Shown here: piece by piece, positions 1-64,000 of the stretch
Numbering within the stretch: the stretch's first letter is position 1
How the letters are laid out: every line of letters starts with the position of its first letter
From: Algoriphagus chordae
GTDB taxonomy: Bacteria; Bacteroidota; Bacteroidia; Cytophagales; Cyclobacteriaceae
Reading direction: 5' to 3'
Length of the DNA stretch: 64,000 bases
NCBI RefSeq assembly: GCF_003254055.1
Contig: NZ_QKZT01000005.1
Location: forward strand, 62,001 to 126,000
The notes under the pieces: model-generated
Database searches by the model: none
What the model saw: only the letters and a program-made list of their open reading frames with translations
What the model was told of the DNA's origin: nothing
Position numbers and translations under genes: made by a program

Positions 1-108
1 AAAAGAAAAAGTGATGACCAGAGAAGTGCCCACGACCAAGCTACCATTGAATTACTGTTTGTACAAGCAAATACAAAAACATGCAGTTTTTGTGGCAGGA
101 CTTGTTGA
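1..108 (+). CDS. 3' end of an unidentified gene (partial)
   Basis: The reading frame is open from the first base and ends at TGA 106-108, giving 35 residues. The tail is Cys-rich and ends in CSFCGRTC, which looks like a zinc-ribbon end, but too little is present to name a family. It lies 83 bases upstream of the membrane-desulfurase gene on the same strand and could belong to the same transcript. A chance open frame of this length cannot be excluded. Confidence 0.3.
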   Translation, partial: KRKSDDQRSAHDQATIELLFVQANTKTCSFCGRTC

Positions 109-191
109 TCCTTACTAAAAAAATACAGGAATCATTGGTAGATTATTATTAAGAAATTTAAGGGTAATGTATTTGATGGCTATATTCGTGA

Positions 192-1892
192 ATGGACTCA
201 TTTAGACTCAGCATTTTTGATTTGTTTGGAGCAATTATTCCTGGAATCCCTATGCTGATTCTTATAATCAGCCTATTTGATAAATCACCAACCAATATTC
301 TAAACTTGATTGAGAGAACAGAAAATCTCTCACTTAGCACTTCTCTTCTCGCACTTCTTTTCGCCTATTTGATTGGTTTTTCTACTCAATACTTGTCCTA
401 TGAAGTATTTAAGCAACTTGTTCCACTTTGGGGTAAAAAAAGAACAAAATGTTTTCCTATTAGTTTTGGAAAAAGGGGCGAAGAAGTCTCATTGATAAGA
501 GAAAAAGCTCCTGAAAATTACAAAGTACTGAATACATTTTTTGCGCACAGAACCATGTGCTATAATGGATTCTTTTCCCTTTCTCTTTTTGGTATTGGTA
601 TTTCAATTTCGAACTTCGTTAAAGGAGGGCTTTCCGCGGATGTCCTTGGATTAACTTTTATATCCTTAATATTTTCGTTTATACTATTAAGAAGAGCCGT
701 TAGCTTTCATGAATGGAGTCATGATCTGATTACTGATTCTACGTTTATCATTAAGAAAATAAAAAAAAAATTGACTGATTCACCAATTTACCTAGATTAT
801 GCCTCTACCACCCCCCTCGATCCACGTGTCTTTGAGGCAATGAGGCCATACTTTATGGAGGATTATGGAAATGCTGCAAGTAACACGCATACCTATGGAG
901 AAAGGGCTTCCATAGCTGTCAAGGAATCAAGGAAAATTATAGCTGACACAATTCATGCAATTCCAGAAGAGATACACTTTACATCTGGAGCAACTGAAGC
1001 TATAAACCTGGCATTAAAGGGCGCATTCCTCAATTATGGACATCAAAAACCTCATATTATAACAGTACAAACAGAGCATAAAGCAGTTTTGGACACATGT
1101 GCATATTTAGAAGAAATTGGAGCGGACGTTACTTACTTATCAGTCAATTCTGATGGACTTGTCGATATAGAACAACTTGAATCTAGTATTAGAAAAGACA
1201 CCCTATTAGTTAGCATTATGTACGCTAACAATGAAACCGGAGTATTACATGATATTCAAAGAATTGGGAAGATCTGTAAATCCAACCAAGTATTATTCTT
1301 CACGGATGCCACACAGGCATTTGGGAAAATCCCACTAAACGTTTTAGAACAATCCATCGATATGCTTTGCTTTAGCGCTCATAAGATATATGGTCCAAAA
1401 GGAGTCGGCGGGCTATATGTCAAAAAAGGCATAAAACTTACTCCACAAATACATGGAGGTGGTCATGAGTTTGGACTTCGATCTGGCACACTCAATGTTC
1501 CAGGAATCGTGGGTCTAGCAAAAGCAATTCAACTTTGCCAATCAGAAATGGAGGAGGTAAGTACCCGCTTGGAAAAGATCCGTGATGACTTTGAAGAAGA
1601 AATGGAGAAGGCAGGAAAAATTAAGGTAAACGGAAAAAATGCTCCCAGACTACCTCACTTCAGTAACTTCCAATTACTAAATGAAGAGGCAGAATCATTT
1701 ATCCTCAGAAATAGAAATAAACTCGCTGTAGCTCAGGGGTCAGCTTGTAATTCGGCTTTGATTCAGCCTTCACATGTTTTGAAAGCTATGGGGCTGAGTG
1801 ACCAAGATGCGGAGAATTCGATAAGGATTAGTTGGGGAAATGGATCAAATTCGAAAACCTTGGAAAAATCAGAAATCGAAATATTATTTTAA
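192..1892 (+). CDS. Membrane-anchored cysteine desulfurase (DndA/IscS-like C-terminus)
   Basis: This 566-residue protein has two parts. Residues 1-190 hold four likely membrane helices (about 10-29, 50-68, 124-143, 150-168) with a soluble loop near 70-118; the start FDLFGAIIPG recalls small membrane modules seen in defence islands. Residues 197-566 are a complete class-V PLP cysteine desulfurase: it opens PIYLDYASTT, has the PLP lysine K398 in SAHKIYGPKG and the sulfur-carrying C519 in GSACNS. The family takes sulfur from L-cysteine and passes it on as persulfide, and the natural acceptor here is the DndC-like protein at 5043-6167. IscS and DndA are normally soluble proteins of about 380-400 residues, so the membrane part is odd. 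The two domains meet at a run of ten A (761-770). A TTG at 771 could start a free desulfurase. The gene is convergent to the rest of the island. Confidence 0.85.
   Translation: MDSFRLSIFDLFGAIIPGIPMLILIISLFDKSPTNILNLIERTENLSLSTSLLALLFAYLIGFSTQYLSYEVFKQLVPLWGKKRTKCFPISFGKRGEEVSLIREKAPENYKVLNTFFAHRTMCYNGFFSLSLFGIGISISNFVKGGLSADVLGLTFISLIFSFILLRRAVSFHEWSHDLITDSTFIIKKIKKKLTDSPIYLDYASTTPLDPRVFEAMRPYFMEDYGNAASNTHTYGERASIAVKESRKIIADTIHAIPEEIHFTSGATEAINLALKGAFLNYGHQKPHIITVQTEHKAVLDTCAYLEEIGADVTYLSVNSDGLVDIEQLESSIRKDTLLVSIMYANNETGVLHDIQRIGKICKSNQVLFFTDATQAFGKIPLNVLEQSIDMLCFSAHKIYGPKGVGGLYVKKGIKLTPQIHGGGHEFGLRSGTLNVPGIVGLAKAIQLCQSEMEEVSTRLEKIRDDFEEEMEKAGKIKVNGKNAPRLPHFSNFQLLNEEAESFILRNRNKLAVAQGSACNSALIQPSHVLKAMGLSDQDAENSIRISWGNGSNSKTLEKSEIEILF
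761..770 (+). repeat. A10 homopolymer at the domain junction
   Basis: Ten consecutive A lie exactly between the membrane domain and the desulfurase domain. In the fusion frame the next codon is TTG (771-773). The other two frames meet TGA at 772-774 and 776-778. Gain or loss of one A, or polymerase slippage, would therefore give a membrane-only protein of about 194 residues. Upstream A-rich sequence could also serve translation from TTG 771. Confidence 0.6.
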
Positions 1893-2071
1893 TATTTTAA
1901 AAAATTCAGTTATAATTAAATTTATAGTCGCCAACCAGTTACTAATCAAACAAAATTAAATTTGGAATAATATTTTCCTTATTTTTTTTTAATACCTTAA
2001 CAATGTCCCAGAGCACAACAAAAACACTCGAAATTTGAGTGATTCCGTTTAAGGTCTCTAAAGAAAATAGC

Positions 2072-2827
2072 TCAGATAAATTCATAATTAAAAGTTAAAC
2101 TAGGCAAAATTTGGTCGGTGTCCAAAATTTCTTGCCAAGAATGCTTTGAATCTATCTGATTCAATAACTTATTCAGTTCATGAGAAGGGTGAAATTCCAA
2201 ATGAGAAAGAAATCCAGAACCAATTTTTTTTTCTTCAATTTTGACAAACCCTAAATCTTTTAGCCAATTTGCTCGCGTAAGAAAGAAGGAATCGAAAGCA
2301 ATACTCGAATTAGTTTTTTGAATAACCCTCTCTAAGATGCCATAAGTCTCTGAATTATGATTTACTACAGAAACTAGTTCAAGGATTAAAGCTTCAAAAT
2401 CCCTTTTAATGTCATCATAGTTACTTTTCTCTCTACTAAGAGCTGTTGCAACAAGATAAAAATATAAAGCGTCTGCTTTCCAAATAATTAATAATAAATT
2501 ACTTTTATCTTTAGTGCTTAAAACCGCTTTATCATCTGAGAAAAAATTATGAAACTCTATATTAAGATTATATTTATTCCCATCAGAAATACTTAAAAAG
2601 CCAATTTGAGTAGCTAAATGAATATAAGGAGTCGAAGATTTCACACCATTATTGAATAATATTGATCCATTTAGCTCCTGATAAAGTGATAGCTCTTCTT
2701 TTTTTTTAAAAAGAAATTCAAAAAACCTGGAAGCAAAACCCTTTTTTAAGCAAGTATCCTCATTTGCAAATGAACAAACTAACTTTAAATAAACTAATCT
2801 CCGGCACTTGATATTAGGGTTTATCAA
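2072..2827 (-). CDS. Hypothetical protein, last gene of the defence operon
   Basis: I do not recognise this 251-residue family. No signal peptide or membrane helix is visible. The alternation of short helices and charged segments, and the C-terminal KDLGFVKIEEKK stretch, resemble winged-helix DNA-binding proteins, but this is a weak impression. It starts only 2 bases after the GIY-YIG-like gene ends, so it belongs to the same transcript, and it is strongly AT-rich like its neighbours. Its 3' end faces the convergent desulfurase gene across 179 bases of AT-rich DNA with no clear terminator hairpin. Confidence 0.6.
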   Translation of the reverse strand: MINPNIKCRRLVYLKLVCSFANEDTCLKKGFASRFFEFLFKKKEELSLYQELNGSILFNNGVKSSTPYIHLATQIGFLSISDGNKYNLNIEFHNFFSDDKAVLSTKDKSNLLLIIWKADALYFYLVATALSREKSNYDDIKRDFEALILELVSVVNHNSETYGILERVIQKTNSSIAFDSFFLTRANWLKDLGFVKIEEKKIGSGFLSHLEFHPSHELNKLLNQIDSKHSWQEILDTDQILPSLTFNYEFI

Positions 2828-2829
2828 AA

Positions 2830-3285
2830 TTATAAAGTTGGAAATACTGAGATGAAATCATTTGTAATTTTATTTGCTATTTTTTTCACAACAGAATTTG
2901 AAGTCCTTCTTGGGAATCTATCATGCCAAGAAATAATATCAAAGCTTGGTGAAACTGAACCTCGTCTTAATTGAAGCTCCTTCATAACAAGATATTCAAC
3001 TGATTCTCTGTACGAACTTTCAGTAGAAATAAAAACTCTATCTTTTGGAAGAGAAAAACTTAGTAGAATCATATCATTCACGTTTTCGATGCCTAACCCT
3101 GTCTCCTCTAAAAATCTTTTTCTAAAAGTCCCCTTATTATTAAAATGTCCTTGAGCTCTACCAATCGGACCACAAGAATTGTTGGTCATACCTATATAAA
3201 TAATAGAAAAAGTCTTTGAAAGCCATATATAGATATATGCAGTATCTATACCATTGTGAATATTAAAAACCCTCGTTGTTATCAT
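2830..3285 (-). CDS. GIY-YIG-like nuclease domain protein
   Basis: The 151-residue protein carries the parts of a GIY-YIG fold: AYIYIWL near residue 16 for the GIY strand, IIYIGMTNN at 28-36 for the YIG strand, R43 in IGRAQGHF, and a candidate metal-binding glutamate E94 in SYRESVEYL. GIY-YIG enzymes cut DNA with one metal ion. The first motif is YIY rather than GIY, so activity is not certain. The start codon overlaps the stop codon of the GHKL ATPase gene by one base, which implies coupled translation and a shared task. In a modification-based island it is a candidate effector nuclease. Confidence 0.65.
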   Translation of the reverse strand: MITTRVFNIHNGIDTAYIYIWLSKTFSIIYIGMTNNSCGPIGRAQGHFNNKGTFRKRFLEETGLGIENVNDMILLSFSLPKDRVFISTESSYRESVEYLVMKELQLRRGSVSPSFDIISWHDRFPRRTSNSVVKKIANKITNDFISVFPTL

Positions 3286-5036
3286 TACTCAACTCCTTTA
3301 TAATTAGGAGGAAGTTCATTTTCAAGTTTTCTTACCATATTTGCAAGAAATTCAGATATTATTCTTCTAAAATTCCATAATACAGATTTTAGTTGCTCGT
3401 AATCAAACTCAGTTACATTTTTATATGCATAAAACTCTGAATCTGACAACTGTAGCATTAATAAATCAAATGTAATTTGCATATCCTTATTTGACAAATT
3501 ACTCTCATAAATATAGATACCAAATCTATGTAACTTATTTATACGAACACAATTACCTAAATCCGTATCATAATAAGGTTCCCACAAAAGATTGTCTTGA
3601 ACCGAGCTAACTCTAAAAATCTTAGATAAAGTAGGATTTATTTCACCTTTAATTGCTTCCTCCTTTTCTTCTTCTGAGATATCGTCCTGATCTGTTGCTT
3701 CTTCTCCCTTATCCTCCCGCATCATTTTAACTATTAACCTGACTTTAGAAGCCATATCACTAGTAATCATCTCTAACCTTCTCTCCACTTCTTCTTCAGT
3801 TGGAAGAATATCACCGGGAAGAATTTCAATTTGTTCAAATTCTTCCAAAAGTTTATTTGCTATTTCGTTTGGATCTTTATTGATGATCTCGTTCCTGAGT
3901 CGATTAGCATTTTTCCAAGCGTTCTGACTTTTTGATCTTGCCTCTCTTGTTACATCACTTATCACCTTCCAAGCTTCTTCAGATAAAGTTAATGTAGACT
4001 TTTTTACATCAATATTAAAAAAATCATCAGCCAAATTATCTATTGAAATTCTACCTCTAAAAGCATAATAATCTTGATCATACGGAATAATTCCATTTAA
4101 GTGAGAGGCCCATGAAATAAGACGCTTATTTCTATAAACGTAAAAGCCATAATTAGGAGATTCAATCAAATATTTTTTTCTAATTTCCGCATCCTTTGCC
4201 TCTCCTAAATTCTTTATTCTAAAAATGGGTGGATAGGGAAGTTGAGTTACTTCCAATTCTGCAGTTATATTAAGATCATTATCTAATACTATTGTTTTAT
4301 TCTTTTCAATCCATCTAACATCGGTACCATCCCAAACATTTTCATCTAAATTGCCACTAATATTGGCTTCCTCAACAAATAAAGGATCAATACCTACAAC
4401 CTTAGTATCTCCAATAAAAATTTCCAATCCCGTTTCCTTAATAAAATAGTAATAAATAACTCCAACTTTTGTATTAAGCTCTGCAATTGTATTCTTGACA
4501 CTTGGATGATTATTTTTGCGAATACCAGAGATTCTAATTAGTGTCCCCTTATTTTCTTTAAGGTATTTTTCGATTAAATCTCTATCAGCTTTAGAAATTT
4601 CTTCCTCAGTAGCTGAATACTTATTCGTTTGCATAATCTCAGGCAATGACACTCTAAATTTGTTAAATTCTCCATCCTTAGAAGATACAATCTCTAAAAT
4701 ATCACCTTGTGAAAATGACGCCGATTTTAAACCTAGTCCAAATTTTGACAACGAATGTTCTTCATACAACTTATCCGATGAGCCTAACATTAATGCATTA
4801 AGAATCCCTTCCCTATCCATACCATCACCATCATCTGCAATAATATATTCACTAATGTTATTTTTCTTTGCATCAGAAAAATCTTTTCTCTCTTTAATAA
4901 TTACAAGCTTAACAAATTTCGCATTTGCCCTAATCGAATTATCAATTATATCACAAATTGCTGAGGACGTTGTATATCCAATTCGACTTAATCCAAATAA
5001 TATTCGGCCAGGATCAATTTCTAATTCTATAGACAT
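3285..5036 (-). CDS. GHKL (HSP90/MORC-like) ATPase
   Basis: The 583-residue protein begins with a GHKL ATP-binding domain. The N box is CDIIDNS (D29, N33), the G1 box is ADDGDGMD (67-74) and the G2 box is SKFGLGLKSASF (97-108). Asp stands where GyrB, MutL and HSP90 carry the catalytic Glu, as I recall from MORC-like bacterial relatives with 'DIIDNSI'. The middle resembles a transducer domain, and a very acidic stretch lies near residue 440-460. Such proteins clamp or dimerise on DNA in an ATP-dependent way. It follows the DndC-like gene by 6 bases and overlaps the GIY-YIG-like gene by one base, so an ATP-gated nuclease pair is a reasonable inference. No methylase or topoisomerase motif is seen. 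Confidence 0.75.
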   Translation of the reverse strand: MSIELEIDPGRILFGLSRIGYTTSSAICDIIDNSIRANAKFVKLVIIKERKDFSDAKKNNISEYIIADDGDGMDREGILNALMLGSSDKLYEEHSLSKFGLGLKSASFSQGDILEIVSSKDGEFNKFRVSLPEIMQTNKYSATEEEISKADRDLIEKYLKENKGTLIRISGIRKNNHPSVKNTIAELNTKVGVIYYYFIKETGLEIFIGDTKVVGIDPLFVEEANISGNLDENVWDGTDVRWIEKNKTIVLDNDLNITAELEVTQLPYPPIFRIKNLGEAKDAEIRKKYLIESPNYGFYVYRNKRLISWASHLNGIIPYDQDYYAFRGRISIDNLADDFFNIDVKKSTLTLSEEAWKVISDVTREARSKSQNAWKNANRLRNEIINKDPNEIANKLLEEFEQIEILPGDILPTEEEVERRLEMITSDMASKVRLIVKMMREDKGEEATDQDDISEEEKEEAIKGEINPTLSKIFRVSSVQDNLLWEPYYDTDLGNCVRINKLHRFGIYIYESNLSNKDMQITFDLLMLQLSDSEFYAYKNVTEFDYEQLKSVLWNFRRIISEFLANMVRKLENELPPNYKGVE

Positions 5037-5042
5037 ATTAAA

Positions 5043-6167
5043 TTATATAAAACAGCTAGCACATCCCACTCCTTCAGCGGCCAAAATATCATCTTGCCAA
5101 TTATTGTCAGATTTACTTTGCTCGCGGTGGGTTCTTAAATAATGTTCTTTTTTGATGGCGATCACCCGCTCAGGCTGAGAAAGTTCTTCTAAAGTTTCTT
5201 CTTGCATCCACGTATAGCCATCTATCTCATAGGTCTTTGCCTTTTCAAAAAGCTGAGGATGTTGCTCCAATAGCCAAACCCATTCTATCTTTTGCTGGTA
5301 AAAGCAGAAAAAACAACCAGATCTACTTCTAGCATAAACACCCTTCTTATTCTCTCCATCAATTTCCACTTCATAATCCAGTTTATTGTAATACCCTGGA
5401 GCTCCAACTCCCGATTCCTCTAAAATCTGAAATACATCATCCAGTCTTATGATGTCCTCATTTTCTATCAGTGGAAATGAATTCAGCTTTCCAATGGGAT
5501 AATCTGTTGTCTTGAGGAACTGGAAAACTACTTGATTGAAAGTCTTCACTCCTATTCGCAACAGAGCTTCCAATTTTTGCTTTTGGGTATAGCTAGTATT
5601 GATAGGTTTGGAAATATAATGTAATGCTTCCTCTAACTCCTTAACCTCCATCGCACGCTCATACAAGAGTACCAGTTGGTCAATATTCTGGTTAGACAGA
5701 ATTTTCTTAATTACATCTTCACTCCAAATATTTTCCCGGAAAGGAAAAATGGACTGTACATTGGATTTCTTGGAAATATAACCTTCTCTATCTTCATCAC
5801 CGCGGATGCCCACGTAGGAGATTGTAGGTTCATTGCCTATATAGTTCTCAAAAGGTTCCAGCTTGAGCTTTTTGGTACACCATCTTGCCATAGAACTTGG
5901 AAGATATCCTCCATAAAGCTCTAAGAAATGATCAAAGTTACTTTCAGCATTGGTGTTATTTTCTTCAATAGGTTTAATCTCCGTTATATCCTTACCAAGC
6001 GCACTCTTTAGCCTCTCAATGAGCGCATAGGTCTCATCCAGCTCCCTTCCGGTATCGCTAGTATAGTAATCTATTTCTAAATCAGGGTAAAGTCTCCGAA
6101 GATACAGAGCCAAAGCAGCAGAATCCTTACCGCCTGATATCCCTAATACATGTCGAATTTTTGCCAT
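5043..6167 (-). CDS. DndC-like PAPS-reductase-family protein
   Basis: This 374-residue protein has the PP-loop SGGKDS (11-16) of the adenylate-forming PAPS reductase/ATP pyrophosphatase fold and a set of cysteines fit for an iron-sulfur cluster: C97 in RWCTK, C285 and C288 in GCFFC, plus a C-terminal C369/C372 pair. DndC and SspD proteins use ATP to activate the DNA phosphate and receive sulfur from a cysteine desulfurase. The length is close to that of DndC relatives, which are often longer. The gene is adjacent to the large ATPase (end to start without gap) and 6 bases before the GHKL gene. The desulfurase at 192-1892 is the likely sulfur donor. A tRNA thiolase role is less likely given the context. 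Confidence 0.8.
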   Translation of the reverse strand: MAKIRHVLGISGGKDSAALALYLRRLYPDLEIDYYTSDTGRELDETYALIERLKSALGKDITEIKPIEENNTNAESNFDHFLELYGGYLPSSMARWCTKKLKLEPFENYIGNEPTISYVGIRGDEDREGYISKKSNVQSIFPFRENIWSEDVIKKILSNQNIDQLVLLYERAMEVKELEEALHYISKPINTSYTQKQKLEALLRIGVKTFNQVVFQFLKTTDYPIGKLNSFPLIENEDIIRLDDVFQILEESGVGAPGYYNKLDYEVEIDGENKKGVYARSRSGCFFCFYQQKIEWVWLLEQHPQLFEKAKTYEIDGYTWMQEETLEELSQPERVIAIKKEHYLRTHREQSKSDNNWQDDILAAEGVGCASCFI

Positions 6168-9100
6168 TTATAAAAAATCTTTTAACAATCTAACTAAAGC
6201 CGCCTTATTAAGCAACTTGCTATTACTTTTTAATAAGGGATTCAGCTGATCATAAAGTTCACTGACTTGCTCCTGTTCTTCCCTATTCAAAGAAATCTTA
6301 TCATGTAAGATTTTTCCAGTTTTGTCAATCAAATCAAAGGTATAGGCCTCATTCTCTTCCAGCTTCAGAAATTTGTGAACCTCCTGCACTCGATCCAAAT
6401 TAGCAAATGCTTCTTTGAAACTATCCAATAAAATACCCTCTTCCTGATCGTTCAGTTGTTCTATGGATTTACCTAATAGTTGATCAGCCAATGACTTAAG
6501 CCAGCTGTCTCGATCATCTAGTTTGGACATCAGACGGGTATGAAATACTTTGAACTTGGGAATCAACAAATGGGATTTAACCCCCTTGTATTTAGTCTGC
6601 AAAGAAGATTTATAATTCGCAAAGTCTGCTTCTTTTATGGAAGTGACTTTAAGCAAACTAGATTCTATTCGGTTAAGTAGCTCATCATAAGCTGTTCTCA
6701 GCTCATAGATCGCTCCGTTTAGGTGATCTACAAATCCTTTTAGTACAGCGCTATCTTCTTCAAAGCTAATTTTCCCATATCCTAATGCTGTTGGAATTGA
6801 TTCGAATAAAGCCGTTGCAGGGTCTTCCGCTTTTTTAATAGCATCCCTAAAGCCTTTGGCCTGATGAGTTAACTTGTTTGTTTGTAATGTATATGCTGGA
6901 AGATTACGATTAAATCTTACAAAGGCACTGAAAATTCGAATAAAGCTTGTGCCTTGACCTACACCTTCCGACATAGCCGTTACCTCTCGGTACTGATGAA
7001 AAAGATCAATTTTAACTCCTTCAATTTTATAGGACTTGATGCTAAAGTCAGCTGGTTTTTTATGAATCAAATCCAGTACATCATTATCTATATAAGGTAC
7101 GTATCCACGTTCATTATGAAAAAGCGCGAAATCTTCTTTTTTGATAATCAGAAAAATCGGCACCCAGAATTCCACAAATCCCTTTTTTAGTTTGAGATCT
7201 CCTGATTTCAATTGCTCGTAAAGCTCATTGAGGTTCTTCTTTGAAAAGACCGAAGATTCCATAAACTGTATGCTCTGCTCCCAAAGTGGTAAATAGCTCT
7301 GGTCTGTCGGAGCTCCAAGCTCATATATGGAATCTTGAAATCTGTGAATTCCTGTATCTTTCAATAAAGATAAATAGATCGTCTTTTGGGGCGGGAACCG
7401 ATCATTAGAATAGCCTAAATCTTCCAAATGAGCATTTTCAAGCAAATCCGAAAGCAATGCCTTTCTGGCTGTCATGATAGGTGTACTCAGGTACTCACGA
7501 TTTGCCAGCTCATTTCTGAATCTTGGTGTAAGTGCATATTTCTCCTCACAGAATTGGGAGATTTTTTTATTGAAGTCCGTTTTCGAAGTTATTTCGATTT
7601 CCTCGCCATCGTAAATCCAAAAGGAATCCGGGGATCTGGAAAACAGGTAGCTCTCGATCAATTCCGAGATTTCATTCTCAAGGTAGATCAATTCATCTAT
7701 AAGCATTTCCTGTGCTGGGATATCATCCTTTGCGTCGGTTTCCATTACTGCATTAATCTTGCCGACTTCAAGAAGTAAGGCTTTAATCTTAACTAATGAA
7801 TTCACTACCACAAAAAGCTGGGGATATTTTAGCTGTGCAGAAATCTCAGTTAGCTGTTTTTTGACTTCTTTATCCGTGAAGAGAATATTTACATAGCCAT
7901 CTAGTTCTCCTTCCGGTTCTGAGAAATCAAACTCTTCTGCAAAGCGATATTTAAACAACCTAAGAGTGCCAAATCTGTATTGGTATGCTTTGGCCTGCAC
8001 AATCGGTAGATTAATATAACGCTTCAGTTGATCCGTAACAGGCAAGTCTTTATTAATCTGCTTATCAGCATTCTCGACAGCCTCCTCTATATTGAGTGTA
8101 GTACCAGTAGTAAACTTAAACTTATTGGTAGCATGAGAAAAAGAAATTAACCGCTGACCTTTCAGTGTCCTAATTACCTTTTCTGGATTAGCCATTCCCA
8201 TGTTAAGCCTAGCGTAATCAGAAAGTATTTTTTCATCCCATGTCCCAAAGTCCCTTGCAAATAAATTTACAAGAAGAATAGTCTTGAGCAGATTTTCCAT
8301 TTGCTCCAATTCCATGCTATTGGAAGCAACTAGACTAATTTTTTCAAAAGCTAAAAATGCGCTCTCCCATTGAGTTTTATCTTTATTGGATTTTCTATCT
8401 AGAATATAACTTGATAGTGTGATAGAGAGGTAATCATAAACCTTACCTAAGTGGTAACCTTCACCACTACTGAGATCCAACCCTTTCAAACCGACCTTTT
8501 CATTTGATGAAAGAAAAGTAAACAAGGAGCGTTCATTTTGACCATAGCGTGTCAAGGCATTTACCAAGACATAGGCTGATAGATAATCCAGAGGATACAG
8601 TTTTCTAGCAAGATCACTATCCAGTATCCCTGTATTATTAATCAAATTGGATTTTTGAAGGAGGCTCTTCAGTTCATTAAACTTACTTTCATCCTCAATC
8701 TTAAATCCCATCTCCTGCTGTCGCTCAGCAGCAAGAAAGAGCAACTGCTCTATTGGCTCATTGAAACTAACATCAAGCAGTCTTCCTCTTACTTTTTCCC
8801 ATTCATTCCGCTCATTAGCTTTGAGGTTATAGAAATAGGAACCAAAATTTTGATGAAGCGCTGTAATCAACAGGATATTATGCTCAGGAGTATTGGTAAA
8901 TTCAGCCAGCTCTTGGATGAAATACAGTTCAGATCCGGGATCATTGGCTACTGCATATTCCAAAAATTTACCGAATTCATCGATAACAATAACTACACAG
9001 GAATTAGCATTTGTCTTTGCTACAAGTTGCTGCAAAATAGCCTTAGTAGTATCTTTTTTAACGCCTAGTCTTTCAGCAAAAGCTTCCTTAAAAGACCGGC

Positions 9101-9383
9101 TTTCACCAATGAAATTGATGAATTCAAATGACTTAATACCATTAAAATGCCCATTGACCGATCCAAAGTAAGCATCACTTTTGCCCTCCAGGTTTTGCTC
9201 CAAAGCCCAAAGAAAACTGGACTTACCTGTCCCATAGGAACCAATAATATTGAAGGCCCTGTGACCTGTCCTAAAGTTGTTTGCAATACGCTCAAAAACC
9301 TGTTTTGCATTTGGCGTGGCTATATAATGGATATCCCTAGCCTGATCACGAATTATATTTGTAGAAACTGAAAACTCAGTCAT
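6168..9383 (-). CDS. Large P-loop ATPase, BrxC/PglY-like
   Basis: The 1071-residue protein has an N-terminal AAA+ domain with Walker A GSYGTGKSS (48-56) and Walker B VIVIDEFGKF (131-140; D135, E136). The rest is helical and has no known catalytic motif that I can see. Size and motif layout match the BrxC/PglY group of defence ATPases, which work as scaffolds or DNA remodellers with modification enzymes. Its start overlaps the DUF4007 stop by 8 bases, and its stop meets the DndC-like start without gap. It is therefore the core partner of those two proteins. Membership in BrxC itself is an inference from motif style, not an alignment. Confidence 0.75.
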   Translation of the reverse strand: MTEFSVSTNIIRDQARDIHYIATPNAKQVFERIANNFRTGHRAFNIIGSYGTGKSSFLWALEQNLEGKSDAYFGSVNGHFNGIKSFEFINFIGESRSFKEAFAERLGVKKDTTKAILQQLVAKTNANSCVVIVIDEFGKFLEYAVANDPGSELYFIQELAEFTNTPEHNILLITALHQNFGSYFYNLKANERNEWEKVRGRLLDVSFNEPIEQLLFLAAERQQEMGFKIEDESKFNELKSLLQKSNLINNTGILDSDLARKLYPLDYLSAYVLVNALTRYGQNERSLFTFLSSNEKVGLKGLDLSSGEGYHLGKVYDYLSITLSSYILDRKSNKDKTQWESAFLAFEKISLVASNSMELEQMENLLKTILLVNLFARDFGTWDEKILSDYARLNMGMANPEKVIRTLKGQRLISFSHATNKFKFTTGTTLNIEEAVENADKQINKDLPVTDQLKRYINLPIVQAKAYQYRFGTLRLFKYRFAEEFDFSEPEGELDGYVNILFTDKEVKKQLTEISAQLKYPQLFVVVNSLVKIKALLLEVGKINAVMETDAKDDIPAQEMLIDELIYLENEISELIESYLFSRSPDSFWIYDGEEIEITSKTDFNKKISQFCEEKYALTPRFRNELANREYLSTPIMTARKALLSDLLENAHLEDLGYSNDRFPPQKTIYLSLLKDTGIHRFQDSIYELGAPTDQSYLPLWEQSIQFMESSVFSKKNLNELYEQLKSGDLKLKKGFVEFWVPIFLIIKKEDFALFHNERGYVPYIDNDVLDLIHKKPADFSIKSYKIEGVKIDLFHQYREVTAMSEGVGQGTSFIRIFSAFVRFNRNLPAYTLQTNKLTHQAKGFRDAIKKAEDPATALFESIPTALGYGKISFEEDSAVLKGFVDHLNGAIYELRTAYDELLNRIESSLLKVTSIKEADFANYKSSLQTKYKGVKSHLLIPKFKVFHTRLMSKLDDRDSWLKSLADQLLGKSIEQLNDQEEGILLDSFKEAFANLDRVQEVHKFLKLEENEAYTFDLIDKTGKILHDKISLNREEQEQVSELYDQLNPLLKSNSKLLNKAALVRLLKDFL

Positions 9384-10236
9384 TGTAATATTTCTCTAAA
9401 ATTTCCCACTTGTCCAAATTTGGATCAAGCTGTACTTCTTTCCTTCCTGCATCTTCCTTGAAGGTTACTTGTCCGGGAAACATCTCACATAGTAATCCTA
9501 TATGCCGCTCTACACCTTCATTGGTGCAAACTAGCGCATCACCCACGGAGTCAATAATCTCTTCAACTGCTATCGATTCTCTAGCCGGAAAGGAATCCAA
9601 TATACAATAGAGAAAGATCAAGGATGGGACATCCTTTTTTTCGTCGACCCGTAGCTGATAAGTTACTTCCTTACTCGAAATAGGCACCTTAGAAATCAGA
9701 TTTAATTCTAAGAACATGGAAGAAAGATCGTCTTCAATTCCCTTACCTGACTTTTCTTCCACAAGATACATTTTGATAAATACCTTAACGTCGTTTTCCA
9801 GAGTTTTTGCCGCAACTTTCCCTTCCGATTTAAGATTTAGGAACTGCTGCAGTTGGTTTTTTTGGAACTGATTCCTGTGTCTTGACTTTCTAAACTCATT
9901 AAAGAACAATGGATAGATGCTCGCTTTACCGAATTTAACCAAGTGATACTGCCAAATCCAGAGACTACCCGGAAACTCCAAATACTCGTCATAACCTCCT
10001 CGACTAAGCATGCTATCAGCTAATTCCGAAACAGTTCCATCTTCATCTTTTACACCAAATGCCTTAAGCCAAAAGTGAATTGAAGAAACCATATTTTTAC
10101 CTACTCCGAGCTTTAATACAGCATCATCAGCTCCAAAATCACCTTCATTATCCAGGAAATCCACTCCTTTTTTGAGCCAAAAGCTTCGGCAGTGAAAAGT
10201 ATCGTGTCCTGTAAAGGTGAGTTTTTCGGATTGCAT
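9376..10236 (-). CDS. DUF4007 family protein
   Basis: The N-terminus LTFTGHDTFHCRSFWLKKG is the hallmark of DUF4007, whose members carry GHETF and WLKKG motifs. I place the start at 10236 (MQSEKLTF), because the longer frame to 10335 adds 33 residues unlike the family; the protein then has 286 residues. The function of DUF4007 is unknown. I recall it beside PAPS-reductase-like and large ATPase genes in defence islands, which is what is seen here. It overlaps the ATPase gene by 8 bases. The C-terminal half looks like a helical DNA-binding domain, which is a guess. Confidence 0.8.
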   Translation of the reverse strand: MQSEKLTFTGHDTFHCRSFWLKKGVDFLDNEGDFGADDAVLKLGVGKNMVSSIHFWLKAFGVKDEDGTVSELADSMLSRGGYDEYLEFPGSLWIWQYHLVKFGKASIYPLFFNEFRKSRHRNQFQKNQLQQFLNLKSEGKVAAKTLENDVKVFIKMYLVEEKSGKGIEDDLSSMFLELNLISKVPISSKEVTYQLRVDEKKDVPSLIFLYCILDSFPARESIAVEEIIDSVGDALVCTNEGVERHIGLLCEMFPGQVTFKEDAGRKEVQLDPNLDKWEILEKYYND

Positions 10237-10346
10237 TGGTGATTTTATTCTGAAAGTTGGAAAGACAAAATAAGGGAAAATGAGTGAACTTTCTTCTTTA
10301 AAATTTGAGTAATGATCCAACCAACTGCGGATCAATGTATTTCAAT

Positions 10347-10358
10347 AATCAATTGATT
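10347..10358. other. 12-base palindrome in the 178-base leader of the DUF4007 operon
   Basis: AATCAATTGATT is a perfect palindrome within the only sizeable gap in the minus-strand gene run (10237-10414). The gap splits the run into an upstream four-gene unit and a downstream six-gene unit, so it may carry a promoter or operator. A possible -7 box (TTATTTTG on the minus strand near 10270) lacks a clear -33 partner. Confidence 0.3.
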
Positions 10359-10414
10359 GGAAACCTACAACTTTATTTGAATGAGTCATAAAATAATATG
10401 ATTATCCACAATCT

Positions 10415-10978
10415 TTACAGATCTTCAATGGTTTCAATTTCAACATAATTGTTAGTTTTAGTTAAATCTAAAATCAAATCTAAGAAACCCGTGTTTTTGA
10501 AAAAATAACTTGGGTTTTCATTTAACTTTTCTTCAATTTTATAGAAACCATAATTAGCATATTGTTCCATTGTGTCAATTAAATAATCAATAGCCTTACG
10601 CTCTGTTATTTCTTCTTTCTCTAGAGCAATCAAATCCAATTGGTTTGATTTGGCGATCAATGCAGAGAAAATGTATTCTCTTAACTTTGGATATCCCTTT
10701 CGGAATTTCTTGGAATCCAAGTTCCCCCAAAACTGAATAGGCTGCCCAAGTACTTTTGTTTCGCCATTTAATTCCCTTTTCTGATCTGAATACAAACCAA
10801 CGAAAAAAGCGTAAATATAAAGTTCATATCCAGCACCAAATATTTTCCCTTTACTCGACATTGACTCTACAGAACCTCCTCCATATTCCGTAAATTGCCT
10901 TATCTGGGTATCTTCAAAATTGATTTCAAATTTTGGGTTTCTCCTAGACCACACATCATATAAACTGTCTTTTGCCAT
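10415..10978 (-). CDS. Hypothetical protein of a Dnd-associated module
   Basis: The 187-residue protein has no signal peptide or membrane helix. Its middle part, GAGYELYIYAFFVGLYSDQ followed by basic residues, recalls small phosphorothioation-associated proteins with 'FAAALG..R' segments, but I cannot assign a family. It is too long and too different to be an ordinary DndE (about 110 residues). It starts 2 bases after the DndD-like ATPase stop, which shows a shared transcript. A role as partner or DNA-binding subunit of that ATPase is the simplest inference. Confidence 0.6.
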   Translation of the reverse strand: MAKDSLYDVWSRRNPKFEINFEDTQIRQFTEYGGGSVESMSSKGKIFGAGYELYIYAFFVGLYSDQKRELNGETKVLGQPIQFWGNLDSKKFRKGYPKLREYIFSALIAKSNQLDLIALEKEEITERKAIDYLIDTMEQYANYGFYKIEEKLNENPSYFFKNTGFLDLILDLTKTNNYVEIETIEDL

Positions 10979-10980
10979 AA

Positions 10981-13119
10981 CTACTCTTTTATTAGGGTTA
11001 TCCTTGTCTGAATGGTTGACAGGTCTAAATTATTGAAAGGGCGATGTTTTTCCATTCTGTATATTGTACAATTCTGGGCTTCTATTTTGCTGTTTTCCAG
11101 TGCTCCTTCTTCAGTTAGAAAGCTCTTTGTGAATATGATACACTGTTTATTAATATCGGCTATCACTTTAAAAAAATCACTTTCTTTTTGTGGAGAAAAA
11201 GAACTGGTTGGAGCATCAAAAATTAAAGGATAGTCATTCTCTCGTTTCAAAGCCGTTAAATCTGAAACTGCAAACAGAACAGCCATATACATGGTGGTTT
11301 TCAAAGCTTGATTTGGACTAGAAATGAATGTATCATTTCTGTCCTGTAGAGCAATTCTTGCCGAACCATCAGGGGATTTAATCAGCCTAATTATACCATA
11401 AAAACCATCAATGTTTAATCTTTTAAGATATTGGTTTGCTTTGTCTTCTAATTGATTAAGAAAATCTCGAGTATTTTTTTCTTTTGAGTTTTTGAAAGCA
11501 TTTTTTATTGAATCAAAAGCCTTGTGAATTTTTCTATATGTATCTGCAACAGAACCTCTTGCTAGAGCGTCATATTTCTCCTGAACCGATTCCAACTTTT
11601 GCTCTAACTGAGTTTCTTCTATTCCAAGCACAACAATTTGACGTTCTGCTTGGCTCTTGTAATCCCACCAATTTTTAATGTTTTCATAGGCATTTTGTAG
11701 TTGGACCTCGGTTAATCCATCATTTTGAGCTAATAATTTTTTCTTATTTTCCTCTTCTATCAAAATGCTTTCTTGAATTTTATTGGATTCAGCTTTTCGG
11801 GCTTCATTAAAAGCAATATTCTCTTTGATAGTATTTGTCAAACTATTTACTTCTGCTTGAGTATACTCTAGATTGTTGCTTTTCTGCTCTAATTCTCTCA
11901 AAAAATTATTTGGGAACAATGCTTTTTCTGCTTCCTTTTCTGTCGGTTTTTGACTTTCAATTAAACTATTAAGCTTTTTAACCATAAAATCAAAGGCTTC
12001 TGTTCCTTCCTTCGCTTCACGACCGCAAACTTTACAAAATTCATCTTTAATCATCTCCTGCATAGATATTTTGTCAGGAATATTTGGAGATAAAGGAATA
12101 ATTCCTTCAGAGAATTCCTTAGCTAATTCTTGTTTTCCTTTCAATTTATCTTCTTCACGCTCGAGTTTTCTTTTAGTCTTGCTAAAAACAGAAACCTTCT
12201 GTTGAAATTCATCAAAAATTGATTGAAACCCCGATAAAATCCACATCTCATCCAATAACTTAATAGAATAATCCTCACTAATAAAATTTTCTATTTTTCT
12301 CTGTTTTTCTCTTAACGATTTTAGCCTTTCATTTATGCCTTTAAGCAGTTCGCTCGCTTCTTTACTGTTTTCAATTTCGTCGAGTTTGGAAGAGTAGTTT
12401 GTTGCGTTCTCTCTATTGTTACGCAGTCTCTGCTTGACATCACCTAACTTCCTCCTCAATTCCTCTAACTCATAACTTAATTCCCTTTCTTGTTGAGAAT
12501 TCTGTTTGTCTGATTTCATTGCCTTTTCAAAAGCTTTTCGAGATTGGTGTTCAGCGTAATCCGTAAAACTTGAATTGTCATCTTCTCCATTAAAATATGG
12601 CTCAAACTGCCGGATATTTGAAAACGTTTCAATTAGATAATTCAATGCATCAGGATTGTTGAAAACGTTTAGGTTTTCTTCTCCTTTAAATAAACAATAT
12701 TTTCTAATAGCTGTTTCAAAACAGCGGTCTAACAAGACACCTCCCTGAATTGGAGTACGCTCAGCACCTTCATTTTGATAACCTTTGAATTGAAAATCAC
12801 TTGTTTTAATTACGTTGTCGTTGTTTTTTGCAAATGAAAAAGACTTTTCTACAATTTTTTCTCCGTCGTGGTCAAAGATCATTGAAACACGTAATATGTC
12901 ATTTTCAAATTCGGGTAATTCTGCAATTTTCTTTTCTGAAATTAGTCGAGAATCTAAGTTTTGTTTTGAAGTATCAAACAACCATTCTAAAGCCTCAAAG
13001 AAAGTAGTTTTACCGTCTCCATTATCACCAATGAAAATCAACAATCCATCATTGAATTTAATGGTATTTACACCATAATAACTTCTAAAGTTTTCTATCG
13101 TGATTTCCTTAATAATCAT
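10981..13119 (-). CDS. DndD-like SMC/Rad50-type ATPase with zinc hook
   Basis: The 712-residue protein has an N-terminal ABC-type Walker A GDNGDGKTT (31-39), two long coiled coils (about 200-340 and 375-530) around a CKVC zinc hook (C362, C365), and a C-terminal Walker B in YPLIFDAPTS near residue 640. This is the layout of DndD, Rad50 and related defence ATPases. DndD is part of the phosphorothioation complex and has ATPase and nicking functions. The gene overlaps the 77-residue gene by 4 bases upstream and is 2 bases from the 187-residue gene downstream. A role on the restriction side rather than the modification side is possible, because it sits with the helicase. Confidence 0.8.
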   Translation of the reverse strand: MIIKEITIENFRSYYGVNTIKFNDGLLIFIGDNGDGKTTFFEALEWLFDTSKQNLDSRLISEKKIAELPEFENDILRVSMIFDHDGEKIVEKSFSFAKNNDNVIKTSDFQFKGYQNEGAERTPIQGGVLLDRCFETAIRKYCLFKGEENLNVFNNPDALNYLIETFSNIRQFEPYFNGEDDNSSFTDYAEHQSRKAFEKAMKSDKQNSQQERELSYELEELRRKLGDVKQRLRNNRENATNYSSKLDEIENSKEASELLKGINERLKSLREKQRKIENFISEDYSIKLLDEMWILSGFQSIFDEFQQKVSVFSKTKRKLEREEDKLKGKQELAKEFSEGIIPLSPNIPDKISMQEMIKDEFCKVCGREAKEGTEAFDFMVKKLNSLIESQKPTEKEAEKALFPNNFLRELEQKSNNLEYTQAEVNSLTNTIKENIAFNEARKAESNKIQESILIEEENKKKLLAQNDGLTEVQLQNAYENIKNWWDYKSQAERQIVVLGIEETQLEQKLESVQEKYDALARGSVADTYRKIHKAFDSIKNAFKNSKEKNTRDFLNQLEDKANQYLKRLNIDGFYGIIRLIKSPDGSARIALQDRNDTFISSPNQALKTTMYMAVLFAVSDLTALKRENDYPLIFDAPTSSFSPQKESDFFKVIADINKQCIIFTKSFLTEEGALENSKIEAQNCTIYRMEKHRPFNNLDLSTIQTRITLIKE

Positions 13120-13349
13120 AAAATAGTTTGATTTAGATAGTTAACCACTTCATTGTACGTTTCTTTAAAAACACCTTTATCAGAGTTCCCTCCTACTCCT
13201 TGAATAATTTTAGCAACAGCTACTACTATTGGATTTTCAGAATCTAAGGCATCTTTCAACGTACTATATTCTTCTGGATTATATTCATATGATGACTTAA
13301 GCTTTTCATCTGAAAGAACCAATTGTAACATTTTATCTTTGTTAGTCAT
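13116..13349 (-). CDS. Small hypothetical protein (77 residues)
   Basis: This short acidic protein has no recognised domain. It is wedged between the helicase gene (8-base overlap) and the DndD-like gene (4-base overlap), which strongly supports it as a real, translated gene. Its helical, hydrophilic sequence suits a small adaptor or regulator of either neighbour. I do not recognise a family. Confidence 0.65.
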   Translation of the reverse strand: MTNKDKMLQLVLSDEKLKSSYEYNPEEYSTLKDALDSENPIVVAVAKIIQGVGGNSDKGVFKETYNEVVNYLNQTIL

Positions 13350-15594
13350 TTTGATACAAGTTTAGACTGTAGTAATTCATAGTATCTAAAAGCACGCTTA
13401 TCGTGTGAGAACTATTTTCGGAAAGCAAGGCAAAATTGTTCACTCGTTCCAACTCCTTTTTCAGCATGCTTCTTTCCATGTTAAAATTTTCCTTATTGGG
13501 GTTGACCTCCGGAACGACAACTAAATCATGGATATAAGCAAACTGCTTATCTTTATGTTTTCGGAGTATTCTTCCTCTCCGCTGCACAAATTGTCGTGGA
13601 TTTCCTGTACTAGCACAGAAAATTGCCAATTCAGAACGAGGTACATCTATTCCTTCGTCCAAACACTTCATTGAAGTAAGTACATCAATTTCTCCCTTTG
13701 AAAATTGCTCTAGGATATACTCCTTATCATTTGTTCCAGAAATAAACTTCTTCGCAGTTATCCGTTTATCAACCTCTTTTACAGTCCTCGTAAAAACATC
13801 TATTAAATAGACAGTATAATTATCATTTATCTCTACATCAATTTCTGAATAAGGGTCAGTTTCAAAATAATCATTGGGATCGGTTCCTTCTGGAACATAC
13901 ACTAGTGTATATTTTAAGCTTCCTTTCTTTTTATATTGTTCCGTCAAAATATCACGAAAAACAGCAATCTTGTTGATTGCTTTATGGATTATTCGTTTTC
14001 TTGCCAATAATAAAGCTGTAAGAATTGGGCTATTACTAAAACTATCTGAATCACTTTTGTAGAATTTTGATATTTTTAGAGATAGCTCGATATAATCTTT
14101 CATTTCACATTCTGTCAGAGAAACTAAATGAGGATAGTAAAAATAACGACTCAAAACAGGGGAAATATTATTTTCAATATTGCCATTTATTGCCAATTCC
14201 ATTGAAAATTCATATGTGTAGTTTTCTTCACTATTAAAAAAAGTAAATATCTGTTTCGTCCCTTCTTCATCAAATTGTCGTTCGGGAGTTGCAGAAAGTC
14301 CAATTCTTCGTTTGCAGTTAACTTTGGGTAAAAGTTTTAACAACCTACTAGAGCCCATATTATGGCATTCATCAGCAATCAGTAAAGTTTTGGGTGGTAG
14401 AAGATTCAACTCTGCAAAAATATTTAGTCGGGAGAATGAAGCATATGTTGAAATCACGACAAAGGAAACTTGCTCTGTAGGAAATAATTTTTCTCGTGTC
14501 AGGATGGATGCAAAATCATTTTTCCACCGACTTTTGGAACAAACTTTTACAATTGAAGTGAAATTGAATTTTTTACACTCATTTCCCCACTGATTAACAA
14601 GAGTAATTGTCGGCACAAGTATTAAGGCCTTGTAATATCCTGTCTTTTTATAAATTTCGAGTAAGCAATTTAAGGAAGTGATGGTTTTACCTGTGCCCGT
14701 GGCCATTGCAAATAAGCCTTGCTGATTGTTGTTTTTCCAATTCTGAAATGCAATTCGTTGATATTCTCGTGGACCCTCTGAATATGGAAATCTCGGATTC
14801 CTGAGAATTCTTTCTATTTCCTCCTCTATTTTTATAATTAAATTAGTAGTTTTTTTTGATGAGTAGGATTTAAGCTTTTTCGAAAGAAGTGCCTTTCCAT
14901 CTTTTAACAATTCATCTAATTCTTTGTCGCCATATTCCTCTTTAATCATGGTTTTTACATCTTCAATTTCGACATATTCAACATCCTCTGATTTATTGGA
15001 AAAGATATTTTCAAAGTATTTTTCAGTTTCTTCAATTCTAGCAGAGTCAGTTTTATCCCATCCCAAAAAGGCACTAAGCTCTTCCATATTTTCCAACATA
15101 CCATATGCAGTAAAGTTAGAAGAAGCTTTAAAGCCTACTTTTCCTTCGCTATCATAAAACACTCCACTTTTCGGATGAGAAATCCCTTTCTTATTTTTTG
15201 GTCTTACAAGGACAATTTCAATTCGTTTTTTTGAAATTAACCAAGCAATACATTCAAAAAAATGCTTTCCATATTCATCTAGACTAAAATTTATTTTTTT
15301 AATATCTGTCAAATCAACTAATCCCTCAATTCGATCAGGTTCTGATGCTAATACTAAAATTTCTTTATCACGTATGGAGAGAATATCATTAGCTATAACT
15401 CTCATTTTACCTCCATTGGCCAAAAATTTGGCAAAGCCTAAAGAAAGTACACTTATTGCAGCAAAACTGAAATAACCTAAAAGCAGGTCAAGGTGAGTTG
15501 AATTTGAAAAGGCCGATAAATAAAACTCAATAGGTTCCCTTTCGGTGTTTGACCTATACTCTCTTGAGAGCGGGAAATCCATTTCTTTCAGCAT
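13342..15594 (-). CDS. PLD-nuclease/SF2 helicase fusion
   Basis: The 750-residue protein begins with a phospholipase D-like nuclease domain: GYFSF near residue 40, H140-x-K142 in SHPKSG and S158-S-N160 followed by acidic residues. A DEAD/DEAH helicase follows, with Walker A ATGTGKT (298-304), DECH (408-411), motif III GLSATPER and motif VI QRRGRILR. Such enzymes cut and translocate DNA in defence, and helicases of this type are known restriction partners of Dnd systems. It is the first gene of the minus-strand run, so its upstream region 15595-15750 should hold the main promoter; I see no clear consensus box there. It overlaps the 77-residue gene by 8 bases. Confidence 0.85.
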   Translation of the reverse strand: MLKEMDFPLSREYRSNTEREPIEFYLSAFSNSTHLDLLLGYFSFAAISVLSLGFAKFLANGGKMRVIANDILSIRDKEILVLASEPDRIEGLVDLTDIKKINFSLDEYGKHFFECIAWLISKKRIEIVLVRPKNKKGISHPKSGVFYDSEGKVGFKASSNFTAYGMLENMEELSAFLGWDKTDSARIEETEKYFENIFSNKSEDVEYVEIEDVKTMIKEEYGDKELDELLKDGKALLSKKLKSYSSKKTTNLIIKIEEEIERILRNPRFPYSEGPREYQRIAFQNWKNNNQQGLFAMATGTGKTITSLNCLLEIYKKTGYYKALILVPTITLVNQWGNECKKFNFTSIVKVCSKSRWKNDFASILTREKLFPTEQVSFVVISTYASFSRLNIFAELNLLPPKTLLIADECHNMGSSRLLKLLPKVNCKRRIGLSATPERQFDEEGTKQIFTFFNSEENYTYEFSMELAINGNIENNISPVLSRYFYYPHLVSLTECEMKDYIELSLKISKFYKSDSDSFSNSPILTALLLARKRIIHKAINKIAVFRDILTEQYKKKGSLKYTLVYVPEGTDPNDYFETDPYSEIDVEINDNYTVYLIDVFTRTVKEVDKRITAKKFISGTNDKEYILEQFSKGEIDVLTSMKCLDEGIDVPRSELAIFCASTGNPRQFVQRRGRILRKHKDKQFAYIHDLVVVPEVNPNKENFNMERSMLKKELERVNNFALLSENSSHTISVLLDTMNYYSLNLYQND

Positions 15595-15825
15595 AAAAGT
15601 TAATTGATTAAAAAGAATTAAAAACTGAAGTAAAATCTAAATGCGGTAGAAAAATAAGTGTATAGTTTATTTTTTCCTAATCCAGGACTAACCTTCCATG
15701 TAATAATTTATATTAATGGGGGAAGTGACTAGAAAGCTATTTATTGAAACTTGTCTTTGTTTAAATCGAAAGAATTAGTCTATTTCAGGATTTACAATAG
15801 ATTTCACCCTACAAACTTTTTTAAA

Positions 15826-16243
15826 ATGCAAGAAGGTATTTATGAATCTCTGATATCCAAGCTGGTACAATCCAAGCTTGATGAGTTGGATCAAAAGGTG
15901 TTTTTTGTAGATCAGAAACCTATCGATAAAGCAGAAGCTAAGGATGTGCATTAGTAGTATTTCTCGGATTAGGCGATGCCAAACATTTTGAAAGTTTTCA
16001 GAACATCCTCGGAGGTGAGATTAAGCTAGCTGAGTATAAAGGTCGATCACTTGTATTTAGAAAAGTAAGCTTGACCTGGGGAAGCATGAACTACGAAGAT
16101 GCAGCAATCAAATCAATCAAATACCTTTTAGAGCAAAGTCCATTTCAGACTGCTGACTTTACCGATTGCTTTTTAACAAATGAGAAGTTTGAGTGGATAG
16201 GTGAAATAGAGATGGAAAGCTTGAAACAGGAAAGTCACTCCTG
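15826..16243 (+). pseudogene. Decayed helicase-like gene fragment
   Basis: A first frame reads MQEGIYESLISKLV from 15826 and stops at 15954 (it is open from 15751). A second frame, open from about 15942 after TAA 15939-15941, continues with ALVVFLGLGD and runs about 100 residues to TGA at 16241-16243. The first piece resembles the N-terminus of PLD/DUF3427-type helicases, as I recall them. Neither piece alone is a sensible gene, so I read this as the remains of one or two genes joined by deletion or frameshift at the island edge. Confidence 0.5.
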
Positions 16244-16369
16244 ATTATAAGGAACTTGAACGAACCCATCCCTCCATTTCTCTACCAAGCCTCAGCAAAG
16301 CTCTCGATGGGATAATTAGGCGTAGAGGCATTGGAATTTGACTAAAAGCAAGTTGGGTATATAATCGAC

Positions 16370-16400
16370 AATAGGAATGGACAATAGCCGCATTCCTATT
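16370..16400. other. 10-base-stem hairpin
   Basis: AATAGGAATG (16370-16379) and its exact complement CATTCCTATT (16391-16400) can form a hairpin with an 11-base loop. No T-tract follows on the plus strand. It lies between the decayed fragment and the convergent small membrane gene and may be a weak terminator or a leftover of a mobile element end. Confidence 0.35.
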
Positions 16401-16430
16401 GATGGGGAATAGATTTACAATAAATCGGAT

Positions 16431-16682
16431 CTATTTCATTCTATCAAACTTGTCTTTTTTCACCTTAATTATTCTCTTTCTGAAAATCAGATATACTATT
16501 AATATCACTACCGGTATCACTATAAAAATCACCACATTACTGGTTTTGGATAGGTCCACAGGACCGCTGGGCTTGGGTATATTCTCCTGATATTGCGCAT
16601 AAGATATGGCTGGAATCAGGAGAGTTATGAGCAACAGCAGATTCGAAGTTTTGAAAGGCTTGAAGATTTTTCGGATGTTCAT
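16431..16682 (-). CDS. Small exported membrane protein
   Basis: The 83-residue protein has a basic N-terminus followed by a hydrophobic segment ending ISYAQ, which fits a signal peptide cut near residue 29. A second hydrophobic helix lies at about 50-68, followed by a basic tail (FRKRIIKVKKDKFDRMK). It would sit in the inner membrane with a cytoplasmic tail. No family is recognised. Similar short proteins are common in Bacteroidota. Confidence 0.55.
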   Translation of the reverse strand: MNIRKIFKPFKTSNLLLLITLLIPAISYAQYQENIPKPSGPVDLSKTSNVVIFIVIPVVILIVYLIFRKRIIKVKKDKFDRMK

Positions 16683-16733
16683 TACAAAATTCTTTAGGGG
16701 TTGAAAATGAATTGTAGCACCGCTTATTCGTTC

Positions 16734-17564
16734 TTATTTCTTCAAGAAATCAAGCAGCAATTTATTCACCTCATCTCTGTGCGTGAGGTTCAAACCGTGT
16801 GGAGCTTCGGGAATAAGGTGTAATTCATTTTTGGCAATACCTTCAGCCGCTTGTTTTGCCGAGGTCTTATAAGGGACGATATTATCTGCTTTGCCATGTA
16901 CTATCAATGTGGGAACATCTACATTTTTCAATTCATCTCTAAAGTCCGTAGTTGCCCAGGCTTCTGCGGTTTTGATAGTGGCAATAGGAGATGCATGGGA
17001 AGCGATGGAAAAATCATAGTCCAAATTGGCCTGACTCAGCCTATCTTTCAATTCCTTGAAATTGTAGAAGTTTTCGTGGAAACCTTTAAGGAAACCTATG
17101 CGGTCTGACTTCAGAGCATCCATGATGCCCTTGAGATCTTTTTGAGGCACTCCATCTGGATTATCCGGCTTTTGGCCCACTAGCGGAATAATAGAAGCGA
17201 TCAAAGCTGCCTTCACTACTCGATCACCTTCGTAATCTGTAAAGTACCGAACTACCTCTCCTCCACCCATACTGAAACCGACCAAGGTCACCCGATTGAG
17301 ATCCAGATGCAAGATCAACTCTCTCAGATCCACGGTCAGAGCGCTATAGTCAAAGTCAGCATATGGCTGGGAAGATTTGCCAAAGCCTCGTCTGTCATAA
17401 GCAATCACCCGATAACCTGCATCTACCAGTGTAGTGATTTGTCCTTCCCAGGCTTGGTGACTGAGTGGCCAACCGTGGATTAAAATAATAGGGTCTCCCT
17501 TTCCGTAGTCCTGATAGAAAATTCTGACCTTTTCATTTCCGTTTTCATGTTTTAAAAATGGCAT
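16734..17564 (-). CDS. Alpha/beta hydrolase, non-haem chloroperoxidase type
   Basis: The 276-residue protein is a complete alpha/beta hydrolase. HGWPLS forms the oxyanion region, the nucleophile Ser lies in GFSMGGGE, the acid Asp in HGKADNIVP and the His in APHGLNLTH. This set is typical of cofactor-free haloperoxidase/esterase relatives. The natural substrate cannot be read from sequence. No signal peptide is present, so it is cytoplasmic. A 60-base repeat shared with the AraC gene leader lies about 160-215 bases upstream and may control it. Confidence 0.85.
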   Translation of the reverse strand: MPFLKHENGNEKVRIFYQDYGKGDPIILIHGWPLSHQAWEGQITTLVDAGYRVIAYDRRGFGKSSQPYADFDYSALTVDLRELILHLDLNRVTLVGFSMGGGEVVRYFTDYEGDRVVKAALIASIIPLVGQKPDNPDGVPQKDLKGIMDALKSDRIGFLKGFHENFYNFKELKDRLSQANLDYDFSIASHASPIATIKTAEAWATTDFRDELKNVDVPTLIVHGKADNIVPYKTSAKQAAEGIAKNELHLIPEAPHGLNLTHRDEVNKLLLDFLKK

Positions 17565-17996
17565 AGCGAGTAGAGTTTTGTGCTTGTGAATCAGTAAAAC
17601 TCCAAAAGCGATGCCAGTACCAAAAACCGATTTTCAGTCATTTTAGAGGCATTAATCAAGGTTAACCAGTAAAAATCCTTTCCCTCATCGGGAACATAAT
17701 TCCCTACCTAGCCAATTAAAAATATTAACCTATCCTAGGTTGCTTTTCCCTAATTACTCCTAGAAAAGCGAATATCCATATTCCGTAATGACCGCAGTAA
17801 CGATTTCTATAACTGCATAGACAGAAGTCCCCATACTCCAATTGTTTACCTATGCTTTTATTGCTTATGACTCAATACAGCTTCATAGGAGAATTTCTAC
17901 CAAAAAAGCAAAATTGGGATTAGCTCAGCTTGTCTAAATCCGACACTCTTCAGCTCCTATAAAAAACTGATTATCAATATTTATAATCGCTATTGA
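17565..17996. other. Gene-free stretch with shared upstream repeat
   Basis: This stretch is the upstream region of the hydrolase and the downstream end of the Cys-rich protein gene. The only structure I see is the repeat at 17721-17780. No RNA gene is recognised. Confidence 0.5.
17721..17780 (-). repeat. 60-base imperfect repeat, copy A
   Basis: About four fifths of the bases match 34375-34433 with one gap. Read on the minus strand, the best kept parts are CGCTTTTCTA, AAAGCAA and CTAGGATA followed by GTTAA. Copy A lies upstream of the hydrolase gene and copy B upstream of the AraC gene, both in the same orientation to the gene. That suggests a shared promoter or regulator site. A shorter match to one end is at about 33316-33338, upstream of the cupin gene. 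Confidence 0.6.
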
Positions 17997-18308
17997 TTAA
18001 TGTCCGAGCGAGGGGTATGGAGCATGTACCCTTGCTTCTTTGTCCTTCATGCTTGCCAATCGTTTACACTCCGCTGCACAGGCGATGCATGCATCTACAC
18101 AACTTTGCATCATTTTTCCTATTCCTTCTCCTACGGATTCACAGGCGACCAAACAGTCATTACAAGCTCCTATACATAAGTTGCTAAGCTCAATACAGCG
18201 CTCCCTCCCAGGAATTTGCTTTTGAGTTTCGATTAGTATCTGACAATCCTTAATACATTGCTCGAGTATATCTCTGTAATTGGACGAGGATGAGGTTAGC
18301 GCTTTCAT
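17997..18308 (-). CDS. Four-helix bundle Cys-rich copper-storage-like protein
   Basis: The 103-residue protein contains eleven cysteines, mostly spaced as CxxxC or CxxC along helices (for example CIGACNDC and CVDACIAC). This is the pattern of the DUF326/Csp family, which stores Cu(I) inside a four-helix bundle. No signal peptide is present, so it matches cytosolic Csp3-like members. The C-terminus has two His (VHAPYPSLGH). It stands alone with its own upstream region. Copper dependence of expression cannot be seen from the sequence. Confidence 0.8.
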   Translation of the reverse strand: MKALTSSSSNYRDILEQCIKDCQILIETQKQIPGRERCIELSNLCIGACNDCLVACESVGEGIGKMMQSCVDACIACAAECKRLASMKDKEARVHAPYPSLGH

Positions 18309-18506
18309 ATTACTAGGGTTAGATTCACATAAAAACCCCCAAATATGTCGCCAGGAGAATCAAACCTAGCTGTATTCATTACAGAGATGGATAGTGGATT
18401 TTTATGGAAATGAACTGGGGAATTTTCTTAGGAAAAAATTTCTCAGATCGTAGAAGACTTGGTGTACTTGAGACTTTTGAAATAAATAAATATCCCACTC
18501 TTTCTG

Positions 18507-19148
18507 CTATGGCAATTCAAGCACTTCATCCTGAAAGACTATAAACACCTTAGCTCCAGCCTCTTTTTTCAGCATATGCAAACCAGTCAGTTGACCAAAG
18601 GCAGGCAGTACCAAACTTTGGCCCTGTAGATAAAAACAAGGCAATCGAAAGCTTTGTCTTCCCTGGGATTTTATCATAAATCCTGGATGTATATGGCCGG
18701 AAATATTGAGCTTTTCATCTCTGCTCTCAGTCATCGGCTCATGCCTAAGCAGCAGATGCTCTCCAACTGCCAATTCTTCCACTATCTCCATTGGAGTATC
18801 CTTCATCACCGTAGTTGGCAAAATATCATGATTGCCCTTAGTCAACACAAAGCGTATAGCAGCATGCCGGCTTAGGAAGTTCTTCAATCCTTCCCACTCC
18901 TTATTCAGACTGCTATGAAACAAATCACCTAAAAAAACCAGCGTACTGGGTTCTAGGGCACTTATCAATTCGTCCAAGCGTTTCAAATCCGGTGAGCTAC
19001 TTGGTAGAGGAATCATAATACCCGCCTTGCGAAAATGAGAGGCTTTCCCCAAGTGTAGATCTGCTACTATAAGAATTCCATGATCAGGTAAAAAAGCAAC
19101 TTTCTCAGGTAACAATTGAATTAATTCCTCTTTGTAATAAAAATCCAT
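18507..19148 (-). CDS. pdeM: Ligase-associated DNA damage response endonuclease PdeM
   Basis: The 213-residue protein is a calcineurin-like metallophosphoesterase: DLHLGK, GDLFHS, GNHD and GHIHPG supply the two-metal site. Together with its neighbours it matches the PdeM member of the ligase-associated DNA repair cassette. It is the last gene of the minus-strand operon exonuclease-ligase-helicase-PdeM, 17 bases after the helicase. The exact DNA substrate is not clear from sequence. Confidence 0.9.
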   Translation of the reverse strand: MDFYYKEELIQLLPEKVAFLPDHGILIVADLHLGKASHFRKAGIMIPLPSSSPDLKRLDELISALEPSTLVFLGDLFHSSLNKEWEGLKNFLSRHAAIRFVLTKGNHDILPTTVMKDTPMEIVEELAVGEHLLLRHEPMTESRDEKLNISGHIHPGFMIKSQGRQSFRLPCFYLQGQSLVLPAFGQLTGLHMLKKEAGAKVFIVFQDEVLELP

Positions 19149-19165
19149 AGTTCATCTTGGAGCTC

Positions 19166-21598
19166 TCACTTCTCCAGCCTGTCTTTAAGTTTGCCCAAAC
19201 GGGTTTGCCAATCTTCGTTGCTGTACCTTTCACGGAAGGACTCCGCGAAAATAGGAAAAGAAAAGGGAGTAAGCTTGTCAGGAAAAGTCAAATTAATGGC
19301 GTGAGTACTGATCCTCACAAAAGCTGCGTACATTCTAGCAGACTCCAACTGAAAATCCATCACTTCATCATAGGCTTGGCGAAGCAGCAGATTTTTAGGA
19401 TCGTAATCCTCAAAAACAGAAAAGAACAAGGAGGAATTAGCTTGTAGATGTTTGGTCTTCATAGGCTTACCGGGATATCCCTGAAAAACTAGCCCGGCAA
19501 TACTGGCGATATCTCTAAATCTCCGACGTGCCATCTCTGTGGTGTTAATTCCCAAGCGTATATCATTCATCAAATCCTCAGTGTTAAACAGGCCTATTTC
19601 CATCGCCTCCTCAACTGGAATGGGAGCATCGGACAACAACTCAAATCCGTATTCATTGGTGGCTATGCTAAAAGTGGCCGCCTTGATTTTGCTCAACCTG
19701 TAGGCAATCACCGCAGCCATACCCTCATGCACAAATTTTCCCTCAAAAGGATACACAAATAGGTGATATCCATACTTGGTCTGAATGCTTTCCATCAGCA
19801 AAGTGCCTTCTTCTGGGAGCGCAGAGAGTTCTTGTTGTTTGAGAAAAAGAGGTTTTAGAAAGTGTAGCTCGGGACTCTTGCGGGTGATAGGCTGATGAAC
19901 CATATCCATGCTATGTCTCAGCGCCACACCAAGATCGGCCGAAAGTGGAAGCCTACCTCCCATCCAGGAAGGTATTGCTCCTTTTTTGCCAGTACTATTT
20001 TTCACGATGGCCTGCATCTCCCGTACTTTGATCAGTTCTAGATTTCTTCCGGAAAACCAAAAATTATCTCCTGGTTTGAGTCTGGAAATGAACCATTCCT
20101 CTATTGTCCCCAGGTACTTTCCACTCATAAATTTCACCTGCATCATGGCATCGCTCACGATGGTGCCGATGTTCAGCAAATGCCTGTGAGCTATCCTTCT
20201 GCTGGTCACTTTGAATATTCCTTCTTCCGCTACCACCTTATGAAATTCATCGTAAGCGCCTAAGGATCTTCCGCCCTTGGTGATCATCAAAATGCATTCG
20301 TTAAATTCTTCGGCAGTGATGGATGAAAAACAATGCGTACCCTTGATTTCATGGTAGGTTTCTTCGGCTTTGAATCCCTCAGAAATCGCCAAGGTGACTA
20401 GGTATTGGAGTAGCACATCAAAGGACCGGACATAAGGAATTCTTCTTTCCATCATGCCTTCCTTTACGGCATACTTCAGCGATGCTCCTTCCATTATTTC
20501 AAGTGAGTGCGTAGGCAAAAAGTAAATTTTACTCATGGCGCCTGGCTGGTGACCACTTCTACCTGCCCGCTGCAGAAAGCGCGCAATTCCTTTGGGTGAT
20601 CCTATCTGCACTACAGTATCCACTGGCCGAAAATCCACCCCCAAATCTAAACTACTCGTACAGATCACAGCTTTCAAACTACCCTCATGTAAGGCAGCTT
20701 CTACCCAAGTTCGAATTTCATTACTCAATGAACCATGATGCAGTGCAATCGCCCCCGCCCAGTCCGGCATCAGTTCAAGGAGCTGTCTGTACCAGATTTC
20801 CGCCTGGGAGCGTGTATTTGTAAAAAGTAAAGTGGATTGGCTTTGCTCAATAATGGGAATTACTTTCTCTGCCATGTGAACGCCCAAATGTCCTGCCCAA
20901 GGAAAGCGCTCAATAAGCTCTGGAAGAAGAGTTTCTATTTGCAGCCTCTTTTTTATAGCTGCCTTGATCATTACTCCCCTATTTTCTGGTCCAAGAAGAA
21001 TCTCTTTGGCTTCTTCCAGATTCCCTATAGTAGCCGAAATACCCCAAATCTTCAGTTTGGGGTTAATGGCTTTCAATCGACTCAAAGCTAATTCAATCAA
21101 AACTCCACGCTTGCTTCCCATCAGCTCGTGCCACTCATCCACTATCACAAATTCCAAGCCTGAGAAGTAGTCTATATATCCTTTGCTAGCCATCAGAATA
21201 TGGACACTTTCTGGCGTAGTCAACAAGCCCTGTGGAGGCTTTTTCTTTTGATCCTTTCTGATTTTGGTAGAAGTATCTCCTGTCCTCAATCCTATCTCAT
21301 AATCCAAAGCCAGATCATCGCTGACCAATTTAGTAGCTTGATAGATCTCGCTTGACAATGCTCTCAAGGGGGTGATCCAAAGCGCATGTAGCTTGCGGGG
21401 ATCTTTACCCTTTTTGACTTTCCGCTGTATATAATAGTGATGCAGTACCCCAAACCAAATAGCCATGGTTTTTCCATAGCCCGTAGGAGCATTCAATAAT
21501 CCGGACCGACCCTTGGCCATGGCCGACCAGGTTTTTTCCTGAAATGGATGGGCAATCCATCCCTGATTGGAAAACCAAACCTCACCAAAACTATTCAT
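19166..21598 (-). CDS. Ligase-associated Lhr-like DEXH helicase
   Basis: The 810-residue SF2 helicase has Walker A NAPTGYGKT near residue 36-44, VDEWHELMG as the DEXH box, GISATIGNL as motif III and QRAGRSGHQ as motif VI, followed by the winged-helix and Lhr core domains. The length is typical of the ligase-associated (Lhr core) group rather than long Lhr. It unwinds DNA or DNA:RNA with 3'-5' polarity in characterised relatives. Its start overlaps the ligase stop by 4 bases, so the two are translationally coupled. Confidence 0.92.
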   Translation of the reverse strand: MNSFGEVWFSNQGWIAHPFQEKTWSAMAKGRSGLLNAPTGYGKTMAIWFGVLHHYYIQRKVKKGKDPRKLHALWITPLRALSSEIYQATKLVSDDLALDYEIGLRTGDTSTKIRKDQKKKPPQGLLTTPESVHILMASKGYIDYFSGLEFVIVDEWHELMGSKRGVLIELALSRLKAINPKLKIWGISATIGNLEEAKEILLGPENRGVMIKAAIKKRLQIETLLPELIERFPWAGHLGVHMAEKVIPIIEQSQSTLLFTNTRSQAEIWYRQLLELMPDWAGAIALHHGSLSNEIRTWVEAALHEGSLKAVICTSSLDLGVDFRPVDTVVQIGSPKGIARFLQRAGRSGHQPGAMSKIYFLPTHSLEIMEGASLKYAVKEGMMERRIPYVRSFDVLLQYLVTLAISEGFKAEETYHEIKGTHCFSSITAEEFNECILMITKGGRSLGAYDEFHKVVAEEGIFKVTSRRIAHRHLLNIGTIVSDAMMQVKFMSGKYLGTIEEWFISRLKPGDNFWFSGRNLELIKVREMQAIVKNSTGKKGAIPSWMGGRLPLSADLGVALRHSMDMVHQPITRKSPELHFLKPLFLKQQELSALPEEGTLLMESIQTKYGYHLFVYPFEGKFVHEGMAAVIAYRLSKIKAATFSIATNEYGFELLSDAPIPVEEAMEIGLFNTEDLMNDIRLGINTTEMARRRFRDIASIAGLVFQGYPGKPMKTKHLQANSSLFFSVFEDYDPKNLLLRQAYDEVMDFQLESARMYAAFVRISTHAINLTFPDKLTPFSFPIFAESFRERYSNEDWQTRLGKLKDRLEK

Positions 21599-23187
21599 GA
21601 ATTCTGCACATCAATTAATTGCAACAAATCACTTTTGGTGTTAGCTGCCTGTATAGATTTATCTTTTCTCCACCTGGAAATTCTGGGGAATCTCAGTGCT
21701 ACCCCGGATTTATGCCTTGGACTTGCGTTGATTCCTTCAAAGGCTATTTCAAATACAAATTCGGGTTTCACACTTCTGACAGGACCAAATTTCTCCAAGG
21801 TATTTCTTTTGATCCAATTATCCAGAACATTGATTTCCTTGTCGGTAAGGCCGGAATAAGCCTTAGCAAAAGGCACTAATAGATCGCCGTCCCAGACGGC
21901 AAAAGTATAATCGGTGAATAGATTGGCTCGTCGACCATGTCCACTTTGGGCATAAAGAAGCACACCATCTACGGTCATGGGATCGGTTTTCCATTTCCAC
22001 CAATTCCCTCGTCTCCTTCCTGTCTCGTAAGGACTAGTTTTTCTTTTGAGCATCAAACCCTCACACTGAAACTCACGGGCATTTTCTCTAAACTTCGAAA
22101 CTTCCTCCCAGGAAGAAAAATCCATGGCTTCAGAAAGTAAGAGATTTTCGTCAGGGTGAGAAGCAAGTAACTGTTTGAGGAGATCTCTTCTTTCCTCCAG
22201 AGGCTTTTGTCTCAAATCCTCCCCTTGCCTTTCCAGCAAATCAAAGGCGACCATCACCAATGGTGCTTCTTTCAGATATTTAGGAGCAATATTCTTCCTG
22301 CCTATCCTGGTTTGCATCACTTGAAAAGGCAGTGGTTTCCCGTCTTTCCATGGAATGATCTCCCCATCTATCACCGTACCAGAGGGAAGAGTCTGCTGCA
22401 AACTTGTAAACTCAGGAAACTTATCTGTAAGGAGTTCCTCCCCTCTGCTCCACACAAAAATCTCCTTATTTCTCACGATTATCTGCCCACGAATTCCATC
22501 CAATTTCTTCTCTATGCACCAGTCTGTAATAGCTCCTAGATTGGCGGGTTGATCATCGAGTTGGTAGGCCAGAAAAAATGGATAAGGAAGATAAGATTTG
22601 TCCAGATGACTCTCGGTAGAAAACATGGATTCCATATTTTCCTCATAGGGATTCCATTTACCCATCAATTGGTGGGCAATGGCCGTAGGTTCCTGCTTCA
22701 GGTATTTTGCCAGTGCTTTGATGACCAATTGCCTGGACACACCCATTCGGAAATTTCCTGTAATCAACTTATTGAAAACAAAACGCTCCGCTGTATCCGA
22801 ACTCATCCAATAGCCTATGATTAGCTTTTTCTTTTCCACTGATGGCAAATCAGATAATCGGACAAGAAGCTCCAAGGTCTCTTTTAAAGTCAGCTGATGT
22901 TCATTTTGCTGAGGTGGAAGCATCAAGGCAATAGCTTCGGCTAAGTCTCCTACTGTATAATAAGACTCCTCGAAAAGCCACAAAGGTAAATCCGCAAGCT
23001 CGGCTGTCCACTCTCTAAGCTCAGAAGTTTTTACTGGACGCTTAGGCTTATTGCCTATCAAAATGGAAACAGCGAATATCTTATCCTCCTCCTTAGCTTG
23101 AGCGAAATACTCTACCAAAGCCTGAATCTTCTGATTGGTTTTGGTGGTCTGATCTACTGCTGTGACGAGTTTTGTGAATTCTTTCAT
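21595..23187 (-). CDS. ATP-dependent DNA ligase (cassette type)
   Basis: The 530-residue protein carries the nucleotidyltransferase motif EKKLDGIRG with the AMP-accepting K228, motif IIIa/IV segments (VAFDLLE, CEGLMLKR) and motif V WWKWK, followed by an OB domain. An N-terminal helical DNA-binding domain covers about 1-195. It seals nicks in repair and is additional to the NAD-dependent replicative LigA that bacteria normally have. It lies 3 bases after the exonuclease gene and overlaps the helicase by 4 bases. Confidence 0.93.
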   Translation of the reverse strand: MKEFTKLVTAVDQTTKTNQKIQALVEYFAQAKEEDKIFAVSILIGNKPKRPVKTSELREWTAELADLPLWLFEESYYTVGDLAEAIALMLPPQQNEHQLTLKETLELLVRLSDLPSVEKKKLIIGYWMSSDTAERFVFNKLITGNFRMGVSRQLVIKALAKYLKQEPTAIAHQLMGKWNPYEENMESMFSTESHLDKSYLPYPFFLAYQLDDQPANLGAITDWCIEKKLDGIRGQIIVRNKEIFVWSRGEELLTDKFPEFTSLQQTLPSGTVIDGEIIPWKDGKPLPFQVMQTRIGRKNIAPKYLKEAPLVMVAFDLLERQGEDLRQKPLEERRDLLKQLLASHPDENLLLSEAMDFSSWEEVSKFRENAREFQCEGLMLKRKTSPYETGRRRGNWWKWKTDPMTVDGVLLYAQSGHGRRANLFTDYTFAVWDGDLLVPFAKAYSGLTDKEINVLDNWIKRNTLEKFGPVRSVKPEFVFEIAFEGINASPRHKSGVALRFPRISRWRKDKSIQAANTKSDLLQLIDVQNS

Positions 23188-23190
23188 AGC

Positions 23191-24198
23191 TTAATCCATG
23201 TCATTAATTGCAGGTTCAAATTGAGTTTTTACCTCCACTGCATTTAAGTGATATCTCTCGCTTAGCCATTTGGCATAGGTCGCCTGATAGCCATGTGTTA
23301 CGTAAATGTTTTCAGCTCCAGTAGCCAAAACTGCCTCATTTAGCTGATTCCAATCGCAGTGATCTGAGAGCACAAATCCTCGATCTACAGCAGAGCGGCG
23401 TCTGGCTCCTCTTAGCTGCATCCAACCGCTACAGACGGCTTTTCGCAAGAGGGGAAATTTACTACTCCAAGAAGTGGATAAGGCTGAATTGGGCGCGACG
23501 ATCATTGCCCCTTTGATAGACTTCCTGTTCATATCCGGACTTACCCAGACCCCAGGAAAATTATATCCATGCTCGTTATAGGTATTATTTACATTGGCCA
23601 CAGCTCCATGTAAAAAAATGTTTCCAATTCCCTGATCCAGATGATGTAAAATAGACTGGGATTTACCTAAGGAATAAGCAATAAGCATTGAATTATAACC
23701 CTCAGAAGCATTTTCCTGCCACCAATTGTTGATACTACCATACACAGACTCTGCAGTTGGAAACCTGTAAATAGGCAGTCCAAAGGTAGACTCTGTGATG
23801 AAGTGGTGGCATTTCACAGCTTCAAAAGGACTGCTTAGGCCATCTGGCATCAGCTTGTAGTCTCCAGACACCACCCAAATCTCCCCCTTGTATTCAAGGC
23901 GTATCTGTGCAGAACCTAGGATATGACCAGCTGGATGTAGGCTGATAGTAACCCCATTTTTATTAAGAGTCTGATTATACTCCAAACTCTGTGTACTGAT
24001 GTCCTTTCCTAACCTCAGCCGGAGAATAGGCTCTGTCTCCTTATGACAGAGGTAATGCTTCATTCCACTACGTGCATGATCACTGTGCCCATGGGTGATT
24101 ATTGCAAACTTGACAGGCTTCCAGGGGTCAATGTAAACATCAGCCTGTTTACAGTAAATTCCTTTATCGGTGAATGTCAGCATAGTTTCAGTTTGCAT
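23191..24198 (-). CDS. Ligase-associated MBL-fold exonuclease
   Basis: The 335-residue protein has a metallo-beta-lactamase fold with THGHSDHAR as the metal-binding HxHxDH motif, HPAGHILGSAQI, and the beta-CASP end LSDHCDW and THGY. This matches the SNM1/CPSF-like exonuclease of the ligase-associated cassette. It is the first gene of the operon; the next gene starts after 3 bases. No clear consensus promoter was seen upstream in the 150 bases before the divergent DinB-like gene. Confidence 0.9.
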   Translation of the reverse strand: MQTETMLTFTDKGIYCKQADVYIDPWKPVKFAIITHGHSDHARSGMKHYLCHKETEPILRLRLGKDISTQSLEYNQTLNKNGVTISLHPAGHILGSAQIRLEYKGEIWVVSGDYKLMPDGLSSPFEAVKCHHFITESTFGLPIYRFPTAESVYGSINNWWQENASEGYNSMLIAYSLGKSQSILHHLDQGIGNIFLHGAVANVNNTYNEHGYNFPGVWVSPDMNRKSIKGAMIVAPNSALSTSWSSKFPLLRKAVCSGWMQLRGARRRSAVDRGFVLSDHCDWNQLNEAVLATGAENIYVTHGYQATYAKWLSERYHLNAVEVKTQFEPAINDMD

Positions 24199-24356
24199 TT
24201 GTGCCTAATGTAGGAGGGAATGACAACATTTGTACCGAGAGGAATGTTTGGAGGACAGGTAAGACTGCAGTAGTCATATTTTCTAACTGAAAGGTTAAAT
24301 CATTGGCACCTAGCAAGAGGCTGGGTATTTATTGCATTTTCACCTAACTTAAATTC

Positions 24357-24863
24357 ATGAATAAAAAACCTGAAGTTTGGCTCCGAGGGGCTATTCCCGG
24401 ATACTCATTAGAATTACAACCTGTGGTTCATGCCATTTTGCAGGCTCAGGAAGATATCCATGTGCTAATAAAGGATTTCCCTGAAAAGTTGCTTTGGGAA
24501 AAACCAGCAGGAATGGCTAGCCCAGCATTTCACCTGCAGCATATTGCTGGCGTGCTGGACCGAATGGTAACATACGCCAAAGGTGAAAAATTAAATGAGA
24601 GTCAATTTGACTATCTGAGAAAGGAAGGAATAGAAAATGTAACTTTATCAGTTGAGGATCTGCTACAACTTATAGATAAACAAGTCTCTGAATTTCTGAT
24701 TTTTGTATCCAAAACTGACCCTTCTATCCTATGTGATTTCCGGGGAGTTGGCAGAGCTCAGTTGCCATCCACCCTGGGAGGATTAGTATTTCATGCTGCC
24801 GAACATACCCAGCGACACTTCGGTCAATTATTGGTTACCGTAAAAGTTTTACAAAATAGTTAA
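24357..24863 (+). CDS. DinB-superfamily protein
   Basis: The 168-residue helical protein has the spaced histidines of the DinB/YfiT fold: HLQHIAGVLDRM near residue 60 and HAAEHTQRHFGQ near 147. Members bind a metal through three His and often act in thiol-dependent transfer or damage response, but the specific reaction is unknown. It is divergent from the repair cassette and is followed after about 120 bases by a convergent gene, so it appears monocistronic. Confidence 0.8.
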   Translation: MNKKPEVWLRGAIPGYSLELQPVVHAILQAQEDIHVLIKDFPEKLLWEKPAGMASPAFHLQHIAGVLDRMVTYAKGEKLNESQFDYLRKEGIENVTLSVEDLLQLIDKQVSEFLIFVSKTDPSILCDFRGVGRAQLPSTLGGLVFHAAEHTQRHFGQLLVTVKVLQNS

Positions 24864-24910
24864 TAGCATCGCTATCGTGTAATCTTACGACTGAAGACAT
24901 TTATATCTAA

Positions 24911-24943
24911 GACCAAAAAAAGTCCCCGCTTTAGGCAGGGACT
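24911..24943 (-). terminator. Rho-independent terminator for 24983-25261
   Basis: The arms AGTCCC and GGGACT (24921-24926, 24938-24943) form a stem with further pairs inside. The minus-strand transcript then meets a U-run, seen as AAAAAA at 24915-24920 on the plus strand. Confidence 0.7.
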
Positions 24944-24982
24944 TACTCAGTCTGAGTTTATATGGCTTGTTAATTAGCTAGC

Positions 24983-25261
24983 TCAATCGGCTGCATCTTG
25001 CAAGGCCTTGATATTATTATCTGTATAAAATTTATCTCTGTATTCCTGAAACTCTTCTTCCAATGCTGTCACTAAGCTTAGATTTGCATCTACGTTTGAC
25101 CACATATCAGGCAGCTTCTTTTCCAGCAAACTCACGCCTAGATTGATATTGTCGGCCTCTATCTTGGATATTTTTTTCAAAACTGAAGTTTGGCTGTTCT
25201 TCAAATCATCAAATTCTCTCAGGATTTTATCCATCATTTCTAATTTCTCTAACTTATCCAT
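24983..25261 (-). CDS. Small hypothetical helical protein
   Basis: The 92-residue protein is acidic and almost fully helical with a heptad-like pattern, and it has no signal peptide. No family is recognised. A good terminator follows at 24911-24943, which supports it as a real gene. It has no operon partner, as the next gene is on the plus strand with its own promoter. Confidence 0.55.
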   Translation of the reverse strand: MDKLEKLEMMDKILREFDDLKNSQTSVLKKISKIEADNINLGVSLLEKKLPDMWSNVDANLSLVTALEEEFQEYRDKFYTDNNIKALQDAAD

Positions 25262-25464
25262 GGTTTGATATTTTAAGGTTATAGCAAAACGCTAAGTACA
25301 AGATAATGAATAATTTCCATGCCTAATAAATGCCTTTTACCTGACTTTGTGAAAACTAGCAGAAGCTAAAACATAATTCATGGAGTTTTTTCCCTGCCCT
25401 GCAAGGCGGACAATTACCTCATATTTATTTTTTCGGTATGCCCATTCCCCCAATAATCCTATAA

Positions 25465-25496
25465 TTTGCGAGCTATTCTGTAAACGAATGCTTTTG
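25465..25496 (+). promoter_or_regulatory. Bacteroidota-type promoter for the cytochrome c lipoprotein
   Basis: TTTG at 25465-25468 and TGCTTTTG at 25489-25496 are 20 bases apart. The -7 box differs from TAnnTTTG at one position. The expected start point lies about 20 bases before ATG 25522. Confidence 0.5.
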
Positions 25497-25521
25497 ATAA
25501 TAAACCTATTCTTTTCCTCAA

Positions 25522-28215
25522 ATGCGAATCACAAATAAACTCTTACTTTCCTGTGGCGTCTCACTGGCTATTCTCTCCAGTTGCAGCCCTGAAAAATCAC
25601 CCTTTGACGTTTCTCCTAATGATTCATTAGATCCCAAACGAGCGGAAGCGCCCTACCCTGTCATAACTGTTCCTGAGGACGCTGATATGGAGTCACCTAT
25701 ATGGAAAGGTATTGACCTGAGCCCTCAGCCTCCGGTAATGCCTGTTTCAGCCAATGAGCAATTGAAATCTTTTGTGCTACAGCCAGGCTATAAACTCACT
25801 CCTATCCTTTCTGAACCTCAGATCCGGGAGCCTGCCGCTATTCAGTTTGACGGTAACGGTAGAATGTACGTGCTGGAACTCCGAACCTACATGCAGGATA
25901 TCGATGCCAACGGCGAATTGATGCCTACTTCTAGAATTTCCAGATGGGAAGACACAGATAACGATGGGGTCTATGAAACGAGCGTGATCTTCTTAGATAG
26001 CCTGGTTTTTCCTCGTTATGTGGTTCCTTTTGGGAAAAACACCATTTTGTCCATGGAGTCCAATGAGGACAATGTCTATAAATACACCGACACGGATGGT
26101 GATGGCAAAGCTGACAAAAAGGAGCTTTTTGCATCTGGATTAGGAAGATCTGGAAACGTGGAGCATCAGACCAGCTTCCTGACTTGGACGATGGACAACT
26201 GGATGTATAGCACCTATAACTCTCGAAGAATCCGTTGGACGCCAGATGGAGTAATACAGGAGCCAGCCGGTAACCCATGGGGACAATGGGGAGTAACTCA
26301 AGATAATTACGGTCAGACTTGGTTTCAAGATGGAGCCGGAGGAGTACCTCAAGGTTTCCAGTTCCCGCTTGTTTATGGCAATTTCGGTGTAAGAGGTCAG
26401 TACAAAGATGGTTTTAGAGAGCCTTTCAGCTTAGTAGGATTGGAAGATTTCCAACCTGGAATGCGTGAAGCAAAACCTGACGGTTCGCTCAACAATGTGA
26501 CTGGAGCAGCTGGAAATGATGTATTCCGAGGAGACAGATTACCAGAGGAACTTCAAAACAAATATTTCTATGGTGAGCCTGTTGCGAGAATTGTTCGCCA
26601 AGTAAATACAGAAAAATTAGAAGGACTCTCCTATATCCAAAACCCATACAGAGAAGCTCAGTCTGAGTTTATCCAATCTACTGATCCACTTTTCCGACCA
26701 GTTGATATGGCTACCGCTCCAGATGGTACCATGTATATCGTGGATATGTATCGCGGCATTATTCAGCAGGGAAACTGGACTCAGGAAGGAAGTTACCTGC
26801 GGACTAAAATTCAGCAGTATCAAATGGATGATATCGCAGGTAATGGCCGAATATGGAGATTGACTTATGAGGGAATGGAGCGAAATACCGAAAAGCCAAG
26901 AATGTATGAGGAGACTCCAGCAGAGCTTGTAAGGCATCTGAGCAATCCAAATGGCTGGTGGAGAGATCAGGCGCAGCAATTGATCATCCTGAGCCAAGAC
27001 AAATCAGTCGTGAAGGACTTGGAAAATCTAGTGAATACTTCAGATTATGAACTGGCTCGTATTCATGCGCTATGGACGCTGGAGGGTTTAAATTCCCTGT
27101 CGGTGGATATGGTCAGAACGCTGATGAAAGACACTAGTCCTAAGATCCGTGCCCAAGCACTAAGAGCAAGTGAAACACTTTACAAATATGGAGAAAAAAG
27201 CTTAGCAGAGGATTACCGTACAATGGCCACAGATGCTGATATAGAGGTGGCTTTACAAGCCTTACTGAGTGGCTATATTTTGAATATTGATCAGGTAGAA
27301 GATTTTATAAAAACCTCCATTAATGAAAATTCTGCTAAGAGTATTCAGCTCATTGGTTCTCAACTCTTGGACAAATTAGCGGAGCAAAAGAAATTGGCAG
27401 AAACGCAATTTGAACCTCAGCAACAAGCTCTTTTCAACCAAGGAAAAAGCATTTTTGACAGTTACTGCGCGACTTGTCATGGGGTAAAAGGATTGGGTAC
27501 TCCTACTGGCGGTGGAGAATTGATTGCTCCAGCTTTCTCAGGCTCAGCAAGACTGATGGGACATCCAGAATATGCTGTAAAAACCCTACTACATGGATTA
27601 ACGGGTGCATTGGAAGGCACAGAGTACGAAGGATTGATGATTGCCATGGATGGCAATGACGATGAGTATATTGCTTCTGTAGTTTCCTATATCCGAAATG
27701 ATTTCGGGAATTCGGGGAGTTTTGTGAGCCCAGAGTTTGTAGCTGAGTTGAGAAAAGAAACAGCCGACAGAGATGGGACTTACGACTTTGACGAGCTGAT
27801 CGGAGAAATCCCAAAAGCACTTACACTTCAGGATAACTGGAAAATCACGGCGAGCAGCACCGCACTGCAGGGAGTTGGCTCGACAAAAGATCCTTCCTAT
27901 GCTTTTAGCTACAAAGGTTGGAAGACAGATGGAGCTCAGGAAGCAGGCATGTGGTTTCAGGTAGAACTTCCAAAGGACAAAAACTTAGCTGAATTGCAGT
28001 TTAATGCAGGAGGCAAAGAATTTCCAAAAAAATATAAAGTTTCACTTTCTTCAGATGGTAAAGCTTGGACTGAAGTTGCTTCTGCTGAAGGAGTTTCAGG
28101 CATGAACACGGTCCATTGGAAAGCCGAGGAATCGGTACGATTCCTGAGAATTGAGTCTTTAGAAAATGGTGACGAACCATGGGCGATGAAGCAGTTGATG
28201 CTATTTGCCAGGTAA
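25522..28215 (+). CDS. Lipoprotein with beta-propeller, HEAT-like, cytochrome c and discoidin-like domains
   Basis: The 897-residue protein begins with a lipoprotein signal (lipobox LSSC near residue 21). An NHL/PQQ-like propeller of the DUF7133 membrane-bound dehydrogenase type spans about 90-450, followed by helical HEAT-like repeats at 460-620. A class-I cytochrome c domain carries the haem site C649-A-T-C652-H653, and a discoidin-like (F5/8 type C) domain forms the C-terminus from about 770. Such proteins are thought to oxidise sugars or alcohols at the outer membrane and pass electrons on through haem. The substrate is unknown; the discoidin domain points to a carbohydrate. It is monocistronic, with a promoter and a strong terminator. 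Confidence 0.85.
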   Translation: MRITNKLLLSCGVSLAILSSCSPEKSPFDVSPNDSLDPKRAEAPYPVITVPEDADMESPIWKGIDLSPQPPVMPVSANEQLKSFVLQPGYKLTPILSEPQIREPAAIQFDGNGRMYVLELRTYMQDIDANGELMPTSRISRWEDTDNDGVYETSVIFLDSLVFPRYVVPFGKNTILSMESNEDNVYKYTDTDGDGKADKKELFASGLGRSGNVEHQTSFLTWTMDNWMYSTYNSRRIRWTPDGVIQEPAGNPWGQWGVTQDNYGQTWFQDGAGGVPQGFQFPLVYGNFGVRGQYKDGFREPFSLVGLEDFQPGMREAKPDGSLNNVTGAAGNDVFRGDRLPEELQNKYFYGEPVARIVRQVNTEKLEGLSYIQNPYREAQSEFIQSTDPLFRPVDMATAPDGTMYIVDMYRGIIQQGNWTQEGSYLRTKIQQYQMDDIAGNGRIWRLTYEGMERNTEKPRMYEETPAELVRHLSNPNGWWRDQAQQLIILSQDKSVVKDLENLVNTSDYELARIHALWTLEGLNSLSVDMVRTLMKDTSPKIRAQALRASETLYKYGEKSLAEDYRTMATDADIEVALQALLSGYILNIDQVEDFIKTSINENSAKSIQLIGSQLLDKLAEQKKLAETQFEPQQQALFNQGKSIFDSYCATCHGVKGLGTPTGGGELIAPAFSGSARLMGHPEYAVKTLLHGLTGALEGTEYEGLMIAMDGNDDEYIASVVSYIRNDFGNSGSFVSPEFVAELRKETADRDGTYDFDELIGEIPKALTLQDNWKITASSTALQGVGSTKDPSYAFSYKGWKTDGAQEAGMWFQVELPKDKNLAELQFNAGGKEFPKKYKVSLSSDGKAWTEVASAEGVSGMNTVHWKAEESVRFLRIESLENGDEPWAMKQLMLFAR

Positions 28216-28256
28216 TTTGATTTAGTTATTTATAGATCTGAATTGGTTTGATAGTA

Positions 28257-28285
28257 AGCGATGGGGTTTTCCCATCGCTTTTTTT
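28257..28285 (+). terminator. Rho-independent terminator after the cytochrome c gene
   Basis: AGCGATGGG and CCCATCGCT form a 9-base stem with a TTTT-containing loop, followed by a run of seven or more T. It lies 42 bases after the stop codon. Confidence 0.9.
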
Positions 28286-28434
28286 ATGGCAAATCAGGGC
28301 TGAGATTTCATATTGGGATTTGAAGTCTTTTCAGGAGGATGTCTGCCTTTCGTAGATAGGGAAATGAACTTATTATTTTCTTCGAAAGCTATTGCGATAA
28401 TTGAAATTGATTCTGTGTCCTTTTATAGAAATCA

Positions 28435-28553
28435 GCTCCGTAGGAGCGAAATTATTATTTAGCCATGGGTTTTAACCCATGGGAAATTGAAACAAAATAC
28501 AAACCCCCTCCCGCCCAAAACCATCTTTGAAAACCTGATGCCTATGCGGGAGG
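28435..28553. repeat. Composite intergenic element with three inverted repeats
   Basis: In the 546-base gap 28216-28761 three inverted repeats stand in a row: GCTCC-GTA-GGAGC (28435-28447), CCATGGGTT/AACCCATGG (28463-28482), and CCTCCCGC (28507-28514) with GCGGGAGG (28546-28553). The first two recall the short dispersed intergenic repeats often seen in Bacteroidota genomes. No coding frame is present, and I see no second copy in this window. Confidence 0.5.
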
Positions 28554-28761
28554 ATCAAACTAAAGCCCCATGAGTCATCGGCGCACAAATATCATTTGTA
28601 TAGTTTTCACTTTTATCTATTCCTTCTTTTGCCATGCAACAACGATATATAAACCCATAAAAATTAGCTTATCACTTTTGACTCCAATTTAAAATCTAAA
28701 ACACGATATCCTTTCTGATCATTTCACGTAATTTTAACCCAAACCCACGGCATACATTTTC

Positions 28762-29376
28762 ATGAACAGATTTGTAATCGGATTTATAGCAGCATTACTG
28801 GTTATTGGTGGCATCTGGTTGTTTACAGATAGCAGAGCCAAGGAAGCGGAACTCCAAGCAAATTCGGCTATGATCCAGCAGCAGATTCAGCAGGTGGGAA
28901 AGTTAATCGTGACGGAAGCCTATTATTCTCAGGTTTTTACTTACAAAAACTCTCAGAAGCTATTTCTAAATCTAGTTTCAGCAGATAAAAAAGCGTTGAT
29001 CGTAGCCAAAGCCAAGGCTACCGTCGAATATGATCTCAGGCAGATGGAGACAAAAATAGATGCGGATAACAAGACTGTCACGATCCTGAACATTCCTGAT
29101 CCAGTGATCAATGTTTATCCTGAATTTGAATACTATGATGTGACTCAGGACTTTTTGAATCAGTTTGAAGGCAAAGATTATAATAAGATCAAAACCAGCA
29201 TTACGGATCAGTTTCGCAAGAAAATCGATGAATCAGATCTCAAGAATGACGCGCAGGACCGCTTAATGTCTGAGCTGTTGAATATTTTTATTCTTACCAA
29301 ATCCATGGGTTGGACCTTAGTCTACAATGAGCTGGTAATTGAAAATGAGGAGCAGATGAACAATCTGAAAAAATAA
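28762..29376 (+). CDS. DUF4230 family membrane-anchored protein
   Basis: The 204-residue protein has one N-terminal membrane helix (residues 4-22) and a periplasmic domain with the DUF4230 pattern: VGKLIVTEAYYSQVF, then ALIVAKAKATVEYDL and a helical end. The function of DUF4230 is not known. It is alone on the plus strand, between a repeat-rich gap and a convergent gene pair. Confidence 0.8.
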   Translation: MNRFVIGFIAALLVIGGIWLFTDSRAKEAELQANSAMIQQQIQQVGKLIVTEAYYSQVFTYKNSQKLFLNLVSADKKALIVAKAKATVEYDLRQMETKIDADNKTVTILNIPDPVINVYPEFEYYDVTQDFLNQFEGKDYNKIKTSITDQFRKKIDESDLKNDAQDRLMSELLNIFILTKSMGWTLVYNELVIENEEQMNNLKK

Positions 29377-29400
29377 ATATTCTCCTAAGAAAACACCAGC

Positions 29401-29802
29401 CTAAGCCAGCGGGTTTTTCCAGGTATTAACCACATCTTTGATCGAGTTGCCTATCCCCTGCGTGTCTCTATTAGTGATCGCAACTCCCAATATCAATAAG
29501 GCAGCTGCAATATTAAGCCCTTTTTGAATATTATGCAGCGTCTTGATAGTCCCCGAAATATCTGTTGCAATTTCATTGATTTTAGCCAGAGATTCAGACA
29601 CCTCGTCCATAATCAATGTCGTGGAGTAAGCCAAAATATCCTCTCCCTGTTGGAGTAGCATATTCTGAGTATCACTCAGTTCCTTATTGTCATCCAAGCT
29701 CAGTCTATCCCAGTTTTCATACCTAAAGTCTCCGATAGCCATACCCAAATAATAAAAATTGTCAGACAGCTGCATTGCTTGTTCGGAAGTCAGATTTGCC
29801 AT
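29401..29802 (-). CDS. Hypothetical helical protein with one membrane segment
   Basis: The 133-residue protein is helical, with a hydrophobic segment AAALLILGVAI near residue 100. It has no signal peptide. No family is recognised. It starts 4 bases after the lipoprotein gene ends, and both are rich in helix-forming acidic and amphipathic stretches, which points to a two-gene unit acting together. Confidence 0.6.
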   Translation of the reverse strand: MANLTSEQAMQLSDNFYYLGMAIGDFRYENWDRLSLDDNKELSDTQNMLLQQGEDILAYSTTLIMDEVSESLAKINEIATDISGTIKTLHNIQKGLNIAAALLILGVAITNRDTQGIGNSIKDVVNTWKNPLA

Positions 29803-29806
29803 AATA

Positions 29807-30673
29807 TCAGTCGTTAAGTTTATTGAATTCGGAGATCAAGGTCTTCACATTACTGGAATGTACTTTTAATAAATCTTGAAGACTTTTGACAGAAAGCTTA
29901 TTTCTGTTTTCGTACAGAACTTGATGCCCCTCTGCTATTTCAGCCAGACTTTCTCCAAACAGCTCAAGCTCCATTTCCTTACGCTGAATGGCTTCCAAAG
30001 CCTGATAATAGTCTGTAGCAGCTTTTCCCTTTTCATAGTCCGAGTTGAGCGTTTGGTTCATTTTCATATCCATATAATAGGCATACAATCGCTCCCGCTT
30101 AAATCTCAATTCTCCTTTCAGATTGCTGCTGATGATGATCTCAAACTTCTCTAACAGGACTTGAATAGGCTCATTTGCCTCTTCGATATACTGCGCCAAT
30201 TTCTTCCGTCTATACGAATCTGTGGTAGCTCGAAGTAAGGTATTGGAAAGGCTGGAAAATGCAGAAGCAAGTCGCTCGTCAATTTTCAGAGGGCCAAATT
30301 CCTCAGCGGTCATCGCATTCACTAGCGCATCGCTGCTGTAATTGGTGAGTTCATTTTGTGATAAGAGCCCCAAACCTTCAAAATATCCTTCGATCGTAGC
30401 ATAAAAAACCTGCGTTACGCTATCTGCTTCTATGTAAAGTTCGCAGGAGCATTCTTGTGCTCGCTTGATTTCATATTTCCGTATCGCCTCATCGGTGCAT
30501 CTATCTAGGCAATGCTGTAAAAACGAATAATCTATCTGCTCAAAATTCTTAATACTGACAATCGAAGTAGCAGAATAATCTGCTACCGATTTCAGGTTGA
30601 CACAACTACTTAGCACTAGCGGAAAAGATATAAGAACCAGCACTAGACTTTTCCCAAAAAGATAATTTCTCAT
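29807..30673 (-). CDS. Hypothetical lipoprotein, mostly helical
   Basis: I place the start at 30673 (MRNYLFGKS), because a typical lipoprotein signal follows with the lipobox LSSC near residue 24; the upstream 14 codons do not suit a signal peptide. The mature part of about 265 residues is helical with four early cysteines (the pairs HCLDRC and ECSC). No family is recognised. It is followed after 4 bases by the 133-residue gene. A link to envelope function is an inference from the signal only. Confidence 0.65.
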   Translation of the reverse strand: MRNYLFGKSLVLVLISFPLVLSSCVNLKSVADYSATSIVSIKNFEQIDYSFLQHCLDRCTDEAIRKYEIKRAQECSCELYIEADSVTQVFYATIEGYFEGLGLLSQNELTNYSSDALVNAMTAEEFGPLKIDERLASAFSSLSNTLLRATTDSYRRKKLAQYIEEANEPIQVLLEKFEIIISSNLKGELRFKRERLYAYYMDMKMNQTLNSDYEKGKAATDYYQALEAIQRKEMELELFGESLAEIAEGHQVLYENRNKLSVKSLQDLLKVHSSNVKTLISEFNKLND

Positions 30674-31084
30674 AGCAATTACTTTAAAAACAGCTGACTG
30701 GATCAACTTCACCATGTTTGTAAAAAGTCACATGGTCTTTAACATCAATAAGATAGTGAGAAAAATTTGAGGTTTTAAACAATACGATATTTCAATCGGA
30801 AGTTTTCCTGTCTGTCAAAAGCCCAAAGTAGATGTAGTAAAAACAATGATCAGACATGAAACGTCCAGTCGATCTAATCTAAGTCCATCCAAAATTTAAA
30901 AGTATGTTAGAAATACGGATTTCTTTAATCTCTATGAAAAATAAATACTACAATAAAATCAACTCTAGCAATACGACACAGTTCACAAAAAACCCACGAA
31001 TACATCCAGACGAATGAAGCTCTTAATCACTTGAAATCTCAAATGATTAAGAGCTTTATCCTTACCAATTTGCTATGCCTATAC
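30674..31084. other. Gene-free stretch with one long hairpin
   Basis: This 411-base AT-rich stretch has no convincing coding frame. AAGCTCTTAATCA (31017-31029) pairs with TGATTAAGAGCTT (31044-31056), a 13-base stem just past the desaturase stop. No good U-run follows in either direction, so it may be a weak two-way terminator or an RNA-stabilising stem. Confidence 0.5.
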
Positions 31085-32170
31085 TTAGGCTCTACCCAGT
31101 TGACGTAGCATTTTGACATGGTCTCCAAGTGCTTTCAGAAATGTAGTTTTAACTAAATATGGAATTTCAAATTCCTTAGCTGTTTCTGCCACTATCTTGG
31201 ATAGTTTTCGATAATGCACATGACAGATATTAGGAAACAGATGGTGTTCTACCTGAAAATTCAAACCTCCTATGAGCCAGGAAAAGATTCTACTTTTAGG
31301 AGCATAATTACTGGTAGTCGCCAACTGATGGGCAGCCCATTGATTGGTGATCAGCCCTTTTTCATCAGGTTCTGGGAAGGTCGTTTCGGACATGATATGA
31401 GCAGTCTGGAAAACCAAACTAATGCAGATACCTGTCACAAAATGCATATTTAGAAATGCTAAAATGATAATCCATGCTGGTAGTGGCACCATAATCAAGG
31501 GTAATACTAAGGCGTAGGAATAATACAGAATCTTCCAGCTACTGATTTTCAGTAGTTCTTTTTTGTACTCGCCAGCTTTATTAAAAAAACCCATGTTGTG
31601 GTATCTGGTGACACGCACAAAATCCTTTGAAGTAATCCATGAAATGGTAGATAAGCCATAGAAAAACCAGACATAGAGGTATTGAAACCTATGAATCCAA
31701 TAGCGCTTTGCGTTTGGAGAGAAACGTAGGAAAAATGGCGCATTTATATCATCATCTCCATGGTCTATATTAGTATAAGTATGGTGAAGCACATTGTGTT
31801 GAATTCTCCACACACTGGCATTCGCTCCAATAAGGTTCATGCTATACCCGAGGTATTTATTGACAGTAGGGTTTTTGGAATAGGACCCATGAATGGCATC
31901 ATGCATCACTCCCATTCCTACTCCTGCCATTCCCAAGCCACTACTGATATACAGCACAAATAATAGCCAAGTACTGGTTACCAAGCCAGAACTGATAAAG
32001 GCCAAAGGAATAAAGAAAACAGAAAGCATCACGATGGTTTTTAACACCATATTGCTATTGCCATACCTGTTTTTCTTAGTTTTTTTAAAGTATTCATTGA
32101 CCCTCGCATGCAAGGTTTTAGAAAATTCAGCACTACCTGATTTATCGAATTTTATGTTTTTCATAAACAT
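31085..32170 (-). CDS. Acyl-lipid/acyl-CoA fatty acid desaturase
   Basis: The 361-residue membrane protein has three histidine boxes for the di-iron site: H90-DAI-H94, H125-NVL-HH130 and QVEHH (306-310). The QVEHH box is typical of front-end or linoleoyl-type desaturases. Hydrophobic helices lie near 43-85 and 211-258. It introduces a double bond into membrane fatty acids using O2 and an electron donor. No cytochrome b5 domain is fused. The start may be M1 or M3, which are equally possible. It sits beside stress-type genes, so cold or stress control is a reasonable guess. Confidence 0.88.
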   Translation of the reverse strand: MFMKNIKFDKSGSAEFSKTLHARVNEYFKKTKKNRYGNSNMVLKTIVMLSVFFIPLAFISSGLVTSTWLLFVLYISSGLGMAGVGMGVMHDAIHGSYSKNPTVNKYLGYSMNLIGANASVWRIQHNVLHHTYTNIDHGDDDINAPFFLRFSPNAKRYWIHRFQYLYVWFFYGLSTISWITSKDFVRVTRYHNMGFFNKAGEYKKELLKISSWKILYYSYALVLPLIMVPLPAWIIILAFLNMHFVTGICISLVFQTAHIMSETTFPEPDEKGLITNQWAAHQLATTSNYAPKSRIFSWLIGGLNFQVEHHLFPNICHVHYRKLSKIVAETAKEFEIPYLVKTTFLKALGDHVKMLRQLGRA

Positions 32171-32296
32171 TATGGGTTAGACTCTTCCACTCCTATCCAT
32201 TTAGCCCGAACCATGAATTAGTCAGTCTATCGATTACGAGACCTGATACCTAATTCGAGTTTAAGAATAGCTGCTTCTAAGCGAGTTTTTTAAATT

Positions 32297-32482
32297 TCAG
32301 TAAGTCTGAAGCTCTGCGAAAATCAATTCCAGTTCCGCTCTGGTCTTTTTTAGTTTGAGAGAAAGTGTGTCCAGCATTTTTTCACGCTGTCCCGCTTTGA
32401 ATTCAAAATCCAAATCACGCAAAATAGTGAACCTCTGTTTGAGCATAACTTTCTGCTCTCTCCAACTTCTGATGATATTCAT
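32297..32482 (-). CDS. CsbD-like stress protein
   Basis: The 61-residue protein reads MNIIRSWREQKVMLKQRF and later GQREKMLDTLSLKLKKTRAEL. This is the CsbD pattern of a W..K..LK motif, a G-x-E/K-x2-M/L-x2-L loop and a K-T-x-x-E helix. CsbD proteins are small general-stress proteins of unknown mechanism. It stands alone between the desaturase and another small gene on the same strand. Confidence 0.65.
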   Translation of the reverse strand: MNIIRSWREQKVMLKQRFTILRDLDFEFKAGQREKMLDTLSLKLKKTRAELELIFAELQTY

Positions 32483-32551
32483 TTCTTGTATTTATTTAGG
32501 GTGATTTTAGAAATCAATTACTACTACTGAGGAAGGAATTTTGGCAACAGA

Positions 32552-32725
32552 TCAATGCACTATTTCTCTCTCAAAGAGCGCCAATTCCTTTCTTTCCGGA
32601 TGTCCGTCGAACATGCAGTAGTAGATATTCGCATAATGTTTCCTGACGATCAACTTGATCGTAGGGGCTACTTTTGAATAGACAGTTTCACCTACTCGGA
32701 ATATCCTTTCCTTGGATTCTTTCAT
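32552..32725 (-). CDS. Small hypothetical beta-rich protein
   Basis: I place the start at 32725 (MKESKERIFRVG), since the longer frame to 32761 would overlap the cupin gene and adds unrelated residues. The 57-residue product has FRVGETVYSKVAPTIKLIVRK and a C-terminal ELALFEREIVH, resembling small SH3-like proteins I recall from Cytophagales. Function is unknown. It follows the cupin gene by 10 bases and is probably co-transcribed. Confidence 0.6.
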   Translation of the reverse strand: MKESKERIFRVGETVYSKVAPTIKLIVRKHYANIYYCMFDGHPERKELALFEREIVH

Positions 32726-32735
32726 AGTTTTCCAA

Positions 32736-33086
32736 TTAAATACTAATGTCCTCGTATCCACTTTTAATGATGGTTGATAGCATTTTAAATCGCTTATTCG
32801 CTCTAATCCAGTGTTTCACATGAGCAGGTATGATAATCGCCTGACCCGTTTCTACTGTGTTTGACTTCTCGTCAATACTTATAAATGCCTCTCCATCTAT
32901 AATTTGAATCAGGTGGTCATAGGGAGAATATTTAGTCTGCTGAGTTTCCCCCATATCAAATGAAGAAATGGATACTGTTCCAGTGTTCTGTCTCAAAATC
33001 GATCGGGTTACCACAGATCTCGACAAATACTCTACAGAGTTCACCAAATCATGTGTAATAGATTTTTCAAAATCGGTATTATCCAT
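32736..33086 (-). CDS. Cupin-domain protein
   Basis: The 116-residue protein is a single small cupin. The barrel motifs are HLIQIIDGEAFISID and GQAIIIPAHVKHWIRA. The metal-binding set is only partly kept, so it may be a binding protein rather than an enzyme. It lies next to an AraC regulator and small stress genes. A fragment similar to the 60-base repeat is found about 230-250 bases upstream. Confidence 0.75.
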   Translation of the reverse strand: MDNTDFEKSITHDLVNSVEYLSRSVVTRSILRQNTGTVSISSFDMGETQQTKYSPYDHLIQIIDGEAFISIDEKSNTVETGQAIIIPAHVKHWIRANKRFKMLSTIIKSGYEDISI

Positions 33087-33338
33087 AGCGTGTTCTTAAA
33101 AGGGTGATTCTAGTTCTGAACTGTTAATCGTGCGCAATACCTATTCGATGCTAGTTGCCTGGGGCCGCTTAAGTATGCTACAAGTGATAATTGCCCATTC
33201 ATGAGTAACATCGCTCTTGAACAATTTGCAAGCCTTAGCTTGACGGAAGAAGGCTGATCGAACTGGGCTCAAAGTTCGAGTTTACCAAGTCCTAAAATGC
33301 ATTTCAAAACCAAACTGACAGGAAAGCGGATACTCGTA

Positions 33339-33551
33339 TTATATAATTTTCTTTCGCTCCATTTTCCTAAGAAACTTTGCCGCTTTTCTTTTTTTCAAGG
33401 ATTTTGATGGATTCATAAACCTTGACCTGTCTTTGTCTAGGATCTCCTTTGACATCACTGTTAGGTTTGCAATATGGGTGACTGAGCAATATGGCTCTAT
33501 TACAAAACTCGCAATATTTAAGATCAAAGCTGTTACATCCATTTCAATCAT
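33339..33551 (-). CDS. Doubtful small ORF with a second open frame
   Basis: One frame encodes 70 residues with a basic C-terminus (KSLKKRKAAKFLRKMERK). A second minus-strand frame at 33367-33543 is also open but has no ATG; it reads KYCEFCNRAILLSHPYC then a charged helix, which looks more like a small zinc-binding protein. Either the first frame is the gene, or the second is a gene whose start was lost by a frameshift at its 5' end. I cannot decide, and no family is certain for either. Confidence 0.35.
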   Translation of the reverse strand: MIEMDVTALILNIASFVIEPYCSVTHIANLTVMSKEILDKDRSRFMNPSKSLKKRKAAKFLRKMERKKII

Positions 33552-33627
33552 TGTTACATAAATCCCACATTTACAGTTACAATGGATGCTGCTCTTCTGA
33601 TAAACAGTTTATTCGATTCCTTAGCTG

Positions 33628-34188
33628 TTATAAGTTTTCGAGATTCCTCATTCGCTTGTTCTTAAGCTGTTTGAAAAAAGTAGGAGTCAAACCTGTGATT
33701 TTTTTGAACTGATTAGATAAGTGTGCCACACTACTATAATGAAGTTTATACGATATCTCCGTCAGATTCAGTTCATCATAAATCAGCAATTCCTTTACTC
33801 GTTCTATTTTGTGAATAATAATATACTGTTGGATAGTGATACCTTTCACTTCAGAGAAAATATTGGATAGATAAGCATATTCATAACCTAGTTTTTCAGC
33901 GATGTAATCAGAATAGGTCAACTTAGGTAGCTCATCAGAATAGTGAACCATTTCGATAATAAGGTTTTTGATCTTCTCGATGAGGATACTTTTCTTATCA
34001 TCCAGCAATTCCAATCCTGACTTCATCAAGTTAGTTTTGAGCATTTCTCGCTTCTCCAAACTAATATCCTCCAGCAGTTCTACCATCCCCAAGTCAACAC
34101 TCATCTGGTGAATTCCTAGTTTATGTAATTCCTCCTTGACCATCATTTTGCAACGCAAACTGACCATGTACTTAATAAATAGCTTCAT
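33628..34188 (-). CDS. AraC-family transcriptional regulator
   Basis: The C-terminal 100 residues form an AraC DNA-binding domain with two helix-turn-helix units: LTYSDYIAEKLGYEYAYLS and LTEISYKLHYSSVAHLS, then QFKKITGLTPTFFK. The N-terminal part is helical and lacks a cupin-like sensor domain. I place the start at 34188 (MKLFIKYMVSL) rather than 34227, because the shorter form fits similar Bacteroidota regulators (186 residues). The leader contains copy B of the 60-base repeat. The genes it controls are unknown; the cupin and CsbD-like genes downstream are candidates. Confidence 0.8.
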   Translation of the reverse strand: MKLFIKYMVSLRCKMMVKEELHKLGIHQMSVDLGMVELLEDISLEKREMLKTNLMKSGLELLDDKKSILIEKIKNLIIEMVHYSDELPKLTYSDYIAEKLGYEYAYLSNIFSEVKGITIQQYIIIHKIERVKELLIYDELNLTEISYKLHYSSVAHLSNQFKKITGLTPTFFKQLKNKRMRNLENL

Positions 34189-34374
34189 AAACTGGGGTTC
34201 TTTCTCCTTGTATTCATAACACTGCAATAATCAAACAGAATCGCATGGCTAAGAATTCAAAATACCATTTGGGCACTTCAATTAGTGGAATTCAAATGTG
34301 ATTATCAGCAATAATGCCAGTCGCCTTAGATTCTTTGCTTTTCTGGTCGGTAGACCGAAGCGGCCTCAATTATA

Positions 34375-34433
34375 AATTTTAACATATCCTAGATTGCTTT
34401 TTCTCTTTACTGGTAGAAAAGCGGATACACATA
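34375..34433 (-). repeat. 60-base imperfect repeat, copy B
   Basis: This matches 17721-17780 at about four of five bases with one single-base gap. It lies about 190-245 bases upstream of the AraC start in the same orientation as copy A has to the hydrolase gene. The kept blocks CGCTTTTCTA and CTAGGATA-N-GTTAA suggest a protein-binding or promoter element. Confidence 0.6.
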
Positions 34434-34680
34434 ATTCAAAAAATGAAAACTCAGGAAAAAAGCTTCAAAATCGAAATATGATTATACGGAATCTTTACAC
34501 TAGTCAAAATAAATCCCTTAGTCACCTCGACCTACTTCACTTGGCTCAGTACCCGAGCTCGCTGACCGTTTAGATTTGATACAGAGCCTACTGTGGCCAA
34601 TTGGCTAAATTATTACTACTGATAAAGAAGAGTATAATCATTAATCGAAAAATGCAAAACCGTCGAGGAAAACTAAAATA

Positions 34681-34708
34681 ATCCCGATCTGAAAAGTCAA
34701 ATCGGGAT
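34681..34708. other. 8-base-stem hairpin
   Basis: ATCCCGAT (34681-34688) pairs with ATCGGGAT (34701-34708). An A-rich stretch lies to its left, so it could end a minus-strand transcript, but no minus-strand gene lies just upstream of it. Confidence 0.4.
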
Positions 34709-34926
34709 GATTCCTATTTCCTACAATTCGCCTGTCTCTCCACCATCCATGATTGTATAGTAGTGGATGTGGGATTTTCTCATTTATTTTTCAGAGCACA
34801 TAAAATTGCTGCTATTCCAAAACAGGTACCTAAACCAAGAGAATTATAAAGAAATGCTGTAGCTATCAACTAGATTGGACATTTTTGCTTTTAGCTCCTT
34901 ATCTTTATTTTCAAACAACACATGTG

Positions 34927-36219
34927 ATGAAACTAACACTTACCCTCCTTTTGAGCTTCCTGATTATCAATGCTACGTTTTCCAGTATGATGGGTAAGGA
35001 TCACAATTTCGATTCACAGCTAATTCCACTTGGTGGCAATACTTTTCAAACTCAAGGATCGAGTACTGAAAAAATCGGTTCTGATGGCATTGTAAATTGG
35101 AAGAATGCGGATACTGAGTTTTCAGTATTCGTGAAATCGGCCACTGATGCAGATGTTTTACTAAGCTTGGAAATCACCGCTCAAAAGAGCAATAGCCAAA
35201 TCAGCATTGAATTGAATGGTCAAGAGGAACTGATTCACTTGCTCGCAGGAAAAACTGGCATTATTCCGATAGGAAATTTTTCTCTGCTGAAAGGCTACAA
35301 TGAGATCAAATTACGAGGTGTAGAAAAATCTGGAACTGACTACAGCAAAATCAAAAGTGTTCAACTTGAGGCTGAACGTCAGTTAGCCCTAAATTATGTC
35401 AAAGACAATATCGACAACCGATTTTACTGGGGTCGTAGAGGACCTTCAGTGCACTTAACTTATAGTCTGCCAGAAGATGAAAACTTCCAGTGGTTTTACA
35501 ATGAAGTGACGGTTCCTGTAGGCTCTGACCCAATTGGCTCCTATTTTATGGCTAATGGTTTTGCTGAAGGGTATTTCGGGATCCAGGTAAATTCTGAAAC
35601 CGAGCGCAGGATTTTATTCTCAGTTTGGAGTCCTTTTAAGACAGACAATCCTAATGAAATACCTGCTGAAGAGAAAATTATCCTTCTGAAAAAAGGCGAG
35701 GATGTTTATACTGGAGAATTCGGGAATGAAGGCTCTGGTGGTCAAAGCTTCCTCAAATACAGCTGGAAGGCTGGGGAAACCTATAGCTTTCTGAATTCCG
35801 TGCAGCCAGATGGAAAAGGCAACAGCATTTATACGGCATATTTCTTAGATCCCGAAAAAGGAGAATGGATGCTGATAGCAAGCTTTCTCAGACCCAAAAC
35901 AGATACCTGGTACAAAAGACCTCACTCCTTTTTGGAGAACTTTGTCCCAGAATCTGGTTATTTGGAGCGCACTGCCAACTATGGAAATCAATGGGCAGCT
36001 GATGCTGAGGGCAACTGGCTGGAACTGACCGAAGCCAAGTTTACTGGTGATGATATCGCAAAAAGAGGCTATAGAATGGATTATGAAGGAGGAGAGAAAT
36101 CAGGGCAATTCTATTTGAGAAATGGAGGTTTTTTCAATGGCATTATTGAATTAAACAGTATGCATCAGCGTAAATCCATCGGAAAGTCTCCTACTGTGGA
36201 CTTTGAAAAACTACCATAA
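34927..36219 (+). CDS. Exported DUF5077/DUF3472 protein
   Basis: I start at 34927 (MKLTLTLLLSFL), which gives a clean signal peptide; the frame is open 14 codons further. The mature protein has a DUF5077-type N-terminal beta domain (about 30-160) and a DUF3472 domain (about 170-420) with FYWGRRGPSVHL, WFYNEVTVP and GGFF segments. These families are found in secreted proteins of polysaccharide users; their activity is unknown. It is followed after 78 bases by an outer-membrane barrel gene on the same strand. Confidence 0.8.
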   Translation: MKLTLTLLLSFLIINATFSSMMGKDHNFDSQLIPLGGNTFQTQGSSTEKIGSDGIVNWKNADTEFSVFVKSATDADVLLSLEITAQKSNSQISIELNGQEELIHLLAGKTGIIPIGNFSLLKGYNEIKLRGVEKSGTDYSKIKSVQLEAERQLALNYVKDNIDNRFYWGRRGPSVHLTYSLPEDENFQWFYNEVTVPVGSDPIGSYFMANGFAEGYFGIQVNSETERRILFSVWSPFKTDNPNEIPAEEKIILLKKGEDVYTGEFGNEGSGGQSFLKYSWKAGETYSFLNSVQPDGKGNSIYTAYFLDPEKGEWMLIASFLRPKTDTWYKRPHSFLENFVPESGYLERTANYGNQWAADAEGNWLELTEAKFTGDDIAKRGYRMDYEGGEKSGQFYLRNGGFFNGIIELNSMHQRKSIGKSPTVDFEKLP

Positions 36220-36297
36220 TTGAGAAAGATAGCATTGGCTAACCCCCTAGGGTATTGAATATACTAGACATTTTAAACATCAATTGACTAATCCCAA

Positions 36298-37452
36298 ATG
36301 AAAGCATTCTACTTTACCTTTTTACTCTTGTTTTGCTTTACCGGAGGATATTCGCAGTCAATAAATGATAGGGTCAAGACTTACTTAGCCAGAAAACAAG
36401 CTCATAAAGATTCAGTAATTGCTGCAGGAAGACCCTATTTAAGCGTCTTAGCAGGACCTGGATATAGTCCTGAAAATGGGCTACTTATCGGAGGTGGCTT
36501 ATTATATAGCTTCAGTACAAATCCATCTTCCAAAACTCTCCAACGATCTACGGCTCCTATCAACCTATTTTATAGCACTAAAGGAAACGTCGGAATATCC
36601 ACCAAGTTAAAATCCTTCTGGATGGAGGATCGATTACGACTTAATATGTATCTAAATGCTAATGATGGGACCGATGAATATTTCGGTGTTGGAATACAAA
36701 ATGCGGAATCAAAAACTTCTGGTGATAGTACTACTCGCTACAAAAGGAGGATTTACACAGTCAATCCAGAAGTTCAAGTGCAAATAATCGACAAAGTCTT
36801 CCTTGGCATGGCCTTTAATTATACTTATCAGAAAAGCAGAGACGAAAATCCCATGATGCTTGAAGATCCAAACTATTTGAAATACGGCAATACCATTCGC
36901 ACTTCTGGCGTATTCTTTTCTGCAGCCTATGACAGTAGAGATGTCATTGTGAATGCTTTCAGTGGTTTTTTTGCTAAGTTTGAGTATGGAAATTATGGTG
37001 ATTTTTTAGGAGGGAAGGAAAAGTTTCAGAGCCATTCTTTAGACCTTAGAAAGTATATCATGCTTTCTAAAAAAATACGAGTACTTGCGATGAGAATTTA
37101 TGGAAGGTATGCTTTGGGGGATGTTCCCTATTCAGAGATGACAATGATTGGTGGATCAAGCGACCTACGCGGCTACATACTGGGACAGTATAGAGACAAA
37201 CTTGGAATGACCTTCGTATCCGAATACCGACACAAATTCTATGACCGGCAAGGAGATCCGACCAAACATGGAATGACACTTTGGTTAGGAACAGGCACTG
37301 TAGCTCCTGATTTTGAAAACATAGCCCACCTGATACCAAATTTTGGGGTAGGATATCGTTTAGAGGTTCAGCCTAGAATGAATGTTCGTTTTGATTTCGG
37401 TGTAGGTAAACACACGACGGGTCTCTATTTCAATTTTACAGAAGCTTTTTAA
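36298..37452 (+). CDS. BamA/Omp85-like outer membrane beta-barrel
   Basis: The 384-residue protein has a signal peptide (cut after GGYSQ) and then a barrel of the surface-antigen D15 type. GPGYSPENGLLIGGG marks the first strands, GGSSDLRGY near residue 283 is the conserved L6-loop RGY motif of Omp85 proteins, and the chain ends in an aromatic residue (F at the last position). There are no POTRA domains. It may be a short Omp85-like channel. The gene before it is exported too, but 78 bases apart. Confidence 0.82.
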   Translation: MKAFYFTFLLLFCFTGGYSQSINDRVKTYLARKQAHKDSVIAAGRPYLSVLAGPGYSPENGLLIGGGLLYSFSTNPSSKTLQRSTAPINLFYSTKGNVGISTKLKSFWMEDRLRLNMYLNANDGTDEYFGVGIQNAESKTSGDSTTRYKRRIYTVNPEVQVQIIDKVFLGMAFNYTYQKSRDENPMMLEDPNYLKYGNTIRTSGVFFSAAYDSRDVIVNAFSGFFAKFEYGNYGDFLGGKEKFQSHSLDLRKYIMLSKKIRVLAMRIYGRYALGDVPYSEMTMIGGSSDLRGYILGQYRDKLGMTFVSEYRHKFYDRQGDPTKHGMTLWLGTGTVAPDFENIAHLIPNFGVGYRLEVQPRMNVRFDFGVGKHTTGLYFNFTEAF

Positions 37453-37488
37453 AAAACTCACATTGTCTAGTCAAGTATAATTGACTGA

Positions 37489-37520
37489 TTGTGTAAAATT
37501 GACATCCTTGCTTATTTTCG
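37489..37520 (+). promoter_or_regulatory. Possible promoter for the mutarotase-like gene
   Basis: TTG at 37489-37491 and TATTTTCG at 37513-37520 are separated by 21 bases. The -7 box differs from TAnnTTTG by one base. The start point would fall close to ATG 37524, implying an almost leaderless message. Confidence 0.4.
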
Positions 37521-37523
37521 CAG

Positions 37524-38402
37524 ATGATCCACCAATTAGAGTCAGAAGAGCTTAGTATATCAGTCAATCAAACTGGAATTGAACTTAGCTCCATCAAATC
37601 AAAATCATCCCAAGTAGAATATTTATGGCAAGGCAACCCAAGTATCTGGAGCGGCCAGTCCCCTATCCTATTTCCCATCATCGGAGCTTTGAAGGATGGA
37701 TATATGATCTATAAAGAACAAAAATACAGGATGCCAAAGCACGGCTTCTTGAGACATTCTACCAAACCAATTCTCAAAGCCTCCACAGACAATTCCCTCC
37801 TATTCTCCCTTAGTTGGGATGAGGAAAGTCTACTTCAATACCCATTCAAATTTGAGTTTGAAGTAGAATTTAGATTAAAGGGAAAGACAATCGAAATCGC
37901 TCATCATATCAGCAATCATGGAGATGAGAGTATGTATTATTCAGTTGGTGGACATCCAGCATTCAATTGTCCACTGCAGCCAGGTGAAAGCTATGAGGAG
38001 TATTCCCTGGAATTTTCTCAACCTGAGACTGATGCAATCTGGCTGGTTAATGATGATGGATTGATCAGTGATCGGACACAAGCATTTCTTGAAAATAGTT
38101 GCTCTATCCAATTACAGGAACATATTTTTGATAAGGATGCCTTGATTTTCAAGAACCTCAAATCCCGAGAAGTTACCTTAACGCACAAGGATAAAGGAGC
38201 TATTTTGAGAGTGAAATTCGATGACTTCGATTACCTAGGAATTTGGGCAAAACCAGGTGCTCCATTCGTCTGCATTGAGCCATGGATCGGTATAGGTGAT
38301 AGCTCAGACTCCAATAACGAATTTGAAGCTAAAGAAGGCTTGCTGAAACTGGAACCTATGCAAACTGAAACCAAAAGCTACTCGATTAGGGTTCTTGACT
38401 AA
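37524..38402 (+). CDS. Aldose 1-epimerase family protein
   Basis: The 292-residue protein is a galactose mutarotase-like beta-sandwich. The segments IIGALKDGY, PKHGFLRHS, SVGGHPAFNCP and CIEPWIGIGD match the YeaD/aldose-epimerase group, with His in KHGF and GGHPAF as likely catalytic residues. It interconverts sugar anomers; the sugar is unknown. It leads a likely plus-strand unit with msrA (26-base gap) and msrB (19-base gap). Confidence 0.88.
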   Translation: MIHQLESEELSISVNQTGIELSSIKSKSSQVEYLWQGNPSIWSGQSPILFPIIGALKDGYMIYKEQKYRMPKHGFLRHSTKPILKASTDNSLLFSLSWDEESLLQYPFKFEFEVEFRLKGKTIEIAHHISNHGDESMYYSVGGHPAFNCPLQPGESYEEYSLEFSQPETDAIWLVNDDGLISDRTQAFLENSCSIQLQEHIFDKDALIFKNLKSREVTLTHKDKGAILRVKFDDFDYLGIWAKPGAPFVCIEPWIGIGDSSDSNNEFEAKEGLLKLEPMQTETKSYSIRVLD

Positions 38403-38428
38403 ACGAGGAGACTTAATAACCTGAGTAT

Positions 38429-38917
38429 ATGTCAGAAGTAAAGATTGGTTTAGGCGGAGGTTGTCACTGGTGTACAGAGGCCATTTTTCAAGCTTTAGGA
38501 GGAGTTAGTAAAGTAGATCAAGGCTGGATAGCCTCTGATGGGGAGTATGTCAGTTATTCGGAAGCTGTAATAGTGACTTTTGACCCTCAGTCGATTAGTC
38601 TAAAAAACCTACTAGAAATTCACTTACTTACCCATGCTAGTACATCGGATCACAGTTTTCGAAATAAATATAGATCAGCGATTTACTATCCAAACTCAGA
38701 ACAAAAAGCTCTAATAGAAATTGCATTTGGGGAAGCAAAATTGGTTTTGGAAGAAGAGCCTATCACGATGATTCTGCCACTAATGGATTTCAAAAAGAAC
38801 GAGGAGGAGTTCTTGAACTACTATAGTAATCAACCCGATGCCCCTTTCTGCCAAAGATATATTTCTCCTAAACTTGAGTTACTCAGAAAGCGTTACATCA
38901 ATCAATTGAATAAGTAA
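38429..38917 (+). CDS. msrA: Peptide-methionine (S)-S-oxide reductase
   Basis: The 162-residue protein begins with the MsrA signature GGGCHWCTEAIFQ. C12 is the nucleophile, and C15 is an extra Cys next to the usual Trp. It repairs the S form of methionine sulfoxide. The length is near the family norm (about 160-210). It is followed after 19 bases by msrB, so both stereoisomers are handled by one transcript. No signal peptide is present, so it is cytoplasmic. Confidence 0.92.
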   Translation: MSEVKIGLGGGCHWCTEAIFQALGGVSKVDQGWIASDGEYVSYSEAVIVTFDPQSISLKNLLEIHLLTHASTSDHSFRNKYRSAIYYPNSEQKALIEIAFGEAKLVLEEEPITMILPLMDFKKNEEEFLNYYSNQPDAPFCQRYISPKLELLRKRYINQLNK

Positions 38918-38936
38918 TTAAAACGAAGGAAAATAT

Positions 38937-39386
38937 ATGCTTAACTGGAACGACATCATCAAATATGCAACTAGTGGAAATCCTGAACCTCCTAAGCGCG
39001 TGGAAAAAACGGATGCAGAATGGAAAGAACTCTTAAGTAGGGAAGAATACTATGTCACTCGACAGAAAGGGACAGAACGAGCTCATAGTTCTGAGCTATG
39101 CAGCTTGTTTGAGCCTGGTCTTTATGCCTGTAAATGCTGCAAAACACCACTTTTTGATTCGAATGAAAAATTTGAAAGCGGTACAGGCTGGCCATCATTT
39201 ACTCAACCGGTGAAGGTGGAGAATGTAGCATATCATAAAGATATCAGCTTTGGAATGATCAGAGTAGAAGCGCTTTGCAATGTATGCGATGCACACTTGG
39301 GACATGTATTTCCTGACGGACCAGCGCCTAGCGGCTTGAGATATTGCATGAATGCTGTCTCTTTGGAAAAGGTTGCTGAAGAATAA
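38937..39386 (+). CDS. msrB: Peptide-methionine (R)-S-oxide reductase
   Basis: The 149-residue protein has the MsrB zinc pairs ACKCC and CNVC, the fold motif GTGWPSF and the catalytic Cys in RYCMNAVSL. It reduces the R form of methionine sulfoxide. It lies directly after msrA and is followed by a strong terminator at 39411-39445. Confidence 0.95.
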   Translation: MLNWNDIIKYATSGNPEPPKRVEKTDAEWKELLSREEYYVTRQKGTERAHSSELCSLFEPGLYACKCCKTPLFDSNEKFESGTGWPSFTQPVKVENVAYHKDISFGMIRVEALCNVCDAHLGHVFPDGPAPSGLRYCMNAVSLEKVAEE

Positions 39387-39410
39387 GAATATCTTGTTAA
39401 TGAATTTTGA

Positions 39411-39445
39411 AGTAGCAGTCTCGCTAAAGACTGCTACTTTTTTTT
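39411..39445 (+). terminator. Rho-independent terminator after msrB
   Basis: AGTAGCAGTC and GACTGCTACT form a perfect 10-base stem with an 8-base loop, followed by seven T. It reaches the stop codon of the convergent SDR gene. Confidence 0.92.
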
Positions 39446-40091
39446 AATCAATATTCGCAATAAATGGAGCTTCTCTAATATGCTTCTCATCTCGCAAACT
39501 GGCTATAAGGAATTTTGCCAAACTGGTAGCTGAAATATGCTGTCCCGGGCAATCCCCTAGCGAAACAGAAATCTCGGGAGCCTCATCTGTCTGGCCTATT
39601 AATGGCAATCTTACCAAGGTCCAGTCCAACTTGCTAGCGCAAAGAAGTTCGTACTCTAGCTGCCTATCCTGAGTAGAAATGGGATAATTGGCATACATCC
39701 AATCGGTAGCAGCTTGTGTTACTTCTCTTTTTTGGTCTGTCGCTGTATCTACATTCAATCCTGTAATGACGATGTAGCGATATATTCTGCTCTTTGACAA
39801 AGCCTCCAATATGAGTCTAGTTGCTTTGCTGAAAATTGTAGGTTCGCTATAAGGTATCCCAGTTCCTAACATAGAAATCAAGCCATCACAGTCTGATATC
39901 AGTGATTGAATTGCATTCTTGTCCAAGACATCTCCCATGATAACTTCCAAGTTGGGATGCACTGGAGGTACTTTCTCAGGGTTTCGAATTAGGACTTTGA
40001 TTTTGAAATTTTGACGTAGGAGTTCCTTGACAAGAAAGGTTCCTGATTTGCCTGTGCCACCGATTACGGCGACTTTATTGATATTTTGCAT
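39444..40091 (-). CDS. NAD(P)-binding SDR-like protein
   Basis: The start at 40091 (MQNINKVAVIGGTGKSG) puts the nucleotide-binding GGTGKSG near the N-terminus; the frame extends 12 more codons upstream without homology. The 215-residue protein resembles the NAD(P)H-binding atypical SDR family (NmrA/BVR-B-like), with VLIRNPEKV and VIMGDVLD following. The substrate is unknown. It is monocistronic and convergent to msrB. Confidence 0.82.
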   Translation of the reverse strand: MQNINKVAVIGGTGKSGTFLVKELLRQNFKIKVLIRNPEKVPPVHPNLEVIMGDVLDKNAIQSLISDCDGLISMLGTGIPYSEPTIFSKATRLILEALSKSRIYRYIVITGLNVDTATDQKREVTQAATDWMYANYPISTQDRQLEYELLCASKLDWTLVRLPLIGQTDEAPEISVSLGDCPGQHISATSLAKFLIASLRDEKHIREAPFIANID

Positions 40092-40246
40092 TTGATTCTT
40101 TATAAAATTTGAGTAAAAATAAACCACAGTATTCCCTAGCAGGAATAGCTTATTGACTTGCGAGAAGGCAAGTGCTGGTTCTTTCAGATATTTTATAAAG
40201 AGATTCTAATAGGTCAAACATAGCTTAAAAAAATCAACCTTGAAAG

Positions 40247-40278
40247 TAAAAGGGAGCTAGATTCTAAGTAGCCCCCTT
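40247..40278 (-). terminator. Likely terminator of the DUF6807 operon
   Basis: On the minus strand AAGGGGGCTA pairs with TAGCTCCCTTTT, with one G-U pair, over a loop of about 9 bases, then T-rich sequence. It is just downstream of the 40286-41371 stop codon. Confidence 0.55.
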
Positions 40279-40285
40279 CATTATT

Positions 40286-41371
40286 TTACTTCGCCCATTC
40301 AATATAATCTCGATTGACTTGGCCGTCTAAGACAGTTTCGTTGGAATAAATGATAATTCTATACTTGAAAGTAGCTGATTCGCCTTTTGCCAATTTGAAG
40401 TTAAGCTCATCCTTACCATCGCTCAATGCTTTTTGTCCCAAAGGATTAGCAGCAAACAAGCCATATCCCCTTGCATGCCAATAAGTTGGGTAACCTGGGT
40501 TAGAAGGAAAATCAAGTATGGCCACAGAGATATTCTCGTCTTTTATCTTGCCAGTTAGACTCACCCAAGCTCCTCTCGTACCCCAAACATCATCTCCTTC
40601 CACTCCTTCACTACTTAGATACAAGCCTGTGACGCCTTCATTATTCATCGTAGGCACATCAGTAGCTTTTCCAGAAGCATCAGTGAATACCTCAGGTTTG
40701 GTAGATGGATGCTCCAATTGTCTCGCAGTACGAAGGCCAAGCATTCCTTCTTTATTATCCGTCATTTTCACTTCACCATTTGGGGCAGTCAAAGTTGCGA
40801 TTCGATCTATAGTCCGCTGATCATCCTGACCACGGAAAATGAAGGTTGTGTTTTCTGTCAAGAGTACTTCTCCTTGGTTATTCATCCAATCGAGACTTAC
40901 TTCCAATACGCCTTCCTCATTTCCACTTTTCACAGACTTGATAGATTTATGAACGATATGTCCATACTTCGTTTTGTCCTTGATGGCAGAGGAATTATTC
41001 CAAAAATCGAGGCCATTCACGTCTCCATAGTTGAACCAAAGTCCTAGATGATGGGGATGATCTACACGCTCTCCGGGTCTAGGCGCAACTGGCCAACCTC
41101 TGGTGATTGCATTTCCATGTGCTGTATTGATTGGATAAAGCACTGGCTTTTCTAAACTGTCTGGATAAATGTAGGAAGTGAAAAATTCCCCGTCGATAAT
41201 GACATCTACCTTCTTAGCAGCATCGTTTCTAACCAATTCAATTCTGTCTTTCACTTCTTCAGTTTCTTGTTCGGTTTCACTTTTCACATCTGTACCTCCA
41301 CAGGCAAAAGTCATTGCTGACAAGGCTATTAGGGTGGAGTAGTTAAAGAATTTTTGTCTATTAAAATTCAT
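40286..41371 (-). CDS. DUF6807/PmoA-like lipoprotein
   Basis: The 361-residue protein has a lipoprotein signal (MTFACGG lipobox near residue 24) and the DUF6807 motif set: INTAHGNAITRGWP, HPHHLGLWFNYG and TYWHARGYGLFAANP. The family was once annotated as methane oxygenase PmoA but is linked to carbohydrate use in Bacteroidota. It lies third in a minus-strand unit behind a Gfo/Idh/MocA dehydrogenase and a TIM-barrel epimerase; the gap to the TIM-barrel gene is 62 bases. Confidence 0.82.
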   Translation of the reverse strand: MNFNRQKFFNYSTLIALSAMTFACGGTDVKSETEQETEEVKDRIELVRNDAAKKVDVIIDGEFFTSYIYPDSLEKPVLYPINTAHGNAITRGWPVAPRPGERVDHPHHLGLWFNYGDVNGLDFWNNSSAIKDKTKYGHIVHKSIKSVKSGNEEGVLEVSLDWMNNQGEVLLTENTTFIFRGQDDQRTIDRIATLTAPNGEVKMTDNKEGMLGLRTARQLEHPSTKPEVFTDASGKATDVPTMNNEGVTGLYLSSEGVEGDDVWGTRGAWVSLTGKIKDENISVAILDFPSNPGYPTYWHARGYGLFAANPLGQKALSDGKDELNFKLAKGESATFKYRIIIYSNETVLDGQVNRDYIEWAK

Positions 41372-41433
41372 CTTATAATTCTGGATTTAGTATTAAATGA
41401 TTTATAAAATTTAGCTAATGAGATATGAGCTTC

Positions 41434-42315
41434 TTATCCTTTACCTTTCTTCAATTGATTGAATAAAGCCAATTGCTCTTTCAAAGCAGCCACTCGATCT
41501 GTAGGTTCGGTACGTGCTTCCATCAGAATCCAACCGTCGTATTTGATTCCATTAAACAGTTTGAAAAGTTCTGGATATGGATAATCTCCTTCGTTGAATT
41601 CTCGCACATGCACGGTGTCACCAAACCATTGCTTCACAGAATTGAAATTGGCTTCCAAGCCTGGAGGCAAGAGATCTTCAGCATTGCAATTCCAGCATAT
41701 CTTCACGGCTGGTTCCGTAACCTGATCGAAGATGGCCTTCATAGTTGGAAGCTCCTGAGTCAAATGTCCATGTACTTCCACCCTTACCAATTGACCATAT
41801 TCAGCCGCGAACTTACCAACTTCATTAAATGAAGCTGCGATCTGTGCGATTGTCTTTTCTTTGGGAACTCCTTCTGGCAGATTGTTAGGTTTCACCTTAA
41901 TTCCTGTCGCTCCTATATCTTTACAAAGCTTAATATATTCTTTGGTCCCGTCTATATTTTTGCGAAGCACCGCCGGATCTGGACTGTGATACTCAAAATT
42001 ACTTCCATACCCCAAGCAAGTCACCTTGCTATCTTCAAAGCGTTTTTTCACTTCGGCACGTTCTGCAGCATTCAGGCTCGTTTCTACGCCATGAGCATGC
42101 TCTGTTCGAAGCTCTACACCGAGTACACCGGCCTTTTCACAATTGGCAATAAGTGTGGGCAGATCCCAATCTTTGCCCCATTGATAAGTCACCAGACCAA
42201 ATTTCATCCCTGATTTTGCCATTGCAAAGGTATCTAAAGGGAACTGCATAGCCGCCAGACTTAAACTGGCTGCTACGCTTTTTTGCATAAATTCTCTTCT
42301 GGAATTATTCTTCAT
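41434..42315 (-). CDS. Tat-exported TIM-barrel sugar isomerase/epimerase-like protein
   Basis: I start at 42315 (MKNNSRREFMQKS), which puts a twin-arginine signal RREFMQ at the N-terminus and removes a 32-base overlap with the preceding gene; the protein is then 293 residues. The body is a xylose-isomerase-like TIM barrel with GVELRTEHAHG, KVKPNN, VEVHGH and CWNCNAED as metal-site regions. It probably isomerises or epimerises a sugar or keto-sugar in the periplasm. One base separates it from the oxidoreductase gene. Confidence 0.85.
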   Translation of the reverse strand: MKNNSRREFMQKSVAASLSLAAMQFPLDTFAMAKSGMKFGLVTYQWGKDWDLPTLIANCEKAGVLGVELRTEHAHGVETSLNAAERAEVKKRFEDSKVTCLGYGSNFEYHSPDPAVLRKNIDGTKEYIKLCKDIGATGIKVKPNNLPEGVPKEKTIAQIAASFNEVGKFAAEYGQLVRVEVHGHLTQELPTMKAIFDQVTEPAVKICWNCNAEDLLPPGLEANFNSVKQWFGDTVHVREFNEGDYPYPELFKLFNGIKYDGWILMEARTEPTDRVAALKEQLALFNQLKKGKG

Positions 42316-42316
42316 A

Positions 42317-43687
42317 TCAGACCTTGTTTGGAACAGTGTATGGATCACGATAGTCTCTTGTCAGCAATTTGTCAGCTTCCTTGTCCTTGACAAACGTTTC
42401 AGTATCTCCATCAAATCGCAGTTCACGTCCAGTTAGATAAGATACGTTGGCGATCAGTGGTAATACTGAAGACTTAAAGCCTTCCTCTATATCGCAGTGT
42501 AGCGCTTCGTTATTTCCAGCTCTGATTCCATCTAGGAAATTGGCATAATGCTCAGCACCGCCTGGCGCAGCTAAGACTTGGCTACTTGGTGCAGGTGCGG
42601 ATTCTTTTTTGGATTGAGCAAAAGGCTCTTTTTCCTTCTCACGGAATGCTTTCCAAGTTCCACCATCTAATTCCAAATAGCCTTTAGTACCATAAAATAC
42701 ATTCCCGATATGGATGTCTAAGCTAGATTCCCCATTGGTATATCTTCCTCGAGTTTCAAATTCCAGCATGGTTCCATCTGCATACTTGAATGTGGAGCTT
42801 TGCGTATTTGGTGTTTCCTGAGAGCATTCATTTGGATCGATGCCATAGATTCCTCCAGCAGAATATACTGAAACTGGATGCTCATTCTTGTTCATTCCCC
42901 AGCGTGCTACGTCAAACTGATGTGGCCCTTGGTTTCCCGTATCGCCATTTCCTGTTGCCCAGTGCCAGTGCCAGTTGTAATGCACCTTCTTCTCATTATA
43001 TGGAATCATCTGTGCAGGACCTCTCCAGTAATCGTAATGCAATGAAGCAGGTGGCGTACTATCAGGCACCTTGCCAAAAGAATCACGTGGTTTGAAACAG
43101 GTACCACGAGCCATATAGACATCGCCAATTCCTCCACCATGAAGAAATTCCATTGCCTCCATCACATTGGCTATTGATCTGTTTTGGAATCCTACCTGAA
43201 CTCGCCTATCGTATTTGCGGGCAGCTTCCACCATTTTTCTTCCTTCCCAGACATTGTGACTGGCAGGCTTCTCTATATATACATGCTTTCCAGCTTGGCA
43301 AGCCCAGATCGTGGCCAGCGCATGCCAGTGATTCGGTATAGCCATAGACAATGCATCCAATTCCTTATCTTCCAGCACCTTGCGTATATCCCACTCTGTC
43401 ACTGGAGTGATGCCTGTTTTCTCTATAACAACTTTTGACTTTGGTTCGAAATACTGTTCATCGGCATCACACAAGGTCTTTAATCTTACATTTCGATTTT
43501 CTTTCAAGGCACACCATTGATTGATGTGATTACTACCTTGTCCACGAATCCCGACCACAGCAATATTGATTCGCTCATTGGCGCCAATGATTGAGGCATA
43601 AGATTTGGCACTCATACTCATGCCTGCCATTGCTATTCCTGCGGTACCTAAGAGACTTTTCTTAATGAACTCTCTTCTTTTTTCCAT
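42317..43687 (-). CDS. Tat-exported Gfo/Idh/MocA oxidoreductase
   Basis: The 456-residue protein opens with the Tat motif RREFIKKSLLG. Then follow the NAD-binding strand INIAVVGIRGQGSNH and the EKPASHNVWEG motif with the key Lys. The C-terminal domain carries WHWHWATGNGDTGNQGPHQFD, as in Bacteroidota family members that oxidise sugars or inositol-like compounds. The likely role is NAD-dependent glycoside or keto-sugar oxidation in the periplasm with a tightly bound cofactor. It is the first gene of the trio. Confidence 0.9.
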   Translation of the reverse strand: MEKRREFIKKSLLGTAGIAMAGMSMSAKSYASIIGANERINIAVVGIRGQGSNHINQWCALKENRNVRLKTLCDADEQYFEPKSKVVIEKTGITPVTEWDIRKVLEDKELDALSMAIPNHWHALATIWACQAGKHVYIEKPASHNVWEGRKMVEAARKYDRRVQVGFQNRSIANVMEAMEFLHGGGIGDVYMARGTCFKPRDSFGKVPDSTPPASLHYDYWRGPAQMIPYNEKKVHYNWHWHWATGNGDTGNQGPHQFDVARWGMNKNEHPVSVYSAGGIYGIDPNECSQETPNTQSSTFKYADGTMLEFETRGRYTNGESSLDIHIGNVFYGTKGYLELDGGTWKAFREKEKEPFAQSKKESAPAPSSQVLAAPGGAEHYANFLDGIRAGNNEALHCDIEEGFKSSVLPLIANVSYLTGRELRFDGDTETFVKDKEADKLLTRDYRDPYTVPNKV

Positions 43688-44047
43688 TTTACTATAAGGT
43701 TTAGGGTTTGTTGTTAATGCTTTTTATTGTTAGTAATTATTCTCTTTTTCTGCTCAGAGACAGTATTTCTGATATGGATTTTTAATCTAAACATTCTCTT
43801 CCTACTTATCAATACTAATTATTTGTACACCGAAATAACTTGCGCAAACGATTGCTTTTCTCATATGAAATGATGGGCAGAAGCTGAACAACCAGTTCAG
43901 CCCCCCCTTCTCTTACAGGTTTTCAGAGGTGGATTTAATGTATTCTTTATAATGATTATCCCATATCACCATTTACGGTGATATTCTATTTTATCACCAT
44001 TTACGGTGATATTTTGATTTATCACCATTTACGGTGATATTGTGGCT
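43688..44047. other. Divergent intergenic region with operator array
   Basis: This 360-base region separates the Gfo/Idh/MocA gene (minus) and satD (plus). It holds the three-copy palindrome array at 43965-44038 and a hairpin GCTGAAC/GTTCAGC at 43883-43901. No coding frame or RNA gene is recognised. Confidence 0.6.
43965..44038 (+). promoter_or_regulatory. Triple palindromic operator before satD
   Basis: ATCACCATTTACGGTGAT occurs three times without a mismatch, at 43965-43982, 43993-44010 and 44021-44038. The period is exactly 28 bases, and the 10-base spacers differ partly. Each copy has ATCACC/GGTGAT arms. The last copy ends 9 bases before ATG 44048, so a bound protein would block the message start. 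The HTH-like C-terminus of SatD makes self-control a good guess. Confidence 0.8.
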
Positions 44048-44689
44048 ATGATTGCATTACTCACAGGAGACATCATCAATTCGCGAGAGCTAAAGGACCA
44101 GAATCTCTGGATCAATCCATTTAAGAAGTTGCTGCGCAACTGGGGACAAACACCTAAGCAATGGGAGATCTTTCGTGGAGATAGTTTTCAACTGGAAATC
44201 TCTGATCCGCAGGAAAGCTTACTAGCAGCCTTACAGATCAAAGCCCTTATTAAGAGCCTTCCCTATCCTGACGAGACCAAAAGAAGCTCACCAGTAGATG
44301 TGCGCATGGCAATAGGAATCGGTAACAAAACTTATAATGCCGACAGAATATCCGAGAGCAACGGAGAGGCTTTTGTGCGATCAGGTGAAAAATTTGAACA
44401 ACTGAAAAGTGAGATGATCACCCTAGCGATCAACTCCCCTTGGGCAGAATGGAATAATGAGATGAATCTCTACCTGAAATTGGCAGGAATTCAAATGGAT
44501 AGCTGGTCTATATCATCGGGTGAATTGATGTCTGAAATGCTCTCGAATCCAGATCGTACTCAAGCAGAGATCGGAAAATTGCTTCACATCAACCAAAATT
44601 CAGTAAGTAAGCGATACAAGGCCGCAAACGGAGAGGACATCCTAGCTATGGAGAAATTATTCAGAAAGAAACTTAGCCAGTTGCTCTGA
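44048..44689 (+). CDS. SatD family protein
   Basis: I start at ATG 44048 (MIALLTGDIINSRE), which fits the family start; a GTG at 44042 is also in frame. The 213-residue protein has a nucleotidyl-cyclase-like N-terminal part (TGDIINSR, FRGDSFQLE, VRMAIGIG) and a C-terminal helix-turn-helix (AEIGKLLHINQNSVSKRYKAA). The function of SatD is unknown; the HTH suggests a regulator, perhaps of its own operon through the palindromes upstream. Its stop overlaps the DUF3307 start (TGATG). Confidence 0.85.
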   Translation: MIALLTGDIINSRELKDQNLWINPFKKLLRNWGQTPKQWEIFRGDSFQLEISDPQESLLAALQIKALIKSLPYPDETKRSSPVDVRMAIGIGNKTYNADRISESNGEAFVRSGEKFEQLKSEMITLAINSPWAEWNNEMNLYLKLAGIQMDSWSISSGELMSEMLSNPDRTQAEIGKLLHINQNSVSKRYKAANGEDILAMEKLFRKKLSQLL

Positions 44690-45399
44690 TGCTCATATTA
44701 ATCAAACTAATTCTCGCCCATCTCATCGGAGATTTCCTACTCCAGCCCAGCTCATGGGTGAAAGAAAAGGAAAAACTCAAAGCCAAATCGCCCAAACTAT
44801 ACATCCATGTAATTATCCATGGCTTATTGGTCATGCTACTACTTTGGGACCTGAGTCAATGGCCAATCACAATCTGTATTATGGCCGCTCATCTGATCAT
44901 TGATCTGACAAAACTCTATGGCCAAAAGAAGAAAACAAAAACTCGTTGGTTTATCGCAGATCAAGCTATGCATCTACTCAGCATACTTGTGATATGGCTG
45001 ATCTTCACAGATCCTGAGCTAGGCATTCATAGTTTCTTTCAGCAGCCAAAGAATTTAGCATTGATCACCTTGCTGTTTTTCCTCAGCCAACCGACCTCTA
45101 TTATCTTATCCAATTTGCTCACAAACTGGGCAAAATCAATTCCTTCTCAGCCAGGACAATCTCTACAAAATGCCGGTAAATACATAGGGATTCTAGAGCG
45201 ACTATTTGTCTTTTCATTTATCGCCACAGGACATTGGGAGGCTGTAGGATTTTTGCTAGCTGCCAAATCAGTATTTAGATTTGGTGATCTACGAAAGTCA
45301 AAAGAGCGAAAACTCACAGAATACATTCTCATCGGAACCTTGCTAAGCTTTGGTACAGCCATGCTTGCGGGCCTTATCTTTTTATCTATTTCCAATTAA
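44689..45399 (+). CDS. DUF3307 membrane protein
   Basis: The 236-residue protein opens with the DUF3307 motif LAHLIGDFLLQPSSWVKEKEK and has several hydrophobic helices (about 43-62, 92-110, 120-140, 170-190, 210-232) and histidines HVIIHG and HLIIDL. The function is unknown. SatD and DUF3307 genes are usual neighbours. It overlaps satD by one base and abuts the next gene with no gap (TAA directly before ATG). Confidence 0.85.
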   Translation: MLILIKLILAHLIGDFLLQPSSWVKEKEKLKAKSPKLYIHVIIHGLLVMLLLWDLSQWPITICIMAAHLIIDLTKLYGQKKKTKTRWFIADQAMHLLSILVIWLIFTDPELGIHSFFQQPKNLALITLLFFLSQPTSIILSNLLTNWAKSIPSQPGQSLQNAGKYIGILERLFVFSFIATGHWEAVGFLLAAKSVFRFGDLRKSKERKLTEYILIGTLLSFGTAMLAGLIFLSISN

Positions 45400-46302
45400 A
45401 TGACGCCAAGCACTGAACTGGATTCCATCCAACTCAATTTTTCTTCCAGCGATTTACTGCTTCTCAATCTTGCCTTGGCCTTGATCATGTATGGCGTAGC
45501 ACTGGACCTAAGATTTGAGGATTTCAAATACCTAGCAAAAAACCCAAAAGGCTTCTTCCTAGGGGTATTTTCACAATTTCTACTCTTACCTTTTCTTACC
45601 TGGTGCTTAGTATTGATCATGAAGCCCCCTCCATCTGTGGCACTAGGAATGTTCCTAGTAGCGGCTTGTCCTGGCGGAAATGTATCCAATTTCCTAAGCA
45701 GCTTGGCAAAAGGAAACACCGCCCTTTCGGTAAGTCTAACTGGATTTTCCAGTATTATATCCATCATCAGTACGCCATTGAACTTTGCGCTCTGGGCAGG
45801 ATTATATGCACCAACCTCAAACTTACTTCGAGACATTAGCCTGGACTATTCTGATGCATTTACTACCGTAGCCTTGATTCTCGGTATTCCTTTGATTCTT
45901 GGAATATTCACACATAAATACGCTCCTAGTTTTGCGGAAAAAGCATCTAAGGTCCTCAAGCCAGTCAGTATTTTGATTTTTGCGGCATTTGTAGTGATTG
46001 CTTTTGCAGGTAACTTCGACCTATTTGTCAAGTACATTTCCCTAATCTTCCTCTGGGTTCTAGCTCATAATTTCGTTGCCCTAGGATCTGGATTTCTCTG
46101 CGGGAAACTATTCCGCTTACCCTTAGCCGATGTGAAAACGATGACCATTGAGACGGGAATTCAAAATTCAGGCTTAGGGCTGGTTTTGATATTCACTTAT
46201 TTTGATGGCCTTGGTGGAATGGCTATTATTACGGCTTGGTGGGGCATCTGGCACCTGATTTCAGGGATGTGCATCGCAAGTCTTTGGAAATCAAAAGTCT
46301 GA
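45400..46302 (+). CDS. Bile acid:sodium symporter family (BASS) transporter
   Basis: The 300-residue protein has nine or so hydrophobic helices and BASS motifs: ACPGGNVSNFLSSLAKGN and, near the end, ETGIQNSGLGLVL. Members carry organic anions with Na+; substrates range from bile acids to pantoate and pyruvate. It directly follows DUF3307, so it is part of the satD operon. The substrate cannot be read here. Confidence 0.9.
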   Translation: MTPSTELDSIQLNFSSSDLLLLNLALALIMYGVALDLRFEDFKYLAKNPKGFFLGVFSQFLLLPFLTWCLVLIMKPPPSVALGMFLVAACPGGNVSNFLSSLAKGNTALSVSLTGFSSIISIISTPLNFALWAGLYAPTSNLLRDISLDYSDAFTTVALILGIPLILGIFTHKYAPSFAEKASKVLKPVSILIFAAFVVIAFAGNFDLFVKYISLIFLWVLAHNFVALGSGFLCGKLFRLPLADVKTMTIETGIQNSGLGLVLIFTYFDGLGGMAIITAWWGIWHLISGMCIASLWKSKV

Positions 46303-46336
46303 CTATATAAACTGACTTTGAAACGATAATATATCA

Positions 46337-47338
46337 ATGCAATACTTAATAAATGAATTCCTTCGCATCATCGTTAGGATCTCGCTGAAAGGATATTTCA
46401 ATAAAATTATAATTGATGGGAAGGAAAATATCCCTAAAAACACTCCAATTCTTCTAGTAGCTAACCACCAAAATGCGCTTATCGATCCTCTGCTATTAGC
46501 TACTCATACTGGTCTAAAGCCATCTTTTTTGACGCGCGCATCTGTTTTCAAACAATCCTTTGTCGCCAAGCTGCTCAATTTCATCCACATGCTACCTGTT
46601 TATAGAGTCCGGGATGGATTCTCCACTATTCAGCAAAATCAGGGGACTTTTGACCAGACTTATGAGGTACTTCGTGAAAATGGAACGGTGATCATTTTTG
46701 CCGAAGGCAGTCATTCTCTCATCAGAAATCTTCGACCACTAAGCAAGGGCTTTACCAGAATAGCTTTTGGCCTCAAAGAGAAATACCCAGAAACTACTCC
46801 CGTGATCTTACCTGTAGCGCTAGATTACAGCGCCCACATGCGATCTGGAAGTATCGCTAGAGTCACTATCGGTAAGGCAATTCCTGTGGACATGCCAGCC
46901 TCAAAATCTGGTTTACTGACTAAATCGGTACAGGTAGCGGTAAAAAACCTCGTGGTAGAAATTCCAGATGAAGGTTATGATCAGCATTTGGAGAATCTGA
47001 TTGAGCATCAAGTAGATCTGAGTTCAAGAGCAGATGTAAACCTATTTTTAGAAACAGGCGAAGTTCCTAATCCTGTCAAAGAAGTATCTGGATTCAAGAA
47101 TAAGCTGATGAAGATCTTCCATTTCCCGCTTTATTTATTGTGGTTATGGAAAAAACCAAGTGTGAAAGACCCTGTTTTTTCATCCACCTGGAAGTTTTTG
47201 ATAGGATTTGCACTGGGTCCAGCCTATTATATGTTACTACTTTGGCTTGCTATAAGCAGCCCCTTAGGTTCTTGGGCGCTGGCATTTTTGCTGATGGCAA
47301 TCATCACCTTGATCATTAATAAAAACCCTCAGGAATAA
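46337..47338 (+). CDS. PlsC-like lysophospholipid acyltransferase
   Basis: The 333-residue protein has the acyltransferase motif ANHQNALIDPLL (His-x5-Asp variant) near residue 40-52, the substrate motif FAEGSHS and PVALDYS as the third block. A C-terminal pair of membrane helices lies at about 285-330. It transfers an acyl chain to a lysophospholipid or glycerol-3-phosphate-like acceptor. It follows the transporter by 34 bases and may be the last gene of the satD unit. Confidence 0.85.
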   Translation: MQYLINEFLRIIVRISLKGYFNKIIIDGKENIPKNTPILLVANHQNALIDPLLLATHTGLKPSFLTRASVFKQSFVAKLLNFIHMLPVYRVRDGFSTIQQNQGTFDQTYEVLRENGTVIIFAEGSHSLIRNLRPLSKGFTRIAFGLKEKYPETTPVILPVALDYSAHMRSGSIARVTIGKAIPVDMPASKSGLLTKSVQVAVKNLVVEIPDEGYDQHLENLIEHQVDLSSRADVNLFLETGEVPNPVKEVSGFKNKLMKIFHFPLYLLWLWKKPSVKDPVFSSTWKFLIGFALGPAYYMLLLWLAISSPLGSWALAFLLMAIITLIINKNPQE

Positions 47339-47414
47339 ACCCAGTCATGGCCAAATATTCTTTGGGATATTTTATAACTTTGAAAGAAGAGATAAACCCA
47401 ATAAATAACTAACC

Positions 47415-48509
47415 ATGAGTCCAGACTTTCTACCCCTGAAGGGGACAGATTATGTAGAATTGTATGTTGGCAATGCCAAGCAATCTGCACTTTACTATCA
47501 ATATGCTTTTGGCTATGAACTTATCGCTTATGCTGGTCCTGAGACTGGCGTGAAGGATAGAGCTTCCTATGTGTTGAAGCAGGACAAAATCAGATTGGTA
47601 CTTACTTCCCCTTTGCATCCTGAAGGAGAAATTGCGGAACATATTCGAAAACACGGTGATGGTGTAAAAGTCCTCGCCTTGTGGGTGGATGATGCCGAGC
47701 AATCCTGGATAGAAACTACCAATAGAGGAGCTGAATCCGCCCTAGAGCCGAAAGTTCTATCCGATGAATTTGGGGAGGTCAAAGTAGCTTCGATCAAGAC
47801 TTACGGCGAAACCATTCACACCTTCGTAGAACGAAAAGACTACAAAGGCATTTTTCTCCCAGGCTATCAACCTAGATCAAGTACCTACACAGCGCAGCCC
47901 ATTGGGCTGAAGTATATAGATCACTGTGTGGGAAATGTAGAATTAGGAGAGATGAATCGCTGGGTAGAATTCTATGAAACGGTCATGGGATTCCAATTGC
48001 TCATCACATTTGACGACGAAGACATTTCTACAGAATATTCAGCTTTGATGTCCAAGGTAGTTTCCAATGGAAATGGTTATGTCAAATTCCCGATCAATGA
48101 ACCAGCCGAAGGCAAAAAGAAATCGCAGATCGAAGAATACCTAGACTTCTACCGTGGCCCAGGAGTACAACATATGGCGATAGCTACGGATGATATCATT
48201 GAGACAGTAACTGAACTGAGAAAAAGAGGAGTGGAATTCCTGGTAGTTCCTACCTCCTACTACGATGATTTGCTGGATCGTGTGGGAAAAATAGATGAGG
48301 ATTTGCAGCCATTGAAAGATCTCAATATCCTAGTGGATCGGGATGACGAAGGTTATTTGTTACAGATTTTCACCAAACCTGTGCAAGATAGACCGACACT
48401 TTTCTTTGAAATCATCCAGCGAAAAGGAGCCAAATCTTTCGGAAAGGGGAATTTTAAAGCACTTTTCGAAGCTATAGAAAGAGAACAAGGACTGCGAGGA
48501 AACTTATAA
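47415..48509 (+). CDS. hppD: 4-hydroxyphenylpyruvate dioxygenase
   Basis: The 364-residue protein has two VOC-type halves. The C-terminal half carries the iron ligands in YIDHCVGNVE, GVQHMAIATDD and LFFEIIQRKG. It turns 4-hydroxyphenylpyruvate into homogentisate in tyrosine breakdown. The length fits the family. A perfect -7 box TAACTTTG lies at 47375-47382 but without a clear -33 box. The homogentisate dioxygenase gene is not in this window. A terminator follows at 48521. Confidence 0.95.
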   Translation: MSPDFLPLKGTDYVELYVGNAKQSALYYQYAFGYELIAYAGPETGVKDRASYVLKQDKIRLVLTSPLHPEGEIAEHIRKHGDGVKVLALWVDDAEQSWIETTNRGAESALEPKVLSDEFGEVKVASIKTYGETIHTFVERKDYKGIFLPGYQPRSSTYTAQPIGLKYIDHCVGNVELGEMNRWVEFYETVMGFQLLITFDDEDISTEYSALMSKVVSNGNGYVKFPINEPAEGKKKSQIEEYLDFYRGPGVQHMAIATDDIIETVTELRKRGVEFLVVPTSYYDDLLDRVGKIDEDLQPLKDLNILVDRDDEGYLLQIFTKPVQDRPTLFFEIIQRKGAKSFGKGNFKALFEAIEREQGLRGNL

Positions 48510-48520
48510 ATCATTAGCCT

Positions 48521-48560
48521 ATAGCCGACTTCGAATTTTAGTCGGCTATTGCGTTTTCAT
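48521..48560 (+). terminator. Terminator after hppD
   Basis: ATAGCCGACT and AGTCGGCTAT (48521-48549) form a 10-base stem, followed by a T-rich stretch broken by GCG and CA. Confidence 0.65.
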
Positions 48561-48600
48561 TTTTGCTGAAAAAGGCCTAATTTCTTAAAAATTTTAAGCT

Positions 48601-49197
48601 ATGAAATCAATTCTCAGTATTATTTCCAACACTATAAAAGGCGGAATATTTTTTCTATTTCCAATCGTGTTGATTCTCATCTTTTTTGAAAAGATCATCC
48701 ATATTTTAAATCCTATAGCTACAAAGGTCAGTGCTGCTTTAGGTCTTGAGGATTCCTCATTGGATTTCCCCTATATCATTGCTATCATCATCATTATCCT
48801 TTTTTGCTTTATAGCAGGCACAGTTGCAAAACTTGGTGCTGGTAAATGGCTGGTCGATTGGATCGAAAATCATATTTTGATTCTTTTCCCAGGATACCAA
48901 CTGATGAAAACCACCATGCAGACCAACGTGGGGCTAGATAGTGACAAAGAGTATCCTGTAGTCCTTGTGCCTATTGATGGCTGGATGATCGCATTTCATG
49001 TAGACACTTTAGATAATGGAAATATTGTCGTCTTTGTCCCATCCGCTCCAAGTGTATGGGAAGGAAATGTGGTGCTCTTTGAAAAGGAACAAATTCGCTC
49101 CTCTCACCTCACACAGAAGCAAGCTGTCCAACTCATCAAGAGACTTGGCGTGGGCACGAACGAAATCTTCTCCCACGGTAAACCCACCAACGTCTAA
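48601..49197 (+). CDS. DUF502 membrane protein
   Basis: The 198-residue protein has two membrane helices (about 12-35 and 58-82) and a soluble C-terminal domain with FPGYQLMKTTM and VFVPSAPSVWEGNV, as in DUF502. In plants relatives are known as LIKE-COV proteins; the bacterial role is unknown. It stands between hppD and topoisomerase IB, each with its own spacing, so it is probably monocistronic. Confidence 0.85.
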   Translation: MKSILSIISNTIKGGIFFLFPIVLILIFFEKIIHILNPIATKVSAALGLEDSSLDFPYIIAIIIIILFCFIAGTVAKLGAGKWLVDWIENHILILFPGYQLMKTTMQTNVGLDSDKEYPVVLVPIDGWMIAFHVDTLDNGNIVVFVPSAPSVWEGNVVLFEKEQIRSSHLTQKQAVQLIKRLGVGTNEIFSHGKPTNV

Positions 49198-49254
49198 TCT
49201 GCTTGTGCATGAGTCTTGTAATGATTTTAGAAAATATCCTAACATCACAAGCAT

Positions 49255-50277
49255 ATGGTCACCGCAGCCGATCTCCCACAAGGTCTCGTGTACATCAGAG
49301 ACTCACAACCTGGAATACTTAGAAAGAAAAGAGGTCGTGGCTTCGTCTTTTTAGATAAAGACAATGAAAAGCTTTCAAATGAATCTCATTTGGAACGAAT
49401 TCAAGATTTGGTCATTCCGCCTGCTTGGAAAAATGTATGGATCAGCCCAAAAAAGAACAGCTACCTACAGGCTACCGGAATAGATGAAAAGGGCAGAAAG
49501 CAATATCTATATCATTCAAAATGGAGTGAATACGCTCAAAAAATAAAGTATGAGGACCTGCTCAAATTTGGGTTTTATTTGCCCAAACTGCGAGAGCGCT
49601 ATCAAAAGGACTTAAGGCAAAGAACATGGAACAAGAATAAAGTTCTGGCTTTGGCTACTGCCCTGTTAGATGAATTGTACCTGAGAGTTGGAAACAAACA
49701 ATATACTGAAACCAACAAAACCCATGGCTTGACTACACTCAGAAGAAAGCATCTCAAAGAAGATGGAAAAAAACTTCTGATCAACTACACAGCGAAAAGT
49801 GGAAAAGAGCGCTCTGTATCCCTCACCAATAAAAGGCTGATCCGAATGCTAAAAGATTGCTCTCAGCTTCCTGGCCATGAGCTATTCAGATATCAGGAAG
49901 ACAACAAATGGCATACAGTAGATTCCTCTGCACTCAATGAATACATCAGTCAGGAGGCTCCTGCGGAAGATTACTACACCGCAAAATACTTTAGAACTTG
50001 GGGGGCAAATTGTGTTTGTATCAAGCGCACAGAAGAAGTAGGAAAGCTTTGTGAGGAAAGTAGAAAAAAGCCTGAGACCACTCTGATCGGATTAGTTGCG
50101 GAAGAAATGGGTCATACCGTAGCGGTCTGCAAAAGCTCCTATTTACATCCAGAGATTTTGTCTCACTGCTTGAATCCGCAGAAACTGAAAGACTGTCTCC
50201 CTAAAGATTTTTCCAGTGAAGGATACAAACCTGAGGAAGTTCATTTGATGCAAATCCTCTGCACAAAGCTTAGTTAA
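49255..50277 (+). CDS. DNA topoisomerase IB
   Basis: The 340-residue protein is a poxvirus-type topoisomerase IB. The N-terminal part has GRGFVFLD and IPPAWKNVWI, then comes the catalytic core with LRVGNKQYTETN and HGLTTLRRKHL. The active-site Tyr lies in CKSSYLHPEIL near residue 296, after FRTWGANC. It relaxes positive and negative supercoils by cutting one strand through a 3'-phosphotyrosyl link. It is single and unlinked to the DNA repair cassette at 18507-24198. Confidence 0.92.
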   Translation: MVTAADLPQGLVYIRDSQPGILRKKRGRGFVFLDKDNEKLSNESHLERIQDLVIPPAWKNVWISPKKNSYLQATGIDEKGRKQYLYHSKWSEYAQKIKYEDLLKFGFYLPKLRERYQKDLRQRTWNKNKVLALATALLDELYLRVGNKQYTETNKTHGLTTLRRKHLKEDGKKLLINYTAKSGKERSVSLTNKRLIRMLKDCSQLPGHELFRYQEDNKWHTVDSSALNEYISQEAPAEDYYTAKYFRTWGANCVCIKRTEEVGKLCEESRKKPETTLIGLVAEEMGHTVAVCKSSYLHPEILSHCLNPQKLKDCLPKDFSSEGYKPEEVHLMQILCTKLS

Positions 50278-50341
50278 CTCACTATAAGCTGATCTTGGCA
50301 TGTTTTTTTGACAAGATTCTTCAAAAAAGAACTATTAATAT

Positions 50342-51298
50342 ATGAGTACAGCAGAAGTGTTAGGGTATGACACCCAAAAGATATTTGATAAAATTACAAA
50401 CAAACTAAGCGGATGGCTAGACATCATAATTGAGAATCTACCCAATTTTGTTCTAGCCATTATCCTTATAATTTGTACGATTTTCATAGCAAAGACAATC
50501 AAACGACTATCTGCTACATACATTCATAAACTTGGCACCAATGAAACCATCAGCAGATTCCTGAGTCAACTGATTTTTCTAGGGATTCTGGTATTGGGAA
50601 TTATGCTGGCGCTATCGGCGATGGATCTTACTAAGACAGTTTCATCCATTTTGGCAGGTTTGGGGATTATTGGTTTGGCTTTGGGATTTGCATTTCAGGA
50701 TACCGCTGCCAACTTTATTTCGGGCGTGTACATTACATTCAACCAGCCCTACAAGATCGGAGATATCATTCAGACACATGATGGACATGAAGGGTCCGTG
50801 ATCGATATCAACCTACGTGTCACAAAAATAAAAACCTATAACGGACCTATCGTCTATGTGCCCAATCGATATTTGTTTCAGGAATGCTTTACCAATTTCA
50901 CAGAATTTGCACAGCGAAGGGTACAGATAGAATGTGGCGTGAGCTATGGAGAGGACCTGGAGCAGGTAGAGCAGATTGCAATTGAGTCAGCGAAAAATCT
51001 CAAAAGCAGATTACAGTCTGAGGAACCTACCCTATTCTGGACAGGTTTCGGTGATAGCTCTATCAATTTCTCCTTAAATATCTGGTGCAAATTTGATGAA
51101 CACACCAAGGATTTTATACCTCTGAGAAACGAAGCCATAATTGCATTGAAGAAAGCTTTTGATAAAAATGATATTATGATTCCATTCCCAATACGTACTT
51201 TGGACTTTGGAATAAAGGGTGGTACACAGCTTAATAAAGAACTATCCGGACTTTCTATTTCGCCACAAAATGGCTCCACCCAAACCAGTGAGAGCTAA
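50342..51298 (+). CDS. Small-conductance mechanosensitive channel (MscS family)
   Basis: The 318-residue protein has three membrane helices (about 34-53, 72-97, 100-125) and the MscS pore/beta region: GLGIIGLALGFAFQDTAAN, then ISGVYITFNQPYKIGDII and VYVPNRYLFQECFTNF. It opens on membrane tension and lets solutes out during osmotic downshock. Its stop overlaps the next start by one base (TAATG), so the YihY gene is translated with it. Confidence 0.92.
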   Translation: MSTAEVLGYDTQKIFDKITNKLSGWLDIIIENLPNFVLAIILIICTIFIAKTIKRLSATYIHKLGTNETISRFLSQLIFLGILVLGIMLALSAMDLTKTVSSILAGLGIIGLALGFAFQDTAANFISGVYITFNQPYKIGDIIQTHDGHEGSVIDINLRVTKIKTYNGPIVYVPNRYLFQECFTNFTEFAQRRVQIECGVSYGEDLEQVEQIAIESAKNLKSRLQSEEPTLFWTGFGDSSINFSLNIWCKFDEHTKDFIPLRNEAIIALKKAFDKNDIMIPFPIRTLDFGIKGGTQLNKELSGLSISPQNGSTQTSES

Positions 51299-52320
51299 TG
51301 GAAACTGAAGAAAACATGGGAAACCTTACCCCTACACGATTCAAAATCACTCACATCCCCAGTTTGATGGTGGAGAGTTTCAAGCAATGGAATAATGCGG
51401 ATCCATGGAGACTCAGCGCTGTAATTGCATACTACGCTGTTCTTTCTCTTCCAGCCTTATTGGTTATTGTGATCAATACGGTAGGCTCTATTTGGGGAGT
51501 CGAATTAGTAACTGGAAGATTAGAAAATGAGCTTTCTTCAGCGATGGGGCCAGAAACAGCCGAGTTCCTCACGAGTATGGTAGAAGAAACACAAACTAGC
51601 GGGAAATCTACAATTGCTTCTATTATAGGAATTGGGATATTGATTTTTGGTGCTTCGGGTGTTTTTTTCCATTTGAAAATCAGCATAAACTCAATATGGG
51701 GGCTAAAGCAAGATGCTGATGTAAAGTGGTACCGTATGCTATTAGATCGTGCAGTTAGCTTTGGATTCGTACTTGTACTTGGGTTCCTTTTGTTTATCAG
51801 TTTCTTACTCACGGCACTTCTTTCCTTTTTCAGTGATTTCATCAATAGCATACTGCCAGAATTTGTCGTTGTATTCGCTTTCCTACTCGATTTTTTGATT
51901 TCCTTTGGAGTGATTGCGGCTTTGTTTGCACTTATATTTAAATACCTCCCCGATGCAAAAATCCAATGGAAATCCGTTTGGGTAGGAGCTTTTCTGACCT
52001 CATTCCTTTTCTCAATTTCAAAATATTTATTGGGTATATATTTTGGAGCTGCGGAGCCAGGATCTACTTATGGGGCCGCTGGATCCATTATTCTTGTCTT
52101 GCTTTGGGTCTCCTATTCTTGTTTGATTTTCTTCTATGGAGCCGAATTCACCAAAGTATTCTCTATCAGATATGGGTATGGAATCATTCCTAGAAAACAT
52201 TATTCCAGGGTAAAAAAAAAAGAGGTAGTATTGAAAGGTGACTTTGTACCGGCACCGGAGGATCCACTTCCCGAAGGAGAAGAGGATGATCTGGAAGAAG
52301 ACTTAAAGAAAGAAATCTAG
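51298..52320 (+). CDS. YihY/BrkB family membrane protein
   Basis: The 340-residue protein has six hydrophobic helices (about 40-60, 102-120, 150-175, 185-200, 205-220, 250-275) and the family motifs AVIAYYAVLSLPALL, GASGVFFHLKISINSIWG and LPDAKIQWKSVWVGA. The C-terminal tail is acidic (EEDDLEEDLKKE). Family members are often called RNase BN by mistake; the role is unknown. The start ATG overlaps the stop of the MscS gene; M6 is a second option. Its stop shares bases with the stop of the convergent barrel gene. Confidence 0.88.
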   Translation: METEENMGNLTPTRFKITHIPSLMVESFKQWNNADPWRLSAVIAYYAVLSLPALLVIVINTVGSIWGVELVTGRLENELSSAMGPETAEFLTSMVEETQTSGKSTIASIIGIGILIFGASGVFFHLKISINSIWGLKQDADVKWYRMLLDRAVSFGFVLVLGFLLFISFLLTALLSFFSDFINSILPEFVVVFAFLLDFLISFGVIAALFALIFKYLPDAKIQWKSVWVGAFLTSFLFSISKYLLGIYFGAAEPGSTYGAAGSIILVLLWVSYSCLIFFYGAEFTKVFSIRYGYGIIPRKHYSRVKKKEVVLKGDFVPAPEDPLPEGEEDDLEEDLKKEI

Positions 52321-53513
52321 TTTTTATAAAATGTATGCGAGAAGGTATATCTGAACGAAAACTGAATCTTAGTCGCATGACTATTAAAGCCATCTGAAAA
52401 ATTATTACGTTTGATATAAATAATCTCGGCGGCGGCTGCCACATTCGGAAAAGGGTAATACATCAAATTTCCTGATATGTAATTTCCTTGTTGGTAAGCG
52501 GATGGCTCTATTTGATCTGACAAGAAAGCACTACTGACCGAGCCTCCTATAGTACTAGAAAACATCTCATTCCAGCTATGATCATAGTACAACACTAATC
52601 CTATCTGAGGCATGGCTACTCCTTTGACAGGTTGTGAACTTGGACCATCCGGATTATTTACTACGCCTATTTCCGCAGAAGCATCATCTAAATAACTCTG
52701 GTAGGCTTTTCCCCCTACTACTTGTCCTTTGATTACGCCAGTCTCTCCTACCTTAAGATTGGAACTTAGATTTATCCCCCAACCCCAGGTATTTCCACTG
52801 AGATCCACATTATCATCTTGATAATCATCCCATACTATTCTCCTGAATATCCCTGCAACTTCCACATAGCCCCAATCCCTGCTCATTCTGAATTCTCCTG
52901 AGATATCTGGCATAGGAAATCTAAAATTTACCCCTTCCAATTCCTGTCGATCTGCATAAATACCCTCATCTGCACTAGCTCCCGGACGCTCAATAGCAAA
53001 GGTAAGCCTGTTTCTACCCTGCAATGGCATGTATCTAACTTGCACATTCCTAAATGCTACCACGCCAGAAGGCCCCCAATATTCCACGGTATTTGGAAAC
53101 ACATCAGCATCCTGAAAAGGAGATTCCACCTGTCCTATTCCAAATTTCCCCAATTGCATGTAGGCATACCTCAAGTGAAAGGCTGTCTCGCCCGCCATTT
53201 TACCCACACCAAAAAGATCAAATTCAATAAAGGTCAATAGCTCGCCATATTTGGTGGGACTTTTAACTCTTACGCCAAGTTTGGTTTGTCGAATGGAAAA
53301 ATACACACTTCCATCGCCTCCAAATTCGTTAGGATAAGATGGCAATTTTGATGGTCGCATTACATCAAACCATTGAGGATCTAACTGGCCAAAATTGTAG
53401 CCAATGTCGGTCATCATATGACCATAAATCTCCAAAGATGGTTTTTCTTCATTCTGTGAAAAAACCAACATCGGTAAACAAAAAAATATCAGTGTAAAAA
53501 ACTTCTTTTTCAT
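52317..53513 (-). CDS. Porin-like outer membrane protein
   Basis: I start at 53513 (MKKKFFTLIFF), giving a signal peptide cut after VFSQ and 398 residues in all. The mature chain alternates aromatic and polar residues in beta-strand style and ends in an aromatic-rich strand, as in 16- or 18-stranded porins of the DcaP/carbohydrate-selective type. No exact family can be named. It is followed on the minus strand, in its upstream direction, by the GH2 gene 94 bases away. Confidence 0.65.
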   Translation of the reverse strand: MKKKFFTLIFFCLPMLVFSQNEEKPSLEIYGHMMTDIGYNFGQLDPQWFDVMRPSKLPSYPNEFGGDGSVYFSIRQTKLGVRVKSPTKYGELLTFIEFDLFGVGKMAGETAFHLRYAYMQLGKFGIGQVESPFQDADVFPNTVEYWGPSGVVAFRNVQVRYMPLQGRNRLTFAIERPGASADEGIYADRQELEGVNFRFPMPDISGEFRMSRDWGYVEVAGIFRRIVWDDYQDDNVDLSGNTWGWGINLSSNLKVGETGVIKGQVVGGKAYQSYLDDASAEIGVVNNPDGPSSQPVKGVAMPQIGLVLYYDHSWNEMFSSTIGGSVSSAFLSDQIEPSAYQQGNYISGNLMYYPFPNVAAAAEIIYIKRNNFSDGFNSHATKIQFSFRYTFSHTFYKN

Positions 53514-53607
53514 CCTTATTAAAAACATAGAGATTTAAGCTAAGTTAATATTTAATTCCAACCGTATATCTAAAGACTTATAATTCAATAATAACTTGTT
53601 TTGCCAA

Positions 53608-56397
53608 TCAATCAAACCTAAACCAGAGTACCATTGGTGATACATGTTCTTCAGCAATAGCATTGCTGGTAGCTGGTGCCATTATTTCCGATCCCTTATG
53701 GAATTTGGTACCCATTGGTGGAATTTGATACAGAAAACTCAGATCAGATTGAGGTAAAACCGGTTTAGTCCCTTCAGCAGCATCTTCTGGAAATTCAGGT
53801 TTGAACAAGCCTAGACATAAGTTTGGAGTTTCACTTCTGATTTCAATTGATCCTTGCTCTGTTTCCAATAATAAGGCATGGAAATTAGCCAAAAAACCTT
53901 TGAACTCAGGATACACCAGATCTTCAAAACTATAACCTGTCATCGTATTATTATAGGATTTTTGCCAAAGCCCAAACTCCACTCCTTTCAGTCTGTTTCC
54001 CCAAACTCGATACGGACCTTTCCCGATCCATTTAGCAGTCTTCACTTTTTCCTCAGGATAAGTAAAACCTAAGCCTTGCAACATGGCTACAGAATCTGGC
54101 TCAGATGCTATCATTCTTAATTCCCCCGTATCAAAAATGGTCCATGTAAGCGTTTTGGGATAGGAATCATAGCTTGACTGGATTTGAATAGCTCCATCTT
54201 TCAATTGCTTCCAAGTCACCTTTTGTGCGGTATAACTTTGGTCTTCAGGCTGTGTTGCTTGATTCAAATTAATAATCCTCCTGCCTACTTTCACGAGTTG
54301 GAGATTGCCATATTCCTTACCGAAAACAAAGATTTTATCACCAGCAGAAATATGAATATCTATTGATGATTCCCTTACAGTAATTGGCTTTTTGCCCAAG
54401 GATATTCTATCGTAAAAATAATTAGCATTTCCTTCCCGAGGCTTTCGAATTGCTTCTGACCAGGTATAAAGTTCCTCACCATTGATTCCAATAGCAGTTA
54501 TTTTCAGCACATCTCCTTCAGACCAAGCTGAAGGAAGTTTCAAATCAATCTGAGTGGAATCACCAGGCTTGATTGTGGGCAAGGCAATACTTCCAGAATA
54601 TAGCTTCCTAGTTTCCTTCCAAGCATCTATTTTCTCTACAGACCATGCTAGTTTACAGCTTCCTAGATCGGAAAAGAGATACTTATTGCTCACCGAAATT
54701 TTCCCATCAAAGCTAATACTTGGATCAAAGGCTGCGATTTGAATCGGAGACCAAACTTCCTTAATAGTAAAAAAGCTCCCTTCCTTCTCCCGATAAGGAC
54801 CAAGTAATCCATCAGGAGCATTGTTTCCATCAGAATCCAACATGCCCTCCAGATCATCGCGCTTTACTGCTTCGTCTGAAAACATCCATAAAAAACCACC
54901 AGCAAAAAGAGGATTTGCACTATACTTTTTCCAAAAATCATCCAAGCCAGCACCAAGTCCTCCGTCGTACATACCATGAAGTAATTCTGTGGGCATAAAA
55001 ACATCTCCGCTCTTATCCAACCTTCCTTCAGGGGAATCATAAGAAGGGTAATGCTTTGTGTCGATACTGTTTCTATTCAGCCAGGGATAGAAAATAGGCC
55101 GTTTTTGGATATCAAATTGATGAAAAGCAAACTCATTCTTGAAGTCCCAGCCCCCTTCATTTCCATGATCCCAAGCGATTACTGAAGCGTGGTTAGCATC
55201 TTTGAGGACAGTTTCTCGGATCAGTTTTGGCCCCACCACAGTGTCGTATGCATCTTGCCAACCCGTGACTTCATCAAGCACAAAAAGGCCAAGTGAATCA
55301 GTTAAGTCTAAAAATCGCTCATCAGGATTGTAATGTGACATGCGAACCGCATTCATATTCATCTCTTTCATCAGCATGATATCCTCCAGATGATTGGCCT
55401 CAGTTAGGGCTCTACCTGTAGTTGGATAGAAAGAATGTCGATTCACACCCTTGAGAATGACCTTGACATCGTTGATATATATCCCGTCTTTGGCACGAAG
55501 CTCTACGGTTCGGAAGCCAATTTTCTCTGTCTTTTGGTATAAGATTTTGTTGTTTTGAAGAAGAGAAAAGCGAGCATTATATAAAATAGGTTTCTCGGGA
55601 TTCCATGATTTTATTTTGGGGAAAAGATGAGAGAGCCAGACAGAATCAGATTCCACCTGCTGAGAGAAGTCGCCAAGGACTTCAGCCGTTATTTGATCAA
55701 ATAATTGAACATGAATCTCTGCCGATCGTGGAGTTTCATTTAGTGTTACTAGGGCTTCGAAATCCCCGTCGCCTTTTGCATTTACAGCTATTCTTGTAAA
55801 GTGATTCTCAGGTAATACTTCCAAAAAAACAGGTCTAAAAATCCCACCAAATATCCAAAAGTCAGCTTCACGTTCGGCTTTGTTAATTGACTCATTTGCA
55901 GAATGTTTAGAGACTTTTAATTCAAGCAAATTTGTGGAACCATATTCAAGGTAGTTTGAGATATCGTAAGAAAACCTATAAAACCCACCCTGATGGATTG
56001 GACCAACAATTTCCCCATTTATCTTTACCTCAGTATCTGTCATCGCCCCATCAAAAACCAGGTTGATAACCTGTTTTTTCCAAGCACGTGGAACTTCAAA
56101 TTCATGCTTGTAATAGCCTATTTCATCCGATACTTTTCGGTCGGATTTTTTGTAATCTAAACCATAATTAAAACTCCCAAAGCCTTGTAGTTCCCAGTTG
56201 GAGGGAACTAGGATTTTTGTCCACTGCTCCTTTTTTCTCCCATCAGAAACCATGAAGTCCCAGTAAACTTGAGAACCAGCATCTTCACCACTTAAATAGA
56301 CTCTTTTGTATTCATTTTGAGATTGGGCATTGACAGTAGAAAAATAAAATAGAATAAAGCCTAAAAAAGTAATTAGGCGGAAAATATTGGCGGGCAT
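53608..56397 (-). CDS. Glycoside hydrolase family 2 protein, beta-galactosidase-like
   Basis: I start at 56397 (MPANIFRLITFLGF), which gives a signal peptide cut near VNAQS; the frame is open 29 codons more. The protein of about 929 residues has the GH2 order: sugar-binding jelly-roll (FEVPRAWKKQVINLVFDGA), immunoglobulin-like domains, then the TIM barrel. The acid/base Glu lies in WDHGNEGGWD and a likely nucleophile Glu in MPTELLHGMYDG; the C-terminal domain is a beta-galactosidase small-chain type. It would act in the periplasm on beta-galactosides or related glycans. The substrate is not certain. Confidence 0.85.
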   Translation of the reverse strand: MPANIFRLITFLGFILFYFSTVNAQSQNEYKRVYLSGEDAGSQVYWDFMVSDGRKKEQWTKILVPSNWELQGFGSFNYGLDYKKSDRKVSDEIGYYKHEFEVPRAWKKQVINLVFDGAMTDTEVKINGEIVGPIHQGGFYRFSYDISNYLEYGSTNLLELKVSKHSANESINKAEREADFWIFGGIFRPVFLEVLPENHFTRIAVNAKGDGDFEALVTLNETPRSAEIHVQLFDQITAEVLGDFSQQVESDSVWLSHLFPKIKSWNPEKPILYNARFSLLQNNKILYQKTEKIGFRTVELRAKDGIYINDVKVILKGVNRHSFYPTTGRALTEANHLEDIMLMKEMNMNAVRMSHYNPDERFLDLTDSLGLFVLDEVTGWQDAYDTVVGPKLIRETVLKDANHASVIAWDHGNEGGWDFKNEFAFHQFDIQKRPIFYPWLNRNSIDTKHYPSYDSPEGRLDKSGDVFMPTELLHGMYDGGLGAGLDDFWKKYSANPLFAGGFLWMFSDEAVKRDDLEGMLDSDGNNAPDGLLGPYREKEGSFFTIKEVWSPIQIAAFDPSISFDGKISVSNKYLFSDLGSCKLAWSVEKIDAWKETRKLYSGSIALPTIKPGDSTQIDLKLPSAWSEGDVLKITAIGINGEELYTWSEAIRKPREGNANYFYDRISLGKKPITVRESSIDIHISAGDKIFVFGKEYGNLQLVKVGRRIINLNQATQPEDQSYTAQKVTWKQLKDGAIQIQSSYDSYPKTLTWTIFDTGELRMIASEPDSVAMLQGLGFTYPEEKVKTAKWIGKGPYRVWGNRLKGVEFGLWQKSYNNTMTGYSFEDLVYPEFKGFLANFHALLLETEQGSIEIRSETPNLCLGLFKPEFPEDAAEGTKPVLPQSDLSFLYQIPPMGTKFHKGSEIMAPATSNAIAEEHVSPMVLWFRFD

Positions 56398-56584
56398 GGA
56401 TGGTATGTTCTTGAAAATTAAAATTAGGCTAATCCAGTCGATTTTAAAAAGCAGTAAATGATTAATACTAAAGCAGAATTTCACCTCTTAACAATTATTT
56501 CGCTTCTACTCAAGATGATTTCAAACTAGGGAATGGCATATTTTGTGATTTTCTATATCTTAGACCTGAAACAATTTTTACCTC

Positions 56585-58315
56585 ATGACAAGCATAGACC
56601 CTAACATCCTAGCCAAAGCAGACTCTTGGCTTACTGGCAATATCGACGAAGAATCGAAAGCCCAAATCCGCAGCCTTATTGATCAAAACCCAACTGAATT
56701 AACGGACTCATTCTACCAAGATTTAGAATTTGGTACGGGTGGCCTGAGAGGCCTGATGGGTGTAGGAACCAATCGAATGAATGTCTATACCATCGGCATG
56801 GCAACTCAGGGACTGGCTAATTATCTACTGCAGTGTTTTCCTGGCGAAACTATCCGCGTAGCGATCACGCACGATTGTAGAATCAACAACACGCTTTTCG
56901 CTACGACTACTGCAAATGTTTTGACCGCGAACGGCATTCACGTATTGTACTTCAAAGAAATGCGCCCTACTCCTATGCTTTCCTTTGCTGTGAGGCACTA
57001 TGAATGCAAAAGTGGCGTAATGATCACGGCTTCCCACAACCCTAAGGAATACAATGGCTATAAGGCTTATTGGGACGATGGTGCGCAGGTTGTCGCTCCA
57101 CACGATAAAAATATAATCGACGAAGTGAAGAAAATCACTTCATTTGACGACGTGAATTGGGATAAGAATGATGCCCTTTTCCAATATATAGAGGAAGACT
57201 TCGACGAGATTTACATGAAGCTTGTCAAAGGTTTGAGCTTAGCCCCTGATGCTATTGCAGCACAGAAGGATATGCCGATTGTTTTTTCTCCGATTCATGG
57301 AGCCTCTGGCAAAATGGTTCCTGCTGCCATAAAAGCATTTGGCTTCGACAATGTACATATCGTAAAAGAGCAGGCTGAGCCAGATGGTAATTTTCCAACG
57401 GTAATCTATCCTAACCCTGAAGAAGCTGAGGCTTTGACGCTTTCTTTGAAGCTCGGAAAAGAAGTAAATGCAGAATTGGTTTTAGCTTGTGATCCAGATG
57501 GAGATCGCTATGCTGCGGCTGTGCCAAATTCTTCCGGAGAATTCGAATTGTTGAATGGTAACCAAACCGGTGCATTGCTTACTTATTACCTGTTGAGTCA
57601 ATGGAAAAAAGCGGGCAAACTAGATGGCAAGCAATTCATGGTCAACACAATTGTTACGACCGAATTGATTGATAAAATCTGTGAAGGATTTGGGGTAAAA
57701 TGCTTCTCTGTATTGACTGGATTCAAAAATATCGCTGCTATCATCAAGGATCTCGAAGGCAAGGAAACTTTCATCGGAGGAGGTGAAGAATCTTACGGCT
57801 ACCTGATAGGAGATTTTGTCCGTGACAAAGACGGAGTAAGTGCCTGCTCTATGGTCGCTGAATTGATAGCCTATTATAAAACACAGGGAAAAACAGTTTT
57901 TGATGTGCTGGCTGAGATATACAATCAGTTTGGATTCTATAAGGAGTCTCTTATCTCTGTTACCAAAAAAGGAAAAGACGGTGCGGAGCAAATCCAGGCT
58001 TTGATGACTGATTTCCGTCACCATCCACCAGCTGAGATGAATGGAATTGCTGTAGCAAAAATCGTCGATGTGAAAGAAAGCACGGTAAAAGATGTAAAAT
58101 CCGGCAAGACAGAAAAGCTCGATATGGACAAGTCAAACGTGATGCAGTTCTATCTAGCTGACGGAAGTAAGATCTCTGCTAGACCATCAGGTACTGAACC
58201 AAAAATCAAATACTATTTCTCTGTAAATGCGCCGTTGGCTAATGTTTCAGATTACAGAAAAGTGGAAGCTGAATTAGACGAAAGAATAGAAGGATTGAAG
58301 CGGTATTTCAGTTAA
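56585..58315 (+). CDS. Phosphoglucomutase/phosphomannomutase family protein
   Basis: The 576-residue protein is an alpha-D-phosphohexomutase of the long type. The phosphoserine loop is ITASHNPKEYNGYK, the metal loop is DPDGDRYAA, the sugar loop is GGGEESYGY and the phosphate loop is RPSGTEPKIKYY. It moves phosphate between C1 and C6 of a hexose; long members often act on glucose. A strong terminator follows directly. It is monocistronic and divergent from the GH2 gene. Confidence 0.92.
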   Translation: MTSIDPNILAKADSWLTGNIDEESKAQIRSLIDQNPTELTDSFYQDLEFGTGGLRGLMGVGTNRMNVYTIGMATQGLANYLLQCFPGETIRVAITHDCRINNTLFATTTANVLTANGIHVLYFKEMRPTPMLSFAVRHYECKSGVMITASHNPKEYNGYKAYWDDGAQVVAPHDKNIIDEVKKITSFDDVNWDKNDALFQYIEEDFDEIYMKLVKGLSLAPDAIAAQKDMPIVFSPIHGASGKMVPAAIKAFGFDNVHIVKEQAEPDGNFPTVIYPNPEEAEALTLSLKLGKEVNAELVLACDPDGDRYAAAVPNSSGEFELLNGNQTGALLTYYLLSQWKKAGKLDGKQFMVNTIVTTELIDKICEGFGVKCFSVLTGFKNIAAIIKDLEGKETFIGGGEESYGYLIGDFVRDKDGVSACSMVAELIAYYKTQGKTVFDVLAEIYNQFGFYKESLISVTKKGKDGAEQIQALMTDFRHHPPAEMNGIAVAKIVDVKESTVKDVKSGKTEKLDMDKSNVMQFYLADGSKISARPSGTEPKIKYYFSVNAPLANVSDYRKVEAELDERIEGLKRYFS

Positions 58316-58335
58316 AAACTTAACTATTAGAAATG

Positions 58336-58365
58336 AAAAAGCACTGAGAAATCAGTGCTTTTTTT
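58336..58365. terminator. Two-way terminator between the mutase gene and egtD
   Basis: GCACTGA (58341-58347) and TCAGTGC (58352-58358) form a stem with A-runs on the left and T-runs on the right, so it can end transcripts from both sides. It overlaps the last bases of egtD. Confidence 0.85.
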
Positions 58366-59329
58366 ATTTCTTTTCCCACAACACATCTGCAAAATAACCT
58401 TCGGAATCAATAAAATTTTCCTTCACTTCAAAACCGCCCAAAGAGGCTAAGTGGCTAATCTCTGATAAGCTATACTTTTTAGAAATTTCAGTGAAAATCG
58501 ACTCGAAGGCTTCAAACTGAAATGTTTGGTTTAATGCTCCAATAGTCACCTCCTGAGATTTTTGAGAAACTAGATAGCTTCTGCATTCCCCACTCACAGG
58601 ATTATAGGTAGGCCAATGAACAAATGACTCCCGGTCAAAATCAGCGTCTAGTTCATTATTTATTCTATCTAGCAAATTCATATTAAACTCACGCGTTACA
58701 CCTTGCTCATCATGATAGGCATCCAAGATAGTCTGAGGGTTCTTTTTTAAGTCAAACCCCAACAAAACCAAATCTCCTTTCTTAGTCCCTACACGCAAAT
58801 GATCAATGATATTCTTGGCTTCGTCCACTCCGAAATTCCCCAGGTTAGCACCCATAAATAAAATCAGATTTGGTCTGCCATCTTCCCAGACCTGCTTCTT
58901 CAGCGAATCTCTATAGGTATCCTGAAGAGGTTTGACTACTAATTCTGGAAGCTCCTTCGCTAGACTTTCCTCCAATTCTTCCAGCACAGAACCTGAGAAA
59001 TCCACTGGATAATAGGTGAACTCCACTTTCAATTGGGTCAGATATCTCAACAGAATTTTAGTTTTCAAGCCATCTCCTGCACCAAGCTCTACCAAATTAA
59101 ATGGCTTCCCTTGCGCAAGGATTTCTGCTAAAATTTGTTTGTGTTGACCTTCTAATATTTCATATTCCTTTCGCGTAAGGTAATACTCCGGCAAGGCCAT
59201 AATCTGCTGAAACAGCTTATCGCCTTTGGCGTCATAGAAATACTTGGATGGTAAAGTTTTCGGGCTTGAATTAAGACCAAGCATAACATCTTGGGTAAAG
59301 GTTCCGAAATCCGTATTTTTTGCGTTCAT
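58364..59329 (-). CDS. egtD: L-histidine N(alpha)-methyltransferase
   Basis: The 321-residue protein is an EgtD-type SAM methyltransferase with LPSKYFYDAKGDKLFQQIMALPEYYLTR split over the N-terminus, the SAM loop LVELGAGDGLKT and FMGANLGNF. It makes hercynine from histidine in three methyl transfers. It follows egtB by 3 bases. EgtA, EgtC and EgtE genes are not seen nearby. Confidence 0.92.
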   Translation of the reverse strand: MNAKNTDFGTFTQDVMLGLNSSPKTLPSKYFYDAKGDKLFQQIMALPEYYLTRKEYEILEGQHKQILAEILAQGKPFNLVELGAGDGLKTKILLRYLTQLKVEFTYYPVDFSGSVLEELEESLAKELPELVVKPLQDTYRDSLKKQVWEDGRPNLILFMGANLGNFGVDEAKNIIDHLRVGTKKGDLVLLGFDLKKNPQTILDAYHDEQGVTREFNMNLLDRINNELDADFDRESFVHWPTYNPVSGECRSYLVSQKSQEVTIGALNQTFQFEAFESIFTEISKKYSLSEISHLASLGGFEVKENFIDSEGYFADVLWEKK

Positions 59330-59332
59330 AAA

Positions 59333-60478
59333 TTAAAGGGATTTGGCTAAGCGAATGCCCATAAATTGCCATCTGTATTTTGGATGAAAAAAGTTTCTAT
59401 AAGTTGGTCTGGAATGTCCTTCAGAAGTTGCTACTGAAGCGCCACGTAACACCATTTGGTTTATCATAAATTTCCCATTGTACTCTCCTATTGCTCCTGG
59501 AGCCACCTTAAAGCCCGGATAAGGCAAATAAGCAGAATTTGTCCATTCCCATCGTTTCCCCCATTCAACTTGATTTTGGGCTACTTCCCACTCAAATTCC
59601 GTGGGCAGTCTCATGCCTCTCCAAGATGCATAAGCTGAGGCTTCATAGAAATTCACATGAGCGACAGGTGCGTCAAGATCAATTGGTTTTAATCCATTCA
59701 ATGTGTAATAATACCAAGCTCCATCTTGAAACTCCCAATACAAAGGCGCTTTTACTTGGAGTTCCTTACTCCATCCCCAGCCCTCGTCATGCCAATAAGT
59801 GGGATTTTCATATCCACCAGCATTCATAAATTCCAAGTACTCCTGATTTGTAAGCAGCGCTGTAGAAATCGCAAAGTCATTGATGTAAACTTTATGCGGA
59901 TTCAATTCATTATCGTAGCAAAAACCATTGTCTGTATAGCCAATTTCATAAACTCCAGCATCTACAGACACCCAAGTTGACTTAGGTTCAGGTGAATACT
60001 CATTGATATCCATTACACTCGGATTCAAAGGGTTAAACCAAAGACTGTATTTCAAATCCGTTACCAATAATTCCTGATGTTGCTGCTCATGATTCATTCC
60101 TAGGATTACCAACTCGTTAATCGCAGGAATGTTTTTTCGAATCAAATTTTGCATCGCCTCATCCACATACGCGCGATAAATCCTCACCTCATCCACAGAT
60201 GGGCGCGACATGAGACCCCGCTGATTTCTAGCTGTTCTCGCTCCTAGCCTATTATAATAGGAGTTGAAAAGGAAGTTAAATTGGGGATGTTTGACCACAT
60301 AACTGGGTTCATTTGGTACTAAAATAAATTGCTCAAAGAACCAAGTTGTATGCGCTAAATGCCATTTTGGAGGACTTACTTCTTCTGAAGCCTGTAGGCT
60401 AAAATCCTCCGTGATTAGATGGCTACACAGTTTCAAGGAGTGATTTCTTACGCTTAAAAAATCTTCTAATAAATTCAT
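59333..60478 (-). CDS. egtB: Ergothioneine biosynthesis sulfoxide synthase
   Basis: The 381-residue protein has an N-terminal DinB_2 domain with the iron ligands H43 (HLAHTTWF), H130 and H134 (NHEQQHQE) and a C-terminal formylglycine-enzyme-like domain (EIGYTDNGFCYDNE, RLPTEFEWEVAQ, NQMVLRGAS). EgtB joins hercynine to a thiol (gamma-glutamylcysteine or cysteine) using O2. It is the first gene of the two-gene unit with egtD 3 bases on. The thiol donor cannot be told from this reading. Confidence 0.92.
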   Translation of the reverse strand: MNLLEDFLSVRNHSLKLCSHLITEDFSLQASEEVSPPKWHLAHTTWFFEQFILVPNEPSYVVKHPQFNFLFNSYYNRLGARTARNQRGLMSRPSVDEVRIYRAYVDEAMQNLIRKNIPAINELVILGMNHEQQHQELLVTDLKYSLWFNPLNPSVMDINEYSPEPKSTWVSVDAGVYEIGYTDNGFCYDNELNPHKVYINDFAISTALLTNQEYLEFMNAGGYENPTYWHDEGWGWSKELQVKAPLYWEFQDGAWYYYTLNGLKPIDLDAPVAHVNFYEASAYASWRGMRLPTEFEWEVAQNQVEWGKRWEWTNSAYLPYPGFKVAPGAIGEYNGKFMINQMVLRGASVATSEGHSRPTYRNFFHPKYRWQFMGIRLAKSL

Positions 60479-60520
60479 ATATCTCTGATAAATAGCATTT
60501 AAGATAATTTTCTTGGCCTT

Positions 60521-61465
60521 TTATTCTTTACCAATATGAATCAAAGCGTCACCAGCATTAATCACCGGATTATTGTTCATTCCGATAATATGGCCATTTG
60601 TTGGAGACTTCACAGGGATTTTAATCTGCCCATATGGATCCGAAATTCGTGCCAAGATCTGCCCCTTCCTAACCGATTCTCCTACTTTCACACTGGAATT
60701 GAAAATCCCTGAGGCCTTGGCGCGCACCCAATTGCTTTCTTTGAGAAAAATACAATCTTGTGCTGCAGGAGCATCTGCCAACATGCCAAGACTAGCCAAC
60801 ATACGCTTGGTGCCATTGACTCCTTCTTCGATACCATATTCATCGAGACGCATGGATTCGCCTCCCTCAAAGACCATGATATGCTTTCCAGCCTTGAAGG
60901 CCTCTTTTCTAAAGGATTTCTCAATGTACTTTGAGTTGACCACATAGTGTGTCCCAAAGGCCCGTGCCAGCTCTACAGCTATCTTATCTTTGTAATCTAC
61001 CCGTACCTGAGGGAAATTGCCAAGCATGCGACCACCCGTATGGAAATCGATCCCATAATCTATTTGAGGGATAATCTCATTGCTTAGAATATAAGCAATG
61101 CTTGCTGCCAAGGATCCTTTTTTACTTCCTGGAAAACTCCGGTTAAGGTCTCTCCCATCTGGAAAAGTTCTGCTATTGGAGAGAAAGCCATAGATATTCA
61201 CCAATGGGATAAATATCAAAGTGCCTTTGAGCAACTCTAGCCCTTCATCAACCTCCTCCAATAGTCTTTTCGCAGTCACAACTCCATTGATCTCATCTCC
61301 ATGGACTCCACCAGAAATCAGGACTACTGGACCAGGTTCCTTGGAGGAGCGGATGAAAATAGGAAGGTCAATTAATGTGTGGGTAGGGAGTTTGGCGATG
61401 GCAATTTCTATATTCATCGATTGGCCGGGTCTGATCCGTACGCCATTTATGACCAATTCTTTCAT
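60521..61465 (-). CDS. Succinylglutamate desuccinylase/aspartoacylase family protein
   Basis: The 314-residue protein is an M14-like zinc amidohydrolase: GGVHGDEINGV supplies His and Glu ligands, and DFHTGG supplies the second His. The C-terminal part resembles a lipoyl-like hairpin domain (VRKGQILARISDPYG). Family members split N-acyl amino acids or related amides. I cannot name the substrate. Its first codons lie near the 5' end of the divergent murB. Confidence 0.85.
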   Translation of the reverse strand: MKELVINGVRIRPGQSMNIEIAIAKLPTHTLIDLPIFIRSSKEPGPVVLISGGVHGDEINGVVTAKRLLEEVDEGLELLKGTLIFIPLVNIYGFLSNSRTFPDGRDLNRSFPGSKKGSLAASIAYILSNEIIPQIDYGIDFHTGGRMLGNFPQVRVDYKDKIAVELARAFGTHYVVNSKYIEKSFRKEAFKAGKHIMVFEGGESMRLDEYGIEEGVNGTKRMLASLGMLADAPAAQDCIFLKESNWVRAKASGIFNSSVKVGESVRKGQILARISDPYGQIKIPVKSPTNGHIIGMNNNPVINAGDALIHIGKE

Positions 61466-61540
61466 GTAATAGGTTCAATTGAAATATTTCATTTTCTATT
61501 AGAGCAAAATCTTGCTTATTTCGCAAGGCAGACTTCATAT

Positions 61541-62554
61541 ATGAATATACTAGAAAACATCTCCCTCAAGACATACAACACCTTTGGAATTGCTAAAAAT
61601 GCAAGATTTTTTGTGTCAGTAAATTCTTCCGAGGAACTCAAAGAAGCCTTGTCCTGGGCTAAATCTCAGAATATCAACCCCTTAATATTGGGTGGTGGAA
61701 GTAACATCCTTTTGACCCAAGATCAAGAAGCTTTAGTGATCAAAATTGAGATTGAGGGAATTGAAGTTGTGAATGAGGATGAAGATTTCTATTGGATAGA
61801 GGTTGGTGCTGGAGTCAATTGGCATAGGTTTGTGCTAAAATCCATCGAAAATAATTGGGCAGGAATTGAAAACCTTTCCCTAATCCCAGGAACGGTGGGT
61901 GCCTCTCCAATGCAGAATATTGGTGCTTATGGGGTGGAAATCAAGGACGTATTTTCCAGTCTAAAAGCACTGAACAGAGATACCCTGGAGCTTGAAGAGT
62001 TCAATGCTGAACAATGTAATTTTGGCTACAGAGAAAGTGTCTTCAAACATGAATTGAAAGGAAAGTATGTGATTTGTTCTGTGGTTTTTCGACTGAGAAA
62101 AGAACCGGAATTTCACACAGAATATGGTGCAATAAAAGAAACGCTGGAAGCTTCTGGAATAAGCAAATTAAGTTTAAAGGCGATTTCTGACGCGGTAATT
62201 CAAATCCGTCAATCTAAACTTCCAGATCCTAAGGAAATCGGAAATTCGGGTTCATTTTTCAAAAACCCGACGATACCAACAGAGAAATTTGAGGAATTGA
62301 AAAATCAACACCCGACAATCCCAGGCTATCCAAACGAAGAAGGAGTAAAAGTACCTGCGGCTTGGTTGATAGAGCAATGCGGCTGGAAAGGAAAGCGATT
62401 CGGGGAAATCGGTGTTCACGCCAAGCAACCACTTGTTCTCGTAAACTATGGTGACGGAGATGGTAATGAGATCAAAAACTTAGCTACCAAAATACAGCAA
62501 TCCGTACTAGAGAAGTTCGGTATTAGCATTCATCCTGAAGTCAATTTCCTTTAG
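61541..62554 (+). CDS. murB: UDP-N-acetylmuramate dehydrogenase
   Basis: I start at 61541 (MNILENISLKTYNTFG), the usual MurB start; the frame is open further upstream but overlaps the divergent gene. The 337-residue protein has the FAD-binding LGGGSNILL, the NIGAYG loop, the active Ser in GNSGSFFKNP and the Glu in the end motif HPEVNFL. It reduces the enolpyruvyl group in peptidoglycan synthesis. Its stop overlaps that of the convergent deaminase by 4 bases. Confidence 0.95.
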   Translation: MNILENISLKTYNTFGIAKNARFFVSVNSSEELKEALSWAKSQNINPLILGGGSNILLTQDQEALVIKIEIEGIEVVNEDEDFYWIEVGAGVNWHRFVLKSIENNWAGIENLSLIPGTVGASPMQNIGAYGVEIKDVFSSLKALNRDTLELEEFNAEQCNFGYRESVFKHELKGKYVICSVVFRLRKEPEFHTEYGAIKETLEASGISKLSLKAISDAVIQIRQSKLPDPKEIGNSGSFFKNPTIPTEKFEELKNQHPTIPGYPNEEGVKVPAAWLIEQCGWKGKRFGEIGVHAKQPLVLVNYGDGDGNEIKNLATKIQQSVLEKFGISIHPEVNFL

Positions 62555-63033
62555 ACCAACTGATCGTTTACTTCTAAGGTTTTTTCGTATTTATCTACCT
62601 GCACGCCAAATTTCCTTAAGAACTCCACTCCTTCGTCAGATCCTATCCCCTTGTATTCTGCATAGGAGAATAAGAAAATCACTCTTGAAATACCCATAGA
62701 GAAAATTATTCTAGCACAGGCCAAACAGGGAGATAGAGTCACAAAGAGTGTGGAGCCTTCCACTGCTGTATTGTTTTTCACAGCATAAAGAATGGCATTT
62801 TGCTCCGCATGAAGCGCAAGCGAACAACTACCCTTGCTATCACGAGCACAACCATTCACTGGAAATTCTACGTCACAATTGTGGGTGCCGGCCGGAGGGC
62901 CATTATATCCTATGGAAATAATTCGAGTGTCTTTGGTGAGAACAGCTCCCACATGCTTCTTGATACAATGCGATCGCTTGGCTAAATTAACAGCCAACTC
63001 CATGAAAATATCATCAAAATCAGGTCTATTCAT
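62551..63033 (-). CDS. dCMP deaminase family protein
   Basis: The 160-residue protein is a cytidine/deoxycytidylate deaminase: HAEQNAIL supplies the zinc His and the proton-shuttle Glu, and PCLACA the two zinc Cys. An extra pair (HNCDVEF and C-x-n HCIKKH) matches the second zinc site of dCMP deaminases. It turns dCMP into dUMP for dTTP synthesis. A good minus-strand promoter lies at 63049-63081. Confidence 0.9.
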   Translation of the reverse strand: MNRPDFDDIFMELAVNLAKRSHCIKKHVGAVLTKDTRIISIGYNGPPAGTHNCDVEFPVNGCARDSKGSCSLALHAEQNAILYAVKNNTAVEGSTLFVTLSPCLACARIIFSMGISRVIFLFSYAEYKGIGSDEGVEFLRKFGVQVDKYEKTLEVNDQLV

Positions 63034-63048
63034 AGTTTATACTTTGGG

Positions 63049-63081
63049 CAAAAGTAGCATTTGATAAGGAAGACAAACAAA
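63049..63081 (-). promoter_or_regulatory. Promoter of the dCMP deaminase gene
   Basis: Read on the minus strand, TTTG (63078-63081) is followed after 21 bases by TACTTTTG (63049-63056), an exact match to TAnnTTTG. The start point would lie about 8 bases before the ATG at 63033. Confidence 0.65.
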
Positions 63082-63171
63082 ATTTCTCGAATAATAGCGG
63101 GAAGTTTTTCGTTAAATAGTAAATTCTAACCTTCAAGTACATGCCACGTTTAGGATTGAAAAGCTAAAATA

Positions 63172-63750
63172 ATGAATCGTATACAGCCAAGTCAACTCAT
63201 CACTACCCTTGTGATTTTGATCACAATGAGCTCATGCAGTGCCATTGAGATTTTTGAGGAGAATAATGAAATGCCCCTTAAAAAACCTTACAAATCATTT
63301 GTGATTATTAATCAGGAAGTTGGTATGAGGGGTTTTTCTTCTCAATTCATAGATACCCAAGTGCAAATTCATTTGAAGGAAGCCCTAGAATCTCAAGGAT
63401 TGATTTATGATAAAACTACGCCTGAGCTTGTCATTCGATATACATCAAACGAAGATCCTAGAAAAAGAGATAGTTACCAAAACAATAATCCATACCCATA
63501 CTGGGGATATAGAGTTTGGGATCCCTGGATGTACAATCCTTACTTTAACAACCAAAGTAATGTCAAGACAAGTACCTACGAATTGGTACAAGTAATTGTA
63601 GATTTCATAGACCAAAAAGAAGATAAGTTATTAATGACCTTAACAGGAGTCACTGAAGTCAGCAATCAAAAAACTAAGAGTAAGAAAGTTTTGAAAACCA
63701 CCGACAAAATCATAGAATACTTCCTCTATAAAGTCAAGGACAGCCAATAA
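63172..63750 (+). CDS. DUF4136 lipoprotein
   Basis: The 192-residue protein has a lipoprotein signal with the lipobox TMSSC near residue 20 and a DUF4136-type body: SFVIINQEVGMRGFSSQ, IHLKEALESQGL and PELVIRY. A Tyr/Trp-rich loop (NNPYPYWGYRVWDPW) is typical of the family. The function is unknown; it sits in the envelope. It appears monocistronic. Confidence 0.82.
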   Translation: MNRIQPSQLITTLVILITMSSCSAIEIFEENNEMPLKKPYKSFVIINQEVGMRGFSSQFIDTQVQIHLKEALESQGLIYDKTTPELVIRYTSNEDPRKRDSYQNNNPYPYWGYRVWDPWMYNPYFNNQSNVKTSTYELVQVIVDFIDQKEDKLLMTLTGVTEVSNQKTKSKKVLKTTDKIIEYFLYKVKDSQ

Positions 63751-63888
63751 TCCTATACAGCATTTTTTCAGTTGTGCACTGCACATTCCCGGCAGAAATA
63801 CAAAACTTAGAAATATGAAGTAATTCCGGAGGATTCTACCGATTCCAATATGATTTTATAATAGTTTGTTGTCTTATTTGGCAAAATA

Positions 63889-63919
63889 TTTGTAAAATAT
63901 TAATTACCTAGTACTTTTG
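63889..63919 (+). promoter_or_regulatory. Promoter of the response regulator gene
   Basis: TTTG (63889-63892), a 19-base spacer and TACTTTTG (63912-63919) match the Bacteroidota consensus exactly. The start point is expected near 63926, about 36 bases before ATG 63962. Confidence 0.75.
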
Positions 63920-63961
63920 TATTAGTAATACTGCATTTCAACCACTTATTTTTGCATTTCG

Positions 63962-64000
63962 ATGTTAACCATTGTCTTAATTGATGACGACCCTATCAGT
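63962..64000 (+). CDS. Start of a response regulator (partial)
   Basis: The 13 visible codons read MLTIVLIDDDPIS. The hydrophobic first strand followed by three acidic residues is the standard opening of a receiver (CheY-like) domain. The output domain lies beyond the window. The promoter directly upstream supports the start. Confidence 0.7.
   Translation, partial: MLTIVLIDDDPIS

Follow-up and report, generated by a model that had tools for sequence, protein, structure and literature searches.

A probable operator array in front of satD

Three identical palindromes stand directly in front of the gene satD of Algoriphagus chordae, and the question raised by this locus is which protein reads them and with what consequence. 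The window analysed here is the whole stretch of 64,000 nucleotides in which they lie. The sequence ATCACCATTTACGGTGAT is found exactly at positions 43965-43982, 43993-44010 and 44021-44038, without a mismatch, with the same centre and with start-to-start steps of 28 and 28 bp, as the earlier note had described when it reported three perfect 18-base palindromes with a 28-base period. The ATG of satD is at 44048, which leaves the 9 bases after the last 18-mer that had also been stated. Each palindrome grows by one pair to a 20-bp dyad, TATCACC-N6-GGTGATA, and the full unit TATCACC-ATTTAC-GGTGATA is the same in all three units. By pattern count, unit 1 (TATCACCATTTACGGTGATA) occupies 43964-43983, its copy unit 2 occupies 43992-44011, and unit 3, equal to both, occupies 44020-44039 and stops 8 bp short of the ATG; no strand is assigned to them. 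The two 8-bp spacers differ from each other. Spacer 1 (TTCTATTT, 43984-43991) is asymmetric, likewise without a strand, and is the same or one base off in several sister species, though their unit centres differ. Spacer 2 (TTTTGATT, 44012-44019, plus strand) is the site of a putative −7 promoter element, judged from the TTTG of relatives described below.

The exact 20-bp pattern occurs at the three array units and at no other place in the 5.19-Mb genome. Palindromes scattered across the genome without a link to satD had been named beforehand as the finding that would speak against an operator of SatD; the exact motif is instead confined to satD. With up to two mismatches to the 18-bp pattern, the window holds besides the array only one site, with two mismatches, at 37908, while shuffled sequences contain on average 2.07 such sites per window. 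Across the whole genome, the 18-bp pattern with at most one mismatch is found at 36 places (the three array units, one exact copy on another contig and the rest) compared with 6 for the reversed control, and the 20-bp pattern including sites with one and two mismatches at 31 places compared with 15. No dispersed regulon was seen for the exact 20-bp pattern. A further palindrome of LacI type, GCAAACGATTGC, is located at 43844-43855 and also upstream of the array in most of the named Algoriphagus loci inspected; it probably goes with the divergent gene of a sugar enzyme (42317-43687).

Arrays in front of satD genes of relatives

In the family, 77 of 196 genomes encode a SatD relative, compared with 94 of 395 in the phylum and 22 of 72 in the genus (20 of 50 if only well-assembled genomes of the genus are counted). 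The closest named relatives are Algoriphagus species with SatD proteins 85-93% identical. Our first 80 loci comprise 70 from the family search, with that of the window among them, and 10 from the search for named relatives; 67 loci from the phylum search extend the set to 147. L088 (the same gene as L017) and L085 (the own genome) were left out, and the genus-level comparison of arrays omits L166, L173 and eight genus loci with a satD equal to that of a named locus.

A search in front of satD in related genomes, as proposed in the earlier note, found the array in most relatives read. Under a strict rule, at least two dyads 27-29 bp apart were present in 62 of the 80 satD loci, compared with 0.06% of 1600 resampled sequences (first-order Markov, from the upstream regions of the 80 loci, 20 each) and none of 80 gene bodies. 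Three dyads in a row at this distance were found in 37 loci, two in 25, one in 10 and none in 8. A looser score was passed by 129 of the 147 loci and missed by 18, compared with a pass by 10.3% of resampled sequences and none of 147 gene bodies; a higher score, reached by 1.2% of resampled sequences, was reached by 102 of the 147 loci. Intervals of 28 bp (160) far outnumber those of 27 or 29 bp (13), a tally tilted towards 28 bp by construction because the chain search was restricted to 27-29 bp and favoured 28. The half-site is TATCAC in the window and elsewhere TATCGG, TATCGT, TATTAC, TATAAG, TATCTG, TGTTAC or ATCAAC. Judged from these upstream regions, the array is kept as an architecture, not as a sequence. 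Two loci of the same genus (L169, L171) carry TATTGCA-type dyads, an extra half-site code beside the TATCAC and TATCGT types.

The architecture was also found in another phylum. A plasmid of Vibrio lentus encodes a SatD 28% identical to that of the window together with a DUF3307 gene, and its satD is preceded by three TTAGCC-type dyads with steps of 28 and 28 bp. In front of the satD-DUF3307 pair on a plasmid of Sphingomonas insulae (L176), an array was looked for and none was found. Its neighbours carry the annotations Pycsar effector and adenylate/guanylate cyclase, with a TIR-domain gene nearby; from this gene content, the setting appears defence-like, without an array.

The SatD protein

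SatD has 213 amino acids (44048-44689, plus strand). Its sequence, an AlphaFold2 model with a mean pLDDT of 93.7 and fold searches point to a palm domain of the GGDEF/class III cyclase/Cas10-like kind followed by a C-terminal helix-turn-helix. The predicted palm domain covers approximately residues 1-130 (44048-44437), with conserved D8 and G44-D45. The best Foldseek matches to it are GGDEF domains (4zmu, E 5.3e-4), and VIA-align gave the GGDEF domain 4zvg (Z 9.5, rmsd 3.3 over 126 residues), GTP cyclohydrolase III (Z 9.5) and Cmr2/Cas10 (3ung, Z 9.0). D8 is kept in 141 and D45 in 143 of 146 SatD sequences; in the model, this acidic pair sits on strand 1 and the hairpin between strands 2 and 3, at the places of metal-binding acids. 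The GGDEF signature is absent from this hairpin, where RGDSF is found instead, and SatD is therefore not filed as a diguanylate cyclase. Given the modelled palm domain, SatD is more than a plain repressor: the domain is likely a sensor and may bind or make a nucleotide.

Near the C-terminus, the model places three helices at residues 155-166, 172-179 and 183-192. We take residues 155-192 (44510-44623, plus strand) as a predicted helix-turn-helix and residues 183-192 (44594-44623, plus strand), beginning with Q183, as its recognition helix, which contains the covarying residues Q183, S185 and K188. The earlier note had already seen an HTH-like C-terminus in the sequence. In a profile search, no curated family reached its cut-off for this part of the window SatD; Sigma70_r4 and HTH_24 stay below cut-off here and are above it in the relative L028. 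A PDB sequence search with the helix-turn-helix returned HipB entries at the top, with an insignificant score (E 0.065).

The SatD family PF16264 is named after the sat operon of Streptococcus mutans. The protein of the window shares with it the name, the size and part of the profile, and showed no match to it at E 1e-3; among relatives, L044 (33.9 bits) and L028 (29.1) reach the Pfam cut-off of 29, and L011 has 24.7. In the literature searched, two papers mention SatD in passing, no title among the matches listed is on this protein, and DUF3307 turned up in one paper.

Covariation of the half-site and the recognition helix

Across the relatives, residues of SatD and bases of the half-site change together. 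In a distant-pair test (128 loci with an assigned half-site, pairs less than 45% identical in residues 1-150, 212 protein columns), column 183 came top for bases 1, 2 and 3, column 185 for base 5 (z 6.6) and column 188 for base 6 (z 4.9), the latter with a modest lead over 183, I10 and N11 (4.0-4.4). The best column for base 4 was W39 in the palm domain; base 7 gave no helix signal, and base 8 gave Q172 in the helix preceding the recognition helix. In a permutation test in which a single locus stood for each of 46 clusters, 183 was first for bases 1 and 2 (p 0.0004 and 0.0002), 185 for base 5 (p 0.0004) and 188 for base 6 (p 0.0002). For base 3, column 183 was only seventh, and for base 4, F116 in the palm domain was best and 188 second. 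An initial test on 76 loci had also put 185 top for base 5 and 188 top for base 6. A nearest-neighbour pair test ranked 183 first for base 2 and, at bases 5 and 6, did not bring the helix columns to the top (185 ninth, 188 twenty-fourth), probably because its yes/no difference test follows overall divergence; it ran on a half-site assignment that was mis-phased for some loci.

The signal for bases 1-3 rests on few cases because a residue other than Q is found at position 183 in 7 of the 128 loci. The phase of arrays without TAT had to be picked by a rule that prefers TAT at the outer end, so that TAT is favoured by construction; of the loci without Q183, L107 alone can be phased so that TAT is its outer triplet. 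Five of the 128 loci (L014, L024, L061, L076, L114) look mis-phased by eye and were retained as noise.

Among loci with a consensus starting with TAT, base 6 is C in 69 of 70 half-sites with K188 and in 74 of 83 with R188, G in 145 of 196 with E188 and in 76 of 86 with Q188, and T in 91 of 117 with G188. The two R183 loci L107 and L112 have the half-site TGTTAC in place of TATTAC. Of the half-sites scanned in these loci, 5 of 10 and 6 of 8 have G at base 2, compared with 0 of 72 in nine Q183 relatives; the nearest relative, L110, has Q183 and is 86% identical in residues 1-150. As far as sequences can tell, this exchange of Q183 for R183 is the cleanest natural experiment in the set. Contacts of glutamine with adenine and of arginine with guanine are classical, and the side chains at 183 and 188 would fit the bases they go with. 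In the predicted recognition helix, residues 183, 185 and 188 come first, third and sixth, and their covariation with the half-site points to this helix as the seat of site specificity. Most likely, the protein and DNA keys changed together many times across Bacteroidota. The satD loci almost amount to a natural library of paired protein and DNA keys, in which regulator and operator shift their code together across a phylum, at nearly fixed geometry and with one gene per array. They make a helix-turn-helix recognition code directly testable, namely residues 183, 185 and 188 against bases 2, 5 and 6. We did not find this account of the array and its code in print, as far as we searched.

Proposed function and alternative explanations

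From the observed array, its conservation, its restriction to satD, its dyad symmetry and the covariation, we infer binding, dimerisation, cooperativity, repression and nucleotide sensing: the array is very probably the operator of SatD, read by a dimer through the helix-turn-helix, with its own operon probably shut off and the palm domain as sensor. The suggestion of the earlier note that the palindromes are SatD's own operator thus gains support from the confinement of the motif, from the arrays of relatives and from the covariation of half-site and recognition helix. In the mechanism that we propose, a symmetric SatD dimer would dock on each 20-bp dyad through the C-terminal helix-turn-helix and read the six-base half-site TATCAC, with Q183 at bases 1-2, S185 at base 5 and K188 at base 6. 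The six half-sites flip direction every 14 bp (6 + 8 + 6 + 8) and would extend over the presumed core promoter to the start codon. Because a 28-bp step does not complete an integral number of helical turns, successive sites would not lie on one face of the DNA. Bound SatD would probably shut off its own operon together with the membrane protein DUF3307, and a nucleotide bound or made by the palm domain may change DNA binding. The element itself is of an ordinary kind, an autoregulatory operator array; it belongs to an unusual regulator and has a readable protein-DNA code.

The position of the promoter is suggested by the relatives. Of 137 arrays, 61 have the tetramer TTTG in the spacer between the last-but-one and the last unit, and 44 have it behind the last unit; further upstream, it is found in only 8 of 120 and 6 of 45. 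A passage of PMC9723704 gives the flavobacterial −7 box as TAnnTTTG, to which TATTTTG of the window is only an approximate match. A sigma-70 promoter scan returned 7 sites compared with 6.4 in shuffles, none of them at the array. In 58 of 107 loci starting with ATG, a gap of 4-11 bp separates the last unit from the ATG. Across the relatives, the dyads would thus lie at the regulator's own promoter. With the array occupied, promoter and start would both be covered, which makes repression likely.

SatD could also act on the same operator as an activator, or the array could set a threshold for induction. A possible nucleotide-binding domain in SatD and the presence of at least one unit upstream of the putative −7 element would suit such a role; however, a dimer on the last unit would cover the transcription start in the loci where this unit ends so close to the ATG, and the putative −7 element sits between two units, so that we regard activation or a threshold function as unlikely. 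That another regulator binds the array and SatD is merely the gene downstream is distinctly improbable: base 4 does not point first to the SatD helix, but across the 46 clusters the half-site tracks the residues of this helix, with side chains that fit the bases, and a foreign protein would not make the half-site follow SatD's helix. There is also very little to recommend a role of the repeats in mobility or recombination (as REP, MITE or attachment array) in place of regulation. The units look copied within arrays, also in inverted form, and satD is patchy (22 of 72 genus genomes), but the exact motif is not dispersed in its own genome, and position, spacing and half-site follow the downstream gene.

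Finally, the palindromes could form RNA hairpins in the leader and act as attenuator or translational switch. Units 1 and 2 look like terminators in a simple scan, which found 5 such sites in 2.7 kb compared with 1.9 in shuffles. RNA stems favour G-U, whereas a symmetric DNA site treats G-U and A-C alike; on the sense strand, 220 distinct units contain 94 G-U and 93 A-C mismatches at arm positions 4-8 (G-U/A-C by position: 4/5, 13/14, 24/13, 30/37, 23/24), which indicates that symmetric double-stranded DNA is read and not RNA. Hairpins would furthermore give the 28-bp period and the covariation with the helix no role. Five Rfam matches at 43650-44150 (E up to 1, best 0.0042) were all under their gathering scores, and we take them as chance matches to an array of hairpins. 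Given the equal mismatch counts, we reject an RNA hairpin regulator and regard a leader switch as scarcely credible.

Evolution of the arrays

The arrays show signs of concerted evolution in their sequences, which makes concerted evolution of palindromic operator arrays testable. Of 358 unit pairs that share an array and have asymmetric centres, 65 agree in seven or more of the 8 centre bases, compared with 4.3 pairs expected from between-locus pairs. The six central bases have a mean identity of 0.57 within arrays and 0.41 between loci, the spacers one of 0.46 and 0.40. Four unit pairs, in L049, L055, L083 and L160, are near-exact inversions of each other (reverse complement over 19 or 20 bases); at 19/20, 0.77 pairs are expected from all between-locus pairs and 0.05 without the pairs between the closely related Algoriphagus loci. 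Inverted centres identical at 8 of 8 bases occur 5 times within arrays compared with 0.6 expected; once one of the 8 bases may differ, the excess is no longer clear (5 compared with 3.2). The inverted copy in L160 has a base absent from other Algoriphagus units. In L039 and L041, all three centres are GTAAAT, and in L005 and others ATTTAC. Compared with L005, L041 has an identical spacer 2 and a spacer 1 with one base changed; the Algoriphagus tree is too poorly resolved to call the ancestral orientation of the centre. In L164, one broken arm pair is common to all three units.

Template switching between inverted repeats, described in PMC8604942 as homogenising arms and inverting spacers, fits the copied and inverted units. 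Part of the copying could be due to selection on the centre, if a symmetric dimer reads it alike in either direction. As a possibility that we consider less likely than not, we propose a self-rewriting operator in which helix and half-sites change together. SatD would in this reading make or sense a nucleotide through its palm domain and govern both a membrane effector and its own dose. DNA polymerase would switch template between identical palindromes 28 bp apart and copy units either way, leaving the spacers untouched; new half-sites would spread array-wide in concert, and the recognition helix of SatD would follow or lead. Such an array would explain the many codes on a fixed geometry.

Comparison with known systems

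In the right operator of phage lambda, OR1-OR3, which is bound by CI and Cro, three tandem dyads also lie at the regulator's own promoter, and the half-site TATCACC of our array opens OR3 and closes OR1. The best ungapped alignment puts Q172, Q183 and K188 of SatD on Q16, Q27 and K32 of Cro, a likeness that is not significant (shuffle p 0.12). These three residues of Cro make backbone and base contacts. In contrast to the array, the lambda sites are 17 bp long, 23-24 bp apart and mutually non-identical, and the regulator has no palm domain. The lambda operator consensus is given as TAtCACCGCcaGTGaTA in a passage of PMC10742460. HipB of the E. coli hipBA operon is described in PMC3376134 as an autoregulatory helix-turn-helix protein that binds TATCCN8GGATA cooperatively, with half-sites that likewise start with TATC across an 8-bp gap. 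Unlike SatD, HipB is a small antitoxin without a palm domain, and its partner is a kinase toxin (PMC3376134), whereas that of SatD is a membrane protein. By analogy, the array probably works like the lambda and HipB operators.

For the gene layout, the closest comparison is Panoptes, in which, according to PMC12657218, the mCpol gene optS precedes the membrane effector gene optE and OptS has the active-site acids Asp6 and Asp57. The satD-DUF3307 pair has the same layout of a two-gene operon with a palm-fold protein (a nucleotide enzyme in Panoptes) and a membrane protein, and D8 and D45 of SatD resemble Asp6 and Asp57. In contrast, SatD adds a DNA-binding domain and an operator array, and DUF3307, assigned by Pfam, predicted to be all-helical and without a PDB match, does not show the S-2TM-beta effector type. 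The companion paper PMC12657230 makes no mention of SatD, DUF3307, GGDEF or helix-turn-helix. If the self-rewriting proposal were true, SatD would be a DNA-binding cousin of the Panoptes layout. The array offers a handle on the little-studied SatD/DUF3307 pair, in which a palm-fold domain (cyclase/Cas10-like) would be coupled to both a membrane protein and a DNA switch.

DUF3307 and other SatD-like genes

The DUF3307 membrane protein, assigned by Pfam and sequence, is encoded at 44689-45399 on the plus strand, its ATG overlapping the stop codon of satD. Its model contains helices only (pLDDT 82, pTM only 0.54), and a PDB fold search gave no match (best E 0.62). NCBIfam had no match above cut-off for DUF3307, and PADLOC matched neither SatD nor DUF3307. 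A simple motif links DUF3307 to satD in 117 of 147 loci, an undercount because the DUF3307-like frames of L096 and L144 were missed by the motif. The protein resembles the phage family phrog_2470 (membrane protein, moron/host takeover) with E 1.7e-16, and tblastn matched no phage record.

A second SatD-like gene of the own genome lies outside the window (L177, G000:C5:156508-157089; PF16264, E 8e-20). Upstream of it, two imperfect AATTGC-type dyads about 29 bp apart can be seen by eye, with a script chain score of only 3.2, and the frame downstream presumably resembles a gyrase/topoisomerase A subunit. The dyads would fit codes that diverge against cross-talk, as one weak case. Of seven PF16264-type genes examined, four (L178, L179, L181, L183) have weak GAAACA/TGTTTC dyads 29 bp apart, with scores of 6.0-7.4. 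In the PF16264-type genes read, the C-terminal sequence differs from that of the window SatD. Six are accompanied by a shorter membrane partner that has the motif GxLER...K..R in common with the C-terminus of DUF3307.
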